Assembly: GCA_015233895.1 (NCBI GenBank)
Contig: JADFXG010000001.1
Coordinates: 186,001-250,000, forward strand
Length of the DNA stretch: 64,000 nt
Reading direction: 5' to 3'
DNA from: Nitrospirota bacterium
Lineage (GTDB): Bacteria > Nitrospirota > Thermodesulfovibrionia > Thermodesulfovibrionales > Magnetobacteriaceae
Below are positions 1 through 64,000 of the stretch, in pieces (position 1 is the stretch's first letter; the number at the start of each line of letters is the position of its first letter). The translations under genes and the position numbers were made by a program. The notes under the pieces are model-generated. The model was not told the DNA's origin. It saw nothing but the letters and a program-made list of their open reading frames with translations, and made no database searches.

Positions 1-1
1 G

Positions 2-94
2 CTGAAAAATGACCCGCTGTTTTTAATAAGTAAAGTTTTTAAGTACCTGACAAGGCGTAAAAAGGTTCATACGGCAGGTGTTACGGGTAGCTGA
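2..94 (+). CDS. C-terminal end of an upstream gene (partial)
   Basis: An open frame enters from the left edge and encodes about 30 residues rich in Lys and Arg before a TGA at 92-94. The next gene starts 13 bases later on the same strand, consistent with an operon. Too little is visible to name a family. The short direct repeat of GCTGACAG around the stop codon and the next start is odd but probably incidental. Confidence 0.4.
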   Translation: MKNDPLFLISKVFKYLTRRKKVHTAGVTGS

Positions 95-107
95 CAGTGG
101 CTGACAG

Positions 108-2009
108 ATGACAGCAGTAATTTTTATTTGTCTTTCAACACTGCTGGGATTGGCAATTGAGAGATCCTTTGGTTTTTCCAAAAACTTCTGGATAAAGCTC
201 TCATTTGCCATAATCATCGGGAATTTATTTTCAACCTGGGGCGTGTACATTTTATCGGCATTTGTTGGTTTCAATATGATATCAGTGCTGAGTGTTGGCG
301 TTATTCTGTTGTTCCTTGCAGTGCGTTTTATGAGTGTTTCCTCATTTAAAAACCCGGAGTTAACTATGTCACACGTGCAGGCATACCTGTGTATGGTATT
401 TATGCCGTTTTTCATTTTTGGCATGTGGGAAAGAGCTGATGGCAGTGTCATGTTTATAGGAAATTATAACGATATGGCTTATCACATGTCGATGATTTCC
501 TCATTTGTAGAAAAAATGGATTTCCCGCCTGCAAATCTGCAATCAGCCGGAGATGCGTTAAGATACCACTATCTGGTTAACTTTAACTCAGCAATACTAG
601 TGCGTTGCGGAATGACTTTGTTATACTCTGTGATTATTCCTCAGATTCTGTATAGTTTTGCTCTTGTTAACATTCTGTATCATTTCTGTAAAACCCTGCT
701 TAAGACAGAAACTGAGGTTTTCTTTTCCTCAACGTTAATAATTATGGGGCACACAGGGGTTTTTAATATGCTGTTTGCTCTTATTGGGTTTCCTGTCACT
801 CATACCCAGCTTAAACTCTCTTCCTGGATGAGTATCCGAGAGGAGATGCTGAGGCCGTTTTATAATTTTCTGGATGTAATTATAAACCTGTTTCACCCTC
901 AAAGACCGTTTTTGTTTGGGTTTCCTCTGGCACTGATCATACTGTCTGCCGCCAGCAAGGAACTGATTAAAGAAGATGATGCCGATTATGATAATCTCTT
1001 TATGATTTCACTGTTTACAGGGCTTCTGCCTCTTTTTCATATTCATAGTTTCTTTATAGTCTGTCCGATTATCGTGATAATGTTTTTGTATATGTGTAAA
1101 GATAAAAAAAGAGCATTCATATCGTTATCCCCGCTTTTATTAGGGGTGTTTCAGATAGTTTTTTTGTTTTCAGGTTTAAAACCCTCATATTATGCCGGAT
1201 TTGACGTTCATAAACTTGGAGGCGGGCTGAATGAGATAAAACCGCTTAATTCAGAAATTATCGCAAGATTAATATTTTGGATAAGAGCTGGTGGTGCCGT
1301 CCTAACCACAGGGCTTTTATCGGTATTTTTATATTTCAGAAGGTATAAGGAATCCTCAATAGCAATGGGCAGAAAAAATATTTTTCTCATTGTTTCTCTG
1401 GCTGTCACGTTTTCATTTTTTGTATTGATAAACTTTTATCGTTTTAGCCCTGCGTGGGGAGACAGTAATAAGTTTTTCTTTTACTTTGATGTGATACTAT
1501 CACTTTTTTCCGGATTTCAATTGAGCAATATGTTTAAACAGGGAAACATTGTTAAAAAATCTGTGGCGGTGTTAATTATAATGGTTATGGCAGTGCTGCC
1601 TTTTTCAACTGAGTTCCACATTATTTTTACAAAACCAAAGAGTGTGTTGTTCAGTGCAGGGGACAGAGTTACGGCAAGGTGGATAAAAGCCAATACAGCT
1701 AAGGATTCAATTTTTTTAACAAGCAACAGTGTAATACATTTTGTCCCCTCCATGGGGGCTCGTGCAGTTGTTGACGGAGCATATAATTGGGAGGTAGGAT
1801 ATGACAAACCTGGCAAGCAGGACGATGTTGGAAAGATTTATTTAACAGGAGACCCTGAACTTATAAAAAAATACAATATATCGTATATTTTAGTCAGCCC
1901 CTATGAACTTAACTCACTCAGTGTACAGTATGACAAACTTGCACGGTATAGGTTAGTGTATGATGCAAATGTTGATGGGCATAGCTTTAAAATATATGAT
2001 GTCAAATAA
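108..2009 (+). CDS. Polytopic membrane protein, GT-C glycosyltransferase-like
   Basis: A 633-residue protein with about a dozen hydrophobic segments and, after residue 500, a soluble C-terminal part. The loop near residues 110-160 contains a YNDMAYHMS stretch and an RYHYLVNFN stretch. This acidic/His loop after the first helices, followed by many helices, resembles lipid-linked-sugar (GT-C) glycosyltransferases. The C-terminal soluble region holds TARWIKANT and an ILTSNS-like segment typical of such proteins. It acts in the inner membrane, probably in glycan assembly or protein glycosylation; the substrate is unknown. It ends about 200 bases before a convergent TPR membrane protein. No clear Shine-Dalgarno is visible, so translation may be coupled to the gene upstream. 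The family call is by overall architecture, not a unique motif. Confidence 0.6.
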   Translation: MTAVIFICLSTLLGLAIERSFGFSKNFWIKLSFAIIIGNLFSTWGVYILSAFVGFNMISVLSVGVILLFLAVRFMSVSSFKNPELTMSHVQAYLCMVFMPFFIFGMWERADGSVMFIGNYNDMAYHMSMISSFVEKMDFPPANLQSAGDALRYHYLVNFNSAILVRCGMTLLYSVIIPQILYSFALVNILYHFCKTLLKTETEVFFSSTLIIMGHTGVFNMLFALIGFPVTHTQLKLSSWMSIREEMLRPFYNFLDVIINLFHPQRPFLFGFPLALIILSAASKELIKEDDADYDNLFMISLFTGLLPLFHIHSFFIVCPIIVIMFLYMCKDKKRAFISLSPLLLGVFQIVFLFSGLKPSYYAGFDVHKLGGGLNEIKPLNSEIIARLIFWIRAGGAVLTTGLLSVFLYFRRYKESSIAMGRKNIFLIVSLAVTFSFFVLINFYRFSPAWGDSNKFFFYFDVILSLFSGFQLSNMFKQGNIVKKSVAVLIIMVMAVLPFSTEFHIIFTKPKSVLFSAGDRVTARWIKANTAKDSIFLTSNSVIHFVPSMGARAVVDGAYNWEVGYDKPGKQDDVGKIYLTGDPELIKKYNISYILVSPYELNSLSVQYDKLARYRLVYDANVDGHSFKIYDVK

Positions 2010-2210
2010 TAAATCTTTTAATCTACTCATCTGTTTTGCGGGCGGAGCTCGCAATTGAAACTTTTTAAGCGGCGGTACGCCGGTTAAAAAATTCTTTTAA
2101 ATCAAAAACATCCCTCACAAACTTTAAATAAACCCACCAATCGTAGATAAAAACCTGGGGTTAAGGGGGCTGGCCCCCTTACAGGTGGGATTTTAAGGGA
2201 GGGCAGCGCC
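2010..2210. other. Intergenic region between convergent genes, with GC-rich hairpin
   Basis: The gap holds a perfect hairpin at 2163-2180 (AAGGGGG, CTGG loop, CCCCCTT) and a weaker GC-rich inverted repeat near 2070-2085. The hairpin lacks an adjacent T tract on either strand, so it may be a weak bidirectional terminator or a dispersed palindromic element. No gene is seen here. Confidence 0.45.
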
Positions 2211-3866
2211 CTACCTTATTAGATTATTCTTTTCTCTGAGCATTTCATTAACAATATCCAGATTAATCCGGGCAGGCTCCATGCCAGGGTCATACTTAAG
2301 TGCATTTTCAAACGCGGTACGTGCCTCGTCTATTTTTCCAACCCTTAACAGGGCAATCCCAAGACCATTAAAACCAATGGAAATATTGGGGCCTGCTATT
2401 GGTATTGATTTCTTGAAATACCAGATGGCATCTGTCACTTTGTTAAGAGCCAAAAGTTCAAATCCTGCATTTATGTATGGCTTACCAAACCCGGGTTTCA
2501 GGGAAATTGCTTTCTTATAGCTTATAAAAGCATCAACATGGTTTCCTTCTGAGGCTTTTATGTAACCAAGGTTATAGTATGCCATGTAGTTTTTAGTGTT
2601 TACCTCTATGGCGCGATTTGTAAGCGTCAGGCTGTCTCTCCAGTAGGAGGCTTCAACCCTTGCAAAATGAGTCAGAAGGAGTAAAAAAATTGCTCCAAAG
2701 ACTGTTATAGGCAGTTTTAATTTTTGAAACCTCTCCATGAGTTTGAAAACGCAAACCACTGCCAAAACGAAGATCCCTGTGTATGGGATATAAGTGTATC
2801 TGTCGGCCATGGACTGAAGCTCCACCTGAATAAGACCGATTACAGGCAGCAGTGAGATAAAAAACCAACCCCATCCAACTATAAGCCACGGCATAGTTTT
2901 TATCTTTATCAAAGACACGGTAGTTATAGTAATTATTAAAACCGCTGAAAAGATGGCAAGCAAAGCTGGAATGCTTTCAGGCATAGGGTAAAAATTAGAC
3001 AGTCCGGCTGGATACACGGCAAGATACAGGTACTTAGTGTATGACACCAGAGCGTTACCAGCTCTTAGAGAAAGCGGAAAGCGTTGAAGGGGCATCAGGT
3101 GCCCGCCACTTTTTTGGACATAAACCGTTATGACACAGGAGACGGCAGAGAGGACAAAAAATGGAATTTTTTCTAGTATAATTGCAGCAGCTTTTTTTGT
3201 AGCCCTCGCATCCGGAACATTTGAGAATCTGTTAAGAGGCCAAAAATCCAGGAGCAAAAGCAAAACAGGAAGCGTAACTGCCATAGGTTTTGACATAAGT
3301 GAAAGCACAAAAAGAGCCAGTGTCAGCATATACCGGAGGATGTTTTCTTTACGCACATAGGAGACATAACTAAGCATTGTGAGAAAAAACCAGAAAGCGC
3401 TCAGCACATCTTTTCTTTCCGATACCCACGCTACCGACTCAACGTGCATAGGGTGTATTGCAAAAAGTGCTCCGGCTATTGCTCCTTGCAGCATATTCCC
3501 ATGTAAAAGTTTAGCAAACAGGATAAACACCAGCAGAGAGTTTAGCGTGTGTATTATAACGCTTGTGATATGATGTCCCATTGGGCGCATCCCGTAGAGT
3601 TGAAAATCCGTAAGGTGTGACAACCACGTAAGAGGGAACCAGTTGCCGTCGTTATCAGTGGTAAATGCCCACTTGACGCTTTCTTTTGTAAACCCCGTTT
3701 GAACAAAAGGATTGGCGGTTATGTAGCGGTTGTCGTCGTAAATAAGAAACTGGAAATTCCTTGTATCCTGATACACATAGAGGGTTAACACTATAATCAA
3801 AACTGAGTAAATGACCCCATGTATCCACAGAGACCCGGGGCTATAAGAAAAACTGTTTTCAGCCAT
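2211..3866 (-). CDS. TMTC-like membrane protein with C-terminal TPR repeats
   Basis: This 551-residue protein has about 10 membrane helices (residues 15-410) followed by TPR repeats (about 420-545; for example NYMAYYNLGYIKASEGN and GKPYINAGFELL). The N-terminal loop with YDDNRYITANP, the GHHITSVIIH segment and the HPMHVESVAWVSERKDVLS motif are typical of the bacterial TPR membrane family related to TMTC/O-mannosyltransferases (GT-C fold). The first acidic loop (YDD) would hold the catalytic Asp. The likely role is inner-membrane glycosyl transfer from a lipid-linked sugar. It is convergent with the preceding gene and divergent from the secreted protein that follows. Confidence 0.75.
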   Translation of the reverse strand: MAENSFSYSPGSLWIHGVIYSVLIIVLTLYVYQDTRNFQFLIYDDNRYITANPFVQTGFTKESVKWAFTTDNDGNWFPLTWLSHLTDFQLYGMRPMGHHITSVIIHTLNSLLVFILFAKLLHGNMLQGAIAGALFAIHPMHVESVAWVSERKDVLSAFWFFLTMLSYVSYVRKENILRYMLTLALFVLSLMSKPMAVTLPVLLLLLDFWPLNRFSNVPDARATKKAAAIILEKIPFFVLSAVSCVITVYVQKSGGHLMPLQRFPLSLRAGNALVSYTKYLYLAVYPAGLSNFYPMPESIPALLAIFSAVLIITITTVSLIKIKTMPWLIVGWGWFFISLLPVIGLIQVELQSMADRYTYIPYTGIFVLAVVCVFKLMERFQKLKLPITVFGAIFLLLLTHFARVEASYWRDSLTLTNRAIEVNTKNYMAYYNLGYIKASEGNHVDAFISYKKAISLKPGFGKPYINAGFELLALNKVTDAIWYFKKSIPIAGPNISIGFNGLGIALLRVGKIDEARTAFENALKYDPGMEPARINLDIVNEMLREKNNLIR

Positions 3867-3923
3867 TTACCGGATATTATAACTTAAAGGGAATATTAAT
3901 GGGTTATTGTAAAATGGTTAAAG

Positions 3924-3953
3924 TTGACGGATAGAATCTGCTGGTGGTATAAT
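3924..3953 (+). promoter_or_regulatory. Sigma-70-like promoter for the 3993 gene
   Basis: TTGACG at 3924-3929 and TATAAT at 3948-3953 are separated by 18 bases. Transcription would start near 3960, leaving a leader of about 30 bases with a GGGGGGA Shine-Dalgarno-like run before the TTG start at 3993. Confidence 0.7.
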
Positions 3954-3992
3954 TGCAACAACAGGTGAAGTACGGATGGGGGGATTATAGAT

Positions 3993-4568
3993 TTGAAACA
4001 TCATTTGATTAAAGCCGGCATCGGACTTCTGTTATTTAGCGCATTGTCATTGCCACTTTGCAACTTTAGTGTTTTTGCAGAAGACTTAAATTATTACAAA
4101 AAAATCATAAGGAGAACATGCGCTTATCCTCAGGATGAAATATATGTTTTACCAGTAAAGCTGCCTGTGGGAAAGGCTGATGCTAACCTAAATGGCGAAT
4201 ATTTAAAAGTGGCACGGACTTTAGAAACAACTAATGACGTAAAAGTAGAAAGTAATCCGTCAGGTACCGTAATTACACCAATAGGCAATAACTACGATGT
4301 GTTGCTTCGGACTCTCGATTTAAGTTATAAACTGGAGAGTCTTGGCGTTGTTTTAGGAACGTATAATTTTCAGGCACTAAAAGTATTGGAAAAAAACGAT
4401 GAAATAATTGTTAGCGGTAAAAAAATATTTACGCCAAGCAGACTTTTTGCAAATATAATTAAAGTATTAACCTCAGTTAACTCTGCTAAATATAAAGAAC
4501 ACGATGTACAGTGGAAAATCATCAAAAAAGGTACAAAGTACAGTACCAGTGAAACGGTAATTAAGTAG
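3993..4568 (+). CDS. Secreted protein of unknown function
   Basis: A 191-residue protein with a clear signal peptide: a Lys-containing start, a hydrophobic core ending near residue 25, and a probable cleavage site after VFA-E. The mature part is mixed alpha/beta with no motif I recognise. Translation probably begins at TTG 3993, downstream of a GGGGGGA run and the promoter at 3924-3953. It precedes the SGNH/MBOAT acetylation genes on the same strand by 58 bases, so it may be the first gene of that unit and act in the periplasm on the same polymer. This is inferred from position only. Confidence 0.6.
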   Translation: MKHHLIKAGIGLLLFSALSLPLCNFSVFAEDLNYYKKIIRRTCAYPQDEIYVLPVKLPVGKADANLNGEYLKVARTLETTNDVKVESNPSGTVITPIGNNYDVLLRTLDLSYKLESLGVVLGTYNFQALKVLEKNDEIIVSGKKIFTPSRLFANIIKVLTSVNSAKYKEHDVQWKIIKKGTKYSTSETVIK

Positions 4569-4626
4569 TGCACTCCTACATGGCAATTGTTGCAAATATT
4601 CCTATTGTTCATTATAATGGAATAAC

Positions 4627-5853
4627 ATGAGATTTAAGAAGATTTTAATAATCCTGTTGAGTATCGTCGCATGTCTTTCGATAATGGAGATTATAGCTGG
4701 CCGTATCCAGTTCTGGAAATATGAATACCCTTCAGACGAAATGTTTCATCTTGTGGACCATGACCTTCTGTTGCACCATAAATGGCACAAAAATGTGATA
4801 TGGCCTGATAATTACCGGAGCATTCCATATTTTATATACATTAACAGCCAGTCTTTTCTTGCACAATATGAAGTCTCAGTAAAAAAACCTAAAAATTTTT
4901 ACCGGATATTTTACCTTGGGGACTCCACAACCCAGGGAGTGGTATCTCCTATGTATAAAATGACTACGATAGTTGAAAACGAACTGAATGCCAGATATAA
5001 AGACCTTGGAAAAAAAATTGAAGTAATCAACACTGGAACCTCCTCCTTTGCAGTTTCTCAGTACATGCTGTTTATAGAGAATACATTGTTGGAGTATTCA
5101 CCGGATTTGATTGTTATTGACGTTGATATGTCTGATGTCGGCAATGATGCGTTTTACAAGACTTTAAGTACGTTTGACAAAGACGGGTATCCAATTATGA
5201 TAAATAAAAGCTACAGGGCGTATATACATTCTCCGGTGGGTTTTAAGAGGATGCCGCTTTTAATAGAAACAGCGCGTATTTTGGTAAACCATTCTAACCT
5301 TGCAGCTTATTTAGAGTATTTAGTTAGTAAATTAATTATTAAATTGACTAAAGGGGCAGGTTTGTTGGAGCAACAAGAAACACCAGAACAGCAAGCCTGG
5401 TCACGACACAACCCTGACAATAAAACATGGAAACAAAAAATAAATGAACCTGAAACATTTGACTGTCCTCTTGGCGGCGTAAATTGGGGTTCTGAAAATC
5501 CTACAGTTAAGGATAAAGAAGCAGTAGCTTATTCTATGAAACTTCTGGGCAGAGCGATTGATATCTGCAGAAAAAACAATATAAAAATAATTGTAACCGG
5601 AGCGCCAGGCCTCTGTCAGCTTACAGACACTTGTAGCTCTTTGCAACATAAAGACATTGAAAAGACAGCCCTTTTACATAAAGCATATTATTTGGACTCT
5701 GTTGAGGCATTAAGGCCGTCTGTTGAGGATGCTCCTGCTGACAAGTATTACTGGAAATCAGATACAGGACATTTCAATATCGGGGGCAATGCACTATGGG
5801 CAAAAGCACAGGTGGATTTCATAGTTAAAAACAATATTATAACCGGCAAATAA
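4627..5853 (+). CDS. SGNH/GDSL hydrolase-fold protein, probable polysaccharide O-acetylation partner
   Basis: 408 residues with one N-terminal membrane anchor or signal (residues 4-24). The SGNH block I reads GDST with Ser100 as nucleophile (residues 98-101). A VDMSDVGND segment lies at about 166-174 and the C-terminal dyad DTGH gives Asp379 and His382. In alginate and cellulose acetylation systems, AlgX/AlgJ/WssI-like SGNH proteins in the periplasm move acetyl groups received through an MBOAT protein. The MBOAT gene follows directly after 15 bases and a second SGNH-type gene comes after that, so a joint acetyl-transfer module is likely. The acceptor polymer is not fixed by this sequence. Confidence 0.75.
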   Translation: MRFKKILIILLSIVACLSIMEIIAGRIQFWKYEYPSDEMFHLVDHDLLLHHKWHKNVIWPDNYRSIPYFIYINSQSFLAQYEVSVKKPKNFYRIFYLGDSTTQGVVSPMYKMTTIVENELNARYKDLGKKIEVINTGTSSFAVSQYMLFIENTLLEYSPDLIVIDVDMSDVGNDAFYKTLSTFDKDGYPIMINKSYRAYIHSPVGFKRMPLLIETARILVNHSNLAAYLEYLVSKLIIKLTKGAGLLEQQETPEQQAWSRHNPDNKTWKQKINEPETFDCPLGGVNWGSENPTVKDKEAVAYSMKLLGRAIDICRKNNIKIIVTGAPGLCQLTDTCSSLQHKDIEKTALLHKAYYLDSVEALRPSVEDAPADKYYWKSDTGHFNIGGNALWAKAQVDFIVKNNIITGK

Positions 5854-5868
5854 AGACATAATTCTTTC

Positions 5869-7347
5869 ATGCTTTTTAACTCATATGTCTATTTGTTTGC
5901 CTTTTTGCCAGCAACAATCTGTGTCTATTTTTTTCTCAATAAGTTAAAAAAAACCTTCGCTGCAAGAGTCTTTCTTATTTTAGCATCTTTTATATTCTAT
6001 TCATGGTGGAATATCTGGGATTTGCCTGTTATAATTATAAGCGTAATATTTAATTACAGTATTGGACTAAAGCTTGGAAAAACAAATATTTCCAGCGACA
6101 GGAAACGATTGTTCATAACCGGTGTATCACTTAATATATTGCTGCTGATATTTTATAAATATACCGATTTTTTAATTTTAAACATAAATACGCTTCTTAA
6201 CACCAACATTAACACACTTAAACTGACCCTGCCCCTTGGCATCAGTTTTTTCACCATAACTCAGATTGCCTACCTGTCTGACGCATACAGACAGACGGTT
6301 AAAGAATATAAGGGTACGAATTATTCGCTTTTTGTGGCTTTTTTCCCTCACCTGCTTGCCGGCCCAATACTGCACCACAGAGAGATGATGCCGCAGTTTG
6401 ACAGGATGAGAAATAAAGTGTTTAGTTCAAAAAACACCGTAAGAGCTCTTGTCCTTATCGTAATAGGCCTTATAAAAAAAATTGCCATAGCCGATTATCT
6501 CTCTGCCTGGGCTGATTTTGGGTTTGACTCTGCAGGAAATCTCTCATTGCTTCAGGCATGGATAACCAGTCTGTCCTATACGCTTCAGATTTATTTTGAT
6601 TTTTCCGGCTACACCGATATGGCGTTGGGCTCTGCACTGTTGCTGAATATTCACCTTCCCCTGAATTTTAATTCACCCTATAAGTCGTTAAATATCCGTG
6701 AGTTCTGGAGAGCGTGGCATATGACCCTGAGCAGATTTCTGCGCGATTATCTATATATCCCACTGGGCGGAAACAGGTGCGGCACGGCACGGGTTAATCT
6801 CAACATCATACTCACTTTTATTTTAGGAGGGATATGGCACGGAGCCGGATGGGGATTTCTTATCTGGGGAGCCTTGCATGGTTTTGCATACGCTTTTTAC
6901 CGCCTCTGGCAAAGTACCGGTCTTAGGTTAGCTAGACCAATAGCATGGTTTTTAACTTTCAACTTTATAAACATAACATGGATTTTCTTCAGGGCAAAAT
7001 CATTCGCCGATGCTGTTAAGGTTATCAAGGGGATGGTTAATTTTGGCAGCACAGAGGTTAAAACATTTCTTAATACGGTTACTATGGATTTTATAAATCT
7101 GTTTCAGAATAAGGAGAAATTCCAGGCAATCAGCACTTTATGCAACTATTTTTCCTCAGATGGCGCTAAAATCATGTATCTCGCAATACTCATAACTGTG
7201 TGTGTTTCCTGCCGTAATTCAAATGATATTTCAAAGGACTTTTCCCCCAACTTAAGAAACGCTCTGTTGTTTGGTTTTTTAGGGGCAGTTGCCATAATGC
7301 TGCTCCACAAAGAGAAGCTCTCAAAATTTCTGTATTTCAATTTCTGA
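5869..7347 (+). CDS. MBOAT family O-acyltransferase (AlgI/WssH-like)
   Basis: A 492-residue polytopic membrane protein with the MBOAT signatures: FWRAWHMTLS at 279-288 (followed by RFLRDYLYIPLGGNR) and GGIWHGAGWGF at about 320-330 with the expected catalytic His324. Length and motif order match AlgI/DltB-type proteins, which pass an acyl group, usually acetyl, across the inner membrane for polysaccharide or teichoic acid modification. It sits between two SGNH-type genes, with 15-base and 14-base gaps, and next to a cellulose synthase operon on the opposite strand. Acetylation of the exported glucan or another exopolysaccharide is the best guess. Confidence 0.92.
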   Translation: MLFNSYVYLFAFLPATICVYFFLNKLKKTFAARVFLILASFIFYSWWNIWDLPVIIISVIFNYSIGLKLGKTNISSDRKRLFITGVSLNILLLIFYKYTDFLILNINTLLNTNINTLKLTLPLGISFFTITQIAYLSDAYRQTVKEYKGTNYSLFVAFFPHLLAGPILHHREMMPQFDRMRNKVFSSKNTVRALVLIVIGLIKKIAIADYLSAWADFGFDSAGNLSLLQAWITSLSYTLQIYFDFSGYTDMALGSALLLNIHLPLNFNSPYKSLNIREFWRAWHMTLSRFLRDYLYIPLGGNRCGTARVNLNIILTFILGGIWHGAGWGFLIWGALHGFAYAFYRLWQSTGLRLARPIAWFLTFNFINITWIFFRAKSFADAVKVIKGMVNFGSTEVKTFLNTVTMDFINLFQNKEKFQAISTLCNYFSSDGAKIMYLAILITVCVSCRNSNDISKDFSPNLRNALLFGFLGAVAIMLLHKEKLSKFLYFNF

Positions 7348-7361
7348 ACAATGAGAGCCGT

Positions 7362-8486
7362 ATGAAAATAAATATTTACAAAAAATGGATAATCATATTC
7401 TTTTTCATAACAGCTGCACCTGTTTTTTTCAATTTAATTATTGATTCAAACGGATATTTGCAGACTATAAAAATTCACGGGATAAATGCAAACAAGTATG
7501 AAATCATATCAGAGTATACAACAAAACTGTATTATGCAAAGCGGGCAACACCGGAGGCTTTAATGATTGGCACATCAAGGATGATGGTTTTTAAGCCCTC
7601 TGACGTACAACACTATATAAATATGAAAACTTATAACCTGTCCCTTTCCGGTTCAAATGTTTATGAACAGTTCAGCTATTTTTACTATATGGTTAAAAAC
7701 TACAACATAAGGTATGTGATTTTAAGTTTGGATTTTTTTTCATATAATCCTGAAAATAGAAACAAGATTGGTTTTAATGAAAGGCGGTTTAAGCATGGAT
7801 TTTTGCTCAGTGATTTTGAAGCGGAGCTTTTGGGGCTACAGAGTTTGAAATCAAGTATCGATACTGTAAGAAACAACATTACCGGGAAATGTGAACCAAT
7901 AAACTGGTCAGAGGGTTACAGCACGTGGTGTGAGAAGGAAAAAGCTCTGCAGGAATACGGCAATATCATAATCCAGCGAGACATGAAAAACTCCCTGCGG
8001 GTGTTTTCCACAGACCCGCTTGGTTATAATTCTGAGGCATTTAGAAATCCTGATTCAATTAACGATAACCTCCGGCTTCTGAAACGCATTGTTGACACTT
8101 GTAAGGAGCGGCGAATTACCCTGAAACTCTATATCAGCCCGGTGTATAAGAATCAGTTTGATTTAATATACGCAATGGGACTACGTAAGACTTACGAAAA
8201 GTGGAAATTTGAAATAGCTCAACTATCTGATTACTACGATTTTACAGGTCGAAACACTGTCACATCAGATCAAAGCCTATGGTGGGACACCTCGCACCTT
8301 AGAAGTCAATACGGTAAGTACATCTTCGCCCGTATCTTTAGCGATAACCAAACATCAGTTCCCAGGGATTTCGGCATACTTATGACAAAAGGCAATGTCA
8401 CACAAAACATTGCAAGACTCCACACTCAGGTTAGCTCTACAGACATAAAACAAATCCTGCAATTAAACAGCGATGACGACGATTAA
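7362..8486 (+). CDS. SGNH-like periplasmic protein of the acetylation module
   Basis: 374 residues with an N-terminal membrane segment (residues 8-26). A GTSR motif at 70-73 supplies a candidate nucleophile Ser72, and WWDTSH near the C-terminus supplies Asp309 and His312, the usual Asp-x-x-His order of SGNH enzymes. It is downstream of the MBOAT gene by 14 bases. It differs in sequence from the SGNH protein upstream, so the module would hold two non-identical SGNH proteins, as in alginate (AlgJ and AlgX). It ends in an Asp-rich tail (SDDDD) and converges with bcsC, 23 bases away. Confidence 0.65.
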   Translation: MKINIYKKWIIIFFFITAAPVFFNLIIDSNGYLQTIKIHGINANKYEIISEYTTKLYYAKRATPEALMIGTSRMMVFKPSDVQHYINMKTYNLSLSGSNVYEQFSYFYYMVKNYNIRYVILSLDFFSYNPENRNKIGFNERRFKHGFLLSDFEAELLGLQSLKSSIDTVRNNITGKCEPINWSEGYSTWCEKEKALQEYGNIIIQRDMKNSLRVFSTDPLGYNSEAFRNPDSINDNLRLLKRIVDTCKERRITLKLYISPVYKNQFDLIYAMGLRKTYEKWKFEIAQLSDYYDFTGRNTVTSDQSLWWDTSHLRSQYGKYIFARIFSDNQTSVPRDFGILMTKGNVTQNIARLHTQVSSTDIKQILQLNSDDDD

Positions 8487-8509
8487 ACAGTGAAATTTTG
8501 CCTAAACTC

Positions 8510-11056
8510 CTATTTTTCAATTAGCTTAGCTCGCGGCGAGAAATATAAACGCAAGTTCAAACCAGCTGTCCACTCAGTGTAATCCGGGGACTTATTCAAT
8601 TCAAAAGTGCCGCCAACCGCCAAATATTTTGTAATCAGTTTGAGTCCATGAACGTTTATATAGTATCCTATTCCCTTTACGGTTGAGCCCTCGTAAGTGT
8701 TGCCTCCTACATGAAAATCCTCAGGATAGGGAAACATAGGTGCATCATCGCTCTGGGAATTAAAATATCCGATTGAAAACTGGCCGTCAATAAAGTAATC
8801 CCTGCATTGGTTCACTTGCAGGTGTGCAAACGGTCCAACCGAGTAATAAATGTCTGGGCTATAGTAACCCCCATATCCGTGAGTATAAAATCCAGAGTTG
8901 CTATTAAAATGTGAGTCTGTTACAGCAATTCCCGTTGAAAAACTTGTTGCGTCAGTCATAAATGTGGCACCAAGAGAGACATTGGCGTGATACGCAGAGT
9001 TTTCAATCACACCTATCCCATTATAAGAGTCATACCCTCCCTTTATTGATACCCAAAACGGTTTAAACGGTGTAATAACAATCTCTCCCTCAACTCCGGT
9101 CTTTACCACTCGTCCCCACTTGTCAGTGCCGTAGGGGTCTTTTAATCCAATATAGGACAGGATAGATTCTGCAATTGGTGTCCTATGGAGGTTAATATTC
9201 CAGTGTGCTGCCCCTATGCCGGCATCAAAAGTGATTGTTGGATCAATGGGGCCATTAAACGGTGTTGTACCCAGCTTTATGGCATAGTGAAGCTCTCCCT
9301 CTTTTTCCAGTTTTACCTCCGGTGTATAGACATTGGCTGAGGTAATAAGAGATACGGGGTTTAATACGTTTTTGTAGGTACCCGTAAATGGCAGTGGGGG
9401 AGCAGTACCTGAGAATAAGTGTTGATCTGTAAACGATACTGTTATTTTCTTATCGGGAGCTATTGTAAATGAGTAACTTACAGGAATTGAATATTCCCAA
9501 AGTCTTGAAAGCCCGCTGTCACCACTTTTAGTCCTCATAGAAGACGAAAGGGTAAGCAGCGGTTTTTCGTAATTATAGTAGCAGGAATCTGCACCGCAAT
9601 ATGAGTAAGCAGCCCGCATGGTTTCACCCTTGTCAAAAAAATAATCTCCGGTTAGTTTTTTAAGTTTTTCGTCATTCAGTGCCAACAGTGTGTTGGCAAA
9701 TGATTCTGCTTTTTTTATATCACCGCTGTCGTTATAGGCAGATAAGATTACCTGAGCAGTTGCCGGGTCCTTTTTAGTCTCAAAAACAGATAAAAACACA
9801 GGCAGTGAGTCGCTAACTCTTCCCTGTTTATATATGCTCCAGGCTAAAAGCGTTGTATCATTATCATCGCCACCGCTTATCTCTATTGATTTCAAAGTAT
9901 ATTGTTCGGCCTCTTTATAGTTTTGTGCATCAAAGGCCTGTGAGGCTTTCTCTTTATATATGCCGGCTTTTATGTCTTTAAAATCCGACACAGATTCATA
10001 CTTTCCTATCAAATCCAGAGCCTCGTCTGTCCATTGTAATTTGACAAGTGTGTATATCAGGCCTGAGACATAAACAGCGACACCGGGCTCCATAGCTTGA
10101 AGTTTTGAAAATCCCTCATAGGCTTTATCGTACTTTTCAGTGTGGTAAGCGTGCCATGCAAGTGCCGAAATTGCTGCAACATCATTAGGGTCAAGTGACA
10201 GTATTTTGTTTGCGATAGACTCGGTGTTTTCTTTATCATCATTAAGCTCATCGTGAAGCAGTGCAAGTTTTATCTCTGTAAGTGTTTTTGTATAACCTTT
10301 AGGCAGTTTGTCACGCTCTCCTTCAGTGTCAATAATTGATAAGACCTCTGCCAAAGACAGCATGGTCTTAAGAGAATAAAACACGCCCGTACGGATTCCC
10401 CATTCTTTCGGACAGGATTTAAGCAGTGTCTGAAAAATCTCCAGCGCCTCAGTTTTTTTATCTCTTTGGTTTAATGCTTCACCGGCATCAAAAAAAGTGC
10501 CTGGCAATTCACACTTCATTAAGTAGTGTTTATGTGTCTGTGTAAGATTGTGGAGCTCTGTAACGTTACCGGCTTTTACGGCTTCTTTAACCTGTTCAGG
10601 AAAAAATTCCTTATCTATTATTTCTTGCACCTTCTGACGGTCTTTACCCTCAAGCATATTTAGATATAATTCAGCCTTAACAAAATCTTTTTGGGCAATC
10701 ATCACCCATACAATGTCAGAGACAACATCTTGCAGCTTATAACGTTTATCAAGAAGTATATCATAATTAGAAAGTGCAAGCTCAGTCTTTCCAAGTTTTA
10801 CATAACAACGTGCCAATCCTAATGTTGCCTCTAAAACACTTTTTTTGAAGGTTTGAGCATATTTAAAGAGATCGGCGGCTTGTTTGTAGTTGCCTATTTG
10901 ATAATACTGCCAGCCCTTATAGGCAAAGTAAGAACCGTCATTTTTTTCATCACCTGCCGTCACATTATCTGCTGTCACATCCTCTGCAATAGCTTGATTG
11001 TGACATGACAAAACAACAACCGCAATAAAGACAAGCAGTGTTTTTATGGATTTCAC
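8510..11056 (-). CDS. bcsC: Cellulose synthase outer-membrane TPR/porin subunit BcsC
   Basis: 848 residues. An N-terminal signal sequence (residues 5-25, with a Cys at the end of the hydrophobic core that could be a lipobox) leads into TPR repeats over about 45-470. The C-terminal BcsC domain (about 530-848) shows the family block TPIAESILSYIGLKDPYG and a GKVVKTGVEG-like motif, then alternating beta strands typical of a 16-strand barrel. The TPR part binds periplasmic partners and the barrel lets the glucan cross the outer membrane. It is the last gene of the operon and overlaps bcsZ by 4 bases. It is shorter than enterobacterial BcsC (about 1150 residues) because it has fewer TPRs. Confidence 0.9.
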   Translation of the reverse strand: MKSIKTLLVFIAVVVLSCHNQAIAEDVTADNVTAGDEKNDGSYFAYKGWQYYQIGNYKQAADLFKYAQTFKKSVLEATLGLARCYVKLGKTELALSNYDILLDKRYKLQDVVSDIVWVMIAQKDFVKAELYLNMLEGKDRQKVQEIIDKEFFPEQVKEAVKAGNVTELHNLTQTHKHYLMKCELPGTFFDAGEALNQRDKKTEALEIFQTLLKSCPKEWGIRTGVFYSLKTMLSLAEVLSIIDTEGERDKLPKGYTKTLTEIKLALLHDELNDDKENTESIANKILSLDPNDVAAISALAWHAYHTEKYDKAYEGFSKLQAMEPGVAVYVSGLIYTLVKLQWTDEALDLIGKYESVSDFKDIKAGIYKEKASQAFDAQNYKEAEQYTLKSIEISGGDDNDTTLLAWSIYKQGRVSDSLPVFLSVFETKKDPATAQVILSAYNDSGDIKKAESFANTLLALNDEKLKKLTGDYFFDKGETMRAAYSYCGADSCYYNYEKPLLTLSSSMRTKSGDSGLSRLWEYSIPVSYSFTIAPDKKITVSFTDQHLFSGTAPPLPFTGTYKNVLNPVSLITSANVYTPEVKLEKEGELHYAIKLGTTPFNGPIDPTITFDAGIGAAHWNINLHRTPIAESILSYIGLKDPYGTDKWGRVVKTGVEGEIVITPFKPFWVSIKGGYDSYNGIGVIENSAYHANVSLGATFMTDATSFSTGIAVTDSHFNSNSGFYTHGYGGYYSPDIYYSVGPFAHLQVNQCRDYFIDGQFSIGYFNSQSDDAPMFPYPEDFHVGGNTYEGSTVKGIGYYINVHGLKLITKYLAVGGTFELNKSPDYTEWTAGLNLRLYFSPRAKLIEK

Positions 11057-12105
11057 AAATCGTTGCCCTTTTTAACGAGAAGGTAGAGGGTGTAGGAGTA
11101 GTAATTTTCTTTTTCGTTGGTTAGTTTATCTTGCGCTTCTTTAGATAGTTTAGCACTTAACTCCCCATCTCCGGACTTTGAAAAGGCAAAAGAATATATG
11201 GCATAAAACCCTGACGGAGCGGTGTCTGTGGAAACGGATGCTTTAGTTGCATTGTCAGAAAGATCAATCTGAGCCGGGATAGAACCTGCCTGCTTATATA
11301 TTTTAGAAATCTCTTTCAGACCCTCCGGATACGGAACAACTTTATCCAGTGAAAGGTAAAGAAAAGTTCTTATTGCATCATAACCAAACACCTGGGGGTT
11401 TTCACTGCTAAGTTGAAGTCCCTTACCGGTCAGGGCAATCCAGTCGCCTGGAAGCTTATACTTACTGAACTTACACTGCCCCAAAAAGGTAATGGAGTCT
11501 TTATATGTTTTTTCCCAGAATGCCTTGTCATCAACACTTGCAAACAGCTTGTATGCCGGAGGGATTATATATGAGGGATTTAACACTATTGAATCGTTTT
11601 TTGTAAATCCATAGTAGCCAGGCAAAAGAACGTTCAAGCCCTGCCATTTGACTGAAAGATTTGCTCTTATAGCCCCAACAATTTTTGTGCCCTCTGTCTT
11701 GTAAGCGTTGTTTTGCCACTTGTTAGCGGCCTTAATCAGGGCAAACGCTATTAGAACGTCGCCATCTGTGGCATTGTTGTAGTCAATCACATCCCACTTA
11801 TCGTTTGCTCTTTTCCCCCAGCTCCACACCGACAGATTGTCTTTTCTTAGCATTAGGTTGTTTTTTGTCCATTTATAGAGCTTGTCAAAGGTAGATTTGT
11901 CATTATACAAAACACTAAGCAGCATGCCGTAGCCCTGTCCTTCGGAGTGGCTCATCTGCCCCTGATAGAAGTCAACTACCCGACCGTCGGCCTGGATAAA
12001 TGTGGTTTTATATTTTTCCCAAAGCCCGTTATCATCTGCGCCGGATGACGTGCAGAAGAGCATTGAGAGTATTACACTAACCACTATTGTCCGTATTTTT
12101 ACCAA
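11053..12105 (-). CDS. bcsZ: Periplasmic endoglucanase, glycoside hydrolase family 8 (BcsZ)
   Basis: A 350-residue protein with an N-terminal signal peptide. The GH8 signatures HSEGQGYGM (catalytic acid Glu55) and YNNATDGD (Asp114, Asp116) are present, and the WTKNNL segment also matches the family. BcsZ cuts beta-1,4-glucan in the periplasm and is a standard accessory of bacterial cellulose synthesis. The start is TTG at 12105, supported by an AAAGGAGG sequence 7 bases upstream; it lies inside bcsB (29-base overlap), which indicates translational coupling. Confidence 0.92.
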   Translation of the reverse strand: MVKIRTIVVSVILSMLFCTSSGADDNGLWEKYKTTFIQADGRVVDFYQGQMSHSEGQGYGMLLSVLYNDKSTFDKLYKWTKNNLMLRKDNLSVWSWGKRANDKWDVIDYNNATDGDVLIAFALIKAANKWQNNAYKTEGTKIVGAIRANLSVKWQGLNVLLPGYYGFTKNDSIVLNPSYIIPPAYKLFASVDDKAFWEKTYKDSITFLGQCKFSKYKLPGDWIALTGKGLQLSSENPQVFGYDAIRTFLYLSLDKVVPYPEGLKEISKIYKQAGSIPAQIDLSDNATKASVSTDTAPSGFYAIYSFAFSKSGDGELSAKLSKEAQDKLTNEKENYYSYTLYLLVKKGNDL

Positions 12106-14245
12106 CGTTCAACCTCCTTTTTCTATATGCTTTCAATATAATATATAAAGTAGAACCTATGACTGTCACGGCTAATCCAATGGCTACATAGTATAGCCAC
12201 GGATAAACATACAAATACATATCCAGTTTTGATGTTGCACCTGATTTACCGGCAAAATATCTTCCTCCGACATTTAAAGAATTTACCTTAAAGTTTGGCG
12301 GAGTAAGGTCTATCAGGCTCAAGTCTCCTTTGCAATCTCCCTGAACATTAGGATCTAAAAGGGCATCAGAGAGCGCAAAAATATCTTTTGTCGTTGCGGC
12401 AGTCAATAGTATTGCTGTTCTGCCCTCGGCATATGGCGACTGAAATTCCATGATAGCGCCTTTACCCTCGCTTATGCTAACCGTTTGCTTACTGAGGGCA
12501 ATAGTTATCTCATCACTCCAGCTCTTTACAACAGGATATGGAATCACAGACTTGGCAGTGAGTTTAAGTGGTGTTAACTTTTTAATGTTTTCTGGCAGAG
12601 TGCCGGTGTCTCCAATTATGATAACTTCCCCTTTCCAGCTTATGGGATTAGTGTAGGTAAACTTTGTCTCAAACAGAGGGTAGCCGTTTTTTTGAGTAAT
12701 AAGTCCGATTAAGTTAAAAGCTGCGGCTATATTGTCTAAATTACCGTTTGTCAGATATATTAGTGACTCAAAACCATCCGGCCATCGTGTGACAGGAAAA
12801 CCGCTGCTCATAAAAAGTTCCAGCTTTGGTAAATCCACGATATGAGGCATTGCCGGAAATTTCATCGAGGATTTTCCGAATATGGTCAGAAAGAGGCTTC
12901 TGTCCTGAGGTAACTCACAATTCTTAGAGACCGAGGGCACCAATATGGGTTCAAAAGTAAGTATATTGGAACCCACTTTAAACATATGCGTAGGTATATT
13001 CATCTTGTAATCCTCAATGATTGCGCCATTTTTGTTATCAAGACTGATTGCAGAAACATGTACGTTGTTTATTAAAATATTCAAAACAGAATCGGACCTC
13101 ATCCCGGCACCATATGCGGTTGTCAGAAGAATCTCTGCGTATTGATTTGGTTTTATGAAAAAATCCGGCGACAGGCGAAAAGAAATGTCCTTAGACATTG
13201 AGTTAAATCCCCTAAAGGTATAATCCGGGAAATCCATGGTCTTAAAGGTGTATCTCTTGTTTGGAACGATTGTTTGCCTGCCTCCATAGAGGGTGATGTC
13301 AGGGAGAGTCAACTCAGAAATAGTCGTTTCACTGGTGTCTGGATATGGAAGCGAAATAACAGACATTGTTTCTGCTGCCAGTTTCACCTCATCTACGTTT
13401 TTACCGGAGATTACAAGAAGCATATGCTGCGTGTCAGCTTTTTCCCCGGCTGGTAAACTCATAAGTTTAAGAAACGGTCCCTTAATTTCACTTAAGGCTA
13501 CGCCTTTTTGCTTAAGATAATCAGTTATAAAGCTGCTTTCTCCCACGATAACATTGTCAACCCCTGGTTTAATATCTTTAGAGACAGTGAAGATCACCTT
13601 TTTATAGTCGAATTTTTTAGCAATGCTTGATGCCACTATGGCAACATTTGTTATCATGTCCTCTTTTGTGTTTGAAACAACAACGTTTATTTCGCCATAT
13701 GGCAGAATTTTGGGGTCAAACAGGAATTTATCAAGGGATGATAATTTCTGAGGCACGGGACGCAGGGAGTACTCAAGTTCCAAAAAAGCCTGGTCAAGCC
13801 TTAGCGTGGTCCAGAGCTCTTTGGCACACGTATCTTCGCACTCATTAGTATAGTGCTGGGCAACATCAAAAGTCAGGCGATTATAACCCGTCTCAAACAA
13901 AAGTTCCGGTAAAACTATTTTAGCACTTTTATCAGGAAACTGGGGATTGAGATTAAACTGCTCCACAGGAAAGCCGTTTAACCTGACAACCATGCGGGAT
14001 CTGTTGGGTAAGAGAGCTGTTGAGTTGGTGTAATTGAATTCAAGCACGGCTTTCTCCACTTTCCATCTCTCAGGAATTGCTATAGATATTTCAGCGGCAG
14101 CACTTGAGCATTTAAGATCCATTGCTTTAACGGGAGATAGCTTATATAAGGGAAGTTTGATTACCTCTGCCTCAGTAATTTGTATAGAGTAAAAGAGCCC
14201 TAAAAAGTTCATTGCTACCAGAGCAAATATGCTCTTTGCTTTCAT
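12077..14245 (-). CDS. bcsB: Cellulose synthase periplasmic subunit BcsB
   Basis: 722 residues with a signal peptide (residues 5-25), a large periplasmic beta-rich region and one C-terminal membrane helix (about 685-705) followed by a short basic tail. This is the BcsB layout: two repeats of carbohydrate-binding and flavodoxin-like domains anchored by a C-terminal helix that packs against BcsA. Sequence hallmarks include LEFNYTNSTALLPNRS near residue 70 and VRLNGFPVE. It would guide the growing glucan through the periplasm and is required for BcsA activity. It is placed between bcsA and bcsZ, 65 bases after bcsA. Confidence 0.92.
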   Translation of the reverse strand: MKAKSIFALVAMNFLGLFYSIQITEAEVIKLPLYKLSPVKAMDLKCSSAAAEISIAIPERWKVEKAVLEFNYTNSTALLPNRSRMVVRLNGFPVEQFNLNPQFPDKSAKIVLPELLFETGYNRLTFDVAQHYTNECEDTCAKELWTTLRLDQAFLELEYSLRPVPQKLSSLDKFLFDPKILPYGEINVVVSNTKEDMITNVAIVASSIAKKFDYKKVIFTVSKDIKPGVDNVIVGESSFITDYLKQKGVALSEIKGPFLKLMSLPAGEKADTQHMLLVISGKNVDEVKLAAETMSVISLPYPDTSETTISELTLPDITLYGGRQTIVPNKRYTFKTMDFPDYTFRGFNSMSKDISFRLSPDFFIKPNQYAEILLTTAYGAGMRSDSVLNILINNVHVSAISLDNKNGAIIEDYKMNIPTHMFKVGSNILTFEPILVPSVSKNCELPQDRSLFLTIFGKSSMKFPAMPHIVDLPKLELFMSSGFPVTRWPDGFESLIYLTNGNLDNIAAAFNLIGLITQKNGYPLFETKFTYTNPISWKGEVIIIGDTGTLPENIKKLTPLKLTAKSVIPYPVVKSWSDEITIALSKQTVSISEGKGAIMEFQSPYAEGRTAILLTAATTKDIFALSDALLDPNVQGDCKGDLSLIDLTPPNFKVNSLNVGGRYFAGKSGATSKLDMYLYVYPWLYYVAIGLAVTVIGSTLYIILKAYRKRRLNVGKNTDNSG

Positions 14246-14310
14246 ATTTAGTTCAGCATCTCATTTTTTGTAATTCTGGCAACAAAAATAACACAATTTC
14301 GATATATATG

Positions 14311-16569
14311 TCAAACAGTACCCCGGTTTGGCCTTAGATATTTCCACTGTCGTTTGATTAACTGAAAAATCATCTGAAAAACAGCTGCAAAGCTTTTTTT
14401 AGTGCCTGTTATTCCCAGGGTTAAGAGGACGAAAACTATCCTTAAGGTATTTGGAGTCTTTCTTCTTTTATTCCAGAAATCCACCCACCTTTGGCTGTCA
14501 CCATAAACCAACCCTACGATGTTTTTAAATGTTTCCTCATTTAAAACAATAAACTCACAACCACAAAGAATATAGGTTCCCTTTTTGAAAATTCTCTGAA
14601 CTCTTGCCTGAACAGAATATTGGTTTCCGTAACTATCACTAAAGGAGATGGTAACTTCATCAAGTTGTTTTAAAGAAACTGAAAGACCAAGCTCAACACT
14701 TGCGCCAGAGAGGGAGAGGTCAGTAATTAATCCCGCAACAGGTTCATTTGATTGCGGCAAGTAAACGCTTGTCTTATAATTTGCCCATAAACGATGATGG
14801 CGGCGCACTTGCCGGCGTTCAAAAAATGCTCCCAGCGAGGCCATTGCCAAAATTAAGTTAAAGACGCTCCATGCTGACGTAACAGCTATAACATCTCTGT
14901 ACAAAGGAAACTCAAACCACCTTATAATGGCAACCGGCACGGCTATGAACATTATTGTAGTCATAATTAAAAAAGGAATCGCCATTTTACTTAACGATTC
15001 ACTCTCGGATGTTTGGCCCTTAGGCGTCACCTTAAATGAAGGGGAACGAGGATTAAGCACCACGCCAATTACAGCAGGAAACAGATATATTGACTGTACG
15101 CTTTCAAACAGGTCTGAAAAGAACGGCCATCTGTACTTTCCTGAAATATACTCCGTAAGAATTAAGGAACTCAACAAGTGAGGTAACGCATAGATAAGCA
15201 CCTGAGATGTGGAGGCAAAAAATATCTTAAGGTTAAGCAGCAAAAAAGCTGCCGGTGCCACATAGAAAATAACCCTTGATATTCCAAAAAACCAAAAACC
15301 GCAGTCATTGATATAACAAATTAGCTGATAAAATTTAAGTCCCTTAATAAAAAGCGGGTTTTTCAAAATAAAAATCTGTACCATACCCTGTGCCCATCTG
15401 CTTCTTTGCAGGATAAAATCATCAAATGTCTCAGGGGAAAGACCGCAAACCATGGGGCGGCCATAGTATATGCTGTTATAACCCATGCCGTGCAAAGACA
15501 GTGCGGTCTCAGCATCCTCTGTAATTGTTTCTCCGCTAATGCCGCCAACCTCTACAAGGTACTTTCTTCTCATAATGGCGGCAGAACCGCAAAAAAACGA
15601 AGCATTCCAGAAATCAAGCCCGGGCTGCCCTCCGCGGTAAAACATCTCGTTTTCAGCTGGCGCATCCGCAAATACTGCTAGGTTTTTCTCCACTGTGCTT
15701 GAATTGATAAAAAAGTGAGGAGTTTGTACAAAGGCAAGTTTTTCATCTCTTATGAAATATCCAACGGTGTTTTTCAATATGTCTTTTGCGGGAACATGAT
15801 CGCAATCAAGAATCAGTATGAGGTCAGAATTAGTATATCCAAAAGCATGATTAAGATTACCGGCTTTAGCATGGATATTTCGTTCTCTTGTGATGTAACC
15901 TGCGCCAAACTCCCTGGCCATTCTTCTGAATTCATAATGACGCTCCCATGCCGCCTGAGAAAGCTTAGGATTGCTTCTTCTTGCCATAGTGCCGCCGTCA
16001 TCAAGCACATAGACGTGGAGCTTGTCTTTAGGATAATCTACCTGAAGCGCCGCAATTACCGTTACTTTGACTAATTCAAGGGGCTCATTATACGTTGGAA
16101 TGAATATGTCCACTGAGGGATATAAAGCAGTGTCAGCAGGCAGCGGTACAGGTTCATTTTCTGTGGGCCAGAGGCTTACAAAAAGCGACAGGAAATGTAG
16201 AGTAATCCCATAAAGTTCAGCCAGATACAGTAGCGCCATACCCATAAAATCTGAAATATCAGTATATATAAGCGTTTCAAAAGTCCGCCAGTACAGATAC
16301 CTCAGCGTTATGAGAGAAGCTATTAGCATAAAATGAATACGCCACGGAGGATATTTAAACTTTTTAATACGGTTAAAAACTATTAATATTGCTATCAATC
16401 CCCAACTGACTATTGCTTGCGCATAAACGGGCAGGAGTAAGCCGATGATATGGAAATACAGAAGCACAGCAGCGCCCAACGCGATATATATGCCAACTGT
16501 ATAGCCCCGCCTTGTTTGTATAAAGTGTTTGCGTATAAAGTGCTTAATTGGTGTCCTTATCAACTCCAT
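14311..16569 (-). CDS. bcsA: Cellulose synthase catalytic subunit BcsA with PilZ domain
   Basis: A polytopic family-2 glycosyltransferase that polymerises UDP-glucose into beta-1,4-glucan and exports it through its own channel. With the start at ATG 16569 (752 residues), the catalytic motifs are DDG at about 190-192, DCD 255-257, TED 350-352 and QRSRW 388-392. The C-terminal PilZ domain shows an Arg-rich motif (RRQVRRHHR, about 585-593) and DLSLSGA (about 617-623), matching the RxxxR and D/NxSxxG c-di-GMP contacts. The open frame can be extended to TTG 16629, but that would overlap the cyclase by 86 bases; ATG 16569 (overlap 26) or 16596 are more economical. No strong Shine-Dalgarno is visible, so coupling to the upstream cyclase is likely. 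Confidence 0.95.
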   Translation of the reverse strand: MELIRTPIKHFIRKHFIQTRRGYTVGIYIALGAAVLLYFHIIGLLLPVYAQAIVSWGLIAILIVFNRIKKFKYPPWRIHFMLIASLITLRYLYWRTFETLIYTDISDFMGMALLYLAELYGITLHFLSLFVSLWPTENEPVPLPADTALYPSVDIFIPTYNEPLELVKVTVIAALQVDYPKDKLHVYVLDDGGTMARRSNPKLSQAAWERHYEFRRMAREFGAGYITRERNIHAKAGNLNHAFGYTNSDLILILDCDHVPAKDILKNTVGYFIRDEKLAFVQTPHFFINSSTVEKNLAVFADAPAENEMFYRGGQPGLDFWNASFFCGSAAIMRRKYLVEVGGISGETITEDAETALSLHGMGYNSIYYGRPMVCGLSPETFDDFILQRSRWAQGMVQIFILKNPLFIKGLKFYQLICYINDCGFWFFGISRVIFYVAPAAFLLLNLKIFFASTSQVLIYALPHLLSSLILTEYISGKYRWPFFSDLFESVQSIYLFPAVIGVVLNPRSPSFKVTPKGQTSESESLSKMAIPFLIMTTIMFIAVPVAIIRWFEFPLYRDVIAVTSAWSVFNLILAMASLGAFFERRQVRRHHRLWANYKTSVYLPQSNEPVAGLITDLSLSGASVELGLSVSLKQLDEVTISFSDSYGNQYSVQARVQRIFKKGTYILCGCEFIVLNEETFKNIVGLVYGDSQRWVDFWNKRRKTPNTLRIVFVLLTLGITGTKKSFAAVFQMIFQLIKRQWKYLRPNRGTV

Positions 16570-17416
16570 GATGTAAGGTACGCTTCTGGGGAGCATCAGG
16601 AGCCGTAAACATATTGATACCCTTGACAAGCATAAAGACTATAAGAAACGTTAATACAAGATAGATTATCATTTTTGCATACTGGGAACTTTTTTTCTTT
16701 TCCGTTTTTACCGTGACAGTCTCGGCGGAAAGGTCTTTCTCTATTTCATTAGGGTTCCAATAGGCTTTGTATATCTTAAACTCGCCGGATTTTCCTTTAA
16801 GAGACGTTGTCTTAACAAACCTGCAGAATATTTCGTCCTTAGTCTCTCCGGCTGCGATTTTTGCGCTCACACGCTCTCTCATAGCATGGTATGTTTCCTC
16901 TGATATATAAATCTCACTGGGATTGGCCTGACTTTCAAATCTTGAGGCAACATTAACCACATCTCCAAATATGTCTGTTTTCTCCACAATGCCCTGCCCG
17001 GTATGTATGCCGATTCGAATAAGAATAGGGACTACTGATATTTTTGCAAGATTAAACTCATCAATTGCTCGTTGTATTGCTGCGGCTGTCTCTACTGCAT
17101 CAGAGGCATCCTCAAAATATGACATCGTGCCGTCTCCCATTGTTTTTACGAGTGTCCCATTGTTTTGGGATATGAGTGGAAACACAATGTCGTTGTGCTG
17201 CTTAAGTATCGTTCTGTGAAACATATCGCCGTGTTGTTCGGCAAGGGCAGTTGAGCCTTTAAGGTCGGTAAACATCACTGTTATGATTTTTACGAATTTA
17301 TTTTTGAATAACTCATCAAGCTTCTCACGTTGGGAGATAATATCCTCTACGCCTAACTGCTCTGCTGAACCCTCCTCTTGTGCGCTCTCTCCTGCAATGC
17401 CGTTTTTTTCCTCCAT
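16544..17416 (-). CDS. Class III adenylyl cyclase with C-terminal membrane helix
   Basis: A 290-residue protein: class III nucleotidyl cyclase domain (about 40-225) and a C-terminal membrane helix (about 249-267). Metal-binding Asp51 (FTDLKGS) and Asp95 (MGDGTM) are present. Substrate-specifying Lys91 and Asp148 match the adenine-selective pair, and Asn155 and Arg159 (VNVASR) are the transition-state residues. Known family chemistry therefore predicts ATP to cAMP. It is the first gene of the cellulose operon, with an AAGGAGG ribosome site before ATG 17416, and overlaps bcsA. A tail-anchored cyclase cytoplasmic domain would sit at the same membrane as BcsA. No sensory domain is visible. Confidence 0.85.
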   Translation of the reverse strand: MEEKNGIAGESAQEEGSAEQLGVEDIISQREKLDELFKNKFVKIITVMFTDLKGSTALAEQHGDMFHRTILKQHNDIVFPLISQNNGTLVKTMGDGTMSYFEDASDAVETAAAIQRAIDEFNLAKISVVPILIRIGIHTGQGIVEKTDIFGDVVNVASRFESQANPSEIYISEETYHAMRERVSAKIAAGETKDEIFCRFVKTTSLKGKSGEFKIYKAYWNPNEIEKDLSAETVTVKTEKKKSSQYAKMIIYLVLTFLIVFMLVKGINMFTAPDAPQKRTLHHGVDKDTN

Positions 17417-17510
17417 TGTACTGTACCTCCTTAGTACATTTTATGAAAAGCACCAAATGTTATGACTAAAAACCCAAACCAAAAATTAACTGTCATTATA
17501 AAACACCGGT

Positions 17511-17539
17511 AGAATAACACAAATACGTAAATACGTCAA
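17511..17539 (-). promoter_or_regulatory. Sigma-70-like promoter for the cyclase-bcs operon
   Basis: On the minus strand, TTGACG (17539-17534) and TATTCT (17516-17511) are spaced by 17 bases. It lies about 95 bases upstream of the cyclase start, the first gene of the cyclase-bcsA-bcsB-bcsZ-bcsC run. Confidence 0.6.
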
Positions 17540-17621
17540 GTTTTTTCAGGTGTGTATTGACAGAGGTTCTCATTCTAAATTGCATAAAAGGGAAAATAGC
17601 ATGAATTCATAATATGTTTTT

Positions 17622-17650
17622 TTGACATTTATCTCACTCACCTTTATAAT
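17622..17650 (+). promoter_or_regulatory. Consensus sigma-70 promoter for the hybrid histidine kinase
   Basis: TTGACA at 17622-17627 and TATAAT at 17645-17650 with a 17-base spacer: an exact match to consensus at both hexamers and in spacing. The kinase start is 46 bases downstream of the -10 box. Together with the minus-strand promoter at 17511-17539 this defines a divergent regulatory region. Confidence 0.85.
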
Positions 17651-17696
17651 AGTCTTGCATAGAAAAGCGTAACAGCACAAAGGCATAGGTTATTAT

Positions 17697-20297
17697 ATGG
17701 AGGAAAATATCACAACAACAAGCAATTACAGTCTAATCCGCAGTTTGCCGTTTTGGGGGTTAATTATCTCTGTGCTGTATGCAAGCTCTTTTTGGGGATA
17801 TTTGGTTTTTCATACCCTTGCTGAGCTGTTTTGTGTGATTATAGCATTTTGTATTTTTATTCTTTCCTGGAACACACGCCGGTATATGCAAAATAACTAT
17901 CTTTTCTTTATTGGCATTTCATACCTTTTTATCGGCAGTCTTGATATATTGCACACACTTACCTATGAGGGTATGAATTTAATACACACTCACAGTACGG
18001 GAGAGACAATCGAAATATGGATTTCTACGAGATACATTGAGAGTATTTCCCTGCTTATTGCCCCACTACTCTTATACAAGAAAAGACTCAGCGCTTTTTA
18101 TATATTTAGTGCTTATGTGATTGTGACCATGCTGGTGTTTGCCACAATTTTCATATGGAATAATTTTCCAGAATGTTATACAGAAAGAACCGGGCTTACC
18201 ACATTTAAAAAATGCAGTGAATACCTCATTTGCTGCATTTTAGCAGTTTCATTGCTGCTACTGTTTAGGAGAAGGAGTTTTTTCGATAAAGATGTTTTAA
18301 GGCTATCTGCCGCCTCCATATCTTTTGCAATACTGACAGAGCTATGCTTTACAACTTACATTGGTTTATATGACTCGATTAACATGGCAGGCCATTTTTT
18401 TAAGGTGTTCTCCTACTATTTCATTTATAGAGCGATAGTTGTGACGGGCATTAATAAACCATTTGACCTGTTGTTCAGAACTCTGAAAATAAGCGAGGAT
18501 TCCCTTCAAAAAATTAATACCGAACTCGAACAGAGGGTTGAAAACCGTACTATGTTGCTTTTGGAGGAGATTCATCAGCGGAAAAATATAGAGAGTAACC
18601 TTGCCCGTTTAAACCGTGTGTATGCCGTTGTAAGTGAGACAACTCATCTGATTGTGCACGTTTCCAATAAAGGAGAGCTACTGGATAAAATATGCAAGGT
18701 GGGTGTTGAACAGGGATCTTTCATGTTTGTAGCAATAATCAGATACAACGAGTATAACAATACTCTTGAACCTCTGACTTTTAACGGACATTCAGAGAGA
18801 TATCCGGACTCAGTGACCCTCGTTTCAAAGTGTGATGACAAGAACCCTGATCCGGTTCAAAGAACCATTCAGACTGGTACCTTCTACATATGCAATGACA
18901 TCAGTTCTAACGAACCCTGCGCTAAGAGGAAAGAAGAGGCGCTAAGGCAAGGGTATCAGTCTTATGCTGTGTTTCCCTTAAAAGTGTTTGAAAAAAACGA
19001 AGAAGCCATTATGTTTTACTCCGGGGAGCCGGATTTTTTTAGTGAAGAGGAAATCCATCTGCTTGATGAGTTATCCGGAGATGTTTCGTATGCTCTTGAA
19101 AATATGGAAAAGGAAAAGATAAAAAACCAGATAGAGCAGCAGAACAAAACGCTTGAAGAACAGCTTGTCCGTTCTCAGAAAATGGAGGTCATAGGGCAGC
19201 TTTCCGGTGGGATTGCCCATGATTTCAATAACATCTTATTTTCAATAACAAATTACATTTATCTCATGCTTAAGAACATGGATGAGGTACATCCACTAAG
19301 AAAATATGCCGAGGGCATACGGTTAGCCTCGGAAAAGGCATCTAATCTTACAAGGTCCCTTCTTGATTTCAGCAGAAAACAGGTAACTCAACCCAGAGTA
19401 GTTAATTTAAACGATGTTATATCGCACGTGGAGCCGATACTGAGGCGTCTGATTCCTGAGGAAACAGAGCTCAGAGTGGAACTAACAGATGATAACCCCA
19501 GCATAATGGCAGACCCCTCTCAATTTGAGCAGGTGCTTTTAAACCTTGTGGCCAATGCACGGGATTCCATGCCTGAGGGAGGATTTCTAATTATAAAAAC
19601 TGTGCTTGTTCAGCTTGACAGGCCGTACATTGGTAAAAGTCGCCGTGATGTCAAAGGCCCGTATGCTCTTTTAGTTGTGACAGATACCGGCTGCGGAATG
19701 GATGCGGAGGTTATGAGCAGGATTTATGAGCCCTTCTATACGACTAAAGAGATTGGCAAAGGGACAGGTTTGGGACTTTCCACAGTGTATGGAATAGTGA
19801 AACAGCATAATGGCCTGATTAACGTCTATAGTGAGCCAGAATTAGGTACATCTTTTAAGGTGTATTTTCCGTTAGCAAATATCAGAGCTGAGCGGTTGAA
19901 GGTAGTGGAAAAGGTAGAGGTAAGGGGCGGCGATGAGACAATCCTGGTAGTTGAGGATGACCCTGAGGTTAGAAAGATTGTGGTAGAGCTGCTGCACGAT
20001 GCCGGCTATAAAACTATAGAGACAGAAGACGGAAAGGAGGCTGTGGAAACTTATAAAACACACAGCGGAGAGATTCATATGGTAATACTGGACGTTATAA
20101 TGCCAAAGATGAACGGAGAACAAGCCTACGATGAGATGAAAGCTGTAAAACCGAGTGTAAAAGCATTGTTTATGAGCGGCTACACCTTTGATGTTTTGTC
20201 AGGCAGGGAGTTCACAACAGAGAATTTTGACTTTATATCAAAACCGTTATTGGCAGAGGAGTTCTTGTCAAAAGTCAGGGAGATTCTTGATAAGTAG
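17697..20297 (+). CDS. MASE3-GAF hybrid histidine kinase with receiver domain
   Basis: 866 residues. An N-terminal membrane sensor of about 7 helices (15-250) has the MASE3-type LFIGSLDILHTLTY and STRYIES motifs. It is followed by a coiled coil (about 262-305), a GAF-like domain (about 310-470), HisKA with His508 in GGIAHDFNN, HATPase_c with N-box NLVANARDS (616-624), G1 DTGCGM (663-668) and G2 GKGTGLGLS (687-695), and a receiver domain with phospho-acceptor Asp799 (ILDVIMPK). It is an inner-membrane two-component sensor. No separate response regulator with an output domain is next to it. Its 3' end overlaps the convergent kinase gene by 30 bases. Confidence 0.9.
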   Translation: MEENITTTSNYSLIRSLPFWGLIISVLYASSFWGYLVFHTLAELFCVIIAFCIFILSWNTRRYMQNNYLFFIGISYLFIGSLDILHTLTYEGMNLIHTHSTGETIEIWISTRYIESISLLIAPLLLYKKRLSAFYIFSAYVIVTMLVFATIFIWNNFPECYTERTGLTTFKKCSEYLICCILAVSLLLLFRRRSFFDKDVLRLSAASISFAILTELCFTTYIGLYDSINMAGHFFKVFSYYFIYRAIVVTGINKPFDLLFRTLKISEDSLQKINTELEQRVENRTMLLLEEIHQRKNIESNLARLNRVYAVVSETTHLIVHVSNKGELLDKICKVGVEQGSFMFVAIIRYNEYNNTLEPLTFNGHSERYPDSVTLVSKCDDKNPDPVQRTIQTGTFYICNDISSNEPCAKRKEEALRQGYQSYAVFPLKVFEKNEEAIMFYSGEPDFFSEEEIHLLDELSGDVSYALENMEKEKIKNQIEQQNKTLEEQLVRSQKMEVIGQLSGGIAHDFNNILFSITNYIYLMLKNMDEVHPLRKYAEGIRLASEKASNLTRSLLDFSRKQVTQPRVVNLNDVISHVEPILRRLIPEETELRVELTDDNPSIMADPSQFEQVLLNLVANARDSMPEGGFLIIKTVLVQLDRPYIGKSRRDVKGPYALLVVTDTGCGMDAEVMSRIYEPFYTTKEIGKGTGLGLSTVYGIVKQHNGLINVYSEPELGTSFKVYFPLANIRAERLKVVEKVEVRGGDETILVVEDDPEVRKIVVELLHDAGYKTIETEDGKEAVETYKTHSGEIHMVILDVIMPKMNGEQAYDEMKAVKPSVKALFMSGYTFDVLSGREFTTENFDFISKPLLAEEFLSKVREILDK

Positions 20298-21293
20298 GGA
20301 CAGGCGTACATAAGTGAGATAGTGTTGTCCCTTTTGCCGGAATACTAATTTGCCGTTGCAGCGCTTTAGAATGTTGTTTGTTATTTCAATGCCAAGGCCT
20401 GTCCCCCTTAGTGAATTAACTGCAAGCTCATTTCTGATAAACACGTAAACAAAGCGGGCATCTGACGACACTCTTATATTAACAAAGCCGTTTGAGTATT
20501 TAACTGCATTGTCAATGAGATTATACAGGATGTCTCCGATGTCGTTGGAATTTGCCGATATAACAAGCGGTTTAACATTTAAATGAAAGACGGTGTTGGT
20601 GTCAGAGAGTGCAAAGAACTCTGTTGCTTCTAAGATACAGTCCATCAGATTGACATCCTCCTTTACAGTTTTCCCCTTTTCTCTGAGCATTTTAAAGGTG
20701 CGTTTTAAATCACCCTCTATTTTTTCGGTAGTTGAAGAGAGCCTTTGAACAGCTCCTTTTTCGCAGGGATTTTCCTTTAGAATCTCAATATTTATTTTCA
20801 GAATTGAGAGAAAATTCCCTATCTTGTGGTTAAAAGAAAGAAGGAGCAGGTTAAGAAACCTCCCGCTGTGTTCAATGTCCCGTACAAATCTGGCAATAAT
20901 CAAATACGTGATAAGAATCAGGGAAAGAAACAGCGAGGACTCTATCCCCAGAACTATAATGGCAAAATCCCTTATTTTATCCTCAAAGTATGCTCTTTTG
21001 ACGTAAAAGTACATCAGGTTTCCGTTTACGTTTTCCTCGGCCAACAATGTCAAAGACCTCTCCTCAGTAAGTGTTTTATGGGTTGCCACGATATACTCCG
21101 GCAGTCCGCAAGATGTATTTTGCTTGTACTGGCGTATTGTTACAGAGAGTTTGTCTAATAAGAGTTCCTCCAGAGTTTTTCTGAAATACGTTACGCTTAC
21201 AAAATTCAAAATAGCAAACCAAACCACACTGGTAAGCATAAATACAATCAGAATCTTGGTACCGGTGTGAAGTTGCTTCATACCAAGCTGCAT
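20268..21293 (-). CDS. Membrane sensor histidine kinase with degenerate G1 box
   Basis: 341 residues. Two membrane helices (about 13-33 and 111-133) flank a small extracytoplasmic domain of about 75 residues. The phospho-acceptor region reads SFNHKIGN (His156) and the N-box reads LYNLIDNAVKYS (258-268). The G2 box is GTGLGIEI (297-304). The usual DxGxG G1 box is replaced by an IRNELAVNS segment, so ATP binding may be altered. Start may be ATG 21293 or 21281; neither has a strong ribosome site. It converges with and overlaps the hybrid kinase; a functional link between the two is possible but not shown. Confidence 0.75.
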   Translation of the reverse strand: MQLGMKQLHTGTKILIVFMLTSVVWFAILNFVSVTYFRKTLEELLLDKLSVTIRQYKQNTSCGLPEYIVATHKTLTEERSLTLLAEENVNGNLMYFYVKRAYFEDKIRDFAIIVLGIESSLFLSLILITYLIIARFVRDIEHSGRFLNLLLLSFNHKIGNFLSILKINIEILKENPCEKGAVQRLSSTTEKIEGDLKRTFKMLREKGKTVKEDVNLMDCILEATEFFALSDTNTVFHLNVKPLVISANSNDIGDILYNLIDNAVKYSNGFVNIRVSSDARFVYVFIRNELAVNSLRGTGLGIEITNNILKRCNGKLVFRQKGQHYLTYVRLSLLIKNLPDF

Positions 21294-21334
21294 TCAATCG
21301 CCTAATACCGAGTTGCAATCTAAACTATAATTTA

Positions 21335-21446
21335 AAGAGGAGATTACGACGTCGCTACGCTCCTCGTAATGACATATAGGGAAGCTCATGTACAAGCCCC
21401 ACGCCGTCATTGCGAACCCCCGCAGGGGGTGTGGCAATCTCCTCTT
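21335..21446. repeat. Composite palindromic repeat, family 1 copy a
   Basis: Perfect 11-base terminal inverted repeats (AAGAGGAGATT at 21335-21345, AATCTCCTCTT at 21436-21446) enclose an inverted pair of units: a reverse unit (ending CTCCTCGTAATGAC) and a forward unit (GTCATTGCGAACCCC to GGCAATCTC) with its own GC-rich hairpin. Related units recur at 42.9, 45.7-45.95 and 46.4-46.5 kb. It looks like a REP/MITE-type non-autonomous element. Confidence 0.8.
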
Positions 21447-21463
21447 TTGAGCGCAACTTGGTA

Positions 21464-21550
21464 TAACTTCGTTGGCATGCGTCAAAAGCTCCTCAACGTA
21501 CTAAAAGTACGCCTGCGTCGCTTTCTCCTTGCCGCCTTGTTATGCTTCTG
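21464..21550. repeat. Dispersed 87-bp repeat, family 2 copy A
   Basis: Nearly identical (three small differences) to the reverse complement of 29575-29661. It has an internal palindrome around CGTACTAAAAGTACG. GCAACTTGG occurs directly repeated on both sides, which could be a target-site duplication. Confidence 0.85.
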
Positions 21551-21613
21551 ACTGCAACTTGGCACAATAAGCCAGCACATCAGCAACAAAAGAGTCGGTA
21601 AGCCTTGAAACCG

Positions 21614-22357
21614 CTAAATAGTGTCAATGACAGCAAATTCAGGCTCATGAAGGGGTAAAAGAATATCAGCCATAGCTTTAACCTTAAGCAATATGTCGTA
21701 GGAGTCATAGACATTAACGTGGGTTCCCGGCGGAATAACCTCCATGTCCATTCCTCTTATAGCAGGGGGTGGGTTGAAATTTTCCATTATACAGCAAAAC
21801 CCCGTGATAACGGCCTTACCTACCGGGGTTTCAACCATAACGCTCATACCGCCCTCGGTGTGGGCCGGAGTGTGAATCATGGTAATACCTGGCAGTATTT
21901 CAGTGTCTTTGGTAAGCGGTTTAATCTGCCCGCTTTCCTCCACCTCAACAATATAATCCTCCATGTAGCGGAAATCGAGAGGGTGGGGTTCATGGACTCT
22001 CACAAGCTCTTTTTCGTGGACGTAGATGTCAGCGTTTACACATTTATCATCGTTTTCGCAGTGGTCGTTATGTAAGTGTGTATGCAGGATAATGTTTATA
22101 TCGGAGGGGGAGAGGTTCCATTTTGCAAGCCCCTCTTCAAAAGTATAAATCCTGGCGCCAATAGCTTTCTGGCGTGCTTCGGAACGCCCGGGAGCAGCCT
22201 CACCAGTATCAACGACAATTCTCACACCCTCGCCCTCTATCAGCCAGCAGTATATTGGGATGTTATACATTTGTCCATAGCCGAACTGATAGGTCATCAT
22301 GGTTTTATCAAACAACTTTGACCCCATAACGATTGGATGAATCTTATACTGTGCCAT
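21614..22357 (-). CDS. MBL-fold metallo-hydrolase (N-acyl homoserine lactonase-like)
   Basis: 247 residues. The zinc motif is HTHLHNDH (His94, His96, Asp98, His99), with His166 in TPAHTEGG and a late His in LPLHEPE. The layout is that of the AHL-lactonase branch of the metallo-beta-lactamase superfamily. The bridging Asp normally found in a TGD/IDA segment is not obvious; the equivalent stretch reads ITGFCC, so a Cys may take its place or the activity may differ. A strong ribosome site (AAGGAGG) precedes the ATG. The substrate is not determined by sequence. Its neighbours are signalling genes, not an operon partner. Confidence 0.8.
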   Translation of the reverse strand: MAQYKIHPIVMGSKLFDKTMMTYQFGYGQMYNIPIYCWLIEGEGVRIVVDTGEAAPGRSEARQKAIGARIYTFEEGLAKWNLSPSDINIILHTHLHNDHCENDDKCVNADIYVHEKELVRVHEPHPLDFRYMEDYIVEVEESGQIKPLTKDTEILPGITMIHTPAHTEGGMSVMVETPVGKAVITGFCCIMENFNPPPAIRGMDMEVIPPGTHVNVYDSYDILLKVKAMADILLPLHEPEFAVIDTI

Positions 22358-22447
22358 AGCTGAGCCTCCTTATTGTTTTCTATTTTTGATTATACCAATT
22401 TGGCTTTAAAAAAGTAATTTTAAAAAGATGAAAGACGTATGTACATG

Positions 22448-22476
22448 TTGACAAAAAAGCGAGAATATTTTAGTAT
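22448..22476 (+). promoter_or_regulatory. Promoter of the AbrB/RelE-type pair, possibly leaderless
   Basis: TTGACA at 22448-22453 and TAGTAT at 22471-22476, spacer 17. The antitoxin ATG at 22482 lies only 5 bases past the -10 box, so transcription would begin at or next to the start codon. No Shine-Dalgarno is present. Confidence 0.55.
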
Positions 22477-22481
22477 TATTT

Positions 22482-22766
22482 ATGAAAAGTGTTGTTGTGT
22501 CATCAAAGGGTCAGGTAGCGATTCCTAAGGCAATGAGGGCAGATTTGAACATAAATGAAGGAGATACTCTCTCTGTATCGGTAGAAAATGGGAAGTTGAT
22601 CTTAGAGCCTGCGGTTAATATACCATTTTCCCTGAGTTGGTTTTGTAAACCGGAAATACAACAACGCATAGCCAGTGCTCATGAAAACTTCAAAACTGGT
22701 AATTATAGTCAATATACTATAGATGAGTTTATAGAAATACTTGAGAAAAAAATCGGCACAGATTGA
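22482..22766 (+). CDS. SpoVT/AbrB-type antitoxin
   Basis: 94 residues. The N-terminal 50 residues form a swapped-hairpin AbrB/MazE DNA-binding domain (VVSSKGQVAIPKAMRADLNI, then GDTLSVSVENGKLIL). The C-terminal part (about 55-94) would bind the toxin. It overlaps the toxin gene by 4 bases (TTGA), a normal arrangement for toxin-antitoxin pairs. It probably represses its own promoter just upstream. Confidence 0.85.
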   Translation: MKSVVVSSKGQVAIPKAMRADLNINEGDTLSVSVENGKLILEPAVNIPFSLSWFCKPEIQQRIASAHENFKTGNYSQYTIDEFIEILEKKIGTD

Positions 22767-23038
22767 AAAGCATTATCATAGTTGACGTAGAGCCAAATTT
22801 TTGGTCCGATTTTGAGAACCTTCCTAAAGAAATTAAAAAAAAATTTAAAAAGCAATTCAAGTTTCTTAAGGAAAATCCTCAACACCCATCTTTGAAGATT
22901 CATAAAATTCAGGGAACAGATTATTGGGAATTATACGTTGACAAATTCTATCGCTGTGTTTTTACTAAAGAAGGAAGCCTCTATAGGCTTTACTGTATAG
23001 GTACACATGACGTGCTCAATAAATTAGAGGGATTATAA
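22763..23038 (+). CDS. RelE/ParE-superfamily toxin
   Basis: 91 residues with the compact RelE-like pattern: a helix hairpin (LPKEIKKKFKKQFKFLKENP), the HPSLKIHKIQG segment, then beta strands with YRCVFTKEG and a C-terminal GTHDVLNKL. Such toxins act as ribosome-dependent mRNA nucleases or gyrase poisons; which one applies here cannot be told. Start is TTG 22763, inside the antitoxin stop codon, so translation is coupled. Confidence 0.8.
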   Translation: MKSIIIVDVEPNFWSDFENLPKEIKKKFKKQFKFLKENPQHPSLKIHKIQGTDYWELYVDKFYRCVFTKEGSLYRLYCIGTHDVLNKLEGL

Positions 23039-23053
23039 AAGCTACCAGTTGAA

Positions 23054-24529
23054 CTAAGACTGAGAGTTGATGAAAATCTTGATAATTTCGCTATGCTCAG
23101 TTGAAAGCTCTATAAATTCCATACCGATAAGAGAGTGGTCGTACTTGCGCTGAATGGTTCTTGACAGGGCGTGTATGTTTTCGAGAGTTCTGTTTAGGAG
23201 CCGGAAAGTTACATAGAAATCCTTATTGAATTGGAATTCCTTGTCAGTTGAGGTTTGAATTCTGATAAAACACCCTTTAAGGCTTATATTTAAAATTACG
23301 GCCTCATAAGTTGAAATAGTGGCAAGCTCCAGCACCTTTGCAGGAATAGTGACCTGCACTCTTAGTTGCTTGCGCTTTGCGACCTTTGGGCGTTTAAACG
23401 CACCGTATCCCCATAGCTGGAAGCGGTTTATCACAACTTTTACCTTTGATGGGGGAACTATGGTTTTTACGGCATATTCGTCCAGCGATGTATCTCTCTT
23501 AATTGCTACTGTCGGCACTGTGTTATTTTGCCTGAGGACTGTGTAGGCAATAGGAGCGTTGATTCTCTCCCCTCTTTGTGTGACAATAGCAGTTTCATTA
23601 TTTGCCAGCTGCACGTAGGTGCCGGGAGGATAAATGCCAAGGTTTTTTATAAACACAGCAGAAATATCAGGATCCAGGCTGTCGTTTTTATTGAGGAACA
23701 GCTCCTTTAAAGCAACCGTAGGAAGCATTGGCTGGCGGTAATACCTGCCGGAAACTCTGGCACAATAGATGTCAGCCAGCGCCACTATTCTTGATACCTC
23801 AGCTATCGCCTTGTCTTTAAGCTTTGAGGGATAGCCGGTACCGTCAAGCATCTCATGGTGCTGAAGCACGGCTGTAAGCCACACGTCATCTGTAACGCCA
23901 TGCCGTTTCAAGAGCTTAACACCCTCTAACGGGTGTTTGTTTATCTCCTCTTTCTGAAAGGGAGAGAGCGCCTCCTCCTGAAAGTGAAGTCTTTCCTGAA
24001 GTTCTACCATAGCTATATTCATAGTTAAAGCAGCACATATCAGAGATGTACGGCCCTCCTGACTCCAACCCATTTTCTTGGCAACTATTTCGCACACTAT
24101 GGCTGTGTGAATGGGATGCTTGACCGTGTATCGGGACTCATGTTCAAGCATAATGGTTCCAAGGGCTAGGTCCTCATCAATAGAGCAGACATCCTGTACA
24201 ATTTTGGCAGAATTGTGGATTTTCTTCTGAAGCTCTCTTTCTCTTTTTAGGTTTTCAAATAATCCATCTATTTTTATGTTTAAAAGGTCAAGGTTTTCAA
24301 ACGGCAGGTCAGAGTCAACTATCTTCTCTATGTCAATGTCTTCGTCCTCTTCAAGTACAGCGTCATCTCCCTCTGGATCTATCACAAGTGCGCGGGAGAT
24401 TTTGGCAACATCCTTTTCGGTCATGACATAACCGCGCCCAAGCATCAATTGGCCGTTTTCGTCATAAATCGGCTTCTCGAGGGGTTTACCTACCATAGAC
24501 CCTGATATCCTGAGTACTCGCATCTTCAT
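23054..24529 (-). CDS. HD-GYP-like protein with degenerate HD dyad and C-terminal PilZ domain
   Basis: 491 residues. The central region matches HD-GYP c-di-GMP phosphodiesterases: conserved HPIH (138-141), HPLEG (199-203) and HHEMLDGTGYP (224-234). The HD dyad expected at about 169-171 (normally LLHDIGK) reads LTMNIAM, so the metal-binding His-Asp is lost and catalysis is doubtful. The C-terminus (about 390-491) is PilZ-like, with KRKQLR and NISLKGC in place of RxxxR and D/NxSxxG. Best reading: a c-di-GMP receptor rather than an enzyme, cytosolic. It is divergent from moxR. Confidence 0.8.
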   Translation of the reverse strand: MKMRVLRISGSMVGKPLEKPIYDENGQLMLGRGYVMTEKDVAKISRALVIDPEGDDAVLEEDEDIDIEKIVDSDLPFENLDLLNIKIDGLFENLKRERELQKKIHNSAKIVQDVCSIDEDLALGTIMLEHESRYTVKHPIHTAIVCEIVAKKMGWSQEGRTSLICAALTMNIAMVELQERLHFQEEALSPFQKEEINKHPLEGVKLLKRHGVTDDVWLTAVLQHHEMLDGTGYPSKLKDKAIAEVSRIVALADIYCARVSGRYYRQPMLPTVALKELFLNKNDSLDPDISAVFIKNLGIYPPGTYVQLANNETAIVTQRGERINAPIAYTVLRQNNTVPTVAIKRDTSLDEYAVKTIVPPSKVKVVINRFQLWGYGAFKRPKVAKRKQLRVQVTIPAKVLELATISTYEAVILNISLKGCFIRIQTSTDKEFQFNKDFYVTFRLLNRTLENIHALSRTIQRKYDHSLIGMEFIELSTEHSEIIKIFINSQS

Positions 24530-24560
24530 CGCTTCAACACCACCACCATGAAATATATCA

Positions 24561-24591
24561 TTGATTGTGTGTTTTTATCAACAGGTATAAT
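24561..24591 (+). promoter_or_regulatory. Possible promoter for moxR
   Basis: TTGATT at 24561-24566 and TATAAT at 24586-24591 with a long 19-base spacer. It lies downstream of the earliest possible start of the moxR frame (24565), which supports the later ATG at 24670. Confidence 0.4.
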
Positions 24592-24669
24592 TTAGATAAA
24601 ATTCGTTGCCGGCGGGAAAATTTCATCTTTGCAACTTCAAAGCATCCTGTGTTACCATACTGCAAGAAT

Positions 24670-25605
24670 ATGACGGAAATTAAAAATGAAGCCATTGCGG
24701 GGATTTTAAGAGAACTTTCAAAGTATCTTCAAGGTAAGGAAAATGCTTTAAAATTATCTCTGATATCTTTTTTTTCACGCGGACATCTTCTCATTGAAGA
24801 CTTGCCGGGGCTTGGTAAAACAACACTGGCTATTGGCATAGCGCGGGCACTAGGGCTCACATTTGGCAGAATTCAGTGCACAAGCGACCTTCTGCCAACA
24901 GACATTACAGGCCTTTCTATTTTTAACAAGACTAAGGGTGAATTTGAATTTCGTAAGGGACCGATTTTCAGCAACATCGTTCTCGTTGATGAGATAAACA
25001 GGGCAACCCCCAAGACCCAAAGCGCTCTCCTTGAAGCTATGGGGGAAAAACAGGTAACTGTTGAGGAGACCACCTATAAGCTCTCCAGGCCTTTCTTTGT
25101 TATAGCCACCCAAAATCCCATCGAACACTACGGGACTTTCCCCCTGCCTGAGTCTCAACTGGACAGGTTTATGATGAAAATCGGTATCGGTTATCCGCAC
25201 AGGGCAGCCGAGATGGATATCATGAGAGGAGGCAGCAGACGCGAGGAGTTGTATGCGTTAAAGCCGTTTTTAAACAGTGAGGAATGTACTAACATTCAGG
25301 ACGCCATTCGTAAGAACGTTTATATATCAGAAAAAATCCTTGACTATTCAATAAACATAATAGAAGCAACACGAACCAGCAAACACCTTACAGCCGGAGT
25401 ATCCACCCGCGGTGCACTGGCCTTAGCCAACACAGCCAGGTCACATGCCTTCTTTAACGGCAGAGATTACGTTATCCCTGAGGATATAAAAGCGCTGGCG
25501 GAGTTTACCATCCCACACAGGGTGCTCTTTAAGGAGGAGCTTGACACAGATAGCAAAAGGGAGATAATAAGATCGCTCTTAGAAAAAATTCCCACCCCTC
25601 TATAA
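24670..25605 (+). CDS. MoxR-family AAA+ ATPase
   Basis: 311 residues from ATG 24670. Walker A reads LPGLGKTT, Walker B reads ILVDEINRATPKTQ, followed by the MoxR block LLEAMGEKQVTVE and sensor 1 ATQNP. MoxR proteins act as chaperone-like ATPases, usually with a DUF58 protein and often VWA proteins; the DUF58 gene follows at once. The frame is open from 24565, but the 35 extra residues are unlike the family and precede the likely promoter. Confidence 0.92.
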   Translation: MTEIKNEAIAGILRELSKYLQGKENALKLSLISFFSRGHLLIEDLPGLGKTTLAIGIARALGLTFGRIQCTSDLLPTDITGLSIFNKTKGEFEFRKGPIFSNIVLVDEINRATPKTQSALLEAMGEKQVTVEETTYKLSRPFFVIATQNPIEHYGTFPLPESQLDRFMMKIGIGYPHRAAEMDIMRGGSRREELYALKPFLNSEECTNIQDAIRKNVYISEKILDYSINIIEATRTSKHLTAGVSTRGALALANTARSHAFFNGRDYVIPEDIKALAEFTIPHRVLFKEELDTDSKREIIRSLLEKIPTPL

Positions 25606-25640
25606 TAAAAGTTAATAAAGCCGGTACTATATATATCGTA

Positions 25641-26477
25641 TTGTCAATACTTATCGGTGTTTCAGCCACCAACACGGGCAACAATCTCATATACCTTATA
25701 ACTGCTGCGATTTTAAGTTTTATGGCCATCTCCGGAGCGTTTGGCAGAAAAAATATCTCTAAACTTCAGGCCGTGATTGAGTTTCCTGATGATTTGTATG
25801 CTAACATGGAGTTTCCACTGCGTGTAACGCTGATTAATCAAAAGACATATCTGCCTGCCTCCCTTGTAAGAGTCCGAGTCAGCGGTAACGAAATTCTGTT
25901 TCCATACGTTGCACCAAACGCTAAAGAGCAAAAAACCGTGCAGATGCAGTTTCCTCAAAGAGGCCTTACAACCATAGACTCCATAGAGGTTTCCTCGGTT
26001 TACCCCTTTAACCTGTTTACCAGATACCGTCAGTTAGAAACTAAAACCGATATAATAATATATCCGGAACCACTCAGGTGCAGCATCCCCGTGGTAAGTG
26101 AAAAAACAAGACTTTCCAAAGGTGAGAGTTCCTCAGACAGAGCAGGCTATGACTCAGAGCTAATCTCAGTACGGGATTACGTGGCTGGTGATCCTCTTAA
26201 ATACGTTCACTGGAAAGCAACAGCACGCACAGGCAAACTTAAGACTAAAGAATTGTCCTCGCTGACGTTTCAGCCGATAGTGATTGATTTTGAAAATTTT
26301 CCGTCTGAGTCGGTAGAAACTAAAATTTCCGGTATAACTTACTTAATAGTTGAATTATCTAAAAAGAAAACACCCGTTGGACTTAAAACCAAAGGTAAGT
26401 TTTTTAAGCCGGATACCTCGCCTGCCACAAGACGCACCATACTCAGACACCTTGCCCTGATGCCCAAAACAGACTAA
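25641..26477 (+). CDS. DUF58-domain membrane protein, partner of MoxR; start unclear
   Basis: At least 278 residues. An N-terminal hydrophobic segment with NTGNNLIYLITAAILS, then a beta-rich domain and the DUF58 signature around SVRDYVAGDPLKYVHWK. The only canonical start is TTG 25641, but the codons upstream (25572-25640) encode a basic stretch ending NKAGTIYIV that matches the usual DUF58 N-terminus. The frame is open back to 25554 with no ATG, GTG or TTG. A rare start (for example ATC 25572, 8 bases after an AGGGAG) would give the full protein. Its 3' end overlaps the convergent glycosyltransferase by 4 bases. No transglutaminase or VWA gene follows, unlike most such operons. Confidence 0.85.
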   Translation: MSILIGVSATNTGNNLIYLITAAILSFMAISGAFGRKNISKLQAVIEFPDDLYANMEFPLRVTLINQKTYLPASLVRVRVSGNEILFPYVAPNAKEQKTVQMQFPQRGLTTIDSIEVSSVYPFNLFTRYRQLETKTDIIIYPEPLRCSIPVVSEKTRLSKGESSSDRAGYDSELISVRDYVAGDPLKYVHWKATARTGKLKTKELSSLTFQPIVIDFENFPSESVETKISGITYLIVELSKKKTPVGLKTKGKFFKPDTSPATRRTILRHLALMPKTD

Positions 26478-27169
26478 TGACTTATAGCGTAAAAGTACCA
26501 TTTTAGATATTTAGGAAGCCATTGTATAATCTTAAACCGTGACTGTCCCTTTTCTCTGTCTTTCCATGTGGTTGGAACCTCGGTGATTTTATATCCTGAT
26601 GTGTAAGCCTTTGCTATTATTTCCAGCCCAATCTCAAACCCGCCGTCACTTTGTATTTCAAATGTATCAAGCATCGTACTCCGGTAAAGTTTAAAACTGT
26701 TTGTAGCATCATAGGTTGGAACACCGGCAAGCAGTTTAAGCGTAAGTCCTGCAGTTCGTGACATTGTTTTTTTTATTATGCCGCCACCTATTTGCTTTCC
26801 TCCTTTGCAATACCTGCTGCCGCAGACAAGATCAAACCCGGCATCCATCAAGCTGCACATTTTATCAACATCACCGTAGTCGTCAGACATGTCTGCCATC
26901 GTAACAAGTTTATAATCACCAATGGCAGTTTTTAATCCCCATTTGATTGCCTCACAGGCACCTTTTTGGGGGTTTTTCAAGAGCTCCACCGCTGCCCCGT
27001 TTTCCTTTAACGCTTTTACCACTGGCACCGTGTTATCATCGTCATTGTCATACACAATGTATATGACATGAGGGGTTTTAACCGTATTTTCTATCACCGA
27101 AATTGTAGCAGATATGTTTTCCGCTTCATTAAAAACAGGTATGATTATGGCAAGTTTATTCTTTATCAT
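26474..27169 (-). CDS. Family 2 glycosyltransferase (dolichol-phosphate mannosyltransferase-like)
   Basis: 231 residues. The N-terminal IIIPVFNEAENI motif and the YDNDDDNT and MADMSDD acidic segments are typical of the GT2 fold; the C-terminal KDREKGQSRFKI motif is typical of the DPM1/polyprenyl-phosphate sugar transferase branch. No membrane domain is appended, as in soluble DPM1. It probably makes a polyprenyl-phosphate sugar donor for GT-C enzymes such as the family 39 protein at 29678-31300. It follows the epimerase gene by 23 bases on the same strand. Confidence 0.88.
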   Translation of the reverse strand: MIKNKLAIIIPVFNEAENISATISVIENTVKTPHVIYIVYDNDDDNTVPVVKALKENGAAVELLKNPQKGACEAIKWGLKTAIGDYKLVTMADMSDDYGDVDKMCSLMDAGFDLVCGSRYCKGGKQIGGGIIKKTMSRTAGLTLKLLAGVPTYDATNSFKLYRSTMLDTFEIQSDGGFEIGLEIIAKAYTSGYKITEVPTTWKDREKGQSRFKIIQWLPKYLKWYFYAISH

Positions 27170-27192
27170 TTTGATAATTAATGTAACTTAAA

Positions 27193-28212
27193 CTAAATTC
27201 CACCTATCTTTATCTGCTCGGCTATCCACGGGATTACCTCATCAAGCGATTCACTGAGAGTTGTTGTTGCCTCAAACCCTAAAATCCGCTTTGCCTTTTC
27301 AACATTTGGTACGCGCTTTTGTACATCGTACTGAAACGGTTTATCGGATACGTATCGAAATGGTTTGCCGGTGTTTATCTTATTCCAGATCATTTCAGAC
27401 AATTCGATTACTGTGGTTGACTGAGCGGTGGATATGTTAAAGTCATCGTTAATGGATTTTTCATTTTCTATACACATGCGGATTCCTCTTGCCAGGTCTC
27501 CGGCATAGGTGTAGTGGCGGATTTGATTGCCACTGCCCAGTATGTGAAGCGGGTCTTGTCCCTTTAGTACCTTTTGCACAATGTCCGGGACAACGTGGCT
27601 CATGGCAAGTTTCACGTTACCGGAGAGAATCTCCCTCTCCACTTTTGCTCTCTTCTCTCCAATACCAACGGCGTTAAACGGCCTTATTATCGTATAGGGC
27701 AACCCGTATTGTTCGTGCGCACCCTTAGCGAAGTACTCACAGGCAAGTTTCTGAAACCCGTATGTGGAAAGAGGCGGAGGACATTTTAGCTGTTCTCCCT
27801 CAGGGGTTGGGTATGTGCTGGTGCTTTCAAAAACCATAGAGGATGAAAGAACATTTATCTTTTTCAACTTCTTGTTTTTAAATGCCCAGAGTGCCGCATC
27901 AAACGATGCCGCTGTGATTCTTTCGTTTTCAGCTATAAGGTCGTACGCCAGCTCATGAAACATTGATATGCCGCCAATGATTGCAGCAATTGCCGCCATC
28001 TGGTCACAATCCGATATTAACTCCTTAAGCAAATCCACATTTTTAACATCGCCCTCAACAAACCGGTACGATGGGTTAGTATCATAACTTTTTTCCACTT
28101 TGCCGTATTTAGAGAAGTTGTCAATTCCAACAACCTCATGCCCGCAATTAAGCAGCTCCTCAACCAGATAGCCGCCAACAAATCCGGCTGACCCCGTTAC
28201 CAGTATCTTCAT
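27193..28212 (-). CDS. NAD-dependent sugar-nucleotide epimerase/dehydratase
   Basis: 339 residues. An extended short-chain dehydrogenase: TGSAGFVGGYL nucleotide-binding motif at the N-terminus, and YGFQKLACE with the catalytic Tyr-x-x-x-Lys. Ser residues before the Tyr (SSSMVFE) complete the triad. It acts on an NDP-sugar in the cytosol; whether 4-epimerase or 4,6-dehydratase is not clear. It starts 2 bases after the dehydrogenase stop codon, so the two are co-translated. Confidence 0.88.
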   Translation of the reverse strand: MKILVTGSAGFVGGYLVEELLNCGHEVVGIDNFSKYGKVEKSYDTNPSYRFVEGDVKNVDLLKELISDCDQMAAIAAIIGGISMFHELAYDLIAENERITAASFDAALWAFKNKKLKKINVLSSSMVFESTSTYPTPEGEQLKCPPPLSTYGFQKLACEYFAKGAHEQYGLPYTIIRPFNAVGIGEKRAKVEREILSGNVKLAMSHVVPDIVQKVLKGQDPLHILGSGNQIRHYTYAGDLARGIRMCIENEKSINDDFNISTAQSTTVIELSEMIWNKINTGKPFRYVSDKPFQYDVQKRVPNVEKAKRILGFEATTTLSESLDEVIPWIAEQIKIGGI

Positions 28213-28214
28213 AA

Positions 28215-29411
28215 TTAGAAATATCCCCCTTCACCAAAAAAATTCCATATATCCACCAGCACCTTTGATGTTTTGTCAATTTTGAGCCCCTTGTAGTTGC
28301 TGTGAGGAGCGCCAAGTATCAGAATATCAGATGCCTCAATACATTCATCTAACGATATAAGTCTGTCATCTCTGACATATGGGTCAGTGCAGAGCACCTC
28401 TTTTGCCTCAAACTCAAGGATTTTTTTAAGTTTATAAGAAAGTGACTCCCTCTCATCGTCTATATCCCCTTTAAAGGCCATTCCGATGATTCCCACCCGC
28501 TTTTCCTTAAGATTATACTTGTCTTTCAGGCGGCCAACGATGAAATTAGGCAGTCCCTCGTTAATGAGCATAGCGGCATGGCCAAGGAAAAACTTATTAT
28601 TGCTGAAGGCGGCAAGCTGCATGGTGTCTTTAAAAAGGCACGGGCCTGCAGCAAATCCTGCTTTGGCAAACCCTGCCATCCTTGGGTAATGGTGTACTGC
28701 CGCATTATATACCTTATAGAAATCAACATCGTTTTGGGTAGCCACCTGATAAAACTGGTTTGAAATCGAAAAAAGAATATATCGCCATACGTTTGTAAAG
28801 AGTTTTGTTAATTCTGCTTCAAGAGGATTCAGCCGGATAATGTCTGTGGTGAGGGCGCTAAAAAATCCGCTTGCCTCATTAAATGATTTATCATCAAAGG
28901 CTCCTATTATCTGTGGCAGACTGCTTAGCTCCTCCATGGCTTTACCCTCTGCGATTCTTTCCGGACAGAAGGTCAGTGAGACGTGCTTGCCGTATGACTG
29001 TAAAAAATCCCGAATTCTTTCCGTAGTTCCCGGATACACGGTGCTTCTGAGTATAATGTGATGGGTGTCTGAGATATTATCCATAAGAGATAAAAACAGC
29101 TTTTTGAAAATTGTAAATTGAGGGTTCAAATGCTCATCCACCGGAGTGCCAATTACAATAACGACAAACTTACACAGACGGATATCGGCGTTATTATTTG
29201 AAATGAACAGAGTCTTGTTCAGCACCTCTTTGAGGGCACCCTCAGCACCTGATTCCATAAACGGCACCTTACCGCCAGAGACAGTTTTAATAGCCTCCGG
29301 GTTTATATCTATTAGCAGGACGCGTTTACCAGCTTTTGCCATAGTTATGCCCATAGGCAGCCCAATGTGCCCTAAGCCGCCAACTATGCAGAGATCGTAC
29401 AACACTTCCAC
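28215..29411 (-). CDS. Nucleotide-sugar dehydrogenase (UDP-glucose/UDP-ManNAc dehydrogenase family)
   Basis: 398 residues from GTG 29411. The N-terminal Rossmann motif is VGGLGHIGLPMG. The catalytic Cys lies in AAGPCLFKDT, and the middle and C-terminal domains match the family (SPER-like CPERIAEG; GMAFKGDIDDER). The enzyme would oxidise a UDP-sugar twice to a uronic acid. The GTG start is chosen because AGGAGG lies exactly 7 bases upstream; the frame stays open to 29498 but the added residues are not conserved. First gene of the dehydrogenase-epimerase-GT2 run. Confidence 0.9.
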   Translation of the reverse strand: MEVLYDLCIVGGLGHIGLPMGITMAKAGKRVLLIDINPEAIKTVSGGKVPFMESGAEGALKEVLNKTLFISNNNADIRLCKFVVIVIGTPVDEHLNPQFTIFKKLFLSLMDNISDTHHIILRSTVYPGTTERIRDFLQSYGKHVSLTFCPERIAEGKAMEELSSLPQIIGAFDDKSFNEASGFFSALTTDIIRLNPLEAELTKLFTNVWRYILFSISNQFYQVATQNDVDFYKVYNAAVHHYPRMAGFAKAGFAAGPCLFKDTMQLAAFSNNKFFLGHAAMLINEGLPNFIVGRLKDKYNLKEKRVGIIGMAFKGDIDDERESLSYKLKKILEFEAKEVLCTDPYVRDDRLISLDECIEASDILILGAPHSNYKGLKIDKTSKVLVDIWNFFGEGGYF

Positions 29412-29557
29412 GTCAACGCCTCCTTGTTCAAATAATAATTTATGCTGTATCTCCGGACGTTGCAACTGTGCAACACGTATGCTAACAAAACAACTCAACT
29501 ATGTCAATAAAAATCATATACCAAAATCCGCTGCACCTATAACTTAAACTTGTCTCG

Positions 29558-29680
29558 TAATTCTAATTTTAATTCAGAAGTATAACAAGGCGGCAAGGAG
29601 AAAGCGACGCAGGCGTACTTTTAGTACGTTGAGGAGCTTTTTGACGATGCCAACGAAGTTAGACGATTGAATTAGAATTA
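29558..29680. repeat. Family 2 repeat copy B with flanking inverted repeats
   Basis: The 87-bp core (29575-29661) is the reverse complement of the core at 21464-21550 with three small differences. It is flanked by a perfect 11-base inverted repeat, TAATTCTAATT (29558-29568) and AATTAGAATTA (29670-29680). The right arm supplies the TAA stop codon of the family 39 glycosyltransferase. Confidence 0.8.
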
Positions 29681-31300
29681 GGATAACACGTCAAAAACTA
29701 CAATCAAACTGTCTTCATAAACCGGTTTACCAAACACGTCGGTATAAGTTTTAATCCACGGCGTAACATCTATATACTCTACGGGATATCCTGTCTCTTT
29801 TTGAAGATTTTTATGAAATACTACGTATTTTATTTTTGAGGGTAATGATTTATAAAGGCTTACATGATAAAAATGCCTGAAGGCAATTCCTTTTTTTAGA
29901 ACTGGAAGCTCACCCGATCGTGTCCAAGCATAGAGGCCGCCAACAAACCCTATCATAACATATTGGCCATGTATGAACTGATAGTTAGTATAGTTAGTGT
30001 TACAGCTCCATTCATAGTACCATGGAACTTCTAAGATAGTTATGTTGCCTTTAGGTAGTGTTGCCAACTGATAATAAAACTTTGGAATTTTTTCGGGATG
30101 TAAACTGTACTCAGGGTTTGTATCGCCATAATAAGCCTGAAATTTAGGATGATTTGTCCAGTTATTAGGAAAGTAATAAATGTTTTTTAATGGATAAAAA
30201 AAAACAAACAAAGCAAAAACCGTAAAGGAAACCATATAAGAAAATATCCTGGATTTTGTGATATTTTTGATAAAATCGTAAAAAGCGATAAATCCTGCAG
30301 AAAGTAACAAGATAACAAAAGGTTGCAAAGACAGACAGTATCTGGCAAGTACCATTGGTATCGAAATATTGCTGGAATTGGAAAAAATACTGAAAACTAA
30401 CTGCAAAACAAACAAAATAGACAGATAGAGCAGGAATTTTTTCGGAAATTTTACAATTGACAGTATTCCAGCAATTATTAACGGTAAAGCCAAATAAAGT
30501 ATCCAATAATTATAAACCCCTATGAATAACTTAAATGTTTCATAAACAGTATCAAGCGATACCCTGTCATGCCCTAATTTCCCACTAAGATCACTCATTC
30601 CTACTACTACAGGTAACGATAACAATATGCCCAGAGCTGCTAACACAATAACAAACAATTTAATTATTTCTTTAACAGGGATGTCGTTTTTATATATCAA
30701 TTTATCTCCTACCAAAATACACAATGGTGCAAACAAAACAGGCAAAACCGTAAGGTGAAAATACGGGCCAATAATGGCACAAACAATGTACGTCCATAAC
30801 CATCGTTTGTCCCTGCCGCCGTGCAGCCACTTATAGAAAGCGATAAGACCTAAAAACGAAAAAAACACGACAATAACATAAGGCCTGGCATACCGGCTGT
30901 AGAAGATATGTATAGGAGATATTGCTAAAAAACAGGCAAAAACATTTCCAACCCTGCGGTTTATAAGATTGCGTACAACAAGAGGAAAAATAACAAGCGA
31001 GATAATGCCAAAAAACAACTCAGGAGTGCGCACTACCATTTCAGAAAGAAAAAAGTTTTCAGCCATAAATTTATAATATGCGGCAAGAGGAATGCAGTAG
31101 TCGCAGAATCCAAAATGAGAGAATATATGGTGGTAACTAAACGTAAAAATAGCATGAATTCCATGCCACTCATCATCGGCAATGATTTGCTCAGTTATCA
31201 TGTATAAACGAAGGAAACATCCTGCAACAACAGGAAGTATTAAAACGTATTCTCGTTTTAAGAAAAAAACAATTCCGCTATTGGGTTTATCTATAGACAT
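29678..31300 (-). CDS. GT-C membrane glycosyltransferase (family 39 / ArnT-like)
   Basis: 540 residues with about 11 membrane helices. The first loop holds the acidic ADDEWHG motif (about residues 40-46) and the later RTPELFFGIISL and YSRYARPY motifs match the family 39/ArnT/PMT group. It would use a polyprenyl-phosphate sugar, on the periplasmic face. The stop codon lies in an inverted repeat of the 29558-29680 element, so the element may have trimmed or extended the C-terminus. It is upstream of the sugar-nucleotide genes on the same strand. Confidence 0.85.
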   Translation of the reverse strand: MSIDKPNSGIVFFLKREYVLILPVVAGCFLRLYMITEQIIADDEWHGIHAIFTFSYHHIFSHFGFCDYCIPLAAYYKFMAENFFLSEMVVRTPELFFGIISLVIFPLVVRNLINRRVGNVFACFLAISPIHIFYSRYARPYVIVVFFSFLGLIAFYKWLHGGRDKRWLWTYIVCAIIGPYFHLTVLPVLFAPLCILVGDKLIYKNDIPVKEIIKLFVIVLAALGILLSLPVVVGMSDLSGKLGHDRVSLDTVYETFKLFIGVYNYWILYLALPLIIAGILSIVKFPKKFLLYLSILFVLQLVFSIFSNSSNISIPMVLARYCLSLQPFVILLLSAGFIAFYDFIKNITKSRIFSYMVSFTVFALFVFFYPLKNIYYFPNNWTNHPKFQAYYGDTNPEYSLHPEKIPKFYYQLATLPKGNITILEVPWYYEWSCNTNYTNYQFIHGQYVMIGFVGGLYAWTRSGELPVLKKGIAFRHFYHVSLYKSLPSKIKYVVFHKNLQKETGYPVEYIDVTPWIKTYTDVFGKPVYEDSLIVVFDVLS

Positions 31301-31340
31301 ATTGCGACAATCTTATTAAAAGCCTCCGAAAAAACTATCA

Positions 31341-32873
31341 TTAATGTACAGATCTGTCGAGGGCTCTGTACTGAATAGCCTCCGAGACGTGGTGGGCTTT
31401 TATTTCCGATGAGGCATCAAGGTCGGCAATTGTCCGTGAGAGTTTTATGATTCTTGAGTATGCTCTGGCGGAAAGCGCAAGGCGCTGCATGGCCATATCA
31501 AGAAGCTCTGTGGCAGAGTCGTTAAGGGTGCAGTATTTTTTTATTTGGCGGGTCTTCATTTGAGCGTTAGAAAATATCTTGTCGTGTGCAAACCGCTCTA
31601 ACTGAATTTTTCTGGCCTCTGTTATGCGTTTTCTGATTTGATCTGATTTCTCACCCGAATAGTTAGACGATAAGTCCTTATACGGCACAGCCGGCACCTC
31701 GATGTGTATATCAAATCTGTCCAGAAGGGGGCCGGATATTCTTGCCCTGTACTTATGGATTTGCGGGGGAGAGCACGAACAGGGTTGGCGGGAGTCGCCA
31801 AATCTTCCGCATGGACAAGGATTCATAGAGGCTACAAGCATAAATCGGGCAGGTAGATTAATTGTGGAGGCTACGCGGGAGACGGTTATCTCGCCGTCTT
31901 CCATGGGTTGCCTGAGAGCCTCGATAACGTTTCTTTTAAACTCCGGCAGCTCATCCAAAAACAATACGCCGTGATGAGACAGTGAGACCTCACCGGGACG
32001 GGGAATGTGTCCGCCTCCAATCAGTGCGGCATCAGATATTGTGTGATGAGGGGAGCGAAACGGTCTAGTTGCTACAAGGGGTTGTTTATCTCTCAGAAGG
32101 CCTGCCACACTGTAGATTTGTGTTGCCTCAATTACCTCGGTAACTGTCATGGGGGGGAGGATTGATGGAATTCTGCGTGCCAGCATGGTTTTACCAGAGC
32201 CCGGAGGCCCCATCATTATGATGTTATGGCCGCCTGAGGCCGCTACCTCAAGCGCACGTTTGGCGTGTTCCTGACCCTTTACATCTTGAAAGTCTTCTTC
32301 ATACAAAAATCCGCTATTATCCATTGCCGCCAAATCTACAGTTGGATAACTTGAAAGTTCCTGGCCATTTAAGAAATCAACAACACCGCTAAGACTCTTC
32401 ATTCCATAGACCGACACACCGTCAACAATTGCCGCCTCTGGTGCATTTTCCGCAGGCAGAATTACCCCTTTATAGTTTAACTCCCTTGACTTAATTGAAA
32501 CCGACAGACTCCCCTTTACGGGTTTTATGCTGCCATCAAGCGAAAGCTCTCCGGTCAGGATGTAATCATTTAATTTTTCTGCGGGGATGGCGCCCTCGGC
32601 TGCCATAATACCAATAGCAATAGCAAGATCAAACGAGGCGCCCTCTTTTTTCAGATCGGCGGGAGCAAGGTTAACCGTGATTCTCTTAAGCGGAAACGAA
32701 AATCCGATATTTTTAAGTGCCGCTCTCACCCGCTCCTTACTTTCTTTAACCGCCATATCGGGAAGCCCTACTATCGAAAAGACCGGAAAACCCTTTGACG
32801 CTATGTCTACCTCCACCTCCACAATATAGGCATCTATCCCTATCACCGTACTGCTGATTATCTTTGACAACAT
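31341..32873 (-). CDS. YifB/ComM-family Mg-chelatase-like AAA+ ATPase
   Basis: 510 residues from ATG 32873. An N-terminal ChlI-like domain (VEVDIASKGFPVFSIVGLP), AAA+ core with Walker A GPPGSGKTML, Walker B LFLDELPEF, and the zinc-like NPCPCGRFGDSRQPCSC segment are all present. ComM/YifB proteins act as branch-migration helicases in transformation-related recombination. The frame is open to 32936, but the family normally begins at the MLSKIISSTVIG-like stretch. Confidence 0.92.
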   Translation of the reverse strand: MLSKIISSTVIGIDAYIVEVEVDIASKGFPVFSIVGLPDMAVKESKERVRAALKNIGFSFPLKRITVNLAPADLKKEGASFDLAIAIGIMAAEGAIPAEKLNDYILTGELSLDGSIKPVKGSLSVSIKSRELNYKGVILPAENAPEAAIVDGVSVYGMKSLSGVVDFLNGQELSSYPTVDLAAMDNSGFLYEEDFQDVKGQEHAKRALEVAASGGHNIIMMGPPGSGKTMLARRIPSILPPMTVTEVIEATQIYSVAGLLRDKQPLVATRPFRSPHHTISDAALIGGGHIPRPGEVSLSHHGVLFLDELPEFKRNVIEALRQPMEDGEITVSRVASTINLPARFMLVASMNPCPCGRFGDSRQPCSCSPPQIHKYRARISGPLLDRFDIHIEVPAVPYKDLSSNYSGEKSDQIRKRITEARKIQLERFAHDKIFSNAQMKTRQIKKYCTLNDSATELLDMAMQRLALSARAYSRIIKLSRTIADLDASSEIKAHHVSEAIQYRALDRSVH

Positions 32874-33006
32874 TGTGGCATAATTATATAGATAGTATGG
32901 CATAAATTTCAAGGGGTCTGAGACCCAAGGCAACAAAACATGGCTGTTTTGCTTTACTCTTCTTTATGTTATATTAACCTTTACAGATTCACCTTCTCTT
33001 ACCATA

Positions 33007-33786
33007 TTAAGTGTGTTCTCCCCTTAATCTTTTTTCAGCGATCCTCACATATTGCGGTTCTTTCTCGATTCCAATCCAGTTCCGGCCATATTTTTGAGCT
33101 ACAACAGCAGTTGTTCCACTTCCCAAAAATGGGTCCAAGACAATATCATTCTCATTTGAGCTTGCTAAAATGATCCTTTTTAACATCTCTTCTGGTTTTT
33201 GCGTTGGATGCAAGGCTTTTCCGTCTTCGCCTCTTGCTCGTTCTTTGCCCTGAACCAACGGCATTTCCCATAAATCACGCATTTGCTTCTCTTCCCCATT
33301 TTTTTGTTTTTCCGGATTAATTGCCTTTATTTTTTCATAATTAAAAGTCCACCCGGAGCCTTTAACTGCCCAAACAACAAATTCAGTTGAATGGGTAAAG
33401 ACACGTTTTGTCATATTTGGCATTGCGTTTGTCTTATACCATGTGATGATATTGTTTATCTTAAAATCGAGTTGTTTTAAAACAATTATTAATTCTGCTA
33501 TATTGTGGTAACTACACGCAATATAAATTGACCCCGTTTCTTTCAAGACGCTATGACAGCCAGCAATCCATTTTCTGGTAAACTGCAAATAGTCGGGTGC
33601 TGTCATCTTGTCCCAGTGTTCATTGACCATGTACCAATCTCCTCCGGTTTTATTCCCTTTCCATTTCAAAGCGTTACCGGAAAGGTTATAAGGCGGATCG
33701 GCAAAAATAAGATCAATTGAGTTTTCATCAATTTCATGATTTAAACATTTTATACAATCGTCATTGTAAATTATATTTTTTTTCAT
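33007..33786 (-). CDS. Beta-class adenine-specific DNA methyltransferase of the R-M system
   Basis: 259 residues from ATG 33786. DPPYNLSG motif IV comes first (30-37) and the AdoMet-binding DPFLGSGTT (218-226) last, so it is a beta-class amino-methyltransferase; the DPPY motif points to N6-adenine, though N4-cytosine cannot be excluded. It follows the restriction gene with only 2 bases between, and is last in the three-gene operon. A type IIS nuclease needs each strand of its asymmetric site protected, which explains two different methylases. Confidence 0.9.
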   Translation of the reverse strand: MKKNIIYNDDCIKCLNHEIDENSIDLIFADPPYNLSGNALKWKGNKTGGDWYMVNEHWDKMTAPDYLQFTRKWIAGCHSVLKETGSIYIACSYHNIAELIIVLKQLDFKINNIITWYKTNAMPNMTKRVFTHSTEFVVWAVKGSGWTFNYEKIKAINPEKQKNGEEKQMRDLWEMPLVQGKERARGEDGKALHPTQKPEEMLKRIILASSNENDIVLDPFLGSGTTAVVAQKYGRNWIGIEKEPQYVRIAEKRLRGEHT

Positions 33787-33788
33787 AA

Positions 33789-35606
33789 CTAAAAAGTAAG
33801 GCTTTCCTGCCAGGACGTAATACTCTTTTGTACACTTTTTACCCACTCATTTGAATCTGACAAGACCTCCGACTTTTCTAAAATCTTATCATAGAGACGA
33901 AAAAGGTCATTATGTTTTAAAAGCTTTCCGTGTTTTTTTATCTCAACAAGTATTTTTAAAAGCTCAATGAAATTATTAATTGATAATGGAACAATTTTTT
34001 GTTTACGCCCCTCATATTCATATTTAATTGCAGTCCAAAAAGTATTTATTGTGTCTCTGTGCAGTTTTGGAGCAACGAATAAGCAATAAGTACTTTTATC
34101 AATATGTTTGTTCTCGAAATCTCTTAAATGACGCATTACCGGCTGTCCTTCATTGTACCACTGATTACGTCCTGTAAGCATTGTAACCTCACAAATAGCA
34201 TTGTAGTTTTCATAAAAACATTCAATGTCCGGAATATTTGCAGGGGCAGTAAAAGTTGGCTCATTATCATCGCCCACGGGATAATTCGGTTTGATTTTCA
34301 ATGCATCATTTAGCGCATTAAGTCCAAGCGATAGAAGTTTTTCTAATAAAATTGGCCTATCATCAGCCTTAAAGATATTTTCTAAATCGTTAATGCATAT
34401 TTTTATTTGCTCAATTTCTTGTGTTTTTTGTTGGTTTTGTTTATCTTGTAGTTCCCTTCGGTAGTTTCGTAAATCACTAATAAATCTTTTTAAACCATCC
34501 TCCTCTAAATCCTTATAATTCAAAAACGACTTCGGTGTTATTCCTGTTTCCTTTTCGTACAACCTTATGTCGTCTATTAGCGTTACAGCAATTTCAATAA
34601 GTTTTTCAATAGTTTCCCATGGCAGTTTTGGTTTGGAAATGTTGGAAATATACTCTATATAATCCTTTTTTGAGATAAAAACTTTTGATTGTGCATTATC
34701 AAAATTAAGCAGGTTCTTAATTTCTATTGACCGTCGTGGCTCTAAATCAATATAAACACCACCTCCTCGGATGTAAATATAACGTGTCAAACGAAAATAT
34801 CTAATTGCATTATCTCCATAATCTTTTAGGTTTTTTAAGAGTTTTTGAATTTTTATAGTATCTGTTGTCTGTAAAAATTCTTCTGCAAAAACATCTCTAT
34901 ATTTACTAAAAATAGTTTTTTGTTCCTGCCTTGTTTTACCTTTTAGTTTTTTTCTCAACGAAATAATTTTTTCGGAATACGAGTCTATGTCTTTATAATT
35001 AACAAGCGTTGGACAAAATAAAGAAAATTCCTCCTTACTAATTCCCTTTTCTTTTTCTGCTAAAATCCCTGATTTGTTATTTACTTTTTGAATAAGGTGA
35101 AGGATACCGATAAACGGTTTTATGTCGTATCCGTCTTTAAGGTTATAATCATCGCTATCAGGATTTGGTATTTGCCACTTTATAAAACTTCTAAAAAAAA
35201 TCTCTCCAAGATCAAAGTCATCATTTAAAAATAGTTTGCCTAAACTTGTAATAAAAATTTTTTTATCTTTTAGTACAACAAATCCAAATTTCTTAAGCGG
35301 GTTTATAGACTGCCTGCCTCTCATTGCAGGATCTTCATAGTTTTTAGCAATAAAAATCTTTTCAGCCTCTTCAAAAGAAATTTTTCTGGTTGGATCATCA
35401 ATCAAATCAATTTGTACTTGCGATAATCCATTATAAAATTGATTATTTCCAAAGCCGTATATTCTTTCTTTAATCAAAAGAATCTGGTATTTTCTTTGGT
35501 TTTCTAAATCCCATTTGCAATTTCCAAGTTGATTTAAAACGATCAAGAAATCTCTTAAGCGCTCAGGATTTCTCAGAGTTGTTGTTATTGACCATGTTTT
35601 TTTCAT
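33789..35606 (-). CDS. AlwI/PleI-family type II restriction endonuclease
   Basis: 605 residues. The N-terminal STTLRNPERLRDFL-like start (TTTLRNPERL), ILLIKERIYGFG and the NGLSQVQIDLIDDP region match the AlwI family, which includes the type IIS enzymes AlwI (GGATC) and PleI/MlyI and the nicking relative BstNBI (GAGTC). The candidate catalytic region is near PDIE (about 459-462) and ICEVT (about 472-476), fitting a PD-(D/E)xK variant. Cleavage would be a few bases outside an asymmetric 5-base site. It is placed between two methylases with 10- and 2-base gaps. Site and whether it cuts one or both strands cannot be read from sequence. Confidence 0.8.
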   Translation of the reverse strand: MKKTWSITTTLRNPERLRDFLIVLNQLGNCKWDLENQRKYQILLIKERIYGFGNNQFYNGLSQVQIDLIDDPTRKISFEEAEKIFIAKNYEDPAMRGRQSINPLKKFGFVVLKDKKIFITSLGKLFLNDDFDLGEIFFRSFIKWQIPNPDSDDYNLKDGYDIKPFIGILHLIQKVNNKSGILAEKEKGISKEEFSLFCPTLVNYKDIDSYSEKIISLRKKLKGKTRQEQKTIFSKYRDVFAEEFLQTTDTIKIQKLLKNLKDYGDNAIRYFRLTRYIYIRGGGVYIDLEPRRSIEIKNLLNFDNAQSKVFISKKDYIEYISNISKPKLPWETIEKLIEIAVTLIDDIRLYEKETGITPKSFLNYKDLEEDGLKRFISDLRNYRRELQDKQNQQKTQEIEQIKICINDLENIFKADDRPILLEKLLSLGLNALNDALKIKPNYPVGDDNEPTFTAPANIPDIECFYENYNAICEVTMLTGRNQWYNEGQPVMRHLRDFENKHIDKSTYCLFVAPKLHRDTINTFWTAIKYEYEGRKQKIVPLSINNFIELLKILVEIKKHGKLLKHNDLFRLYDKILEKSEVLSDSNEWVKSVQKSITSWQESLTF

Positions 35607-35616
35607 ATTAATATTA

Positions 35617-37419
35617 TTAGTTTACTTTACAATAAAAAATACGCTCTGCGTTACCATCGCCATTGCTCTTTCCAGTACTGAAGGCCTTGTAATCTCTTTC
35701 AAAAATTTCAACCTCCCCTTTATTTAACAATATTTGCAAAATATCATTATCACTCATTCTGGCATTTGAACGTCCATCTTTAGAATCGCCTGTATTATTA
35801 TAAGAAAATAGAATATGTTTACAATTTGCATTTTTAATTAAGTCATCAAATGCTTGAATGGCATTTTTTAGACAATATGAACTTTTGATGTGTGAACGAT
35901 CCATTTTTTTAGCTACACCCTCAACTGTTGGTTTTTTCCATTGCGCTACATTTTCTAATAAATGATACGCATCAGAATATTGACGAGAATTGTATGGCGG
36001 ATCAATATAAAGAACATCGCAAGTAATTTGTCTAATCAAAATATTTGCATTCTCTTTATAAACCTCATTATTTCCATTATTTAGATAATCAATATCGGGG
36101 ACTAATAACTTTATGGGTTGCAACATATCCAAATCTTTACGAAAAGCGTCATAATGTCCAACTGTATTTGCAACTTTATCTATAGCGTAAATTAAGGAAC
36201 AGATAAGAATATTTTTTACTCCCTCTATTTTCTCTATTTTCTCTATCTCTTCGCGAATAGCCCCAATTTTTCTGGCATTTTCCAAAGAAAAATAATTATT
36301 TCCAAAGTGCTCTGAAAAATAATTGTCTTGTTCAACTTGTAAGTTGTTAAGATAATGTATCTTTTCTGCAATATCTCTGACATTTATTCTTGTGCCAAGA
36401 AATGCTCTTAGACACACGTAATTGCTATATAGAAAATCATTAGAAATAACTCTTATTTCTGGTTTATTAAATCTTTCGCCAACAACACCGGTGCCAGCAA
36501 AAATATCGCAAAATGACTTAATACTACTGCATTTTTCTATAACAATATCTTCAATAAAACCGAGTAATTTATATTTATTGCCTAAGTATCTTCTGTTGTG
36601 TAATTGGAAAGTATCTGCCTTAGCTTTAAGAAAGCGAAGATACGGTCTGTTAATTTTTTTTATGTTTGCATTATAAAGAGGCTTATCTATTTCCAATAGG
36701 TCAAACAAGGTAGTTTGAATCCCATCTGAAACATAATCAAGGCCGTTGTCTGAATCTTTTAAGTTTAAGTAAAAACTATAATGCTTGTTTTCAGAAATAA
36801 TAATAAAATCAATTACAGGGACACCCATTATTTCTCCTGCTTGCACAATCCTTGTAACAATTCGCTGATCTTTTTCACTTGGTATGGAATTACCGGATGG
36901 GTGGTTATGGACTAAAATTATACTTGACGCATTTAATTCAGTTGCTGGATAAAAAATTTCTCTCGGATGGATTAGTGTTTTATCAAGTAAACCCACACTG
37001 ACAATATCTTTTTTTATTAAAACATTTCTTGCATTGAGATAGAGGCAAATCAAATATTCCTTTTTTTTATCTCCTAAATCATAAGTCAAAGCATAAGCAT
37101 CATTTGAGTTTCTGATAACAACGTCTCTGTCTTTATTCTCTTCATAGAATCTTTTCACCAAAGAAATTGCTGAAATAATTTGTAAAGCTTTAGCTTGCCC
37201 AATTCCTGAAATCTCTAATAAGTCATCAACAGTAATAGTTAGAAAATTCTTGCTAAATCTCCTAATAATATGTTCTGAAAGTTGCCTGACATTTTTACCT
37301 TTTATTCCACTGCCCAATATAATTGCTAAAAGATCGCTTTTAGAAAGTGCATCTGCACCTTTTTGTATAAATAGCTCTCTTGGGCGGTCAACCTTTGGAA
37401 TATCTTTAATTTTCTGCAT
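35617..37419 (-). CDS. Fusion of RadC (JAMM) domain with D12-class adenine methyltransferase
   Basis: 600 residues in one uninterrupted frame. The N-terminal about 222 residues are a complete RadC: helix-hairpin-helix region with ISGIGQAKALQ (70-80), then the JAMM/MPN+ motif HNHPSGNSIPSEKD (His171, His173, Asp184). A linker of about 50 residues leads to a D12-class methyltransferase: RRYLGNKYKLLGFI (277-290), AdoMet motif DIFAGTGVVG (305-314) and DPPYNSRQY (473-481), order I then IV as in alpha-class N6-adenine enzymes such as FokI-type methylases. First gene of the R-M operon, 10 bases before the nuclease. Confidence 0.88.
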   Translation of the reverse strand: MQKIKDIPKVDRPRELFIQKGADALSKSDLLAIILGSGIKGKNVRQLSEHIIRRFSKNFLTITVDDLLEISGIGQAKALQIISAISLVKRFYEENKDRDVVIRNSNDAYALTYDLGDKKKEYLICLYLNARNVLIKKDIVSVGLLDKTLIHPREIFYPATELNASSIILVHNHPSGNSIPSEKDQRIVTRIVQAGEIMGVPVIDFIIISENKHYSFYLNLKDSDNGLDYVSDGIQTTLFDLLEIDKPLYNANIKKINRPYLRFLKAKADTFQLHNRRYLGNKYKLLGFIEDIVIEKCSSIKSFCDIFAGTGVVGERFNKPEIRVISNDFLYSNYVCLRAFLGTRINVRDIAEKIHYLNNLQVEQDNYFSEHFGNNYFSLENARKIGAIREEIEKIEKIEGVKNILICSLIYAIDKVANTVGHYDAFRKDLDMLQPIKLLVPDIDYLNNGNNEVYKENANILIRQITCDVLYIDPPYNSRQYSDAYHLLENVAQWKKPTVEGVAKKMDRSHIKSSYCLKNAIQAFDDLIKNANCKHILFSYNNTGDSKDGRSNARMSDNDILQILLNKGEVEIFERDYKAFSTGKSNGDGNAERIFYCKVN

Positions 37420-37469
37420 TTTTACTATCCTGTTTAAACTGTATTTTTATATTACAAATCCCCATTTCC

Positions 37470-37498
37470 ATTATAACATAACTATCATGACCCGTCCA
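37470..37498 (-). promoter_or_regulatory. Promoter of the R-M operon
   Basis: On the minus strand TGGACG (37498-37493) and TATAAT (37475-37470) are spaced by 17 bases, and TG precedes the -10 by one base (extended -10). It lies about 50 bases upstream of the radC-methylase start. Confidence 0.6.
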
Positions 37499-37890
37499 TT
37501 GAGCTGTTCACTTCAACAAGCGGTTCAGATAGTCAAGTGCGCGATTTAAGGTGCCGGCTATATTGTTTTACAGAGCAGATGATTTTATAAACTATCTATA
37601 TTTTAATGTCTTCTGTACAATCTGAATCTTCCTCTTGTTTTTTCATTATTGTTGCTTCCTGCCGTATTAAACCATAACAGTGGAGTTAACTTCATGAGCA
37701 TTAAATATCTTTTGCGAAGGTGTAATAATTCTCAAACACTGGAAAAAATGAACCCTTTTGTCTATTGTTATACTTATGGCGGCCTGTAAAACCCCGTCTC
37801 TCCTAAAGTATGACAAGGCCAAAACTAGACAAAATGATTGAGATACTAAGCTGTTCTCTGTCATAGACCTTTATAGTCTTCATATTTGTA

Positions 37891-37919
37891 TTGATGTTTT
37901 CTATACAATAGTGTATTGT
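37891..37919 (+). promoter_or_regulatory. Promoter of the tacA/tacT-like pair
   Basis: TTGATG at 37891-37896 and TATTGT at 37914-37919 with a 17-base spacer. The operator palindrome overlaps the spacer and the -10, which is the usual arrangement for autoregulation by an RHH antitoxin. Confidence 0.6.
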
Positions 37920-37920
37920 A
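37904..37920. promoter_or_regulatory. Palindromic operator TACAATA-GTG-TATTGTA
   Basis: A perfect 7-base inverted repeat with a 3-base centre. It covers the -10 of the toxin-antitoxin promoter, so antitoxin (with toxin) binding here would block RNA polymerase. Confidence 0.7.
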
Positions 37921-37942
37921 AAGGCATATAAGGAGGTGTCAT

Positions 37943-38224
37943 ATGGCACAGACAAAAGGGAAAGAAGCCGTATCAATCAACATACGAGCCAAAACGCAAC
38001 AACGCGATCTTATAGACCAAGCTGCCGAACGGCTTGGCCGTAGCCGCTCAGATTTTATGCTTAGCGTTGCGTGCCGTGAAGCGGAGGACGTGCTGCTTGA
38101 CCAGGCATTTTTCATGGTCAACGCTGGCACTTTCGCCGCGTTTCAGGCAATGCTTGATGAGCCACTACCGCCGACCGACAGGCTACGCCGATTACTAAAG
38201 ACGAAAGCCCCTTGGGACAAATGA
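37943..38224 (+). CDS. TacA-like antitoxin (DUF1778, ribbon-helix-helix)
   Basis: 93 residues. The N-terminal beta strand SINIRAKTQQRDLIDQAAE and the GRSRSDFML helix form an RHH DNA-binding domain as in DUF1778/TacA antitoxins, and the C-terminal tail (PPTDRLRRLLKTKAPWDK) is the toxin-binding segment. It has a strong ribosome site (AAGGAGG, 6 bases before ATG). Its stop overlaps the toxin start (ATGA). Base composition is richer in GC than the neighbouring R-M genes. Confidence 0.92.
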   Translation: MAQTKGKEAVSINIRAKTQQRDLIDQAAERLGRSRSDFMLSVACREAEDVLLDQAFFMVNAGTFAAFQAMLDEPLPPTDRLRRLLKTKAPWDK

Positions 38225-38733
38225 CGACGTTTGTTCTAACACCCCCATTACCAATTTCAGCCGCTCATGTCCTTGATGGTTTTGAATGCGGAGAGCCGTC
38301 ACTGGATGAATGGCTGAAAAAGCGGGCACTCAAAAACCATGCTTCAGGAGCCTCACGTTGCTTTGTTGTTTGCCACGGTGCGGATGTAATCGGTTATTAT
38401 AGCTTGTCAGCAGGAGCAATCAGGCATGAATCAGTAACTAAGGCTATGCGGCACAATATGCCCGATCCATTGCCGGTGCTACTGCTTGGCCGGTTGGCGA
38501 TTGACCAGCGTTATCATAATCAAGGACTTGGCCGCGCACTGTTACGCGATGCCATGATTAGAGCCGTCAACGTTTCCAGCGATGCGGGTATTTTTGCGCT
38601 CATGGTTCATGCGTTATCAGAACAAGCCAAACGTTTCTATCTATCACGCGGTTTTGTAGAGTCCCCGTTGCAACCTACGACCCTTATGATGACTTTGGCA
38701 ACAGTGCGCTCTATTTTGGCCGAATCGGATTGA
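38221..38733 (+). CDS. TacT-like GNAT acetyltransferase toxin
   Basis: 170 residues from ATG 38221. GNAT fold with the acetyl-CoA loop RYHNQGLGRALL and a C-terminal YLSRGFVESP (with the Tyr expected as the general acid). TacT/AtaT-type toxins acetylate aminoacyl-tRNA and stop translation; the DUF1778-GNAT pairing supports this. The frame opens at TTG 38212 but ATG 38221, which overlaps the antitoxin stop, is preferred. Confidence 0.92.
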   Translation: MTTFVLTPPLPISAAHVLDGFECGEPSLDEWLKKRALKNHASGASRCFVVCHGADVIGYYSLSAGAIRHESVTKAMRHNMPDPLPVLLLGRLAIDQRYHNQGLGRALLRDAMIRAVNVSSDAGIFALMVHALSEQAKRFYLSRGFVESPLQPTTLMMTLATVRSILAESD

Positions 38734-39002
38734 CAGCGTATAACGCTTAAAACGATTGAAGGAGGCTCTAAATAGGATTTTTCACGTATCCGAAATGCAC
38801 GGCTTCGGCGGTTCACGCTCGACCGGATAATTACGATTCTTGAAAAACTTTCAGTTAACGGTTAGGGACGACCCAGGGCAAACGCATTTCATTTTTTCTA
38901 AAAAATCTTTTTTATCGGGGAACTACATTTCCTATATCGGATATCGGGTATAATTCTAAACTTTCTTTAATAACTCAGACGTGATATACTACCCGTTGTA
39001 TC
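38734..39002. other. Gap without a gene
   Basis: A 269-base stretch. An AAGGAGG-like ribosome site near 38760 has no open frame behind it, which suggests a lost gene or a chance match. Nothing else is seen. Confidence 0.4.
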
Positions 39003-40136
39003 ATGAAGCTTAATCCTGTTGACAGCATTGTCTATGTTTTAATGAAGTTGTTAAAAAGATTCTTTGACAGCAGATTATGTGGTATTGAGTATTTTGAACC
39101 AACGTTAACCAGAAGGATTTTAATCATCTCCTCAACCGCTTTGGGTGACACGCTGCTTTCCACACCTGCAATAGCAGCCGTAAGAAGACGCTACCCTGAG
39201 GCAGCAATTTTTGCTCTTATTCATACAAATTACATGGAGCTCGTTGCCACTAACCCCCATATTGATGAGTTTATCCCATATTATGGCGGATACAAAAAAT
39301 TTTTAGAAACCACATTACGTCTCCGTAAGCTCAAACCAGACACAGCATTTATACTGCATGGCAATGAACCGCAGGCAACCCCTTTGGCATATCTTGCCGG
39401 AGCAAGATTTATCTTTAAAATACCGATTCCGTCTCAGTACGGTTTTTTATTAAGTAATCACACAAACGGCTTTACTGACAGCCCGTGGCAACATCACGCC
39501 ATATCGGTTCGGCTGAAGACCGCCTCATTTGCCGGTTGCAAAGAGGATGATCTTAAAATGGTGCTGCCAGTAAGCGCTCAAGACTCAGACACTGTAAAAC
39601 ATCTGTTTCACAAACTTGGATTTGAAAGCAGACATGTTTTAATAGGTCTTCAGCCGGGAGCCGCTCTTAGCTACAAAATGTGGCCACAGAGTAATTTCAC
39701 CTCTCTTGGCAAAAAACTCGTTGAACTTATACCTGATGTCAGAATAGTAGTTACCGGCTCAAAAGCAGAAAGAGCACTGTGCACAAAAATTGCCACCGAT
39801 ATTGGCCAAAAAGCTGTGCCGGTTTGCGGAGAGCTTCCGTTAAGATTACTTGGAGCGCTTATTAAAGAGTTGACAGTCCTTATAACTAATGACACCGGCA
39901 CAATGCACGTGGCAATAGCCGTTGGCACTAAAACCGTGTCCCTGTTTTGCCCGTCAAACCACTGGGGAGTAGGCAGAGCATATGATTTTCACCTTCATAA
40001 GGTAATCTACAAAGAGCGCCCATGTGACCCGTGCATTACAAAAAAATGTAAAAATCCCCACTGTATGGAGCAAATCAGCTTAGAGGATGTTTTTTCAGCC
40101 GTAAAGGAGCTTCTTGGCAAAGATAGCTATATATAA
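39003..40136 (+). CDS. Family 9 glycosyltransferase (heptosyltransferase-like)
   Basis: 377 residues. The N-terminal IISSTALGDTLLSTPAIAAVRRRYP and C-terminal TNDTGTMHVAIAVGTKTVSLFCPS motifs mark the ADP-heptose:LPS heptosyltransferase family (GT9, GT-B fold). It likely works at the cytoplasmic face of the inner membrane on LPS core or another surface glycan. It overlaps the next gene by 23 bases. Confidence 0.92.
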   Translation: MKLNPVDSIVYVLMKLLKRFFDSRLCGIEYFEPTLTRRILIISSTALGDTLLSTPAIAAVRRRYPEAAIFALIHTNYMELVATNPHIDEFIPYYGGYKKFLETTLRLRKLKPDTAFILHGNEPQATPLAYLAGARFIFKIPIPSQYGFLLSNHTNGFTDSPWQHHAISVRLKTASFAGCKEDDLKMVLPVSAQDSDTVKHLFHKLGFESRHVLIGLQPGAALSYKMWPQSNFTSLGKKLVELIPDVRIVVTGSKAERALCTKIATDIGQKAVPVCGELPLRLLGALIKELTVLITNDTGTMHVAIAVGTKTVSLFCPSNHWGVGRAYDFHLHKVIYKERPCDPCITKKCKNPHCMEQISLEDVFSAVKELLGKDSYI

Positions 40137-41223
40137 TTTGACAACCACTACTAAAGCCGGAGGCGTAGAGACTTTCGTCTGGGGCATTGCACGCGGGCTT
40201 GCAACACTAGGACATGAAGTTCATATCTATGGCGGTAAGTCAAATGATAACTTTCCTGAAACTGATGGTGTTACGGTCTTCACATACCCATATCTTAACA
40301 GGGAGTTGATACCGTTTGTGGGGTCGCGTCTCAGGAAATTTATAGAGCGCCTTTCGTTTGCTTTTTTTGCCATTTCCCCTCTTATCAAACGCTCTTACGA
40401 TATAATATACATACATAAGTCTTTTGATTTGCCGGCTGCCCTCTATATCCGCCTGAGGACTGGCGCAAGGGTGTTTTTCCATAGCCATGGGACAGAGTTT
40501 TTCCCTGGATTTGGTAGCCTTGTAAGACGGGTCGATAAGTTTTTTTCTTGTAGCCAGTTTAATGCCGCTTCAGTGGAAAAGAGAACTGGAATTAATCCCG
40601 TTGTTATTTATAATGGGGTAGATACGGATTTTTTTAAGCCCTCAGAGCCTGATGAAAATTTCGTAAAGCAATATTGTTCCCATGGTGAAAAGATTCTTAT
40701 CACAGTTTGCAGACTGGTTGGATGGAAAGGAGTACAATATGCTATAGCGGCATTGCCGGAAATTTTAACTAAACACAGGGTTAAATATTTGATAATTGGA
40801 GACGGAGAGTTTAGAAAATCTTTGGAAAGAAAGGCTCAGGATCTAAAGGTTGACGGCGATGTTGTATTTTTAGGTAAAATAGCCAACAAAGATATGCCGC
40901 TGTACTATCATCTTGCCAGTGTTGCGGTGTATCCAAGTGTTGCCGATGAAACTTTTGGAATATCTATAGCAGAGGCTATGTCTTGTGGGGTGCCTGTTGT
41001 GGCAACTCGGGTTGGAGGAATTCCTGAGGTGCTCTCAGACGATGCCGGAGTGCTTATCCCTCCAAGAGATGAACATGCCCTCGGTAGCGCCGTTAACGCT
41101 CTGCTTTCTGACAGTTCATTAGCTGCTTCAACGGGAAAAAATGGCAGACAGCGGTGTCTGGATAATTTTAGCTGGAACACTGTCACAGACAGATTTGATA
41201 AGGAGGCACAAATCAGTGGTTAA
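40114..41223 (+). CDS. Family 4 glycosyltransferase
   Basis: 369 residues. GT-B fold with AGGVETFVWGIARGL near the N-terminus, ICR-like VCRLVGWKG (donor site), and ETFGISIAEAMSCGVPVVATRVGGIPE, the standard GT4 EX7E motif. TTG 40114 is placed 4 bases after AAAGGAG inside the heptosyltransferase gene. The sugar and acceptor are unknown. Confidence 0.9.
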   Translation: MAKIAIYNLTTTTKAGGVETFVWGIARGLATLGHEVHIYGGKSNDNFPETDGVTVFTYPYLNRELIPFVGSRLRKFIERLSFAFFAISPLIKRSYDIIYIHKSFDLPAALYIRLRTGARVFFHSHGTEFFPGFGSLVRRVDKFFSCSQFNAASVEKRTGINPVVIYNGVDTDFFKPSEPDENFVKQYCSHGEKILITVCRLVGWKGVQYAIAALPEILTKHRVKYLIIGDGEFRKSLERKAQDLKVDGDVVFLGKIANKDMPLYYHLASVAVYPSVADETFGISIAEAMSCGVPVVATRVGGIPEVLSDDAGVLIPPRDEHALGSAVNALLSDSSLAASTGKNGRQRCLDNFSWNTVTDRFDKEAQISG

Positions 41224-42376
41224 GCGGGTAGTAATGGTATCACCGCCATTTCATTCTGTTCCTCCGCTTAAGGGAGCAGCCGTTGAGATGTGGATGTGTG
41301 AAGTCTCAAAGAGAATTTTATCGTTTGAACCGCATATAATTTCCATATCTGCCCCGTACTACCCGGACTATGAGTACAGGGATGGTGTATATCATCACAG
41401 AGTGCACTTTGGAACGCTATACAAACGGTTGTTTCAAAAACTGACCCGTTTCGATCCGTTTTCGTACTCTAAGCGTGTTTTAAAAATAATTCATAAACTA
41501 AATCCACAAATCGTTCATCTGCATAACTCTGTTAAGTGGTTTTTACCAGTGATAAAATCCCTCTATGGAACGGCAACTAAAACCGTGCTGCATCTTCAAA
41601 ATGAGTACCCTGTGGAGAGTGCGCTCAGTGTTGACGCTTTTTGGGGCTGTAGCAGCTATCTGATGAACCATTACAACACTTCATTAATAGATGCAGGTAC
41701 CAGTGAGTGTATTTATAACGGCGTGGATTTAGATAAGTACAGGTATTTTAAGGATGTTCCTGAGGACAGAGAATATGTACGGCGGCGGTTTAACATAAAA
41801 TCAGATGATTTTGTCGTCTTATATGTAGGACGGGTATCAGCCGAAAAGGGTGTTGAGCACATACTGGAGGCGGCAGTTTCTTTTCGGGATAGCGAAAATG
41901 TAAAGTTTTTTATAGTAGGAGAGCTTTCTGAAGGGGATTTAAGCAGCAGCAGGGTAAGGTATGGTATTGAAATGTTAAAGGCAGCTGAAGCTTTGGGCGG
42001 AAAGGTGGGTTTTACAGGAGTATTTCCTCCGCAAAAGATGCACCTTCTGTATCTTTTGGGAGATGTGCTGGTGCTTCCTTCAAATTTTAATGATCCTTTT
42101 CCGTTTGTTGTGTTAGAGGCTATGGCAACTGGTTTACCGGTAATTGTGCGAAAAAAGGGCGGTGTCCTGGATTATATCAAAGATAAAGAAAACGGTCTGT
42201 TCATTGATGAAACTAACATAAGCGGAAGTATTTCAAAAATTATAGGGGATCTTATTAAAGACAGTGGGTTACGAGAGCGCATAGGACTCAGCGGGCGCAA
42301 GACCGCAGAGGAGCGTTTCAGTTGGCAGCGCATATCGAGAGATTGTGAAGATGGGTATCAGAGACTTTTTGAATAA
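41216..42376 (+). CDS. Family 4 glycosyltransferase
   Basis: 386 residues from GTG 41216, which sits 9 bases after AGGAGG and overlaps the previous gene by 8 bases. Motifs: LYVGRVSAEKGVEHILEA and PFPFVVLEAMATGLPVIVRKKGG (EX7E-type). The frame is open to 41141, but the 25 extra residues overlap the previous gene and are not typical. Acts with the two glycosyltransferases upstream on a surface glycan; specificity unknown. Confidence 0.9.
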   Translation: MVKRVVMVSPPFHSVPPLKGAAVEMWMCEVSKRILSFEPHIISISAPYYPDYEYRDGVYHHRVHFGTLYKRLFQKLTRFDPFSYSKRVLKIIHKLNPQIVHLHNSVKWFLPVIKSLYGTATKTVLHLQNEYPVESALSVDAFWGCSSYLMNHYNTSLIDAGTSECIYNGVDLDKYRYFKDVPEDREYVRRRFNIKSDDFVVLYVGRVSAEKGVEHILEAAVSFRDSENVKFFIVGELSEGDLSSSRVRYGIEMLKAAEALGGKVGFTGVFPPQKMHLLYLLGDVLVLPSNFNDPFPFVVLEAMATGLPVIVRKKGGVLDYIKDKENGLFIDETNISGSISKIIGDLIKDSGLRERIGLSGRKTAEERFSWQRISRDCEDGYQRLFE

Positions 42377-42396
42377 AGGAGGAATTAGAAGTCAAT

Positions 42397-42876
42397 ATGG
42401 GAAACAGATATGAAGAGGCACAGGTGGATGTGCGCACACTGGTTGGGGAGATTGTGGCAGAGTTTATGCCGGAGCTTATAAACACAAGGATAAAGGTGCT
42501 TTTTGACCTTAAAAAGAGAATGAGCCGTGGCTCACTGGTAATCAGCAGACTTCAGAAATGCAGCGACCTGCTCAGATTTCTCACCAAAGACGAGGCCGGA
42601 GGCGGCGAGGGCTATGATTTTATATTGTACCTTGATAAAGTAACCATAAACGCTGTTGACAGAGACGATAAGATTAGAATCATACGGCATCAGTTGCGCC
42701 ACATTGAGATGGACATTGAAAACCCTGAAAATCCCTACAAAATGGTGCACCCTGATGTGAGGGATTTTTTTATAGAGCTGGAACTTAACAAACACGACAT
42801 TCGATGGGCAGAAAGGGTTTCTGAGGTGGCAGCCTCCCTTTATGAGGCTAAAACTGAGGCAGAGGCAAAACTCTGA
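42397..42876 (+). CDS. Putative phage-metallopeptidase-like protein with HQxxH in place of HExxH
   Basis: 159 residues. The segment IIRHQLRHIEMD (His98, His102) corresponds to the HExxH-type zinc motif of small putative metallopeptidases, but the Glu is Gln99. A third candidate ligand is His118 in VHPDVRDFFIE. If the family call is right the protein would bind metal without normal peptidase activity. It starts 20 bases after the glycosyltransferase on the same strand and has an AAAGGAGG ribosome site. Function unknown. Confidence 0.5.
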   Translation: MGNRYEEAQVDVRTLVGEIVAEFMPELINTRIKVLFDLKKRMSRGSLVISRLQKCSDLLRFLTKDEAGGGEGYDFILYLDKVTINAVDRDDKIRIIRHQLRHIEMDIENPENPYKMVHPDVRDFFIELELNKHDIRWAERVSEVAASLYEAKTEAEAKL

Positions 42877-42925
42877 TGTTAGACAGCCTCCGACAAATGT
42901 CTGATAGTAATAGTTTCGTAAAAGA

Positions 42926-43047
42926 TGAGATTACCACGTCGCTGCCGCTCCTCGTAATGACGGAGAAGGGAATGCCGCATCTGTTCACTATCAGGGACAA
43001 CACGCACAGCCCCCAGCCGTCATTGCGAGCGCAGCGTCGCAATCTCA
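42926..43047. repeat. Composite palindromic repeat, family 1 copy b
   Basis: Reverse unit from 42927 (GAGATTACCACGTCGCTG to GTAATGACGG) and forward unit ending AATCTCA at 43047, in inverted arrangement, with a 7-base terminal inverted repeat TGAGATT/AATCTCA. Same family as 21335-21446. Confidence 0.75.
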
Positions 43048-43134
43048 GCCTTTAAGGTAAAAGTCGACAGTGAAAGATGTTCAGGAGGGAATAAAGCTGC
43101 AATTTATTTGAATTTGCGGCGATTTTAGGTAACA

Positions 43135-44313
43135 GTGAAATTAGATAGAAAAGCAAAACACGTCCTTGCTGTGGCTGGCGGCAAAGGAGGCGTAGGCAAA
43201 AGCATATTTTCCATTACACTTGCCACGTTGCTCTCTGGTATGGATAACTCCGTATGTCTTGTAGATTTAGACCTTGGAGGGGCCAATCTTCACACATACA
43301 TGGGCGTTATGGGTAAAACTATGTCATTAGCCCATTTCATTCAGAAAAAAGTAAAAACCCTTCAGGATGTTGTAACAGAGACACGTGTTAAAAATCTGAC
43401 TCTGATAAGCGGCGTACATTATTTGCCTTCAATGTCAAACCCGGCTTCAACAATTAAGGCAAAGCTGCTTAAACACATACGAGCGCTTGATGTGGACTTT
43501 GTGATAATAGACCTGGGTGCCGGTATGGATTTAAGCACGATGGATTTTTTTATAAATTCCGATAAAGGATTTATAGTTACAGTGCCTGAGCCCGGGGCTG
43601 TTATGAATGCCTACAGGTTTATAAAGGGATCGCTTTACAGGAAACTTCGCGGGGTGTTTAAAAACCATGCCGAGTTAGGGCCCGTTATTGAGACAATGTC
43701 AGAGACGTCAACCTATGATGATTCCCTTATGCTTAACTGGTTTATAGAGAAAGTGCTGAACACTGACCCAGAGGTGTATCCTCTTGTTATGGAGGTAAGT
43801 GAGAGTTTTGATCCATTTTTGGTTTTAAACAGGATAGGGCAGCAGGAGTCCAGCCGCTTAGTGACAAGTCTGATAAACCACTGTTTTACAAAGTACGGGG
43901 TTAAATTAAACTACGTGGGAAATATTCCTGATGTAAGGGAAATAAGCGGCTATCTGCTTGATATTCCATCTTTTTTGCAAGCAAAATCGGGAGCGGCTTT
44001 CACATCAGCGGTTAAAAGCATAGTGAGAACATTTCTCCTTAGTTTCCATGACTCAAAAGTTATAACAGAGCGTCTTCAAATGAAATCAGAGTACAACGAC
44101 AGCGAAATAGAGGAATTATCTTGCATAATAGACAAGTTGAGCTCAGATTTTTTTATTGGCTCAAGCAAAAAACTCTGGAAATTAAGGTTATTTTTTAAAC
44201 CTCTTGACGTTGTTCGCTATTTAATCAGCAAGGGTGTTAAAGAGGAAATTTTCTTTGAGGTAAAGCATGGTGCTTTTTTTAGAAGTGCGGACATGAAAGA
44301 AACACCAAAATAA
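43135..44313 (+). CDS. MinD/FlhG-like P-loop ATPase
   Basis: 392 residues from GTG 43135. Deviant Walker A GGKGGVGKS, then LVDLDLGGANLHTYMG and VIIDLGAGMDLSTMDFF. The long C-terminal part (about 270-392) matches no family I recognise. FlhG/MinD-type ATPases position polar machinery; no flagellar or cell-division gene is in the window, so the role is open. Confidence 0.8.
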   Translation: MKLDRKAKHVLAVAGGKGGVGKSIFSITLATLLSGMDNSVCLVDLDLGGANLHTYMGVMGKTMSLAHFIQKKVKTLQDVVTETRVKNLTLISGVHYLPSMSNPASTIKAKLLKHIRALDVDFVIIDLGAGMDLSTMDFFINSDKGFIVTVPEPGAVMNAYRFIKGSLYRKLRGVFKNHAELGPVIETMSETSTYDDSLMLNWFIEKVLNTDPEVYPLVMEVSESFDPFLVLNRIGQQESSRLVTSLINHCFTKYGVKLNYVGNIPDVREISGYLLDIPSFLQAKSGAAFTSAVKSIVRTFLLSFHDSKVITERLQMKSEYNDSEIEELSCIIDKLSSDFFIGSSKKLWKLRLFFKPLDVVRYLISKGVKEEIFFEVKHGAFFRSADMKETPK

Positions 44314-44486
44314 TGATTATCAAGCAAGTTAAAGTAACATTTATAGCTGTCATTTCAAGGGGTTAGCAACCCAATGCAGAGCTGCATACAGTCCTTAATA
44401 AAAAAAAGCATTAAAACGCTGAATTTCCTCCTTAGCAGAATAAAGGGAAAAAAGAATTACAAAAATTTTTTAATAAAAAAATTCCC

Positions 44487-44516
44487 TTGACATTCGTACT
44501 TTTTTTCTGTTATAAC
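44487..44516 (+). promoter_or_regulatory. Promoter P1 of the secreted-protein gene
   Basis: TTGACA (44487-44492) and TATAAC (44511-44516), spacer 18. Confidence 0.65.
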
Positions 44517-44576
44517 AGCTTTAGTTATGTTTGCTGTAAATTTTTTTAAACATGTTTAAATAAATTTTATATCTAC

Positions 44577-44605
44577 TTGACAAAGCGTGGTTGATAAGGT
44601 AATAT
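44577..44605 (+). promoter_or_regulatory. Promoter P2 of the secreted-protein gene
   Basis: TTGACA (44577-44582) and TAATAT (44600-44605), spacer 17. The leader from here to the start codon would be about 330 bases. Confidence 0.7.
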
Positions 44606-44941
44606 ACGGAGATGAAAATTTATATGTATTTTATGATGACGTTGGAGGGATATAGGCTATGGTTAGTTTGGGAAGGTCTGGACAGTCGTAGCTTTGTGTT
44701 TGAAGAAAGCCAAAAAAGGAGAGCATGATAATTTATTTTTCAAGGCTCTTGACAAAAGATAAGCGTTTAGGTTACAGTTCTGCATAGTGGAACTGGATAA
44801 GATCTGATGTATAGATTATGGTTAGAGGAAAATATATGATAAGAAAGGGGGTGCAAGGGTCCAGATTAAATTAAAGCCTGCGTAGCAGGATAATTTGTAA
44901 CTTAGTTGTTAGGGAAAATTAAAAGTTAAGGAGGCATTCTA

Positions 44942-45676
44942 ATGAAGAGAAGTTTAGTTTATGTTTTGTTGTTGGCACTGGTTTTAACAGGTATGGGCAT
45001 ATATGGTGCAGGCAAGGTTGATGCCGGTTCATATGTAAGGTTCATAATACCCTACCTCCACACCAACACCAACAATGCAGTTTATTGTGTAGTTTCAAAC
45101 ATGGGTGGCACGTGGGATAACATATCAAGGACAGTCATGCAGGTAGGTTCCAACACATCAGCGAACTCATCTACCGGACTCATACTCCCAGATGATGCAT
45201 CTGCATACACTCTCATGACCTACAGAAGCTCACAGCAGTTTACGTTTAGTGGTCAGTACGTTTACATAGGAACCGCAAACACCGAGATCTTTGACCTTAC
45301 CGGCAGCACCTCAACTAACTCAGCATTGGGTGCATACAGCGCAAAGTTAACCTTCGTAGCAGCTAGTACTGGTGCAAATCCTTGGAACGCATTCTCAACT
45401 AACTATTCAAACTTAGACTGTAAGAAGATGTCTATGTCATGTTTCCAGGGCACTACCTCACCAAAACGTAACTTAGTTGGTTATACCTGTGAGGCTGGTA
45501 CTTATGACGGTACTACTTACAGAGTTTACAAATCAATATCCATTACGTCAGCTGGTTCTACAAGTGGTAATACAAATGGCAGTAACTCAGGACTCCAGTG
45601 GATACCAGGCAATATGGATGTTACAGGCAACAATACGACATCAGGTACAGACAACTCAACAGACTTAGCATACTAA
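44942..45676 (+). CDS. Secreted Ser/Thr/Asn-rich protein of unknown function
   Basis: 244 residues with a signal peptide (residues 1-28, cleavage probably after VDA-G). The mature part is rich in Ser, Thr, Asn and Gly, with four Cys residues, and the C-terminal 50 residues are low complexity. I recognise no domain. ATG is preceded by AAGGAGG. Tandem promoters, a leader of 330-420 bases and a strong terminator at 45703-45731 suggest a monocistronic, highly expressed surface or extracellular protein. Codon choice looks restricted compared with its neighbours, which fits high expression. Confidence 0.75.
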   Translation: MKRSLVYVLLLALVLTGMGIYGAGKVDAGSYVRFIIPYLHTNTNNAVYCVVSNMGGTWDNISRTVMQVGSNTSANSSTGLILPDDASAYTLMTYRSSQQFTFSGQYVYIGTANTEIFDLTGSTSTNSALGAYSAKLTFVAASTGANPWNAFSTNYSNLDCKKMSMSCFQGTTSPKRNLVGYTCEAGTYDGTTYRVYKSISITSAGSTSGNTNGSNSGLQWIPGNMDVTGNNTTSGTDNSTDLAY

Positions 45677-45702
45677 TTTAAGTCTAATAAACAACCAATT
45701 AA

Positions 45703-45731
45703 GGGGGCAGCTCAGCTGCCTCCTTTTTTTT
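45703..45731 (+). terminator. Rho-independent terminator
   Basis: Stem GGGGGCAGC / GCTGCCTCC with a TCA loop, followed by eight T residues, 26 bases after the stop codon of the secreted-protein gene. Confidence 0.93.
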
Positions 45732-45734
45732 ATT

Positions 45735-45956
45735 CCGTCATTGCGAACCCCCGTCGACACCCTGCCGTCATTGCGAGCGCAGCGTCGCAATCTTTACTTT
45801 CAATCAATATCAAAACAGCTGAGATTGTTACGTCGCTATCGCTCCTCACAATGACGGAAGAGGAAATGCCTCAGCAATGGCTATGCGCCATCATTGCAAG
45901 CGCAGGATACACACCACCGTCATTGCGAACCCCCAAAGGGGGTGTGGCAATCTAAG
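45735..45956. repeat. Array of family 1 palindromic repeat units, copy c
   Basis: Five units in mixed orientation: forward at about 45735 and 45765, reverse at 45821-45857, degenerate forward near 45887 and forward 45917-45954. Each shows GTCATTGCGA... to GCAATCT or its complement. It begins immediately after the terminator. Confidence 0.8.
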
Positions 45957-46105
45957 CTTTTAAAATTATAAAGGTAATCTTCTATCCTTGGAATTAAGCA
46001 CTTACATTGATTTAACTCATATTATTTTAATAAAATAGTAATAAGAAAAGATCATTTAAACCTTTAAAACTTAACTATATAGAAAGACATTTTTATGTAT
46101 ACATT

Positions 46106-46366
46106 ATGACGAATAAAAACAATACTGTTCTATACACTGGAGTTACAAACGACCTGAAAAGAAGAGGCTACGAACATAAAAATAAAATGATAGATGGCTT
46201 TACAAGCAAATACAACATTTCTAAACTAGTATATTGTGAGCTATTTGAAACAGTAGGAAGTGCAATCACAAGAGAAAAGCAAATAAAAAAATTTTCAAGG
46301 CAAAAAAAGGTGAACCTCATAAACGAAAGCAATCCAGAATGGAACGACCTGTATGTGGATTTGTAA
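46106..46366 (+). CDS. Small GIY-YIG endonuclease-domain protein, start codon unclear
   Basis: 86 residues from ATG 46106. The frame shows LYTGVTNDLKRRGYEHKNK, GFTSKYN and a C-terminal WNDLYVD, matching the short GIY-YIG family. The first motif (HFYVYI, equal to GIY) lies upstream of the ATG in the same frame, but no ATG, GTG or TTG precedes it before a stop at 46031-46033. Either a rare start is used or the start codon has been lost and the gene is decaying. It is bracketed by family 1 repeat arrays. Confidence 0.65.
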   Translation: MTNKNNTVLYTGVTNDLKRRGYEHKNKMIDGFTSKYNISKLVYCELFETVGSAITREKQIKKFSRQKKVNLINESNPEWNDLYVDL

Positions 46367-46420
46367 ATAACTATATGATATTATAGCAATGTGCATAATT
46401 CCGTTCATTATTTTAGAAGG

Positions 46421-46511
46421 CTGAGATTACTACGTCTATAACGCTCCTCGTAATGACGGAAGAGGAAAACAGCTGAGATTAACACGTTGCTATCGCTCCT
46501 CATAATTACGG
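46421..46511. repeat. Two family 1 repeat units in the same orientation, copy d
   Basis: Reverse units at 46421-46461 and 46471-46511, both beginning CTGAGATT and carrying GCTCCTC(G)TAAT-like ends. They lie just downstream of the GIY-YIG gene. Confidence 0.75.
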
Positions 46512-46551
46512 AGAAAGAGAACAGTGAATTATTTAACTAAAAAAAACAGGT

Positions 46552-46773
46552 TTAGCACGTGCTGCAATTATGCGAGGAGCAGCCGCTACAACCTTTACCA
46601 CCACCTGTATCACCTTGTGATGACGATTTGTTGCTGCCACCCATTCCAAAAAGTGACATTTTCTTTCTAACGTCTTTGTTTTCACATTTTGGACACTTTA
46701 CTACTGTGGTACTAAACACAATTAGTTCAAAATCTTCATTACATTTTTCACAGTTGTATTCATAAATTGGCAT
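46552..46773 (-). CDS. FmdB-family zinc-ribbon protein
   Basis: 73 residues from ATG 46773 (ribosome site TGGAGG). Begins MPIYEYNCEKC, with a second CPKC pair, the standard FmdB CxxC-CxxC zinc ribbon, and a Gly/Ser/Cys-rich tail with four more Cys residues. Starts 22 bases after trpS. Role in the family is largely unknown; a small regulator is possible. Confidence 0.88.
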   Translation of the reverse strand: MPIYEYNCEKCNEDFELIVFSTTVVKCPKCENKDVRKKMSLFGMGGSNKSSSQGDTGGGKGCSGCSSHNCSTC

Positions 46774-46795
46774 ATTCTTTAAACACCTCCATCTC

Positions 46796-47782
46796 TCAAG
46801 CAAAGTTCATGACGTTGCGTACTATTTCCATAGTTTCTGAGGCCGCCTTTTGTGCCTTAATATTGCCGGCTTCTATTATACCGGATAGTTTTAAGGGAGC
46901 GCTTTCAAGCTCTCTCCGCTTTTCCCATATTGGCTCCATAACCTTAAATATATTTTGCAATAAAATACTCTTACAGTCAAGACAACCAAATGACGCAGCA
47001 CGGCAGCTATCTGCAACCAAAGTTTGTTCCTCTTTTGTCGAGAAAACCTTGTGGAGAGCGTATACAGGAGATTGCTCGGGGTCTCCCTTATCAGTTTTTC
47101 TCTTTCTGGCAGGGTCTGTCATCATGGTCTTAATTTTCTTTTCAACCACCTCGCGAGAGTCAGAAAGATATACCGCATTGTCATAACTTTTTGACATTTT
47201 TCTACCATCGACTCCAACCACCTTTGGAAACTCCGTCAGAAGCGGTTCAGGCTCGACCATTACCGTTGTGTTGTATAGAAAATTAAACCTTCGGGCAATT
47301 TCCCTTGCAAACTCAAGATGCGGAACCTGATCTACCCCTACAGGGACATGCTTAGCTCTGTAAATTAAAATGTCAGCAGCCTGAAGCACAGGATACCCTA
47401 AAAACCCATAAGTGTTTAAATCTTTGTCATGTATCTCGTTTTGCTTTTCCTTATACGTGGGAACGCGTTCAAGCCAACCCAAAGGAGTCATCATACTAAG
47501 TAAGAGATGCAGTTCGGCATGTTCTATAACCTTAGATTGCAAAAACACCGTACACTTATTGGGGTCAAGGCCTGCGGCTATAAAGTTAATCAGCAAATCC
47601 TGAGAGTAGTTTTTTATGAGGGCAGGCTGAGAATAATTTGAAGTCAATGCGTGCCAATCTGCAACACAGTAGTAGCAGTCATAGACATCCTGAAGTTTTA
47701 CCCAATTTTTAAGAGCGCCTACATAATTTCCTATATGCAAAAGGCCGCTCGGCTGCATGCCGCTTAAAACCCGTTCTTTCAC
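46796..47782 (-). CDS. trpS: Tryptophanyl-tRNA synthetase
   Basis: 328 residues from GTG 47782, which lies 5 bases after GGAGG. Class I synthetase signatures: GMQPSGLLHIGNYVGAL (HIGH motif as HIGN) and RKMSKSYDN (KMSKS). Charges tRNA-Trp. The frame is open to 47878, but the extra residues overlap the protease gene and are not conserved. It overlaps the site-2 protease stop by 4 bases. Confidence 0.96.
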   Translation of the reverse strand: MKERVLSGMQPSGLLHIGNYVGALKNWVKLQDVYDCYYCVADWHALTSNYSQPALIKNYSQDLLINFIAAGLDPNKCTVFLQSKVIEHAELHLLLSMMTPLGWLERVPTYKEKQNEIHDKDLNTYGFLGYPVLQAADILIYRAKHVPVGVDQVPHLEFAREIARRFNFLYNTTVMVEPEPLLTEFPKVVGVDGRKMSKSYDNAVYLSDSREVVEKKIKTMMTDPARKRKTDKGDPEQSPVYALHKVFSTKEEQTLVADSCRAASFGCLDCKSILLQNIFKVMEPIWEKRRELESAPLKLSGIIEAGNIKAQKAASETMEIVRNVMNFA

Positions 47783-48471
47783 AGAAACCTCCCGAGCTGT
47801 TCTACAAAAATCTGTACTAAAAGTTGAATTAAAATCTGAATAGGCGTAATTAAAAAACCAAGAACCCCAAGAAACCACAATCCAAGTATGATAAAAGTGC
47901 CGTAAGGCTCAAGCCTTGCAACCTGATAAGCGTACCTGTAAGGAAGCATACTGACCAGCACCCGTCCACCGTCAAGAGGTGGAATGGGAATCAGGTTAAA
48001 GGCAGCTATAAATATATTAAAACTCAAACTATAACTCAGCATGTGCGAAATGGGAACCAATACCTTTGCCGCCAAAAATTCGTCCTGAGTGGAGTTGTAC
48101 ACGCTGCGCACAATTGCAAATAAAAAAACACTGATTATAGACAAAATGATATTCATAACAGGCCCGGCAAGCGCCACTAAAGCCATATCTCTGCGAGGGT
48201 TTCTAAGATTTCCGAAATTAACCGGGACGGGCTTTGCAGAGCCAAAGATAAAGGCGCCGTTTGAGCCAATAAAAAGCAATATCGGTACAATCACAGTTCC
48301 CATAAGATCAATATGAGCAATGGGATTTAGGGTCAACCTGCCCATTTCTTTTGCCGTAGAGTCGCCTAGCTTGTAGGCGATAAGGCCGTGAGCCGCTTCA
48401 TGAAAAGTTATGGCCACAACTATCGGTATGGCGGCTATCGTTAGTGTCCTCAGTATCTCAATAGGATCCAC
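47779..48471 (-). CDS. Site-2 protease family (M50) membrane metalloprotease
   Basis: 230 residues, six membrane helices. HEAAH motif (TFHEAAHGLIAYKLGDS) and the C-terminal NLIPIPPLDGGRVL, the third zinc ligand motif, place it in the short M50/SREBP-type branch without a PDZ domain. Starts at GTG 48471 with an AAGGGA-like ribosome site. Usually found next to trpS in many bacteria. It would cleave a membrane-bound substrate; which is unknown. Confidence 0.92.
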   Translation of the reverse strand: MDPIEILRTLTIAAIPIVVAITFHEAAHGLIAYKLGDSTAKEMGRLTLNPIAHIDLMGTVIVPILLFIGSNGAFIFGSAKPVPVNFGNLRNPRRDMALVALAGPVMNIILSIISVFLFAIVRSVYNSTQDEFLAAKVLVPISHMLSYSLSFNIFIAAFNLIPIPPLDGGRVLVSMLPYRYAYQVARLEPYGTFIILGLWFLGVLGFLITPIQILIQLLVQIFVEQLGRFL

Positions 48472-48499
48472 AGAGCGCCTTTCCCTTAGCTTACAACTG

Positions 48500-50158
48500 T
48501 CACAGCGGACTCAGTATATGGTCAATAACCGAGCGTGCCGCCACTATAGGATCTATTATGGCGCTGTCCATGTCGCCGCCCTCTCGTTTATTTGACAGGA
48601 AATTGATTCTGTCTTGCATTCTGTTTCGCAGATACGCAAGATATTTCTCATCACGAGTAGGCTTGTACTTCTTGTCGAAATCCTGGCCAAACAGTTCTTT
48701 ACCATTTTTAGGTACAGCAAGCCCTGGAAACGCTTTCCAGTCTCTCCATTCTATAGTTGCGCGCATTAGCTCTGTAACAATAGATAACGACAGGTTTTTA
48801 GGTATATCTATTAAACTCCCTGCTAACCCAAAAGCATACGTGTTCATGATGTAGCACTCAGTACCGGTTTGGAAAAGCTTATAGAACTGCTGACAGTCCC
48901 AAATAAGAGGAAACACTCTGAAGGGATTGGCAAACGGCTCTATAACAAGCTTCTCAAGTTCTTTGGGGTCGACATTTTCCACCCCTTTTGCCCTCATAGT
49001 GCTTAGGGAGGCGCCCATTGCAACGGCAAGCCAATTATTCTTAATCTTAGTTATCGGAGGCAGACTGGGGTCTTTCTGAAGCCATATCACTTTACCAGGG
49101 CGCTCACAGTGGTCGGTATAGTTGAACATATCACGGCTCTTAATACACCTGCCATTATTGTTTCTTGCATCTTCACATACAATTTTGACCTGTCCGTCCG
49201 GCTGTTTTGTTATTGCCACATTTTGTGCCGAATAGAAATACTTAATCACCGGGTCGTTGTATTTAACTGCATCGGTTTTATCAAACAAACTTGGCTCAAT
49301 AGCTACCGAGAAATTACTTTCAAGGTCAATTAAAAAAGCGTCGTCATGTATTACCGTTACAACCTCATCTGAGCGAAGTGTTCCTTCATGATCATGGCTG
49401 TTGGTTATTGAAGACTTGCCGGAACCGGACAGTCCAAATACAGCGATAGGGGTACTGTTACCGATTTTTTTAATTCCCCCGTGACACGCCACCATGTTGT
49501 GCCTTACTCCTATAGTCCAGGCAAGGGTGAGCGTAGCCTTTTTTCGTTCGCCAAAGTATCTTAGGCCAAGGATAGCAATACAGTTTTGCATCTCATCCAC
49601 TATGATAAGACCATCGGGGAAATCCGGATTGCTCCAGTCCTGATCTGCGAGCACCATAATGTCCGGCTCATCAAGCACCCTTGATTTAGCATACGTATCT
49701 GTCCATGGTTTCAACCACGGAGTAAAGTTAAAAGCCCAGTCAAGCATGTTTTTAGCATCTGTTTGAGGGCTTATCAGGTAGGCTTTCATCATAAAATCCG
49801 GGTGCACTCCCACTATTCCTTCAAGAACAAAAGATGGTTTTTTGTTAAAATTATATATGGCTTCTCTTAATATCGCAAGATACGTATCCTTATCTTTACC
49901 CATTTCACGGACGAGTCTTCTTGCTTTTGCCGTACGCCCGACAATACGTCCATCATTTGACACCAACACTTTGGCATCAGATGGAAGTCCGTACATTTCA
50001 GGTTTATACATGGGTTCTGTAGTTACTACAACCTCTGGTTGCCTTATTGCGTACTCGTAAAGTTCATTTAAATTCGTGTTTTTAACTGAGTTAGCATACA
50101 TGGCGCTCTCAATTATAGCTCTCCACGGTGAGCCGGGTAATTTATGTGCACTAGCCAT
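48500..50158 (-). CDS. PEP carboxykinase (ATP)-like protein
   Basis: 552 residues. The P-loop FGLSGSGKSS and a second acidic motif IHDDAFLID correspond to the GLSGTGKT and IGDDEH motifs of ATP-dependent PEP carboxykinase; GKVIWLQKD and LAVAMGASLSTMRAKGVE match later blocks. Several invariant residues (for example the His of DDEH) differ, so activity or cofactor use may be changed. It lies downstream of the glutamate synthase genes on the same strand with a gap of 178 bases that contains the 20-bp tandem repeat. Confidence 0.75.
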   Translation of the reverse strand: MASAHKLPGSPWRAIIESAMYANSVKNTNLNELYEYAIRQPEVVVTTEPMYKPEMYGLPSDAKVLVSNDGRIVGRTAKARRLVREMGKDKDTYLAILREAIYNFNKKPSFVLEGIVGVHPDFMMKAYLISPQTDAKNMLDWAFNFTPWLKPWTDTYAKSRVLDEPDIMVLADQDWSNPDFPDGLIIVDEMQNCIAILGLRYFGERKKATLTLAWTIGVRHNMVACHGGIKKIGNSTPIAVFGLSGSGKSSITNSHDHEGTLRSDEVVTVIHDDAFLIDLESNFSVAIEPSLFDKTDAVKYNDPVIKYFYSAQNVAITKQPDGQVKIVCEDARNNNGRCIKSRDMFNYTDHCERPGKVIWLQKDPSLPPITKIKNNWLAVAMGASLSTMRAKGVENVDPKELEKLVIEPFANPFRVFPLIWDCQQFYKLFQTGTECYIMNTYAFGLAGSLIDIPKNLSLSIVTELMRATIEWRDWKAFPGLAVPKNGKELFGQDFDKKYKPTRDEKYLAYLRNRMQDRINFLSNKREGGDMDSAIIDPIVAARSVIDHILSPL

Positions 50159-50233
50159 TATTTCAAACTCCTTTTTACAAATTCATATTTTAACAGTATG
50201 CATTGTTAATATACCATCGTTAGTATTATCTTT

Positions 50234-50338
50234 AACTGCCTGGGGTCGCTGACCCCTTAACTGCCAGGTTGACCCCTTAACTGCCAGGTTGACCCCTTAA
50301 CTGCCAGGTTGACCCCTTAACTGCCAGGTTGACCCCTT
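50234..50338. repeat. Tandem 20-bp repeat, four perfect copies plus a variant
   Basis: The unit AACTGCCAGGTTGACCCCTT repeats perfectly at 50259, 50279, 50299 and 50319; a fifth degenerate copy (50234-50258) carries a GGGGTC-GCT-GACCCC hairpin. The array ends at the stop codon of the GltD-like gene (50337-50339). Confidence 0.95.
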
Positions 50339-52685
50339 ACTTATTCTCTACCATCTCCCATATACCGCACGGACACACTCCGGCACAAAACCCGCATCCT
50401 ATGCAGATGTTGTCATCTGAAACGTACTCATAGCCGCCACCCTCCGGGGTTACCCGGCTTATGGCTCCCACATAGCACGTTGCCTCACACATGTGGCAGT
50501 CCCTGCATACCGCACAAGACATACACTTGTGTCCCTCCGTTTTAGTTGAAAACTGGGCGTCTCTGCATATCTCGTAATAGACATCCTTTATCTTTTGATA
50601 TGGGATAGGCAGCACTGGGGCCGGTCTGTAGTAGGCTCCGCCGGTAAGAAGTGTGTGCACGGCAAGGGCTGTGACTCTGCCCTGGCCTATGGCGTGCGTT
50701 GCAAGTCCCTGTTGTTTGACATCTCCTATGGCAAAGACCTTAGCATCAGATGTATGCCCGGCTTCATCTGCCTCAATAGAACAGCCCTTATTTGTATGAA
50801 CACTCGGAGGGAGAAAATCAGTTACCGGAATGTCGCCTATTGAGTATATTACGACATCAGCATCTATCATTGAACCGTCAGTAAAATAGACCTTATTTTC
50901 CTCTTTCACAAATTTATCTGTAAACTTAGGCCATACAACCTTAGTGCCGAGGGATTGTGCAATTTCAAGCTCTTTTCCAAACGCGGCAGGTTTTTGCACA
51001 TCGACTGCCGTAACCTCTTTGGCACCTGTGTGCCAGGCCTGTGCAGCAACGTCCATCGCAACGTTTCCGGCTCCTATTATGAGTACCCGTTTACCGGTTA
51101 GATCATGCTTTTTACCAGTGTTCATACTACGCAGAAAATCATAAGCGCTTATCGCTGATTCAATGCCAGGGATGGCGGGTTTTCTTGGTTTATGCGCTCC
51201 AACAGCCACTATTACTATGTCGTGATTTGCATATATTTCATTAAATTTAGCTGAATCTATGGCAGCTTTATAGTGAATTTCTATCCCAGTCTCTTTTATC
51301 CTTTTAAGCTCATGTTGAAGCACGTCCTGAGGCAGCCGTTCTTTTGGAATAGACAACCCAAGCTTTCCGCCTACCTCATCAGCCTCCTCATAGAGTTCCA
51401 CAGTATGGCCTTTAAGCGCCAGTTGCCATGCAGCAGAAAGTCCTGCCGCGCCTCCTCCGATTACTGCAACTTTTTTACCGGTAGGCGGCTCCTTCTTTGG
51501 AGCTTTAACGTTCAGGCTTGCTTTACCAAGCCCTTTAATATCAAGCGGCTTATCCAGTTGGCCCCTTGTGCAGGCATCCATACAGAGGTTAGGGCAGATT
51601 TCACCGCACACTGTTGCCGGAAACGGAGAGTACTGAAGAATAAGCTCCAGTGCCTCTTCAAGCCTGTCCTCTCTGATGAGAGCCGCTCTTTTTTGAGTTG
51701 GAATACCGCTTGGGCAGTTTCCCTGACACGGAGGAGCGTACTTTTTATTGCTCCACAGCGGCTTATATCTTCTGTCACTGCCTGTGGTTATATAAGGAAT
51801 AGGAGTCAGGGGATGGTTTACGTACTCGGCAAATATGCCGCCTTTCCCAACCTCTTTTTCCCAAAAGTTTGCTTTAAAGTCACTGATTGCCATTTTAAAG
51901 GTGCTCTTTTTAGAACGCTCTGCGGCTGTGTATGGAATCAGCTTTTTCCATGCACCTCTGTCTGATGTTAACTCATCAAAATAACCTGATCTGTCTATCG
52001 CCTCAAGGTAGTTCTTCATCTTTGGAGTTAGCCAATCCCAGTCAGCATCGGTCAGGTCAAGGAGTTTAACATCCCCCTCGCTGTAGCCGCTTATGGCCCC
52101 TCTGAAATAGACAACTCCTCCGACCATTCCAACACATGGTCTGTAACCAAGAACGCTGAGCGGGTTTTTTGGGTTTACGCCACATACGACTGCAATTCCT
52201 CCGGCTTTAAATTCTGCAAATGTATCGCCAACATCTCTAAAATACCATGACTCCGGTGGAGGCTGCTTAGGATTATGCTTAGTCATGGTGTCGCAGCGGG
52301 CACCACCGCTACCCTGTACATATAAAACCCCTTGTGCGGCAGCATTGTGAGCGCCATTAGTGACATCACCCAAAACTGTGATTTTTGCTCCGCAGTTAAG
52401 CCATCCCACATCGTCTGATGCGCTACCGTGTACAACAATTTCTGTGCCAAACATTCCCATGCTGCCCAGCCGCTGGCCTGGTGAGCCCTTAACTGTAAAG
52501 CGGACTGTTTCACCGCGCGGCCATATACGCCCGCCTATTCCGTGTTGCCCATCGGCGGTAATGGTTAAATCTCTGACGCCCTCTTCAATATGCTCCTGTA
52601 TGGTCTCTTCAAGCACTCTTGATGGCACCCTGTTGGCATCTGCCTTACCCTCTATCGTTATCTTTTTACTCATAATCTTTTCCAT
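50337..52685 (-). CDS. Glutamate synthase GXGXG domain fused to GltD-like oxidoreductase
   Basis: 782 residues. N-terminal about 260 residues: GXGXG beta-helix domain of the large glutamate synthase subunit (DGQHGIGGR, HGSASDDVG, GVVYFRG). Then a GltD-like part: N-terminal Cys cluster (PPCQGNCPSGIPTQ; CGEICPNLCMDAC), FAD motif VAVIGGGAAGLSAA, NAD(P)H motif VLIIGAGNVAMD, and a C-terminal ferredoxin domain (CMSCAVCRDCHMCEATC and CIGCGFCAGVCP). It would feed electrons from NAD(P)H to the synthase core encoded next. Start is ATG 52685, or ATG 52673 with a GGAAAAG site. Confidence 0.88.
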   Translation of the reverse strand: MEKIMSKKITIEGKADANRVPSRVLEETIQEHIEEGVRDLTITADGQHGIGGRIWPRGETVRFTVKGSPGQRLGSMGMFGTEIVVHGSASDDVGWLNCGAKITVLGDVTNGAHNAAAQGVLYVQGSGGARCDTMTKHNPKQPPPESWYFRDVGDTFAEFKAGGIAVVCGVNPKNPLSVLGYRPCVGMVGGVVYFRGAISGYSEGDVKLLDLTDADWDWLTPKMKNYLEAIDRSGYFDELTSDRGAWKKLIPYTAAERSKKSTFKMAISDFKANFWEKEVGKGGIFAEYVNHPLTPIPYITTGSDRRYKPLWSNKKYAPPCQGNCPSGIPTQKRAALIREDRLEEALELILQYSPFPATVCGEICPNLCMDACTRGQLDKPLDIKGLGKASLNVKAPKKEPPTGKKVAVIGGGAAGLSAAWQLALKGHTVELYEEADEVGGKLGLSIPKERLPQDVLQHELKRIKETGIEIHYKAAIDSAKFNEIYANHDIVIVAVGAHKPRKPAIPGIESAISAYDFLRSMNTGKKHDLTGKRVLIIGAGNVAMDVAAQAWHTGAKEVTAVDVQKPAAFGKELEIAQSLGTKVVWPKFTDKFVKEENKVYFTDGSMIDADVVIYSIGDIPVTDFLPPSVHTNKGCSIEADEAGHTSDAKVFAIGDVKQQGLATHAIGQGRVTALAVHTLLTGGAYYRPAPVLPIPYQKIKDVYYEICRDAQFSTKTEGHKCMSCAVCRDCHMCEATCYVGAISRVTPEGGGYEYVSDDNICIGCGFCAGVCPCGIWEMVENK

Positions 52686-52705
52686 CCAGTCTCGTTATTG
52701 ATTCC

Positions 52706-54370
52706 CTAACAGACATAGCTAATACCAAGCCTTTCTGCAATAGCCGGATCATCGGCACTGATTGCATCAGACATCCCAATGGGAAGCTCTGTGCTTCTGC
52801 CAAGCGGCGCAAATATCTTCTTTAATTCCACATCGAGCGACTTATAAATTTCTACAACCCGCTCAGCGACTTTTTCCGAATCCAGCCGCCTGTAGAGTTT
52901 TGGATCCTGAGTGGTAATTCCTCGCGGACACCGTCCGAGGTTGCAAACATTACAGCGGTTATTTTCGTCTCCAAGGCAGCCCGCCGCCCCCTGCATCATG
53001 TATTTACCAATGGATACGGCCGAGGCGCCAAGCATGATGAGCGCCGCAGCGTTTGCCGCCAGATTGCCCTTTTTCCCGACGCCGCCTGCTGCTATAAGCG
53101 GGATTTCATTTTGTTTTCCGGCTTTAACCAGATCAAGATAGCAGTCCCTGATGTTTGAAGCTATGGGATGTCCCATCTTATCCATTGACACGTTATAAGC
53201 AGCTCCCGTACCGCCATCCTCGCCGTCAATAGAAAGCGCAGCAGCATAGGGGTTCCGCACAAGGTTATTAAGCACGGCTTTTGCCGTCTTTGAGCCAGAT
53301 ATCTTAGGATACACTGGCACTCTGAAACCCCACGCCATGTACATGGACTGAATCATCTTAGCGACAGCCTCTTCAATAGAGTACTTTGTCTGGTGTGTGG
53401 GAGGGGATGGAAGATCAACCCCGGTTGGAACTCCCCTGATTTCCGATATCAGCTTTAATACCTTGTGTGCCATAAGAAGGCCGCCGTCACCGGGCTTTGC
53501 CCCCTGACCGTACTTTATCTCTATAGCGCAGGGGTCTTCTACCATGTGAGGAAGTGCCCTGATAATTTCGTCCCACCCAAAATACCCAGAGGCTATCTGA
53601 GGTATGAAATACTTAATGAATCTCGATTTTAATAGCCTAAGCGGCATTCCTCCCTCGCCTGAGCACATAACCACCGGCATTTTCTCGACCTCGTTTAGGT
53701 ACGTAATGCCCATAGCCAGTCCCTCCCACATTGTAGGAGACAGAGCGCCAACCGACATACTGCCTATCATGACAGGGTATATCTCTCTTACGGGCGGTAT
53801 GAATTTTGTGGAGTTTTTATCCATCGCTAATCTGTCATCATCGGCGGCAATAATCGGCAGTTCATCGGGGGGCAGTATGCGCCCAAGATAGGTGCGGATT
53901 CTAAACTCGTGCCGTCCGGCGTCAAGAGCCGGGTCAGTGAGCATTGAAATTCTCGTAAATTTTAGTCTATCCAAAGTGGAGACAAGTGGGTCGTTACGGC
54001 GCCCGCCGCGTGTGTATGGGTGGCCGCCCGTGTTTTTATGAGTTAAAAATTTGTGTGCGGGATTAAACTCCGGCTCTATTGCCTCATTAGGGCATACCAA
54101 AGAGCAGGTGGCACACCCTGTGCAGTAGTTTGCAATATTTGTTGATTGTTTTACTACGGTTTCGACACTCCTCTCCACTTTTGGATTTGGCACAGGGCCA
54201 AATGATCCAACCGTACGTTTAGCTTTAACTGAAGGGAAAATCGAAAGCATCGGGCACACTGCCGTGCACCGCCCGCAGCGCTTACACCTGTCATCCCGCC
54301 ATCTTATTATATAAGGGAAATCCTTAAGTGTTAGTTCATGGTTTTGGTCCAACCTTGCAGCTGGTTCCAT
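52706..54370 (-). CDS. Glutamate synthase central (FMN/3Fe-4S) domain with N-terminal ferredoxin
   Basis: 554 residues. N-terminal ferredoxin motifs CKRCGRCTAVCP and CTGCATCSLVCP; then the FMN-binding synthase barrel (IAAGGVGKKGNLAANAAALI) and the CNVCNLGRCPRGITTQDP cluster that holds the 3Fe-4S site. It converts 2-oxoglutarate plus ammonia to glutamate. ATG 54370 has a strong GGAGG and overlaps the glutaminase gene by 40 bases. This is the archaeal-type arrangement where glutamate synthase domains are separate genes. Confidence 0.92.
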   Translation of the reverse strand: MEPAARLDQNHELTLKDFPYIIRWRDDRCKRCGRCTAVCPMLSIFPSVKAKRTVGSFGPVPNPKVERSVETVVKQSTNIANYCTGCATCSLVCPNEAIEPEFNPAHKFLTHKNTGGHPYTRGGRRNDPLVSTLDRLKFTRISMLTDPALDAGRHEFRIRTYLGRILPPDELPIIAADDDRLAMDKNSTKFIPPVREIYPVMIGSMSVGALSPTMWEGLAMGITYLNEVEKMPVVMCSGEGGMPLRLLKSRFIKYFIPQIASGYFGWDEIIRALPHMVEDPCAIEIKYGQGAKPGDGGLLMAHKVLKLISEIRGVPTGVDLPSPPTHQTKYSIEEAVAKMIQSMYMAWGFRVPVYPKISGSKTAKAVLNNLVRNPYAAALSIDGEDGGTGAAYNVSMDKMGHPIASNIRDCYLDLVKAGKQNEIPLIAAGGVGKKGNLAANAAALIMLGASAVSIGKYMMQGAAGCLGDENNRCNVCNLGRCPRGITTQDPKLYRRLDSEKVAERVVEIYKSLDVELKKIFAPLGRSTELPIGMSDAISADDPAIAERLGISYVC

Positions 54371-55458
54371 ACTCTTACCTCCTTTGCCTGCGGGGAGACG
54401 ATAACCATATCGTATCTCATGGGGTAAATATCCGTGGATGGGTCTCTTTCAGAAATAGCGCTGTTAAGTCCGCACTGCTCGGAGACGAGAGCATATTTGC
54501 CCGGAACTCCGCCCACAACCCCAGGCCGCAGCTTTTTAGCATCCTGCACCATAAAACACGAGCCATCCGGCGTAAATCCTATCACACAATTTGGGCCGTC
54601 TATGCAGAGAAACCTGAGACACATTTTCATATACATTACAAAATCCTTATCCGGCCTGCCTTCTATCTCCTCTTTCTTAAGAGGCGTGATAACGTCCTTG
54701 TAGTATTTTAGCGGATAGCCGAGCACTTTGTTGGTGTAGTGCAGTATGTGAGTAAAGACTTCACTATCGCTGTTATAGCCAATATAGCCCGGAAACCCAC
54801 GGCTTGTAAGGTACTCACGGATAGGGACGAAGGCAGTGTTTTCGCCGTTTGTCATAGAACCATAGCCCTGAATAAAAAACGGATGGCAAGCATATAGGTT
54901 TATGGCATAATTAGTGTTTTGTCTGCCCTGAGCGAGTATTATCTTTGCCTTAAGCGATGAGTGGTCAAGACCAAAGAATTCACTTAATTGTAACGGGTCA
55001 CCAACCTCTTTAAGAGTAAGGATGTCCGGGTAGAAGGAAAACACTATGATGGATTCATCCTCTTGCCCCATAGCTCTGAGTTTAAGACGAGTGTCAAGAA
55101 GCAGCGTTTCTTTTTCAGTTATGGATTTATCCTGAAACTCATCAGGATAGTCATAAACGTTAGCAAAGTAACAATCCCTTAGCTTAACTCCGGTTACGGG
55201 TTTGATTTTCGGATGCCATGAGTGGACAGACTTAAAACCAGCCGCAGACATGAAGTTATCAAGCTCCTTCATACCACTTTTAGAGCATATTCCGGAGAGA
55301 ATGGGGTATTTTTTGAAGCTTTCAAACTCTCCGCCGAGGTCTTTTAAAATCAGGCCCATTCCTGAGCCGTCATGTCCCTCTTTCATAGTCTCAAGGGACA
55401 GTACATTTTCCATTGGAGAGATATACTCTCCTGATGTTATTGCGCTTAACCGGCACAT
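54331..55458 (-). CDS. Glutamate synthase amidotransferase (class II GATase) subunit
   Basis: 375 residues. Starts MCRLSAITSG, giving the N-terminal nucleophile Cys after Met removal; SMTNGENTAF and FIGYNSDSE-like (GYIGYNSDSEVF) blocks match the class II amidotransferase. It releases ammonia from glutamine for the synthase core encoded downstream. First gene of the three-gene unit, behind the promoter at 55530-55559. Confidence 0.88.
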   Translation of the reverse strand: MCRLSAITSGEYISPMENVLSLETMKEGHDGSGMGLILKDLGGEFESFKKYPILSGICSKSGMKELDNFMSAAGFKSVHSWHPKIKPVTGVKLRDCYFANVYDYPDEFQDKSITEKETLLLDTRLKLRAMGQEDESIIVFSFYPDILTLKEVGDPLQLSEFFGLDHSSLKAKIILAQGRQNTNYAINLYACHPFFIQGYGSMTNGENTAFVPIREYLTSRGFPGYIGYNSDSEVFTHILHYTNKVLGYPLKYYKDVITPLKKEEIEGRPDKDFVMYMKMCLRFLCIDGPNCVIGFTPDGSCFMVQDAKKLRPGVVGGVPGKYALVSEQCGLNSAISERDPSTDIYPMRYDMVIVSPQAKEVRVWNQLQGWTKTMN

Positions 55459-55488
55459 GTGTTTTGCCTCTTATCTTAAATATTTTCT

Positions 55489-55527
55489 AAAACGTGTTCA
55501 TCAAAATCACAATAAATGACACGTTTT
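55489..55527. promoter_or_regulatory. Long-spaced inverted repeat at the glutamate synthase transcription start
   Basis: AAAACGTGT (55489-55497) and ACACGTTTT (55519-55527) are a perfect 9-base inverted repeat with 21 bases between, about three helical turns centre to centre. The right arm covers the predicted start (about 55523). It could be an operator or an mRNA leader stem. Confidence 0.5.
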
Positions 55528-55529
55528 TT

Positions 55530-55559
55530 AATATAAAACCCTTTTGAATATTTTGTCAA
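55530..55559 (-). promoter_or_regulatory. Promoter of the glutamate synthase unit
   Basis: On the minus strand TTGACA (55559-55554) and TATATT (55535-55530), spacer 18. Confidence 0.65.
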
Positions 55560-55792
55560 TTGCGGCAGCAAAAAAAACATAAAATCACAGTAAAAATGCA
55601 AACAGAGCTTAAATAAATTGTATTTTTGAAAAAATAGTATGTCTTTATGTAAAAAAGTTGGAAACTTAGCGTGTATTAAAAATAACAATATGGCTAACAA
55701 ACCATAATATATGTTAAATTTACACAGATTATGTTATAAAATACAATATTGAGTTTTATAATTCCTTATTTATTAAGTAAGCCTTTAAAAAA

Positions 55793-58369
55793 TCACGGTT
55801 TGATATTACGCAAGGCTGAGGGTGGTTGCTGAGTGGCAGTTTTTGCCCGCTGCTTTGCAATGATTGTTTTCTTACACTGATTGAGGTCTTCAATGAAATC
55901 TCTGCCCGTTTGATAGCGCTCTTCAGGTTTTTTTAAGAGCAGTTTGTTTATTATCTGGACAATACAGGAGGGAATCCTGCGGTCTAATTCATTAATCGGA
56001 ATGGGCTCAGAGGATGTAATATTGTACATCAGTGTAGCAATGCTGTCGCCTTTAAAGGGCTTTTCGACGGTAAGAAGCTCATAAAACACCACGCCAAGGG
56101 AAAATAGGTCTGACCTTCCGTCCACTTTTTTCCCCGCTATCTGCTCCGGAGACATATAACTCGGAGTTCCCATAACCATACCGGTTACTGTTTTTGAATT
56201 TTCCATAACGCGTGCTATTCCAAAATCAGTTACACGAATCTCCTTATTCTCTAATAGCATTATATTGGCTGGTTTAATATCTCTGTGCACAACCCCGTTT
56301 GCGTGTGCGTAGTCAAGCGCATCGGCAACACCGGAGACAATTGCTAAAACCTCACCAAAGGGCAGTCTCGTACTTTGCTGGCAAAACCTTGTAAGGTCGC
56401 CTCCGGACAGAAGCTCCATCGCCATGAACGATTCGTCGTTATCATCTCCAACATCGTAGATTTTAACAATGTTAGGGTGGGACAGTTTGCCGGCAGCCTC
56501 AGCTTCTTTCAAAAATCGTTGTCTTACATCCTCTATCTGATCCTCCTCTATTTCGTCGTATTTGAGGGTCTTTATTGCCACCTCACGGTTAATCACAGGG
56601 TCCTTGCCGTGATATACTACCCCCATAGCTCCACGGCCAAGCTCTCTTATCAGTTGATACCGGCCAATAGTAGGTTTTTTCTCAGCACTTTCCATTATCA
56701 CAGTGGCATCCATACGTTTTGGGGTCAGCATAACGGTGTCCCCTGGAGTTTTTAGCCTCTTTATTTTTTCATGTAAATCCCTGTAAGCTCCCCCAGTTAA
56801 AATATGTTCATACACCTCTATCGCTTTGTTAAACAAGCGTTTTTTCTCAAAATCAAGACCAAGGCTATACAGTTGCTCCTTTACTTCTATATCCGCTACA
56901 GGACAGCCTTTGAGTTTCTCAAAGGCCATATCCAACTGTCCCTGGCCATGAAATGAAAGGCTGAGCATCTTATTGGTTTCAATACTTTCCTCAGTCTTTA
57001 TTTCCTCTACGGGTTTAGTTATAAGAAAACGCTTTGACACCATAACTGCATAGCCGACAAAAAGTAGGGCTACAGGGGATGATACCTTTAGCCAATACCC
57101 GAAGTATGACAATAAAAAGATGCCGGCTCCGATTGTTACTATAAGTGCTGCTGCTGTTATTATCCCAACCATTGCAGCTTTCATACGTGGAATGGCAAAG
57201 GAAACAAAAAGTCCAAATACCACCATCAAGGCAATTTCAGCATACACAAACCATCCCGGTCTTACTATGTAATTGCTGTTTAAAATGTTTTCAACCATAT
57301 TTGCTGTCACTTCAACGGCAGGAATTTTGCTGTTTAGAGGGGTTAGAACAGGTGGGCTTATACTGGGGGCAATAGTGCCTATTATAACGATCTTGTCTTT
57401 AAACACAGCCTCAGATAAGTTTTTACCGCTCATAAGATTACTAAATGTATAATAAGGAAAAGTCCTGCGTTTTCCGTTATAGCTGATAAATACCTCATTT
57501 TTTGCGTTAACAGGAATCTTCAGCTCTTTGATTTGCAGGTATTTGCCAACTTTTGCATTCCTTATGTCATAGCGAAGATATTTTAGTGCCAATTGAAGAG
57601 CGAAAGAGGGAAACAGATGCTCTTTATAGTAAATCAGCACAGGTTCTTTTCTGACAACACCGTCACTTGACGTTAACAAGTTTAGGTGGCCAATGGCAGA
57701 GGCCTTAATAGCGAAATCATCGATTGGTGTCAGCACATCATAAGCACTGTGATAGTTTTTTTTAAATTGTAATTTTAAAGAGTTGTTTTCAAGATAGAGC
57801 GGAATTTTTACCTTTAGCATTGCAGTAGTCTTGTCTAAGGAAAACATAACCGGTAAAACCACATTTTTAGCATCCCCTATGGCTTTAGAAAGAGTGGCAT
57901 CGTTATCCAGTGACAGCTCAGCCTCAAGAAGGGAATCGTGGATTTCCATAACTTTTTTATCATCAGTGGCAGCAGGGTCGCTCTCTATCTTTTGCCTCAG
58001 TTTACGGATAACGGTAAGACCTCGGTTTACGTCACTTTCAGAAAATATCAGATTAAGCCCGATTACTCTTACTCCGTAGCTGCTGAGCTTATTTATGGCG
58101 TCAGCTATCAGGGTTCCCTGCCACGGCCAGCGTCCCAATTTTTCAATGCTCTCGTTATCAATACCAACGATTATTACTCTGGCAGGTGTGATTAACTTCT
58201 TTGTTCTTAACAGACTGCTGAAATTATAAAGTTTAAAATCTACAGTTTTAAAAAGACCCCAACCGGCTAAATACAACGAGATGAAAATAATTGTTATCAA
58301 AACACCGGTAGGCCAATCCGGTACTTTTAACAAAAACACCTTGCTCTGCCTGCTCATATTGCTTATCAT
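55793..58369 (-). CDS. CHASE2-domain membrane Ser/Thr protein kinase
   Basis: 858 residues. One helix near the N-terminus (20-42), an extracytoplasmic CHASE2 domain (about 45-365; IVGIDNESIEKLGRWPWQGT), three helices (about 375-445), a linker with a TPR-like segment, and a C-terminal protein kinase (about 566-830) with GRGAMGVVYHG, the VAIKTL Lys, HRDIKPANI and DFG. All catalytic residues are present. It would phosphorylate cytoplasmic targets in response to an outside signal. ATG 58369 or 58357; neither has a clear ribosome site. Confidence 0.92.
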   Translation of the reverse strand: MISNMSRQSKVFLLKVPDWPTGVLITIIFISLYLAGWGLFKTVDFKLYNFSSLLRTKKLITPARVIIVGIDNESIEKLGRWPWQGTLIADAINKLSSYGVRVIGLNLIFSESDVNRGLTVIRKLRQKIESDPAATDDKKVMEIHDSLLEAELSLDNDATLSKAIGDAKNVVLPVMFSLDKTTAMLKVKIPLYLENNSLKLQFKKNYHSAYDVLTPIDDFAIKASAIGHLNLLTSSDGVVRKEPVLIYYKEHLFPSFALQLALKYLRYDIRNAKVGKYLQIKELKIPVNAKNEVFISYNGKRRTFPYYTFSNLMSGKNLSEAVFKDKIVIIGTIAPSISPPVLTPLNSKIPAVEVTANMVENILNSNYIVRPGWFVYAEIALMVVFGLFVSFAIPRMKAAMVGIITAAALIVTIGAGIFLLSYFGYWLKVSSPVALLFVGYAVMVSKRFLITKPVEEIKTEESIETNKMLSLSFHGQGQLDMAFEKLKGCPVADIEVKEQLYSLGLDFEKKRLFNKAIEVYEHILTGGAYRDLHEKIKRLKTPGDTVMLTPKRMDATVIMESAEKKPTIGRYQLIRELGRGAMGVVYHGKDPVINREVAIKTLKYDEIEEDQIEDVRQRFLKEAEAAGKLSHPNIVKIYDVGDDNDESFMAMELLSGGDLTRFCQQSTRLPFGEVLAIVSGVADALDYAHANGVVHRDIKPANIMLLENKEIRVTDFGIARVMENSKTVTGMVMGTPSYMSPEQIAGKKVDGRSDLFSLGVVFYELLTVEKPFKGDSIATLMYNITSSEPIPINELDRRIPSCIVQIINKLLLKKPEERYQTGRDFIEDLNQCKKTIIAKQRAKTATQQPPSALRNIKP

Positions 58370-58530
58370 TATACACGGAATAAGCTTGCAATATCAAATT
58401 ACGGCGTGCTTATCTATCTCTATCTTTAATCAAAAAATTTATAAACCTGTCTAGAATAAACATAATTAATAGACTCTATAAAGCCTTAAACTGAAAAACA
58501 AAATTAATTTGCCTGATAAACCACAACATG

Positions 58531-58546
58531 TGTGAAATATTACACA
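58531..58546 (+). promoter_or_regulatory. Upstream activator-like site, TGT-N10-ACA / TGTGA-N6-ACACA
   Basis: The sequence TGTGAAATATTACACA fits the NifA-type TGT-N10-ACA pattern and also differs by one base from the CRP consensus TGTGA-N6-TCACA. Two more TGTGT/ACACA-type half-sites follow within 35 bases. It lies about 100 bases upstream of the sigma-54 promoter. Confidence 0.5.
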
Positions 58547-58628
58547 TATTGTGTCATAATTTACACATAATTTGTGAATCACTTACTATTAATCTTTATT
58601 TTTCATGACGTTATATAAGTGTTAAACT

Positions 58629-58644
58629 TGGCATAAGAATTGCA
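58629..58644 (+). promoter_or_regulatory. Sigma-54 promoter
   Basis: TGGCAT-N5-TTGCA, with the invariant GG and GC exactly spaced (10 bases between). Located 67 bases upstream of the hydrolase start codon. Confidence 0.75.
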
Positions 58645-58710
58645 TTTCAAAATAATATAGAACTCTTAACTCTAACAATATGTATTTATAGACTGTAATT
58701 GGAAGGTAAT

Positions 58711-59397
58711 ATGAAATTCTTATTGTTACATGGACTTGCAGGTGACCCAACTAACTGGGAGGAAACCTCTTATATTTTAAAGGAATACGGACATAAATGT
58801 TTTATCCCTGAAATTCACTATTTCAATAGCAATTTCTCATCAATCCCCGATCTTGCAGCAAATATTCTAAATAATATACCCAACAATTTTTTAAATGAGG
58901 ATACTATCGTTGTCGGAAACTCTTTAGGTGGCTCTATAGCTCTTTCTCTTGGTGAAAATTATTCAAAAATTATTCTTGTTGCATCATATGCTAAAACAAG
59001 CATTCAAGGTATGGGCTTAAAACTTACAACTTTTGCACAAGAATTAAGCAGAATTTTTCACTACCCCAACAAACTTACTAAAAATCAGAGGAATACATAT
59101 GAAAAGTTATGGGAAAATATTACTTCAAGAGATAACATTCCAAGATTAAACAGAATAAAGAGAGCTGCATTATCATTTGACGATGAACAATATTACCAGA
59201 AACTACACCATAAATTACAATTTATATGTGGGGGGAATGATCAAGTAAGCCCGTTGGAATATTTTAATGATTTAAAACTTAGATATCCATCTATAGAACT
59301 TTTTACAATCCCGGATTGTGGTCACGCAATTCCTGTCGAGAAGCCACAAGAATTAGCAAATTACATAATTATGAGTACGGAGAAAAAATATGCTTAA
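58711..59397 (+). CDS. Alpha/beta hydrolase (RBBP9/YdeN-like)
   Basis: 228 residues from ATG 58711 (GGAAGG ribosome site). LLLHGLAGDPTNW oxyanion region, nucleophile elbow GNSLGGS (Ser71), late Asp in GGNDQVSP and His in PDCGHAIP complete the triad. Cytosolic serine hydrolase; substrate unknown. It is read from the sigma-54 promoter and overlaps the next gene by 8 bases. Confidence 0.85.
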   Translation: MKFLLLHGLAGDPTNWEETSYILKEYGHKCFIPEIHYFNSNFSSIPDLAANILNNIPNNFLNEDTIVVGNSLGGSIALSLGENYSKIILVASYAKTSIQGMGLKLTTFAQELSRIFHYPNKLTKNQRNTYEKLWENITSRDNIPRLNRIKRAALSFDDEQYYQKLHHKLQFICGGNDQVSPLEYFNDLKLRYPSIELFTIPDCGHAIPVEKPQELANYIIMSTEKKYA

Positions 59398-59887
59398 TGA
59401 ATTAAAATCAAATGCGTCTCCTCTTTGGCTTAATTTTATTGTAACACCATTTGCGTCTTATTGGGGTGGCATAATGCGTAACATTTTAGTGAGCGATCAT
59501 ATTTTTTTAACATTTATCGAAACATGTTATTCAAAGATAGTTTTCGATATAATTAATTTCTTCTTTTTATTATTTACAGTAGTGGCTTTAATAAACTTTT
59601 TTAAAGTAGATCGAATAAACAATACTTATATCCCAAAATTAATAAATGACTTAGTAAAGCTAAAGAAGGAGCATAAATTTACAACCGATGAACTGAAAGA
59701 TTATTTTGCTTATTACACAAAATATTTTGTCTGGAAAGCAATAACAGAAGGTAATAAGATAATAGGTTATACAATAAGACCAATACATATACACACTTTT
59801 TTGAAGCAAATCAAAAAAATATCAGTAACTATATCGCTTGATAAAGACGGTTTTTTTGATAACTATACTACTGAGGGAATGGATTGA
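59390..59887 (+). CDS. Membrane protein of unknown function
   Basis: 165 residues with one or two helices (about 25-75, including IINFFFLLFTVVALINFF), then a soluble Lys/Tyr-rich C-terminal region. No family recognised. Overlaps the hydrolase gene by 8 bases, so co-translated and probably functionally linked to it. Confidence 0.65.
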   Translation: MLNELKSNASPLWLNFIVTPFASYWGGIMRNILVSDHIFLTFIETCYSKIVFDIINFFFLLFTVVALINFFKVDRINNTYIPKLINDLVKLKKEHKFTTDELKDYFAYYTKYFVWKAITEGNKIIGYTIRPIHIHTFLKQIKKISVTISLDKDGFFDNYTTEGMD

Positions 59888-59975
59888 CTCGCAGAATCCT
59901 ATAATAACAAGTCTTATTAATAAGAATGTATATATAAGTAAAACAAACATTTCCTTCACATAATAGCTAATTTAA

Positions 59976-59997
59976 GGCAGGCGTGAAACAACCTGCC
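59976..59997 (-). terminator. Possible terminator of the FKBP gene
   Basis: GGCAGG/CCTGCC stem with a 10-base loop 21 bases after the FKBP stop codon; only a short T-rich tail. Confidence 0.4.
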
Positions 59998-60017
59998 AGA
60001 GTGAAGGAGCAGTATTA

Positions 60018-60446
60018 TTAAATAACTTGTACCAAAGTTATATCAAAATTCAGCTCTTTACCAGCAAGGGGGTGGTTTCCGTCAAGGGTGACTGATGTTT
60101 CGGCAATCTCTGCAATCGTCACATTGACACTTGAGCCATCATTGGAGCGAACTTGTAGTACCATCCCAGGATAAGGATTTATATTTGGTGGTACCTGCGA
60201 CTTTTCTACTACAAGCACCATATCGTCTCTGTAAGGGCCGTATCCATCTTCGGGTGAAATTTTAACCGTTTTAGCATCACCCTCGTTCATTCCAAGAACT
60301 CCGTTTTCAAAGCCAGCTATCAACATCCCCTCTCCCATAGTAAACTCCATGGGTTCTCTCTCTAATGAACTGTCAAACACACTGCCATCATTCAAGTACC
60401 CTTTATAGTGCACACGCACTTTATCACCCATTTTTACCTGAGCCAT
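60018..60446 (-). CDS. SlyD-like FKBP-type peptidyl-prolyl isomerase
   Basis: 142 residues. KVRVHYKGYLNDGSVFDSS and the FTMGEGMLIAGFENGVLGM block match FKBP, with an insert-in-flap region (PPNINPYPGM to DGNHPLAGK) as in SlyD. It lacks the His-rich metal-binding tail. Cytosolic prolyl isomerase and chaperone. A GGGAG ribosome site precedes ATG 60446. Separated from the rnf operon by a terminator. Confidence 0.95.
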   Translation of the reverse strand: MAQVKMGDKVRVHYKGYLNDGSVFDSSLEREPMEFTMGEGMLIAGFENGVLGMNEGDAKTVKISPEDGYGPYRDDMVLVVEKSQVPPNINPYPGMVLQVRSNDGSSVNVTIAEIAETSVTLDGNHPLAGKELNFDITLVQVI

Positions 60447-60465
60447 GTTTATCTCCCTCTTAAAT

Positions 60466-60489
60466 AAGAAAACAACCCGTCATGGGTTG
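60466..60489 (-). terminator. Rho-independent terminator of the rnf operon
   Basis: On the minus strand CAACCC-ATGAC-GGGTTG followed by TTTTCTTATTT, 60 bases after the rnfB stop codon. Confidence 0.7.
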
Positions 60490-60548
60490 GTCTAATGGTT
60501 TTCTCAGAAAGCCGCCTGAAAAAATCGGCATTAATAAGCAGACACTGG

Positions 60549-61748
60549 CTAAGTAGAGCTTACCTCTGTATTAGCCTTCTTTTTTTGTTGAGCTTTTTCA
60601 TAAACTTCATTGAAATTGAAGGTACCATTAATGGCCTGAACCGGACATTTAGCCGTGCATATGCCACAACCAATACATTTTGTCGCATCAATGGTGTGTT
60701 TTTGTTTTAATTGTCCATACGCAGCATTTACCGGACAGACCTTCATACATATATTGCAGCCAATGCACTTGCTTTCAACTATGAATGCCTTAGATCTAGC
60801 GGGTAAAAGATCAACAATTGCCTTAGTCGGACACTTTATTACACATAGACCACAGACCTTACACTTATCTATGTTGATGCGGGAGAGATTATCTTTTACC
60901 TCTGCTGCATTAAACGGACACACCTTTTCACACATTCCGCAGGCAATACAACCTATCTGACACGATTTTCTCGTATCAGTGCCGCGGTCTTTACTGTGGC
61001 AAGCAGTTTGTACAGCCTTACTACCCGGAAGTATCTCAATAACTTTTTTGGGACACGCCAACGCACACAGACCGCACCCAGTACACTTTGTCCTGTCTAC
61101 GACGGGAAGAGCATCTCCCCCCATGTGTATTGCATCAAAAGGACAAACCGTCGTACAGGTTCCGTAACCCAAACAGCCATAAGCACAAGACTTATCTCCG
61201 CCTCCTGCCAGCACAGCAGCCCGGCAGTCCTTCACTCCCTCGTAGTTAAACTTCTTTATGGCTTTACTTAACCCGCCCTGGCACATTATCGTTGAATACT
61301 TAGGCTCAGTTATTTCCGCCTTCTTTCCGGTTATCAAGGCAACCAGCTCTGCCACATGAGCGCCACCCGGCGTGCAAAGCGTTGAGGACACCTCAGGGCG
61401 CTCCACCACAGCCTCAGCATACTGCTGACAGCCGGCAAAGCCGCAACCGCCACACTGTGCTCCAGCTAAAATATCCCTCACTTGCTCTACCTTTGGATCC
61501 ATTTTTACTGAAAACTTCTTAGCTGCAAATGCCAACCCTAACCCAAATATTGCACCTATTCCTGCTACAAATATGATCGTAAATTTTATCGTTGCAAGAA
61601 CATCTACGCTCTCTTTTGCCTCAACTCCTCCACCCACTCCAACATGCGGTACGGGAAGGTGTCCTATCAAATGACCTATCCCAAAATCATTAAGAAACTG
61701 TGTTAGGTTTGATATTAATCCGGTTATATGTGTCAGAGTCTCTATCAT
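60549..61748 (-). CDS. rnfB: Rnf complex subunit B, extended polyferredoxin form
   Basis: 399 residues. A membrane helix at about 55-77, then the RnfB CGGCGFAGCQQYAEAV cluster, and six more ferredoxin-type CxxCxxCxxxCP groups (CTTVCP, CGLCALACP, CGMCEKVCP, CGLCVIKCP, CNICMKVCP, CGICTAKCP). E. coli RsxB has far fewer. RnfB carries electrons between ferredoxin and the membrane Rnf ion pump. It starts 1 base after rnfA and is last in the operon. Confidence 0.95.
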   Translation of the reverse strand: MIETLTHITGLISNLTQFLNDFGIGHLIGHLPVPHVGVGGGVEAKESVDVLATIKFTIIFVAGIGAIFGLGLAFAAKKFSVKMDPKVEQVRDILAGAQCGGCGFAGCQQYAEAVVERPEVSSTLCTPGGAHVAELVALITGKKAEITEPKYSTIMCQGGLSKAIKKFNYEGVKDCRAAVLAGGGDKSCAYGCLGYGTCTTVCPFDAIHMGGDALPVVDRTKCTGCGLCALACPKKVIEILPGSKAVQTACHSKDRGTDTRKSCQIGCIACGMCEKVCPFNAAEVKDNLSRINIDKCKVCGLCVIKCPTKAIVDLLPARSKAFIVESKCIGCNICMKVCPVNAAYGQLKQKHTIDATKCIGCGICTAKCPVQAINGTFNFNEVYEKAQQKKKANTEVSST

Positions 61749-61749
61749 C

Positions 61750-62328
61750 TTATTGTGTTATTATACCGGAAAATCCTAAAAATGCCAGTGCTATCAGCCC
61801 TGTTGTTACAAACGCAATTGGGAGTCCCTGAAATGGTCTCGGCACATTTGCAAGCTCTAGTTTCTCTCTTATACTTGCCATAATTATGAGAGCCAATGCA
61901 AAACCAAGCCCTGAACCAAGCCCCAAAGTTATAGCCTCTATGAAATTGTACTTATCTCCTGCATTTATTAAAGGTACTGCAAGAATTATACAGTTTGTTG
62001 AAATCAAGGCAAGATAGACTCCAAGCTTATAGTAAAGCCCCGGACTTACCTTTCTCATAATCGTATCAGAGGCCTGTACAAATGAGGCTATTATTCCAAT
62101 AAATATAACAATCTTCAGAAAAGTAAGATCAAGGGGCACCATCACGTAGTTAAACACAAGCCAGCTAAGCGCAGCAGAGACCATCATAACTGACGTAAAA
62201 GTTATACTCATTCCCACTGCCGTCTCAACCTTCTTTGTTACGCCAAAAAATATACACAGACCCAAAAACCGGGTAAAAACAAAGTTATTTATCAAAGCCG
62301 AAGCTATAAATATTTCAAATAATTTCAT
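61750..62328 (-). CDS. rnfA: Rnf complex subunit A
   Basis: 192 residues from ATG 62328, six membrane helices; NNFVFTRFLGLCIFFGVTKK and the LGSGLGFALALI segment are RnfA/NqrE hallmarks. The frame can start at GTG 62358 but the family starts at MKLFEIFIASALINN. Integral membrane part of the ferredoxin:NAD+ oxidoreductase. Confidence 0.95.
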   Translation of the reverse strand: MKLFEIFIASALINNFVFTRFLGLCIFFGVTKKVETAVGMSITFTSVMMVSAALSWLVFNYVMVPLDLTFLKIVIFIGIIASFVQASDTIMRKVSPGLYYKLGVYLALISTNCIILAVPLINAGDKYNFIEAITLGLGSGLGFALALIIMASIREKLELANVPRPFQGLPIAFVTTGLIALAFLGFSGIITQ

Positions 62329-62388
62329 GAACTCTTTGTCCACTACATAGCCCTCCACTTTCTGAAACCTTTGTAAGTCTCAATAAAA

Positions 62389-63036
62389 TTAATGACCACC
62401 AGCGCCCCCTGCTCCCTTTCCGCCATAGAACCTAATATCTATCCAGTTAAAAAATCCCATTAAAATACCTGTTGCTATAAAGCCGCCCGTGGGCAGGAGC
62501 ATTATTAAAAGCGGTTTTGCATGGATTATATCAATTCCCCAAAGAGCCCCCTTGCCAAGGAGTTCCCTGAAGAAACTTATACAAATCAAGGCAAACATAA
62601 ATCCAACACCACTGCCTATACCGTCAAAAAAAGACGGTACAACACTGCGTTTGCTGGCAAACACCTCAGCCCTGGTAAGAATCGAGGCAAAGGCAACTAT
62701 CAACTGTATGTATAGTCCCATCTGCTTGTAAGCATCCCGTGCAAAAGCTGCCATAGAAAGGTCTGCCACCGTGACCCAGCCTGAAATTATCAACATAAAA
62801 ACCGGTATTCTTATTTTAGGATGAATAAACGCCCTGATAGCCGAGACAGTTATATTAACCATTACGGTTACAAACACAACTGCTATGCCCATAAGCGTAC
62901 CGGTTTTTAACCCCGTCGTAACCGCTATTGCAGGGCACAAGCTTATCGCAAGCCTGAATATGGCATTTTCTTTGAAAACGCCGATTAAAAGCAGACTCCA
63001 GTAATTAGTGCTCTTCTGTTGGCTTTGCATCTCCAT
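62389..63036 (-). CDS. rnfE: Rnf complex subunit E
   Basis: 215 residues from ATG 63036, chosen because AAAGGAG lies 9 bases upstream. Six membrane helices; LGLCPAIAVTTGLKTG-like (SLCPAIAVTTGLKTG) and the GSGVGFMFALICISFFRELLG block match RnfE/NqrD. Overlaps rnfG by 32 bases. Ends in a Gly-rich tail. Confidence 0.95.
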   Translation of the reverse strand: MEMQSQQKSTNYWSLLLIGVFKENAIFRLAISLCPAIAVTTGLKTGTLMGIAVVFVTVMVNITVSAIRAFIHPKIRIPVFMLIISGWVTVADLSMAAFARDAYKQMGLYIQLIVAFASILTRAEVFASKRSVVPSFFDGIGSGVGFMFALICISFFRELLGKGALWGIDIIHAKPLLIMLLPTGGFIATGILMGFFNWIDIRFYGGKGAGGAGGH

Positions 63037-63604
63037 GACCGCCGTCTCCTTTGAGAGCTCCCTGCAAAAACTCAAGGCCTTTTTTAACCCCATCCTCTGT
63101 TACTGCCCTGGATGATATGGTTGCTCCCGTTATTGCCTGTACGTATTCTTTGGTTTCCTCTTTAACTACCTTTAATGTATCTAATTTCTTACCGGGAAAT
63201 TGCTTCTTAAACGACTCAGTACTTACCTCATCACCAAGGCCTGGTGTTTCAGCTTGCTTAAGTATGTCCATATTTTTTATAACGAAATCCTCTCCAACTG
63301 AAAACAAAATGTTTATGTAGCTTGAATACCCTTTACCAAATGCCTGAACAACGTAGCCAAGCACTTTTCCATCTTTTTTAGCTACAAAGTATTCAGCGTG
63401 TTTTTCATGCGGATGCCAATCGCCAAGTTTCTCAATTTTATCGGCCTCAGGCATCATCCGTTGGAGGGCTTCTTTTTTCTCTTTTTCATTTGCCTGAAAT
63501 ATCAGAGGCGAGGTCTTGGCATACACTCCGGCAAGAAGGACGCCGCCCACTATGTAGATTATCAGTAGATTAATCGTTATTTTTATTATTTCTTTTGTAT
63601 TCAT
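63005..63604 (-). CDS. rnfG: Rnf complex subunit G (FMN-binding)
   Basis: 199 residues. One N-terminal helix (8-30) and an FMN-binding domain with the flavin attachment motif TGATISSRAV near residue 160 (Thr as the covalent site). Membrane-anchored on the outer side of the inner membrane. Confidence 0.95.
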   Translation of the reverse strand: MNTKEIIKITINLLIIYIVGGVLLAGVYAKTSPLIFQANEKEKKEALQRMMPEADKIEKLGDWHPHEKHAEYFVAKKDGKVLGYVVQAFGKGYSSYINILFSVGEDFVIKNMDILKQAETPGLGDEVSTESFKKQFPGKKLDTLKVVKEETKEYVQAITGATISSRAVTEDGVKKGLEFLQGALKGDGGHGDAKPTEEH

Positions 63605-63609
63605 ATGTT

Positions 63610-64000
63610 TTAAGCCTTCTTCTTTGCTCCGAATACTTCTGTACGAAAACCCCTGTCAATAAGAGGAGTGAAACAATTCATAATTAGGATTGAAAACATA
63701 ACACCCTCCGGGTATCCCGCCTTAAGCCTGATTAAAATAGTAAGCAAACCGCATCCAGCGCCAAAGAGCATTTGCCCCTTCTTAGTGGTTGGACAGGTGA
63801 CATAATCCGTTGCCATATAAAAAGCGCCAAGCATAAGGCCTCCGCTAAGAACATGCACCAATGGGTCACCAGTAAATATCCCCTGTTTTCCGCCAAACAC
63901 CCAGGCTCCTGCCGCTACCGATGCTAAAAAAGCCGCCGGTATTCTTAGTGTAATGTACCCTCTCAGGAGTAAAAACGCTGCACCTATGAGTATCGCTATC
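63610..64000 (-). CDS. rnfD: Rnf complex subunit D (partial, continues past the window)
   Basis: The C-terminal about 129 codons of RnfD/NqrB: GDPLVHVLSGGLMLGAFYMATDYVT and the GYPEGVMFSILIMN block. The frame stays open to the right edge, so the start and the covalent-flavin motif lie outside. Precedes rnfG by 5 bases. Confidence 0.92.
   Translation of the reverse strand, partial: IAILIGAAFLLLRGYITLRIPAAFLASVAAGAWVFGGKQGIFTGDPLVHVLSGGLMLGAFYMATDYVTCPTTKKGQMLFGAGCGLLTILIRLKAGYPEGVMFSILIMNCFTPLIDRGFRTEVFGAKKKA

Follow-up and report, generated by a model that had tools for sequence, protein, structure and literature searches.

A tail-anchored class III nucleotide cyclase linked to cellulose synthase genes in four bacterial phyla

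The window, by which we mean the whole stretch of 64,000 nucleotides of Nitrospirota DNA analysed here, carries a class III cyclase gene followed on the same strand by bcsA, bcsB, bcsZ and bcsC, in that order (Table 1). BcsB, BcsZ and BcsC are all encoded in the cluster, as looked for in a Bcs operon. BcsA (CelA) scores 823.4 bits against a family cut-off of 699.1 and carries the PilZ domain ascribed to it in the preliminary description, with its RxxxR and DxSxxG motifs present. A consensus scan of the region for promoters gave five sites, against 1.5 in shuffled sequences, and a promoter-like site lies upstream of the cyclase. The intergenic region is common to the cyclase and a divergent MASE3-GAF hybrid histidine kinase gene, which is preceded by a perfect TTGACA-17-TATAAT site and occurs in each of the genus's four genomes, with 70-95% identity in the other three. 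Convergent with bcsC is an MBOAT acyltransferase gene flanked by two SGNH/AlgX-like genes without Pfam matches, possibly a cellulose O-acetylation module, which is present in the congener G003 and has other genes in its place in G001. Some 6 kb from the cyclase lies a gene for an HD-domain and PilZ protein, possibly a c-di-GMP phosphodiesterase, that is kept beside the cluster in G003.

Table 1. Coordinates of features in the window and at related loci (numbered within each stretch)
Feature	Position	Strand	Remarks
Tail-anchored class III cyclase	16544..17416	(-)	Heads bcs operon; catalytic aa 43-184, TM aa 249-267, tail Arg279
bcsA, catalytic subunit + PilZ	14311..16569; alternative starts 16629/16596/16569/16548	(-)	TIGR03030 823 bits; PF07238
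bcsB	12077..14245	(-)	PF03170 2.6e-102
bcsZ, GH8 endoglucanase	11053..12105	(-)	PF01270 1.5e-67
bcsC, TPR + outer-membrane domain	8510..11056	(-)	PF05420 7.8e-48
Cyclase-bcsA junction	16544..16558	(-)	SD-like AAGGA 16558-16554 and possible ATT start 16548, overlapping cyclase stop TAA
Promoter-like site upstream of cyclase	17511..17539	(-)	TTGACG, 17 nt, TATTCT, TG before second hexamer; consensus scan only
MASE3-GAF hybrid histidine kinase	17697..20297		Divergent from cyclase
HD-domain + PilZ protein	23054..24529		PF13487
MBOAT region	4627..8486		MBOAT gene 5869..7347 (PF03062)
Gene directly after bcsA	L058 (G075) 9127..10122; L059 (G080) 13446..14507; L078 5214..6173; L080 13057..14085		One family
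Kinase-cyclase fusions	L156 4258..6225; L159 667..2685; L160 9403..11481; L084 9299..10864		
BrkB membrane protein + C-terminal cNMP-binding domain	L157 13761..15014; L155 1934..3229; L153 3352..4611		Candidate receptor

The cyclase reading frame starts with ATG just 3' of the Shine-Dalgarno sequence AAGGAGGT and encodes 290 amino acids. Its PF00211 match (2.2e-21; 76.7 bits against a curated cut-off of 21.9) places it in class III. The ATP-type residue set named in the preliminary description is present at exactly the positions given there: D51 and D95, which we take to be the metal-binding pair, K91 and D148, presumably the substrate pair, and N155 and R159, presumably the transition-state pair. 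All six are found without exception in the 14 rows of one alignment (A3) and the 21 rows of another (A4, which left out three kinase-fused Nitrospinota members), suggesting that catalysis matters. The C-terminal membrane anchor noted earlier is likewise borne out, as the sole hydrophobic segment of the protein (Kyte-Doolittle mean 2.57), which falls within a long helix (residues 245-271) of the AlphaFold model. Mean pLDDT in this model is 79.6, with values close to 90 over most of the catalytic blocks. A further helix (18-41) precedes the catalytic domain, and by fold the model is most similar to the adenylyl cyclases Ma1120 and Rv1900c. Beyond the anchor, the tail arginine is invariant in 21/21 aligned family members.

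The extent of any overlap between the cyclase and bcsA depends on the start codon of the latter. Because the open bcsA frame reaches upstream into the cyclase gene, the start of bcsA could be TTG 16629 (86 bp overlap), ATG 16596 (53 bp), ATG 16569 (26 bp) or the rare codon ATT 16548 (5 bp), which stands behind the Shine-Dalgarno-like AAGGA. Two congeners, G001 and G003, have stops in the bcsA frame across the region of the TTG, and G003 has an in-frame TAG two codons past the ATG equivalent to 16569 (G003 is a metagenome bin, where a base error at that TAG is possible). The AAGGA and ATT at the end of the cyclase gene are common to the window, G001 and G003, the cyclase stop being TAG in G003. 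These three genomes would thus allow bcsA translation to begin at the ATT, with an overlap of 5 bp. In two genomes from another family of the order, G075 and G080, cyclase and bcsA adjoin with gaps of 28 and 8 bp, respectively. The adjacency given in the preliminary description is therefore firm, while the long overlap depends on the start chosen and is ruled out as a key feature by the stops in G001 and G003; absence of the overlap in relatives had been named there as a refutation, and it is the neighbourhood that is conserved, not the overlap.

Conservation of the neighbourhood was followed among class III cyclases of other genomes. The build of the window's protein (a catalytic domain followed by a single TM helix close to the C-terminus and a short tail) was recognised in 24 of 74 cyclases sorted by profile score and hydrophobicity, from Nitrospirota, Nitrospinota, Elusimicrobiota and Pseudomonadota. 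Of these 24, 21 are located in bcs clusters, a rate that may be inflated, since bcs-linked members served to seed the search model. Five arrangements are found. The cyclase is directly upstream of bcsA in twelve cases (the window, G001, G003, G075, G080, L078, L080, L081, L083, L084, L086 and L162), after bcsZ in four (L153, L154, L155 and L157, with bcsG next in both tested), further downstream on the same strand in one (L087), convergent after bcsC in three (L156, L159 and L160, with bcsA on another contig for L156 and L159) and on the opposite strand near bcsZ in one (L089). It is thus not directly upstream of bcsA in nine of the 21 cluster members, and the link therefore does not depend on co-translation, on which it had originally been based. 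Of the members outside clusters, L088 (G238) and L158 (G697) come from genomes with bcsA on another contig, and that of G687 lies among housekeeping-like genes; no bcsA was found in a search of the G687 genome.

Among the three congeners, the cyclase adjoins bcsA in G001 (85% identity) and G003 (92%), and a genome search of the third, G002, found neither cyclase nor bcsA; the contig with its MASE3 kinase (70% identity) ends 1.9 kb beyond, and the adjoining gene is different. Scanning GTDB genome contigs with a five-row alignment (A1) gave 24 loci, with bcs genes on the stretch in Elusimicrobiota (L078 and L080), Methylobacter (L081, L083 and L086), a Pseudomonadota bin (L084), a Nitrospirota bin (L087) and Nitrospinota (L089). 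Bcs genes were found at none of the 11 loci with other cyclase builds (L085 and L090-L099); L082 and L088 are contigs of less than 4 kb. Plasmid spread of the cyclase was rejected, tblastn having given only two distant partial matches. The PilZ motif is present in 18 of 19 linked BcsA rows, the nineteenth, L089, being partial in the comparison, and loss of c-di-GMP control in the linked synthases was rejected on this ground.

The association extends to whole genomes. Of 230 genomes of the window's class, five have the tail-anchored build, and every one of these also has bcsA, which is itself found (E<=1e-60) in 37 of the 230. Nitrospinota have the build in 11 of 24 genomes, ten of them with bcsA (present in 12/24), and Methylococcales in three of 251, all with bcsA (34/251 at E<=1e-150); in Elusimicrobiota it was seen in one of 198 drawn genomes. 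Fisher tests of co-occurrence, which ignore relatedness and share the bcs-linked seeding of the model, give p values of 8e-5 for the class, 6e-4 for Nitrospinota and 2e-3 for Methylococcales.

Phylogenetic analyses place all 25 BcsA rows from genomes with a tail-anchored cyclase in one clade, which spans the same four phyla (support 94/99 in a 39-row tree; SH-aLRT 99 in a quick 66-row tree, which left out a divergent second BcsA of L083). The clade also holds the BcsA proteins of G688 and G694, which are without a tail-anchored cyclase. The BcsA rows of 28 of 31 Methylococcales genomes with bcsA and without the tail-anchored cyclase fall outside it, so the BcsA proteins adjoining the Methylobacter cyclases have their closer relatives in other phyla. 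The cyclase tree, built from 72 of the 74 rows after two partial rows were dropped, shares several subclades with the BcsA tree: the window genus; G075 and G080 with Elusimicrobiota; Methylococcales; G689-G692; G703-G705; and G232, G238 and G697. Pairwise distances of the two proteins are correlated (r=0.83 for 23 pairs, with 0 of 9999 permutations as high; r=0.46 for 14 representatives, with 3 of 9999). The label "tail-anchored" requires four changes on the cyclase tree, where other cyclases, including FHA-fused ones, nest among the members; this topology would be compatible with a single origin of the build or with several. With 21 of 24 linked, a single BcsA clade and common subclades, the cyclase gene shows the conserved linkage and co-inheritance with bcsA looked for in a Bcs accessory subunit, and is best described as a co-inherited accessory gene of one cellulose synthase lineage.

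Other genes recur in these clusters. A gene of one family directly follows bcsA at four loci and precedes bcsB in G075, G080 and L078. The L058 copy matches PggH (PDB 7d62) at 4.6e-86, and we therefore predict a pGpG-hydrolase-type enzyme in the cellulose operon, PggH being the hydrolase of pGpG in the last step of c-di-GMP breakdown; a Pfam search with three copies gave no match. In the bcs clusters of G703-G705 and L084 the tail-anchored cyclase is preceded, in one fused protein, by a protein kinase domain, and by eye the L084 kinase seems to be without the usual catalytic motifs. Of four closely related Nitrospinota genomes, three (G689, G690 and G692) encode a BrkB protein with a cNMP-binding domain some 3-5 kb downstream from the cyclase gene, and the restriction of this protein to the three excludes it as a fixed cluster member in our scan, which used a strict motif expression that can miss members. 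G691 (L165 and L154) and G692 (L168 and L157) each have two bcsA copies, of which only one per genome clusters with the cyclase.

Bacterial cellulose synthase is a textbook c-di-GMP enzyme. That bcs genes travel with the cyclase in several unrelated bacterial groups suggests a second nucleotide signal beside c-di-GMP. The functional link drawn in the preliminary description is likely, because the association of a cyclase at the head of the window's bcs operon is conserved well beyond this genome; what falls away is the long overlap and co-translation as its basis. Our main reading, to which we give a probability of about 60%, is that the cyclase is a dedicated accessory enzyme of one BcsA lineage, held at the membrane, where it would form cAMP from ATP either alongside the BcsA-BcsB complex or jointly with it. 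Its catalytic domain would be cytoplasmic and probably homodimeric, held at the inner membrane by the single C-terminal helix, with the short tail in the periplasm; the anchor would place it at the membrane where BcsA and BcsB sit. As the PilZ motif of BcsA is kept, the cyclase would add to c-di-GMP control and not replace it, cAMP being a second signal on a synthase that keeps its c-di-GMP switch. Its most likely role would be to couple operon or complex status to the cyclic-nucleotide-binding regulators of the cell, as a reporter on the synthase, as its regulator or by feeding a CRP-type loop; the 25 matches to cNMP-binding domains in the window's genome supply possible receptors. Counting against this reading are the cyclase of G687, which has the same build although no bcsA was found in that genome, the BcsA proteins of G688 and G694, which fall in the clade without a tail-anchored cyclase, and the FHA-fused cyclases nested among the members. 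If this is true, some cellulose machines, those of one BcsA clade, have a second nucleotide signal as an integral part. They offer a setting in which the meeting of cAMP and c-di-GMP at one complex can be tested directly, including Methylobacter L083, whose record carries a strain title and not that of a metagenome bin.

A stronger form of this proposal, which we hold to be tentative at best, makes the cyclase a true subunit of a dual-nucleotide synthase: the TM helix and tail would dock onto either BcsA or BcsB, cAMP formation and the activity of the synthase would be coupled, and the module would have reached at least four phyla by inheritance or transfer. Less probable than the main reading is a purely regulatory feedback, in which the enzyme would feed a general cAMP pool, and CRP-type transcription control would act on bcs and other genes without contact with the synthase. 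The 25 cNMP-binding-domain matches speak for this reading too, and the varied position of the cyclase gene demands no complex; for other bacteria, PMC4686702 describes cellulose genes governed by CRP/FNR-family proteins, and biofilm genes governed by CRP-cAMP. However, feedback alone leaves the conserved anchor and the invariant tail arginine unexplained. Another product (cGMP, cCMP or cUMP), or a nucleotide sensor with little turnover, seems improbable to us. PF00211-type cyclases with products other than cAMP exist, one Ma1120 structure holds GTP according to its title, and the Lys/Asp pair predicts ATP as the substrate while falling short of proof, residues giving no certain specificity; yet the ATP-type pair and both metal aspartates are invariant, and the nearest folds are adenylyl cyclases. 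A chance neighbour without functional meaning, as might be suspected given 12 first-look class III cyclase candidates in the genome and a sampling that began from the window's gene, is very improbable in the face of linkage in four phyla and five arrangements, subclades common to both trees and the bcs-free loci of other cyclase builds.

The preferred reading, an accessory cyclase of one BcsA lineage, can be set against known systems. In the open-access literature, as covered by titles and the starts of abstracts (most subscription papers and the main bcs reviews lie outside this scope), we found no description of a bcs-linked cyclase, and we know of no Bcs accessory subunit that is a class III cyclase. 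The mycobacterial class III adenylyl cyclases Ma1120 and Rv1900c (LipJ) are alike in catalytic fold, at 28-31% identity; the TM-score by target of Ma1120 is mostly near 0.9, and LipJ is the best NCBIfam match of the window's protein, far below its cut-off. Their structures are of the catalytic domains of other proteins, whereas the C-terminal anchor, the tail and the bcs linkage belong to the present family. The nearest paralogues in the cyclase tree are FHA-fused class III cyclases of the same phyla (labelled FHA by eye, not by Pfam), which are without the C-terminal anchor and tail, and none was found near bcs genes where the stretch was long enough. Standard bcsABZC operons have the same BcsA (CelA and PilZ), BcsB, BcsZ and BcsC, to which the window adds the cyclase gene. 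BcsE of E. coli binds c-di-GMP and is not a cyclase. With BcsF, the single-span membrane protein of the E. coli module (as described in PMC11379886), it forms an analogous pairing of a nucleotide-handling protein and a single-span membrane protein at the synthase, a comparison that we make as analogy and without a claim of homology.

Follow-up and report, generated by a model that had tools for sequence, protein, structure and literature searches.

A RadC-methyltransferase fusion with a conserved clamp-like linker motif as an accessory module of Type II restriction-modification systems

RadC is a new accessory module of Type II restriction-modification (R-M) systems. In the window, by which we mean the whole 64,000-nucleotide stretch of Nitrospirota DNA analyzed here, a complete RadC is joined in frame to an adenine methyltransferase, and comparison with related loci shows RadC and a conserved linker motif to be, on the pattern of their relationships, one portable unit that has been exchanged between unrelated methylase classes; the fusion itself is genuine, ancient and widely distributed. 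RadC occurs very widely in bacteria, and a 2025 account still lists its function as unknown (PMC11981726). The earlier note on this DNA knew of no described role for such a fusion, and our literature search, which likewise found no description of one, is consistent with that claim; most subscription journals and REBASE lay outside the search, and an unnoticed listing is possible. A RadC clade tied to four kinds of R-M methylase offers a defined setting for testing RadC, with one protein, one activity that can be measured through methylation and tolerance of the endonuclease, and clear point mutants. The features of the operon are as follows.

35617..37419, minus strand: RadC-linker-D12 methyltransferase fusion, 600 aa, gene 1 of the operon, with Pfam and NCBIfam matches
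36772..37419, minus strand: RadC module, residues 1-216 (UPF0758_N/HhH and JAB), with JAMM residues E121, H171, H173, S181 and D184 from alignment to 2QLC
36673..36735, minus strand: conserved linker block, residues 229-249 (YVSDGIQTTLFDLLEIDKPLY), with core QTTLF at 235-239, resembling a sliding-clamp-binding motif
35620..36609, minus strand: D12-class N6-adenine methyltransferase domain, residues 271-600, with motif I at 305-314 and DPPY at 473-476
33789..35606, minus strand: AlwI/BspD6I-family Type IIS restriction or nicking endonuclease, 605 aa (PF09491, E 4.4e-82)
33007..33786, minus strand: beta-class CcrM-like N6 methyltransferase (PF01555, E 2.2e-65; CcrM 6pbd, E 2.6e-58)

The fusion is a single uninterrupted frame of 600 aa on the minus strand (35617-37419), with an ATG start and no internal stops. 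The earlier note had read it, without giving a strand, as a complete RadC joined to a complete D12 methylase, and this is borne out by Pfam matches to UPF0758_N (residues 4-78, E 2.8e-22), RadC JAB (102-216, 7.9e-35) and MethyltransfD12 (278-534, 7.6e-35), all far over cut-off. Both RadC domains exceed their curated cut-offs, the E, HxH, S and D residues of the JAMM site are present, and the protein passes the NCBIfam RadC equivalog NF000642 (203.6 bits, cut-off 180), as expected of a member of the RadC / UPF0758 family. The D12-class assignment rests on PF02086, the AdoMet motif and DPPY, and the domain scores 376 bits against the PADLOC MTase_II model PDLC03373. The residues named from the sequence beforehand (H171, H173, D184, DIFAGTGVVG at 305-314 and DPPY at 473-476) are all correct. 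In the AlphaFold2 model the folded domains match the RadC structure 2QLC and Dam (also the DpnM fold).

That the fusion heads an R-M operon, as had been claimed, is likewise confirmed, the minus-strand order being fusion, AlwI-type endonuclease and N6_N4 methyltransferase. The endonuclease matches the PADLOC "Type II nicking endonuclease" over its full length (429 bits), and its nearest solved structure is N.BspD6I (2ewf, E 3.5e-37). The longest frame of the beta-class methyltransferase runs from 33007 to 33846, but its start is probably Met21 of that frame, which directly follows the endonuclease stop; orthologues are mostly about 256-261 aa long. An AlwI-family endonuclease and two cognate methyltransferases in one operon identify the system as Type II R-M of the AlwI/BspD6I group. 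Because BspD6I recognizes GAGTC and CcrM recognizes GANTC, the predicted recognition site, from nearest relatives only, is GAGTC/GACTC. Just upstream of the operon, on the opposite strand, positions 37943-38733 of the window hold a TacA-like antitoxin and a GNAT acetyltransferase, likely a toxin-antitoxin module.

A second genome of the same genus (G326/L184) has the intact operon beside comM, with 95% DNA identity over 7.9 kb. This copy and the full-length RadC-D12 proteins, 36 with the window's own counted, rule out assembly error as the source of the fusion and exclude the frameshift or misassembly that the earlier note had allowed for. In two further genomes of the genus (G079 and G096) comM has other neighbors, and the operon is therefore most likely an acquired island. 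Relatives of the window's D12 domain at E <= 1e-20 occur in 4 of 396 sampled genomes of the phylum, the source genome counted, and that in G302 is also a RadC fusion. Our search found no fused RadC-methyltransferase copies on viruses or phages, nor on plasmids.

To collect the family we took the RadC parts of three fused proteins as queries and scanned bacteria and archaea, each species represented by a single genome, which returned 80 loci; since the collection was made with RadC-based patterns, the frequency of the family in it is not unbiased. Among these loci, the window and G160, 57 RadC proteins run on into a methyltransferase, some of them cut short by a cassette, a frameshift or the end of a contig. 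By record title they span about 17 bacterial and archaeal phyla (Nitrospirota, Atribacterota, Patescibacteria, Margulisbacteria, Thermodesulfobacteriota, Omnitrophota, Auribacterota, Campylobacterota, Ignavibacteriota, Neomarinimicrobiota, Bacillota, Pseudomonadota, Cloacimonadota and Planctomycetota, with archaeal bins of Altiarchaeales, Thermoplasmatota and Woesearchaeota), and single host assignments, archaeal above all, may be wrong because nearly all of the records are metagenome bins. Four kinds of methylase, confirmed by Pfam, serve as partners, the D12 kind in two operon types.

D12 i, the window's type: RadC-D12, AlwI endonuclease and CcrM-like enzyme
D12 ii: RadC-D12, AlwI endonuclease and a second D12
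C5: RadC-C5, NgoFVII_C-type or HpaII endonuclease, and Vsr
SPPY beta (Cloacimonadota): RadC-methyltransferase and an endonuclease related to that of the C5 type
DLPY beta: RadC-methyltransferase in Roizmanbacteria

RadC is N-terminal, the fusion comes first wherever other R-M genes lie alongside, and a matching endonuclease mostly adjoins. The check for fused RadC-D12 relatives and their neighbors proposed in the earlier note thus turned up the 36 full-length proteins, with an AlwI endonuclease beside the D12 types. In one gammaproteobacterial bin, a 423-aa gene with no Pfam match (L097:9776-11047) separates the RadC-D12 fusion from the AlwI endonuclease.

Homologues of the D12 domain without RadC are found in R-M systems of Gram-positive plasmids, the window's domain being 46% identical to such plasmid AlwI-system methylases, and they have either an HTH-like N-terminus or nothing in RadC's place. 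Since the D12 enzyme works without RadC in those systems, it follows that RadC is not essential to AlwI-type R-M systems and that its role is accessory. The HTH-like sequence was seen by eye on the same D12 in Lactococcus, Enterococcus, Staphylococcus and Macrococcoides plasmids and in L036, and this, with the place of the fusion as the operon's first gene, could mean that RadC fills an N-terminal accessory slot as an operon autoregulator or as an aid to DNA binding by the methylase. We regard this as distinctly unlikely, as a regulator has no need of an invariant JAMM site and RadC is retained with unrelated methylases of different specificity.

On a tree of RadC sequences, all fused proteins fall into a single clade (support 99/96), within which D12i, D12ii and C5 members are interleaved, such that well-supported branches force at least 9, 9 and 2 label changes, respectively; the class labels of truncated copies on this tree rest on weaker evidence. 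Between the proteins of L070 and L125, RadC is 96% identical and the methyltransferase 43%, the identity dropping just past the linker motif, and L097 (D12) and L101 (C5) share 83% of RadC. From this break, the RadC shared across classes and the interleaved tree, RadC and the motif therefore travel as a unit, and from the first pair, with RadC nearly unchanged and methylases unrelated in detail, RadC appears to be kept for a function that tolerates any methylase. Residues E121, H171, H173 and D184 are present in all 57 fused proteins and S181 in 56 of 57 (Thr once). In eight close pairs, dN/dS for the JAB domain is 0.02-0.09 in seven and 0.22 in one; for the HhH part it is 0.04-0.06 in six pairs and higher in two. 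At the sequence level, these figures show a JAMM site preserved under purifying selection. It might be argued from the sharp breakpoints downstream of RadC, and from cassettes that swap the payload while RadC stays open, that RadC is mainly a conserved 5' anchor whose shared sequence lets R-M payloads recombine, its biochemical role being minor, but we give this little credence, given that mere homology would call for neither dN/dS so far under 1, nor catalytic residues that never vary, nor a motif kept in frame.

The cassettes consist of a BRO-N protein (PADLOC candidate PDC-S13, 430 bits) with a 305-aa PLD-like nuclease, or of the PLD gene alone, and replace or interrupt the methylase or endonuclease genes of RadC-methyltransferase operons at L056:8936-10996, L094:6884-8847 and L063 (about 1595-3600), and also at L062, L064, L073, L087 and L106. 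In the pairs L055/L056, L086/L094 and L060/L063 the left edge of the cassette falls just past D12 motif I, with RadC intact.

Within the phylum, homologues of R-M genes lie within 5 kb of RadC at 2 of 18 lower-scoring and 10 of 29 higher-scoring loci; several of the latter were picked after R-M genes had been seen, and with few queries both counts are lower bounds. A general linkage of RadC to R-M is ruled out, only 2 of the 18 lower-scoring loci having R-M genes at that distance. The functional link between RadC and R-M suggested in the earlier note is supported for the fused RadCs (a single clade with conserved JAMM residues and low dN/dS, joined to methylases of four kinds in about 17 phyla) and fails for lone RadC generally. 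The finding that note would have counted against itself, separate genes with radC not linked to R-M, was in part made: D12 without RadC exists on Gram-positive plasmids, and lone RadC genes mostly have no R-M genes nearby, but the fused clade stays tied to R-M.

Other arrangements were also seen. Lone RadC lies beside Type III mod (and res) at L040-L044, L107, L109, L111, L112 and L130, in several phyla and one viral contig, and in Patescibacteria an extra gene, with an NYN domain in L107, sits between RadC and the Type III genes. In G260 a Type I hsd operon ends with a lone RadC gene, and the second RadC of the source genome is just downstream of a gene that by eye is HsdR-like; the loci listed for both are L045:6566-13235 and L049:4160-8098. 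At L039:981-2441, RadC is fused in frame to a C-terminal piece resembling, by eye, the PD-(D/E)XK nuclease end of Type III Res.

Between the two domains, all 57 fused proteins have the motif Y-[VIL]-[AS]-[DE]-G-x-Q-x-[ST]-L-F-[DA]-L-[LF]-E with minor variation. The Q column is conserved in 56 of 57 sequences and the [LIF] and [FL] columns in every one, while other linker columns mostly vary; among the D12 members the linker averages 48% pairwise identity and the motif block 64%, with JAB at 71% and the methyltransferase at 61%. The loose pattern Qxx[LI][FL] has a background of 4.3% in 55-aa windows of neighboring proteins. Lone RadC proteins lack the motif, and the sole apparently standalone carrier, L062, is a truncated remnant of a fused gene. 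AlphaFold2 gives residues 230-263, between the two folded domains, a pLDDT below 50, and the linker is predicted to be disordered. This conservation shows that the motif has a function.

The consensus for clamp binding is QL(S/D)LF (PMC9690074), and in the clamp motifs of transposases the positions that stay constant are Q1, 4 and 5, the latter two hydrophobic or aromatic (PMC4549789). The linker motif has Q at 1, a hydrophobic residue at 4 and F or L at 5, within a region of predicted disorder; Leu at position 2 is mostly replaced by G, H, T or A (position 236), and the match to the consensus is only partial for that reason, so that we call the motif clamp-like and do not place the fusion among the clamp-binding proteins. 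Transposase peptides with the motif bind beta of several bacteria, including one from Nitrospirota, as well as archaeal PCNA (PMC4549789), which fits the spread of the motif across domains. We infer that its partner is the sliding clamp. D12 homologues without RadC also lack the motif, with the exception of an HTH-D12-D12 methylase from an Enterococcus plasmid (L033:6463-8565) that has QLELF at the corresponding place in the linker; a 61%-identical relative does not have it. We considered whether HTH-D12 methylases with an independent clamp motif might lend support, but with one protein only this is weak. No conserved clamp motif was found at the ends of the operon partners (5 of 35 AlwI endonucleases, 2 of 14 beta methyltransferases and none of 20 second D12 enzymes).

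Our best explanation, which we hold tentatively and at somewhat less than an even chance, is that RadC and the clamp-like motif form a portable module targeting an R-M methylase to replicating or repaired DNA, both clamp binding and RadC chemistry being predictions. One of the two strand-specific methyltransferases of a Type IIS system of the AlwI/BspD6I group bears an N-terminal RadC, at whose end lies the highly conserved Qx[ST]LF motif of the flexible linker, and this motif would dock on the replication clamp, DnaN beta or, in archaea, PCNA. Docking may bring methylase and RadC to newly replicated or repaired DNA, host sites would be re-methylated before the endonuclease cuts, and the HhH/JAMM part could add DNA binding or processing at such sites. 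Several observations sit less easily with this: the conserved block exceeds the pentapeptide (Y229, G233, Y249), as it might if it bound some other partner; one strand's enzyme alone would be tethered, since RadC is missing from the second methyltransferase of every operon; and position 2 is rarely Leu, with the motif missing from RadC-less D12 homologues save the Enterococcus protein. A broader proposal, about which we are more doubtful, is that a whole R-M class couples protection of host DNA to the replication fork, the module recruiting exchangeable methylases to new DNA, which would give one branch of RadC a real role. If the motif does bind the clamp, there would be R-M systems with a replication-coupled maintenance methylase like eukaryotic DNMT1, of which we found no description in the literature searched; nor did the search yield any clamp motif in connection with a methyltransferase and DnaN.

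Alternatively, in line with the earlier note, which had RadC act on methylated, nicked or cleaved DNA, RadC may be a DNA-processing or repair enzyme for breaks and nicks made by its own R-M endonuclease, the motif being secondary or meant for another partner. The HhH and intact JAMM site, an endonuclease family that includes nickases, the repair enzyme Vsr accompanying C5 members and the suggestion of Iyer et al. 2017 (PMC5512222) that RadC JAB processes nucleic acids are all in keeping with this. It nonetheless seems unlikely, as RadC has no known activity and its mutants have normal damage sensitivity (cited in PMC11981726), related R-M systems manage without RadC, and both the motif and the fusion to the methylase rather than the endonuclease are left unexplained. 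The clamp-like motif, which the earlier note did not mention, speaks for targeting no less than for repair. A metallo-peptidase that controls release of the methylase, by cutting within the linker or by taking off a protein tag, is suggested by the JAMM fold and residues and by the conserved block adjoining the domain, and metallopeptidases are the nearest known relatives or folds by DALI in PMC11981726. We find this scarcely credible: the RadC clade is said to be without the ubiquitin-tail groove (PMC5512222), Gly233 is not invariant (52/57), and the operons showed no genes for tags or conjugation. The literature decisively supports none of the rivals, nor the clamp-targeting reading.

Clamp-docked RadC-methyltransferases would be a prokaryotic analogue of the recruitment of DNMT1 by PCNA, in that DNMT1, with its PCNA-binding box (PMC9690074), likewise combines a methylase with a motif of the clamp-binding type; the two have no homology, and clamp binding by RadC-methyltransferases is predicted. 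RadC-like DinG and the RadC of polyvalent proteins also present RadC as a module of larger DNA-conflict proteins, but with a helicase or ArdC as partner instead of a methyltransferase, and no R-M operon is described in the available parts of those accounts (PMC11981726, PMC5512222). The BspD6I / N.BstNBI / AlwI Type IIS systems (PF09491) are alike in the family of their endonuclease, in using two distinct methyltransferases for an asymmetric site and in having a related D12, whereas the fusion D12 has RadC in place of an HTH or nothing and one operon type uses a CcrM-like beta enzyme. The fused RadCs resemble RadC / UPF0758 (2QLC) in their complete HhH and JAB, JAMM residues and fold, but they form a separate clade, always with the C-terminal Q-motif and nearly always fused to a methyltransferase.
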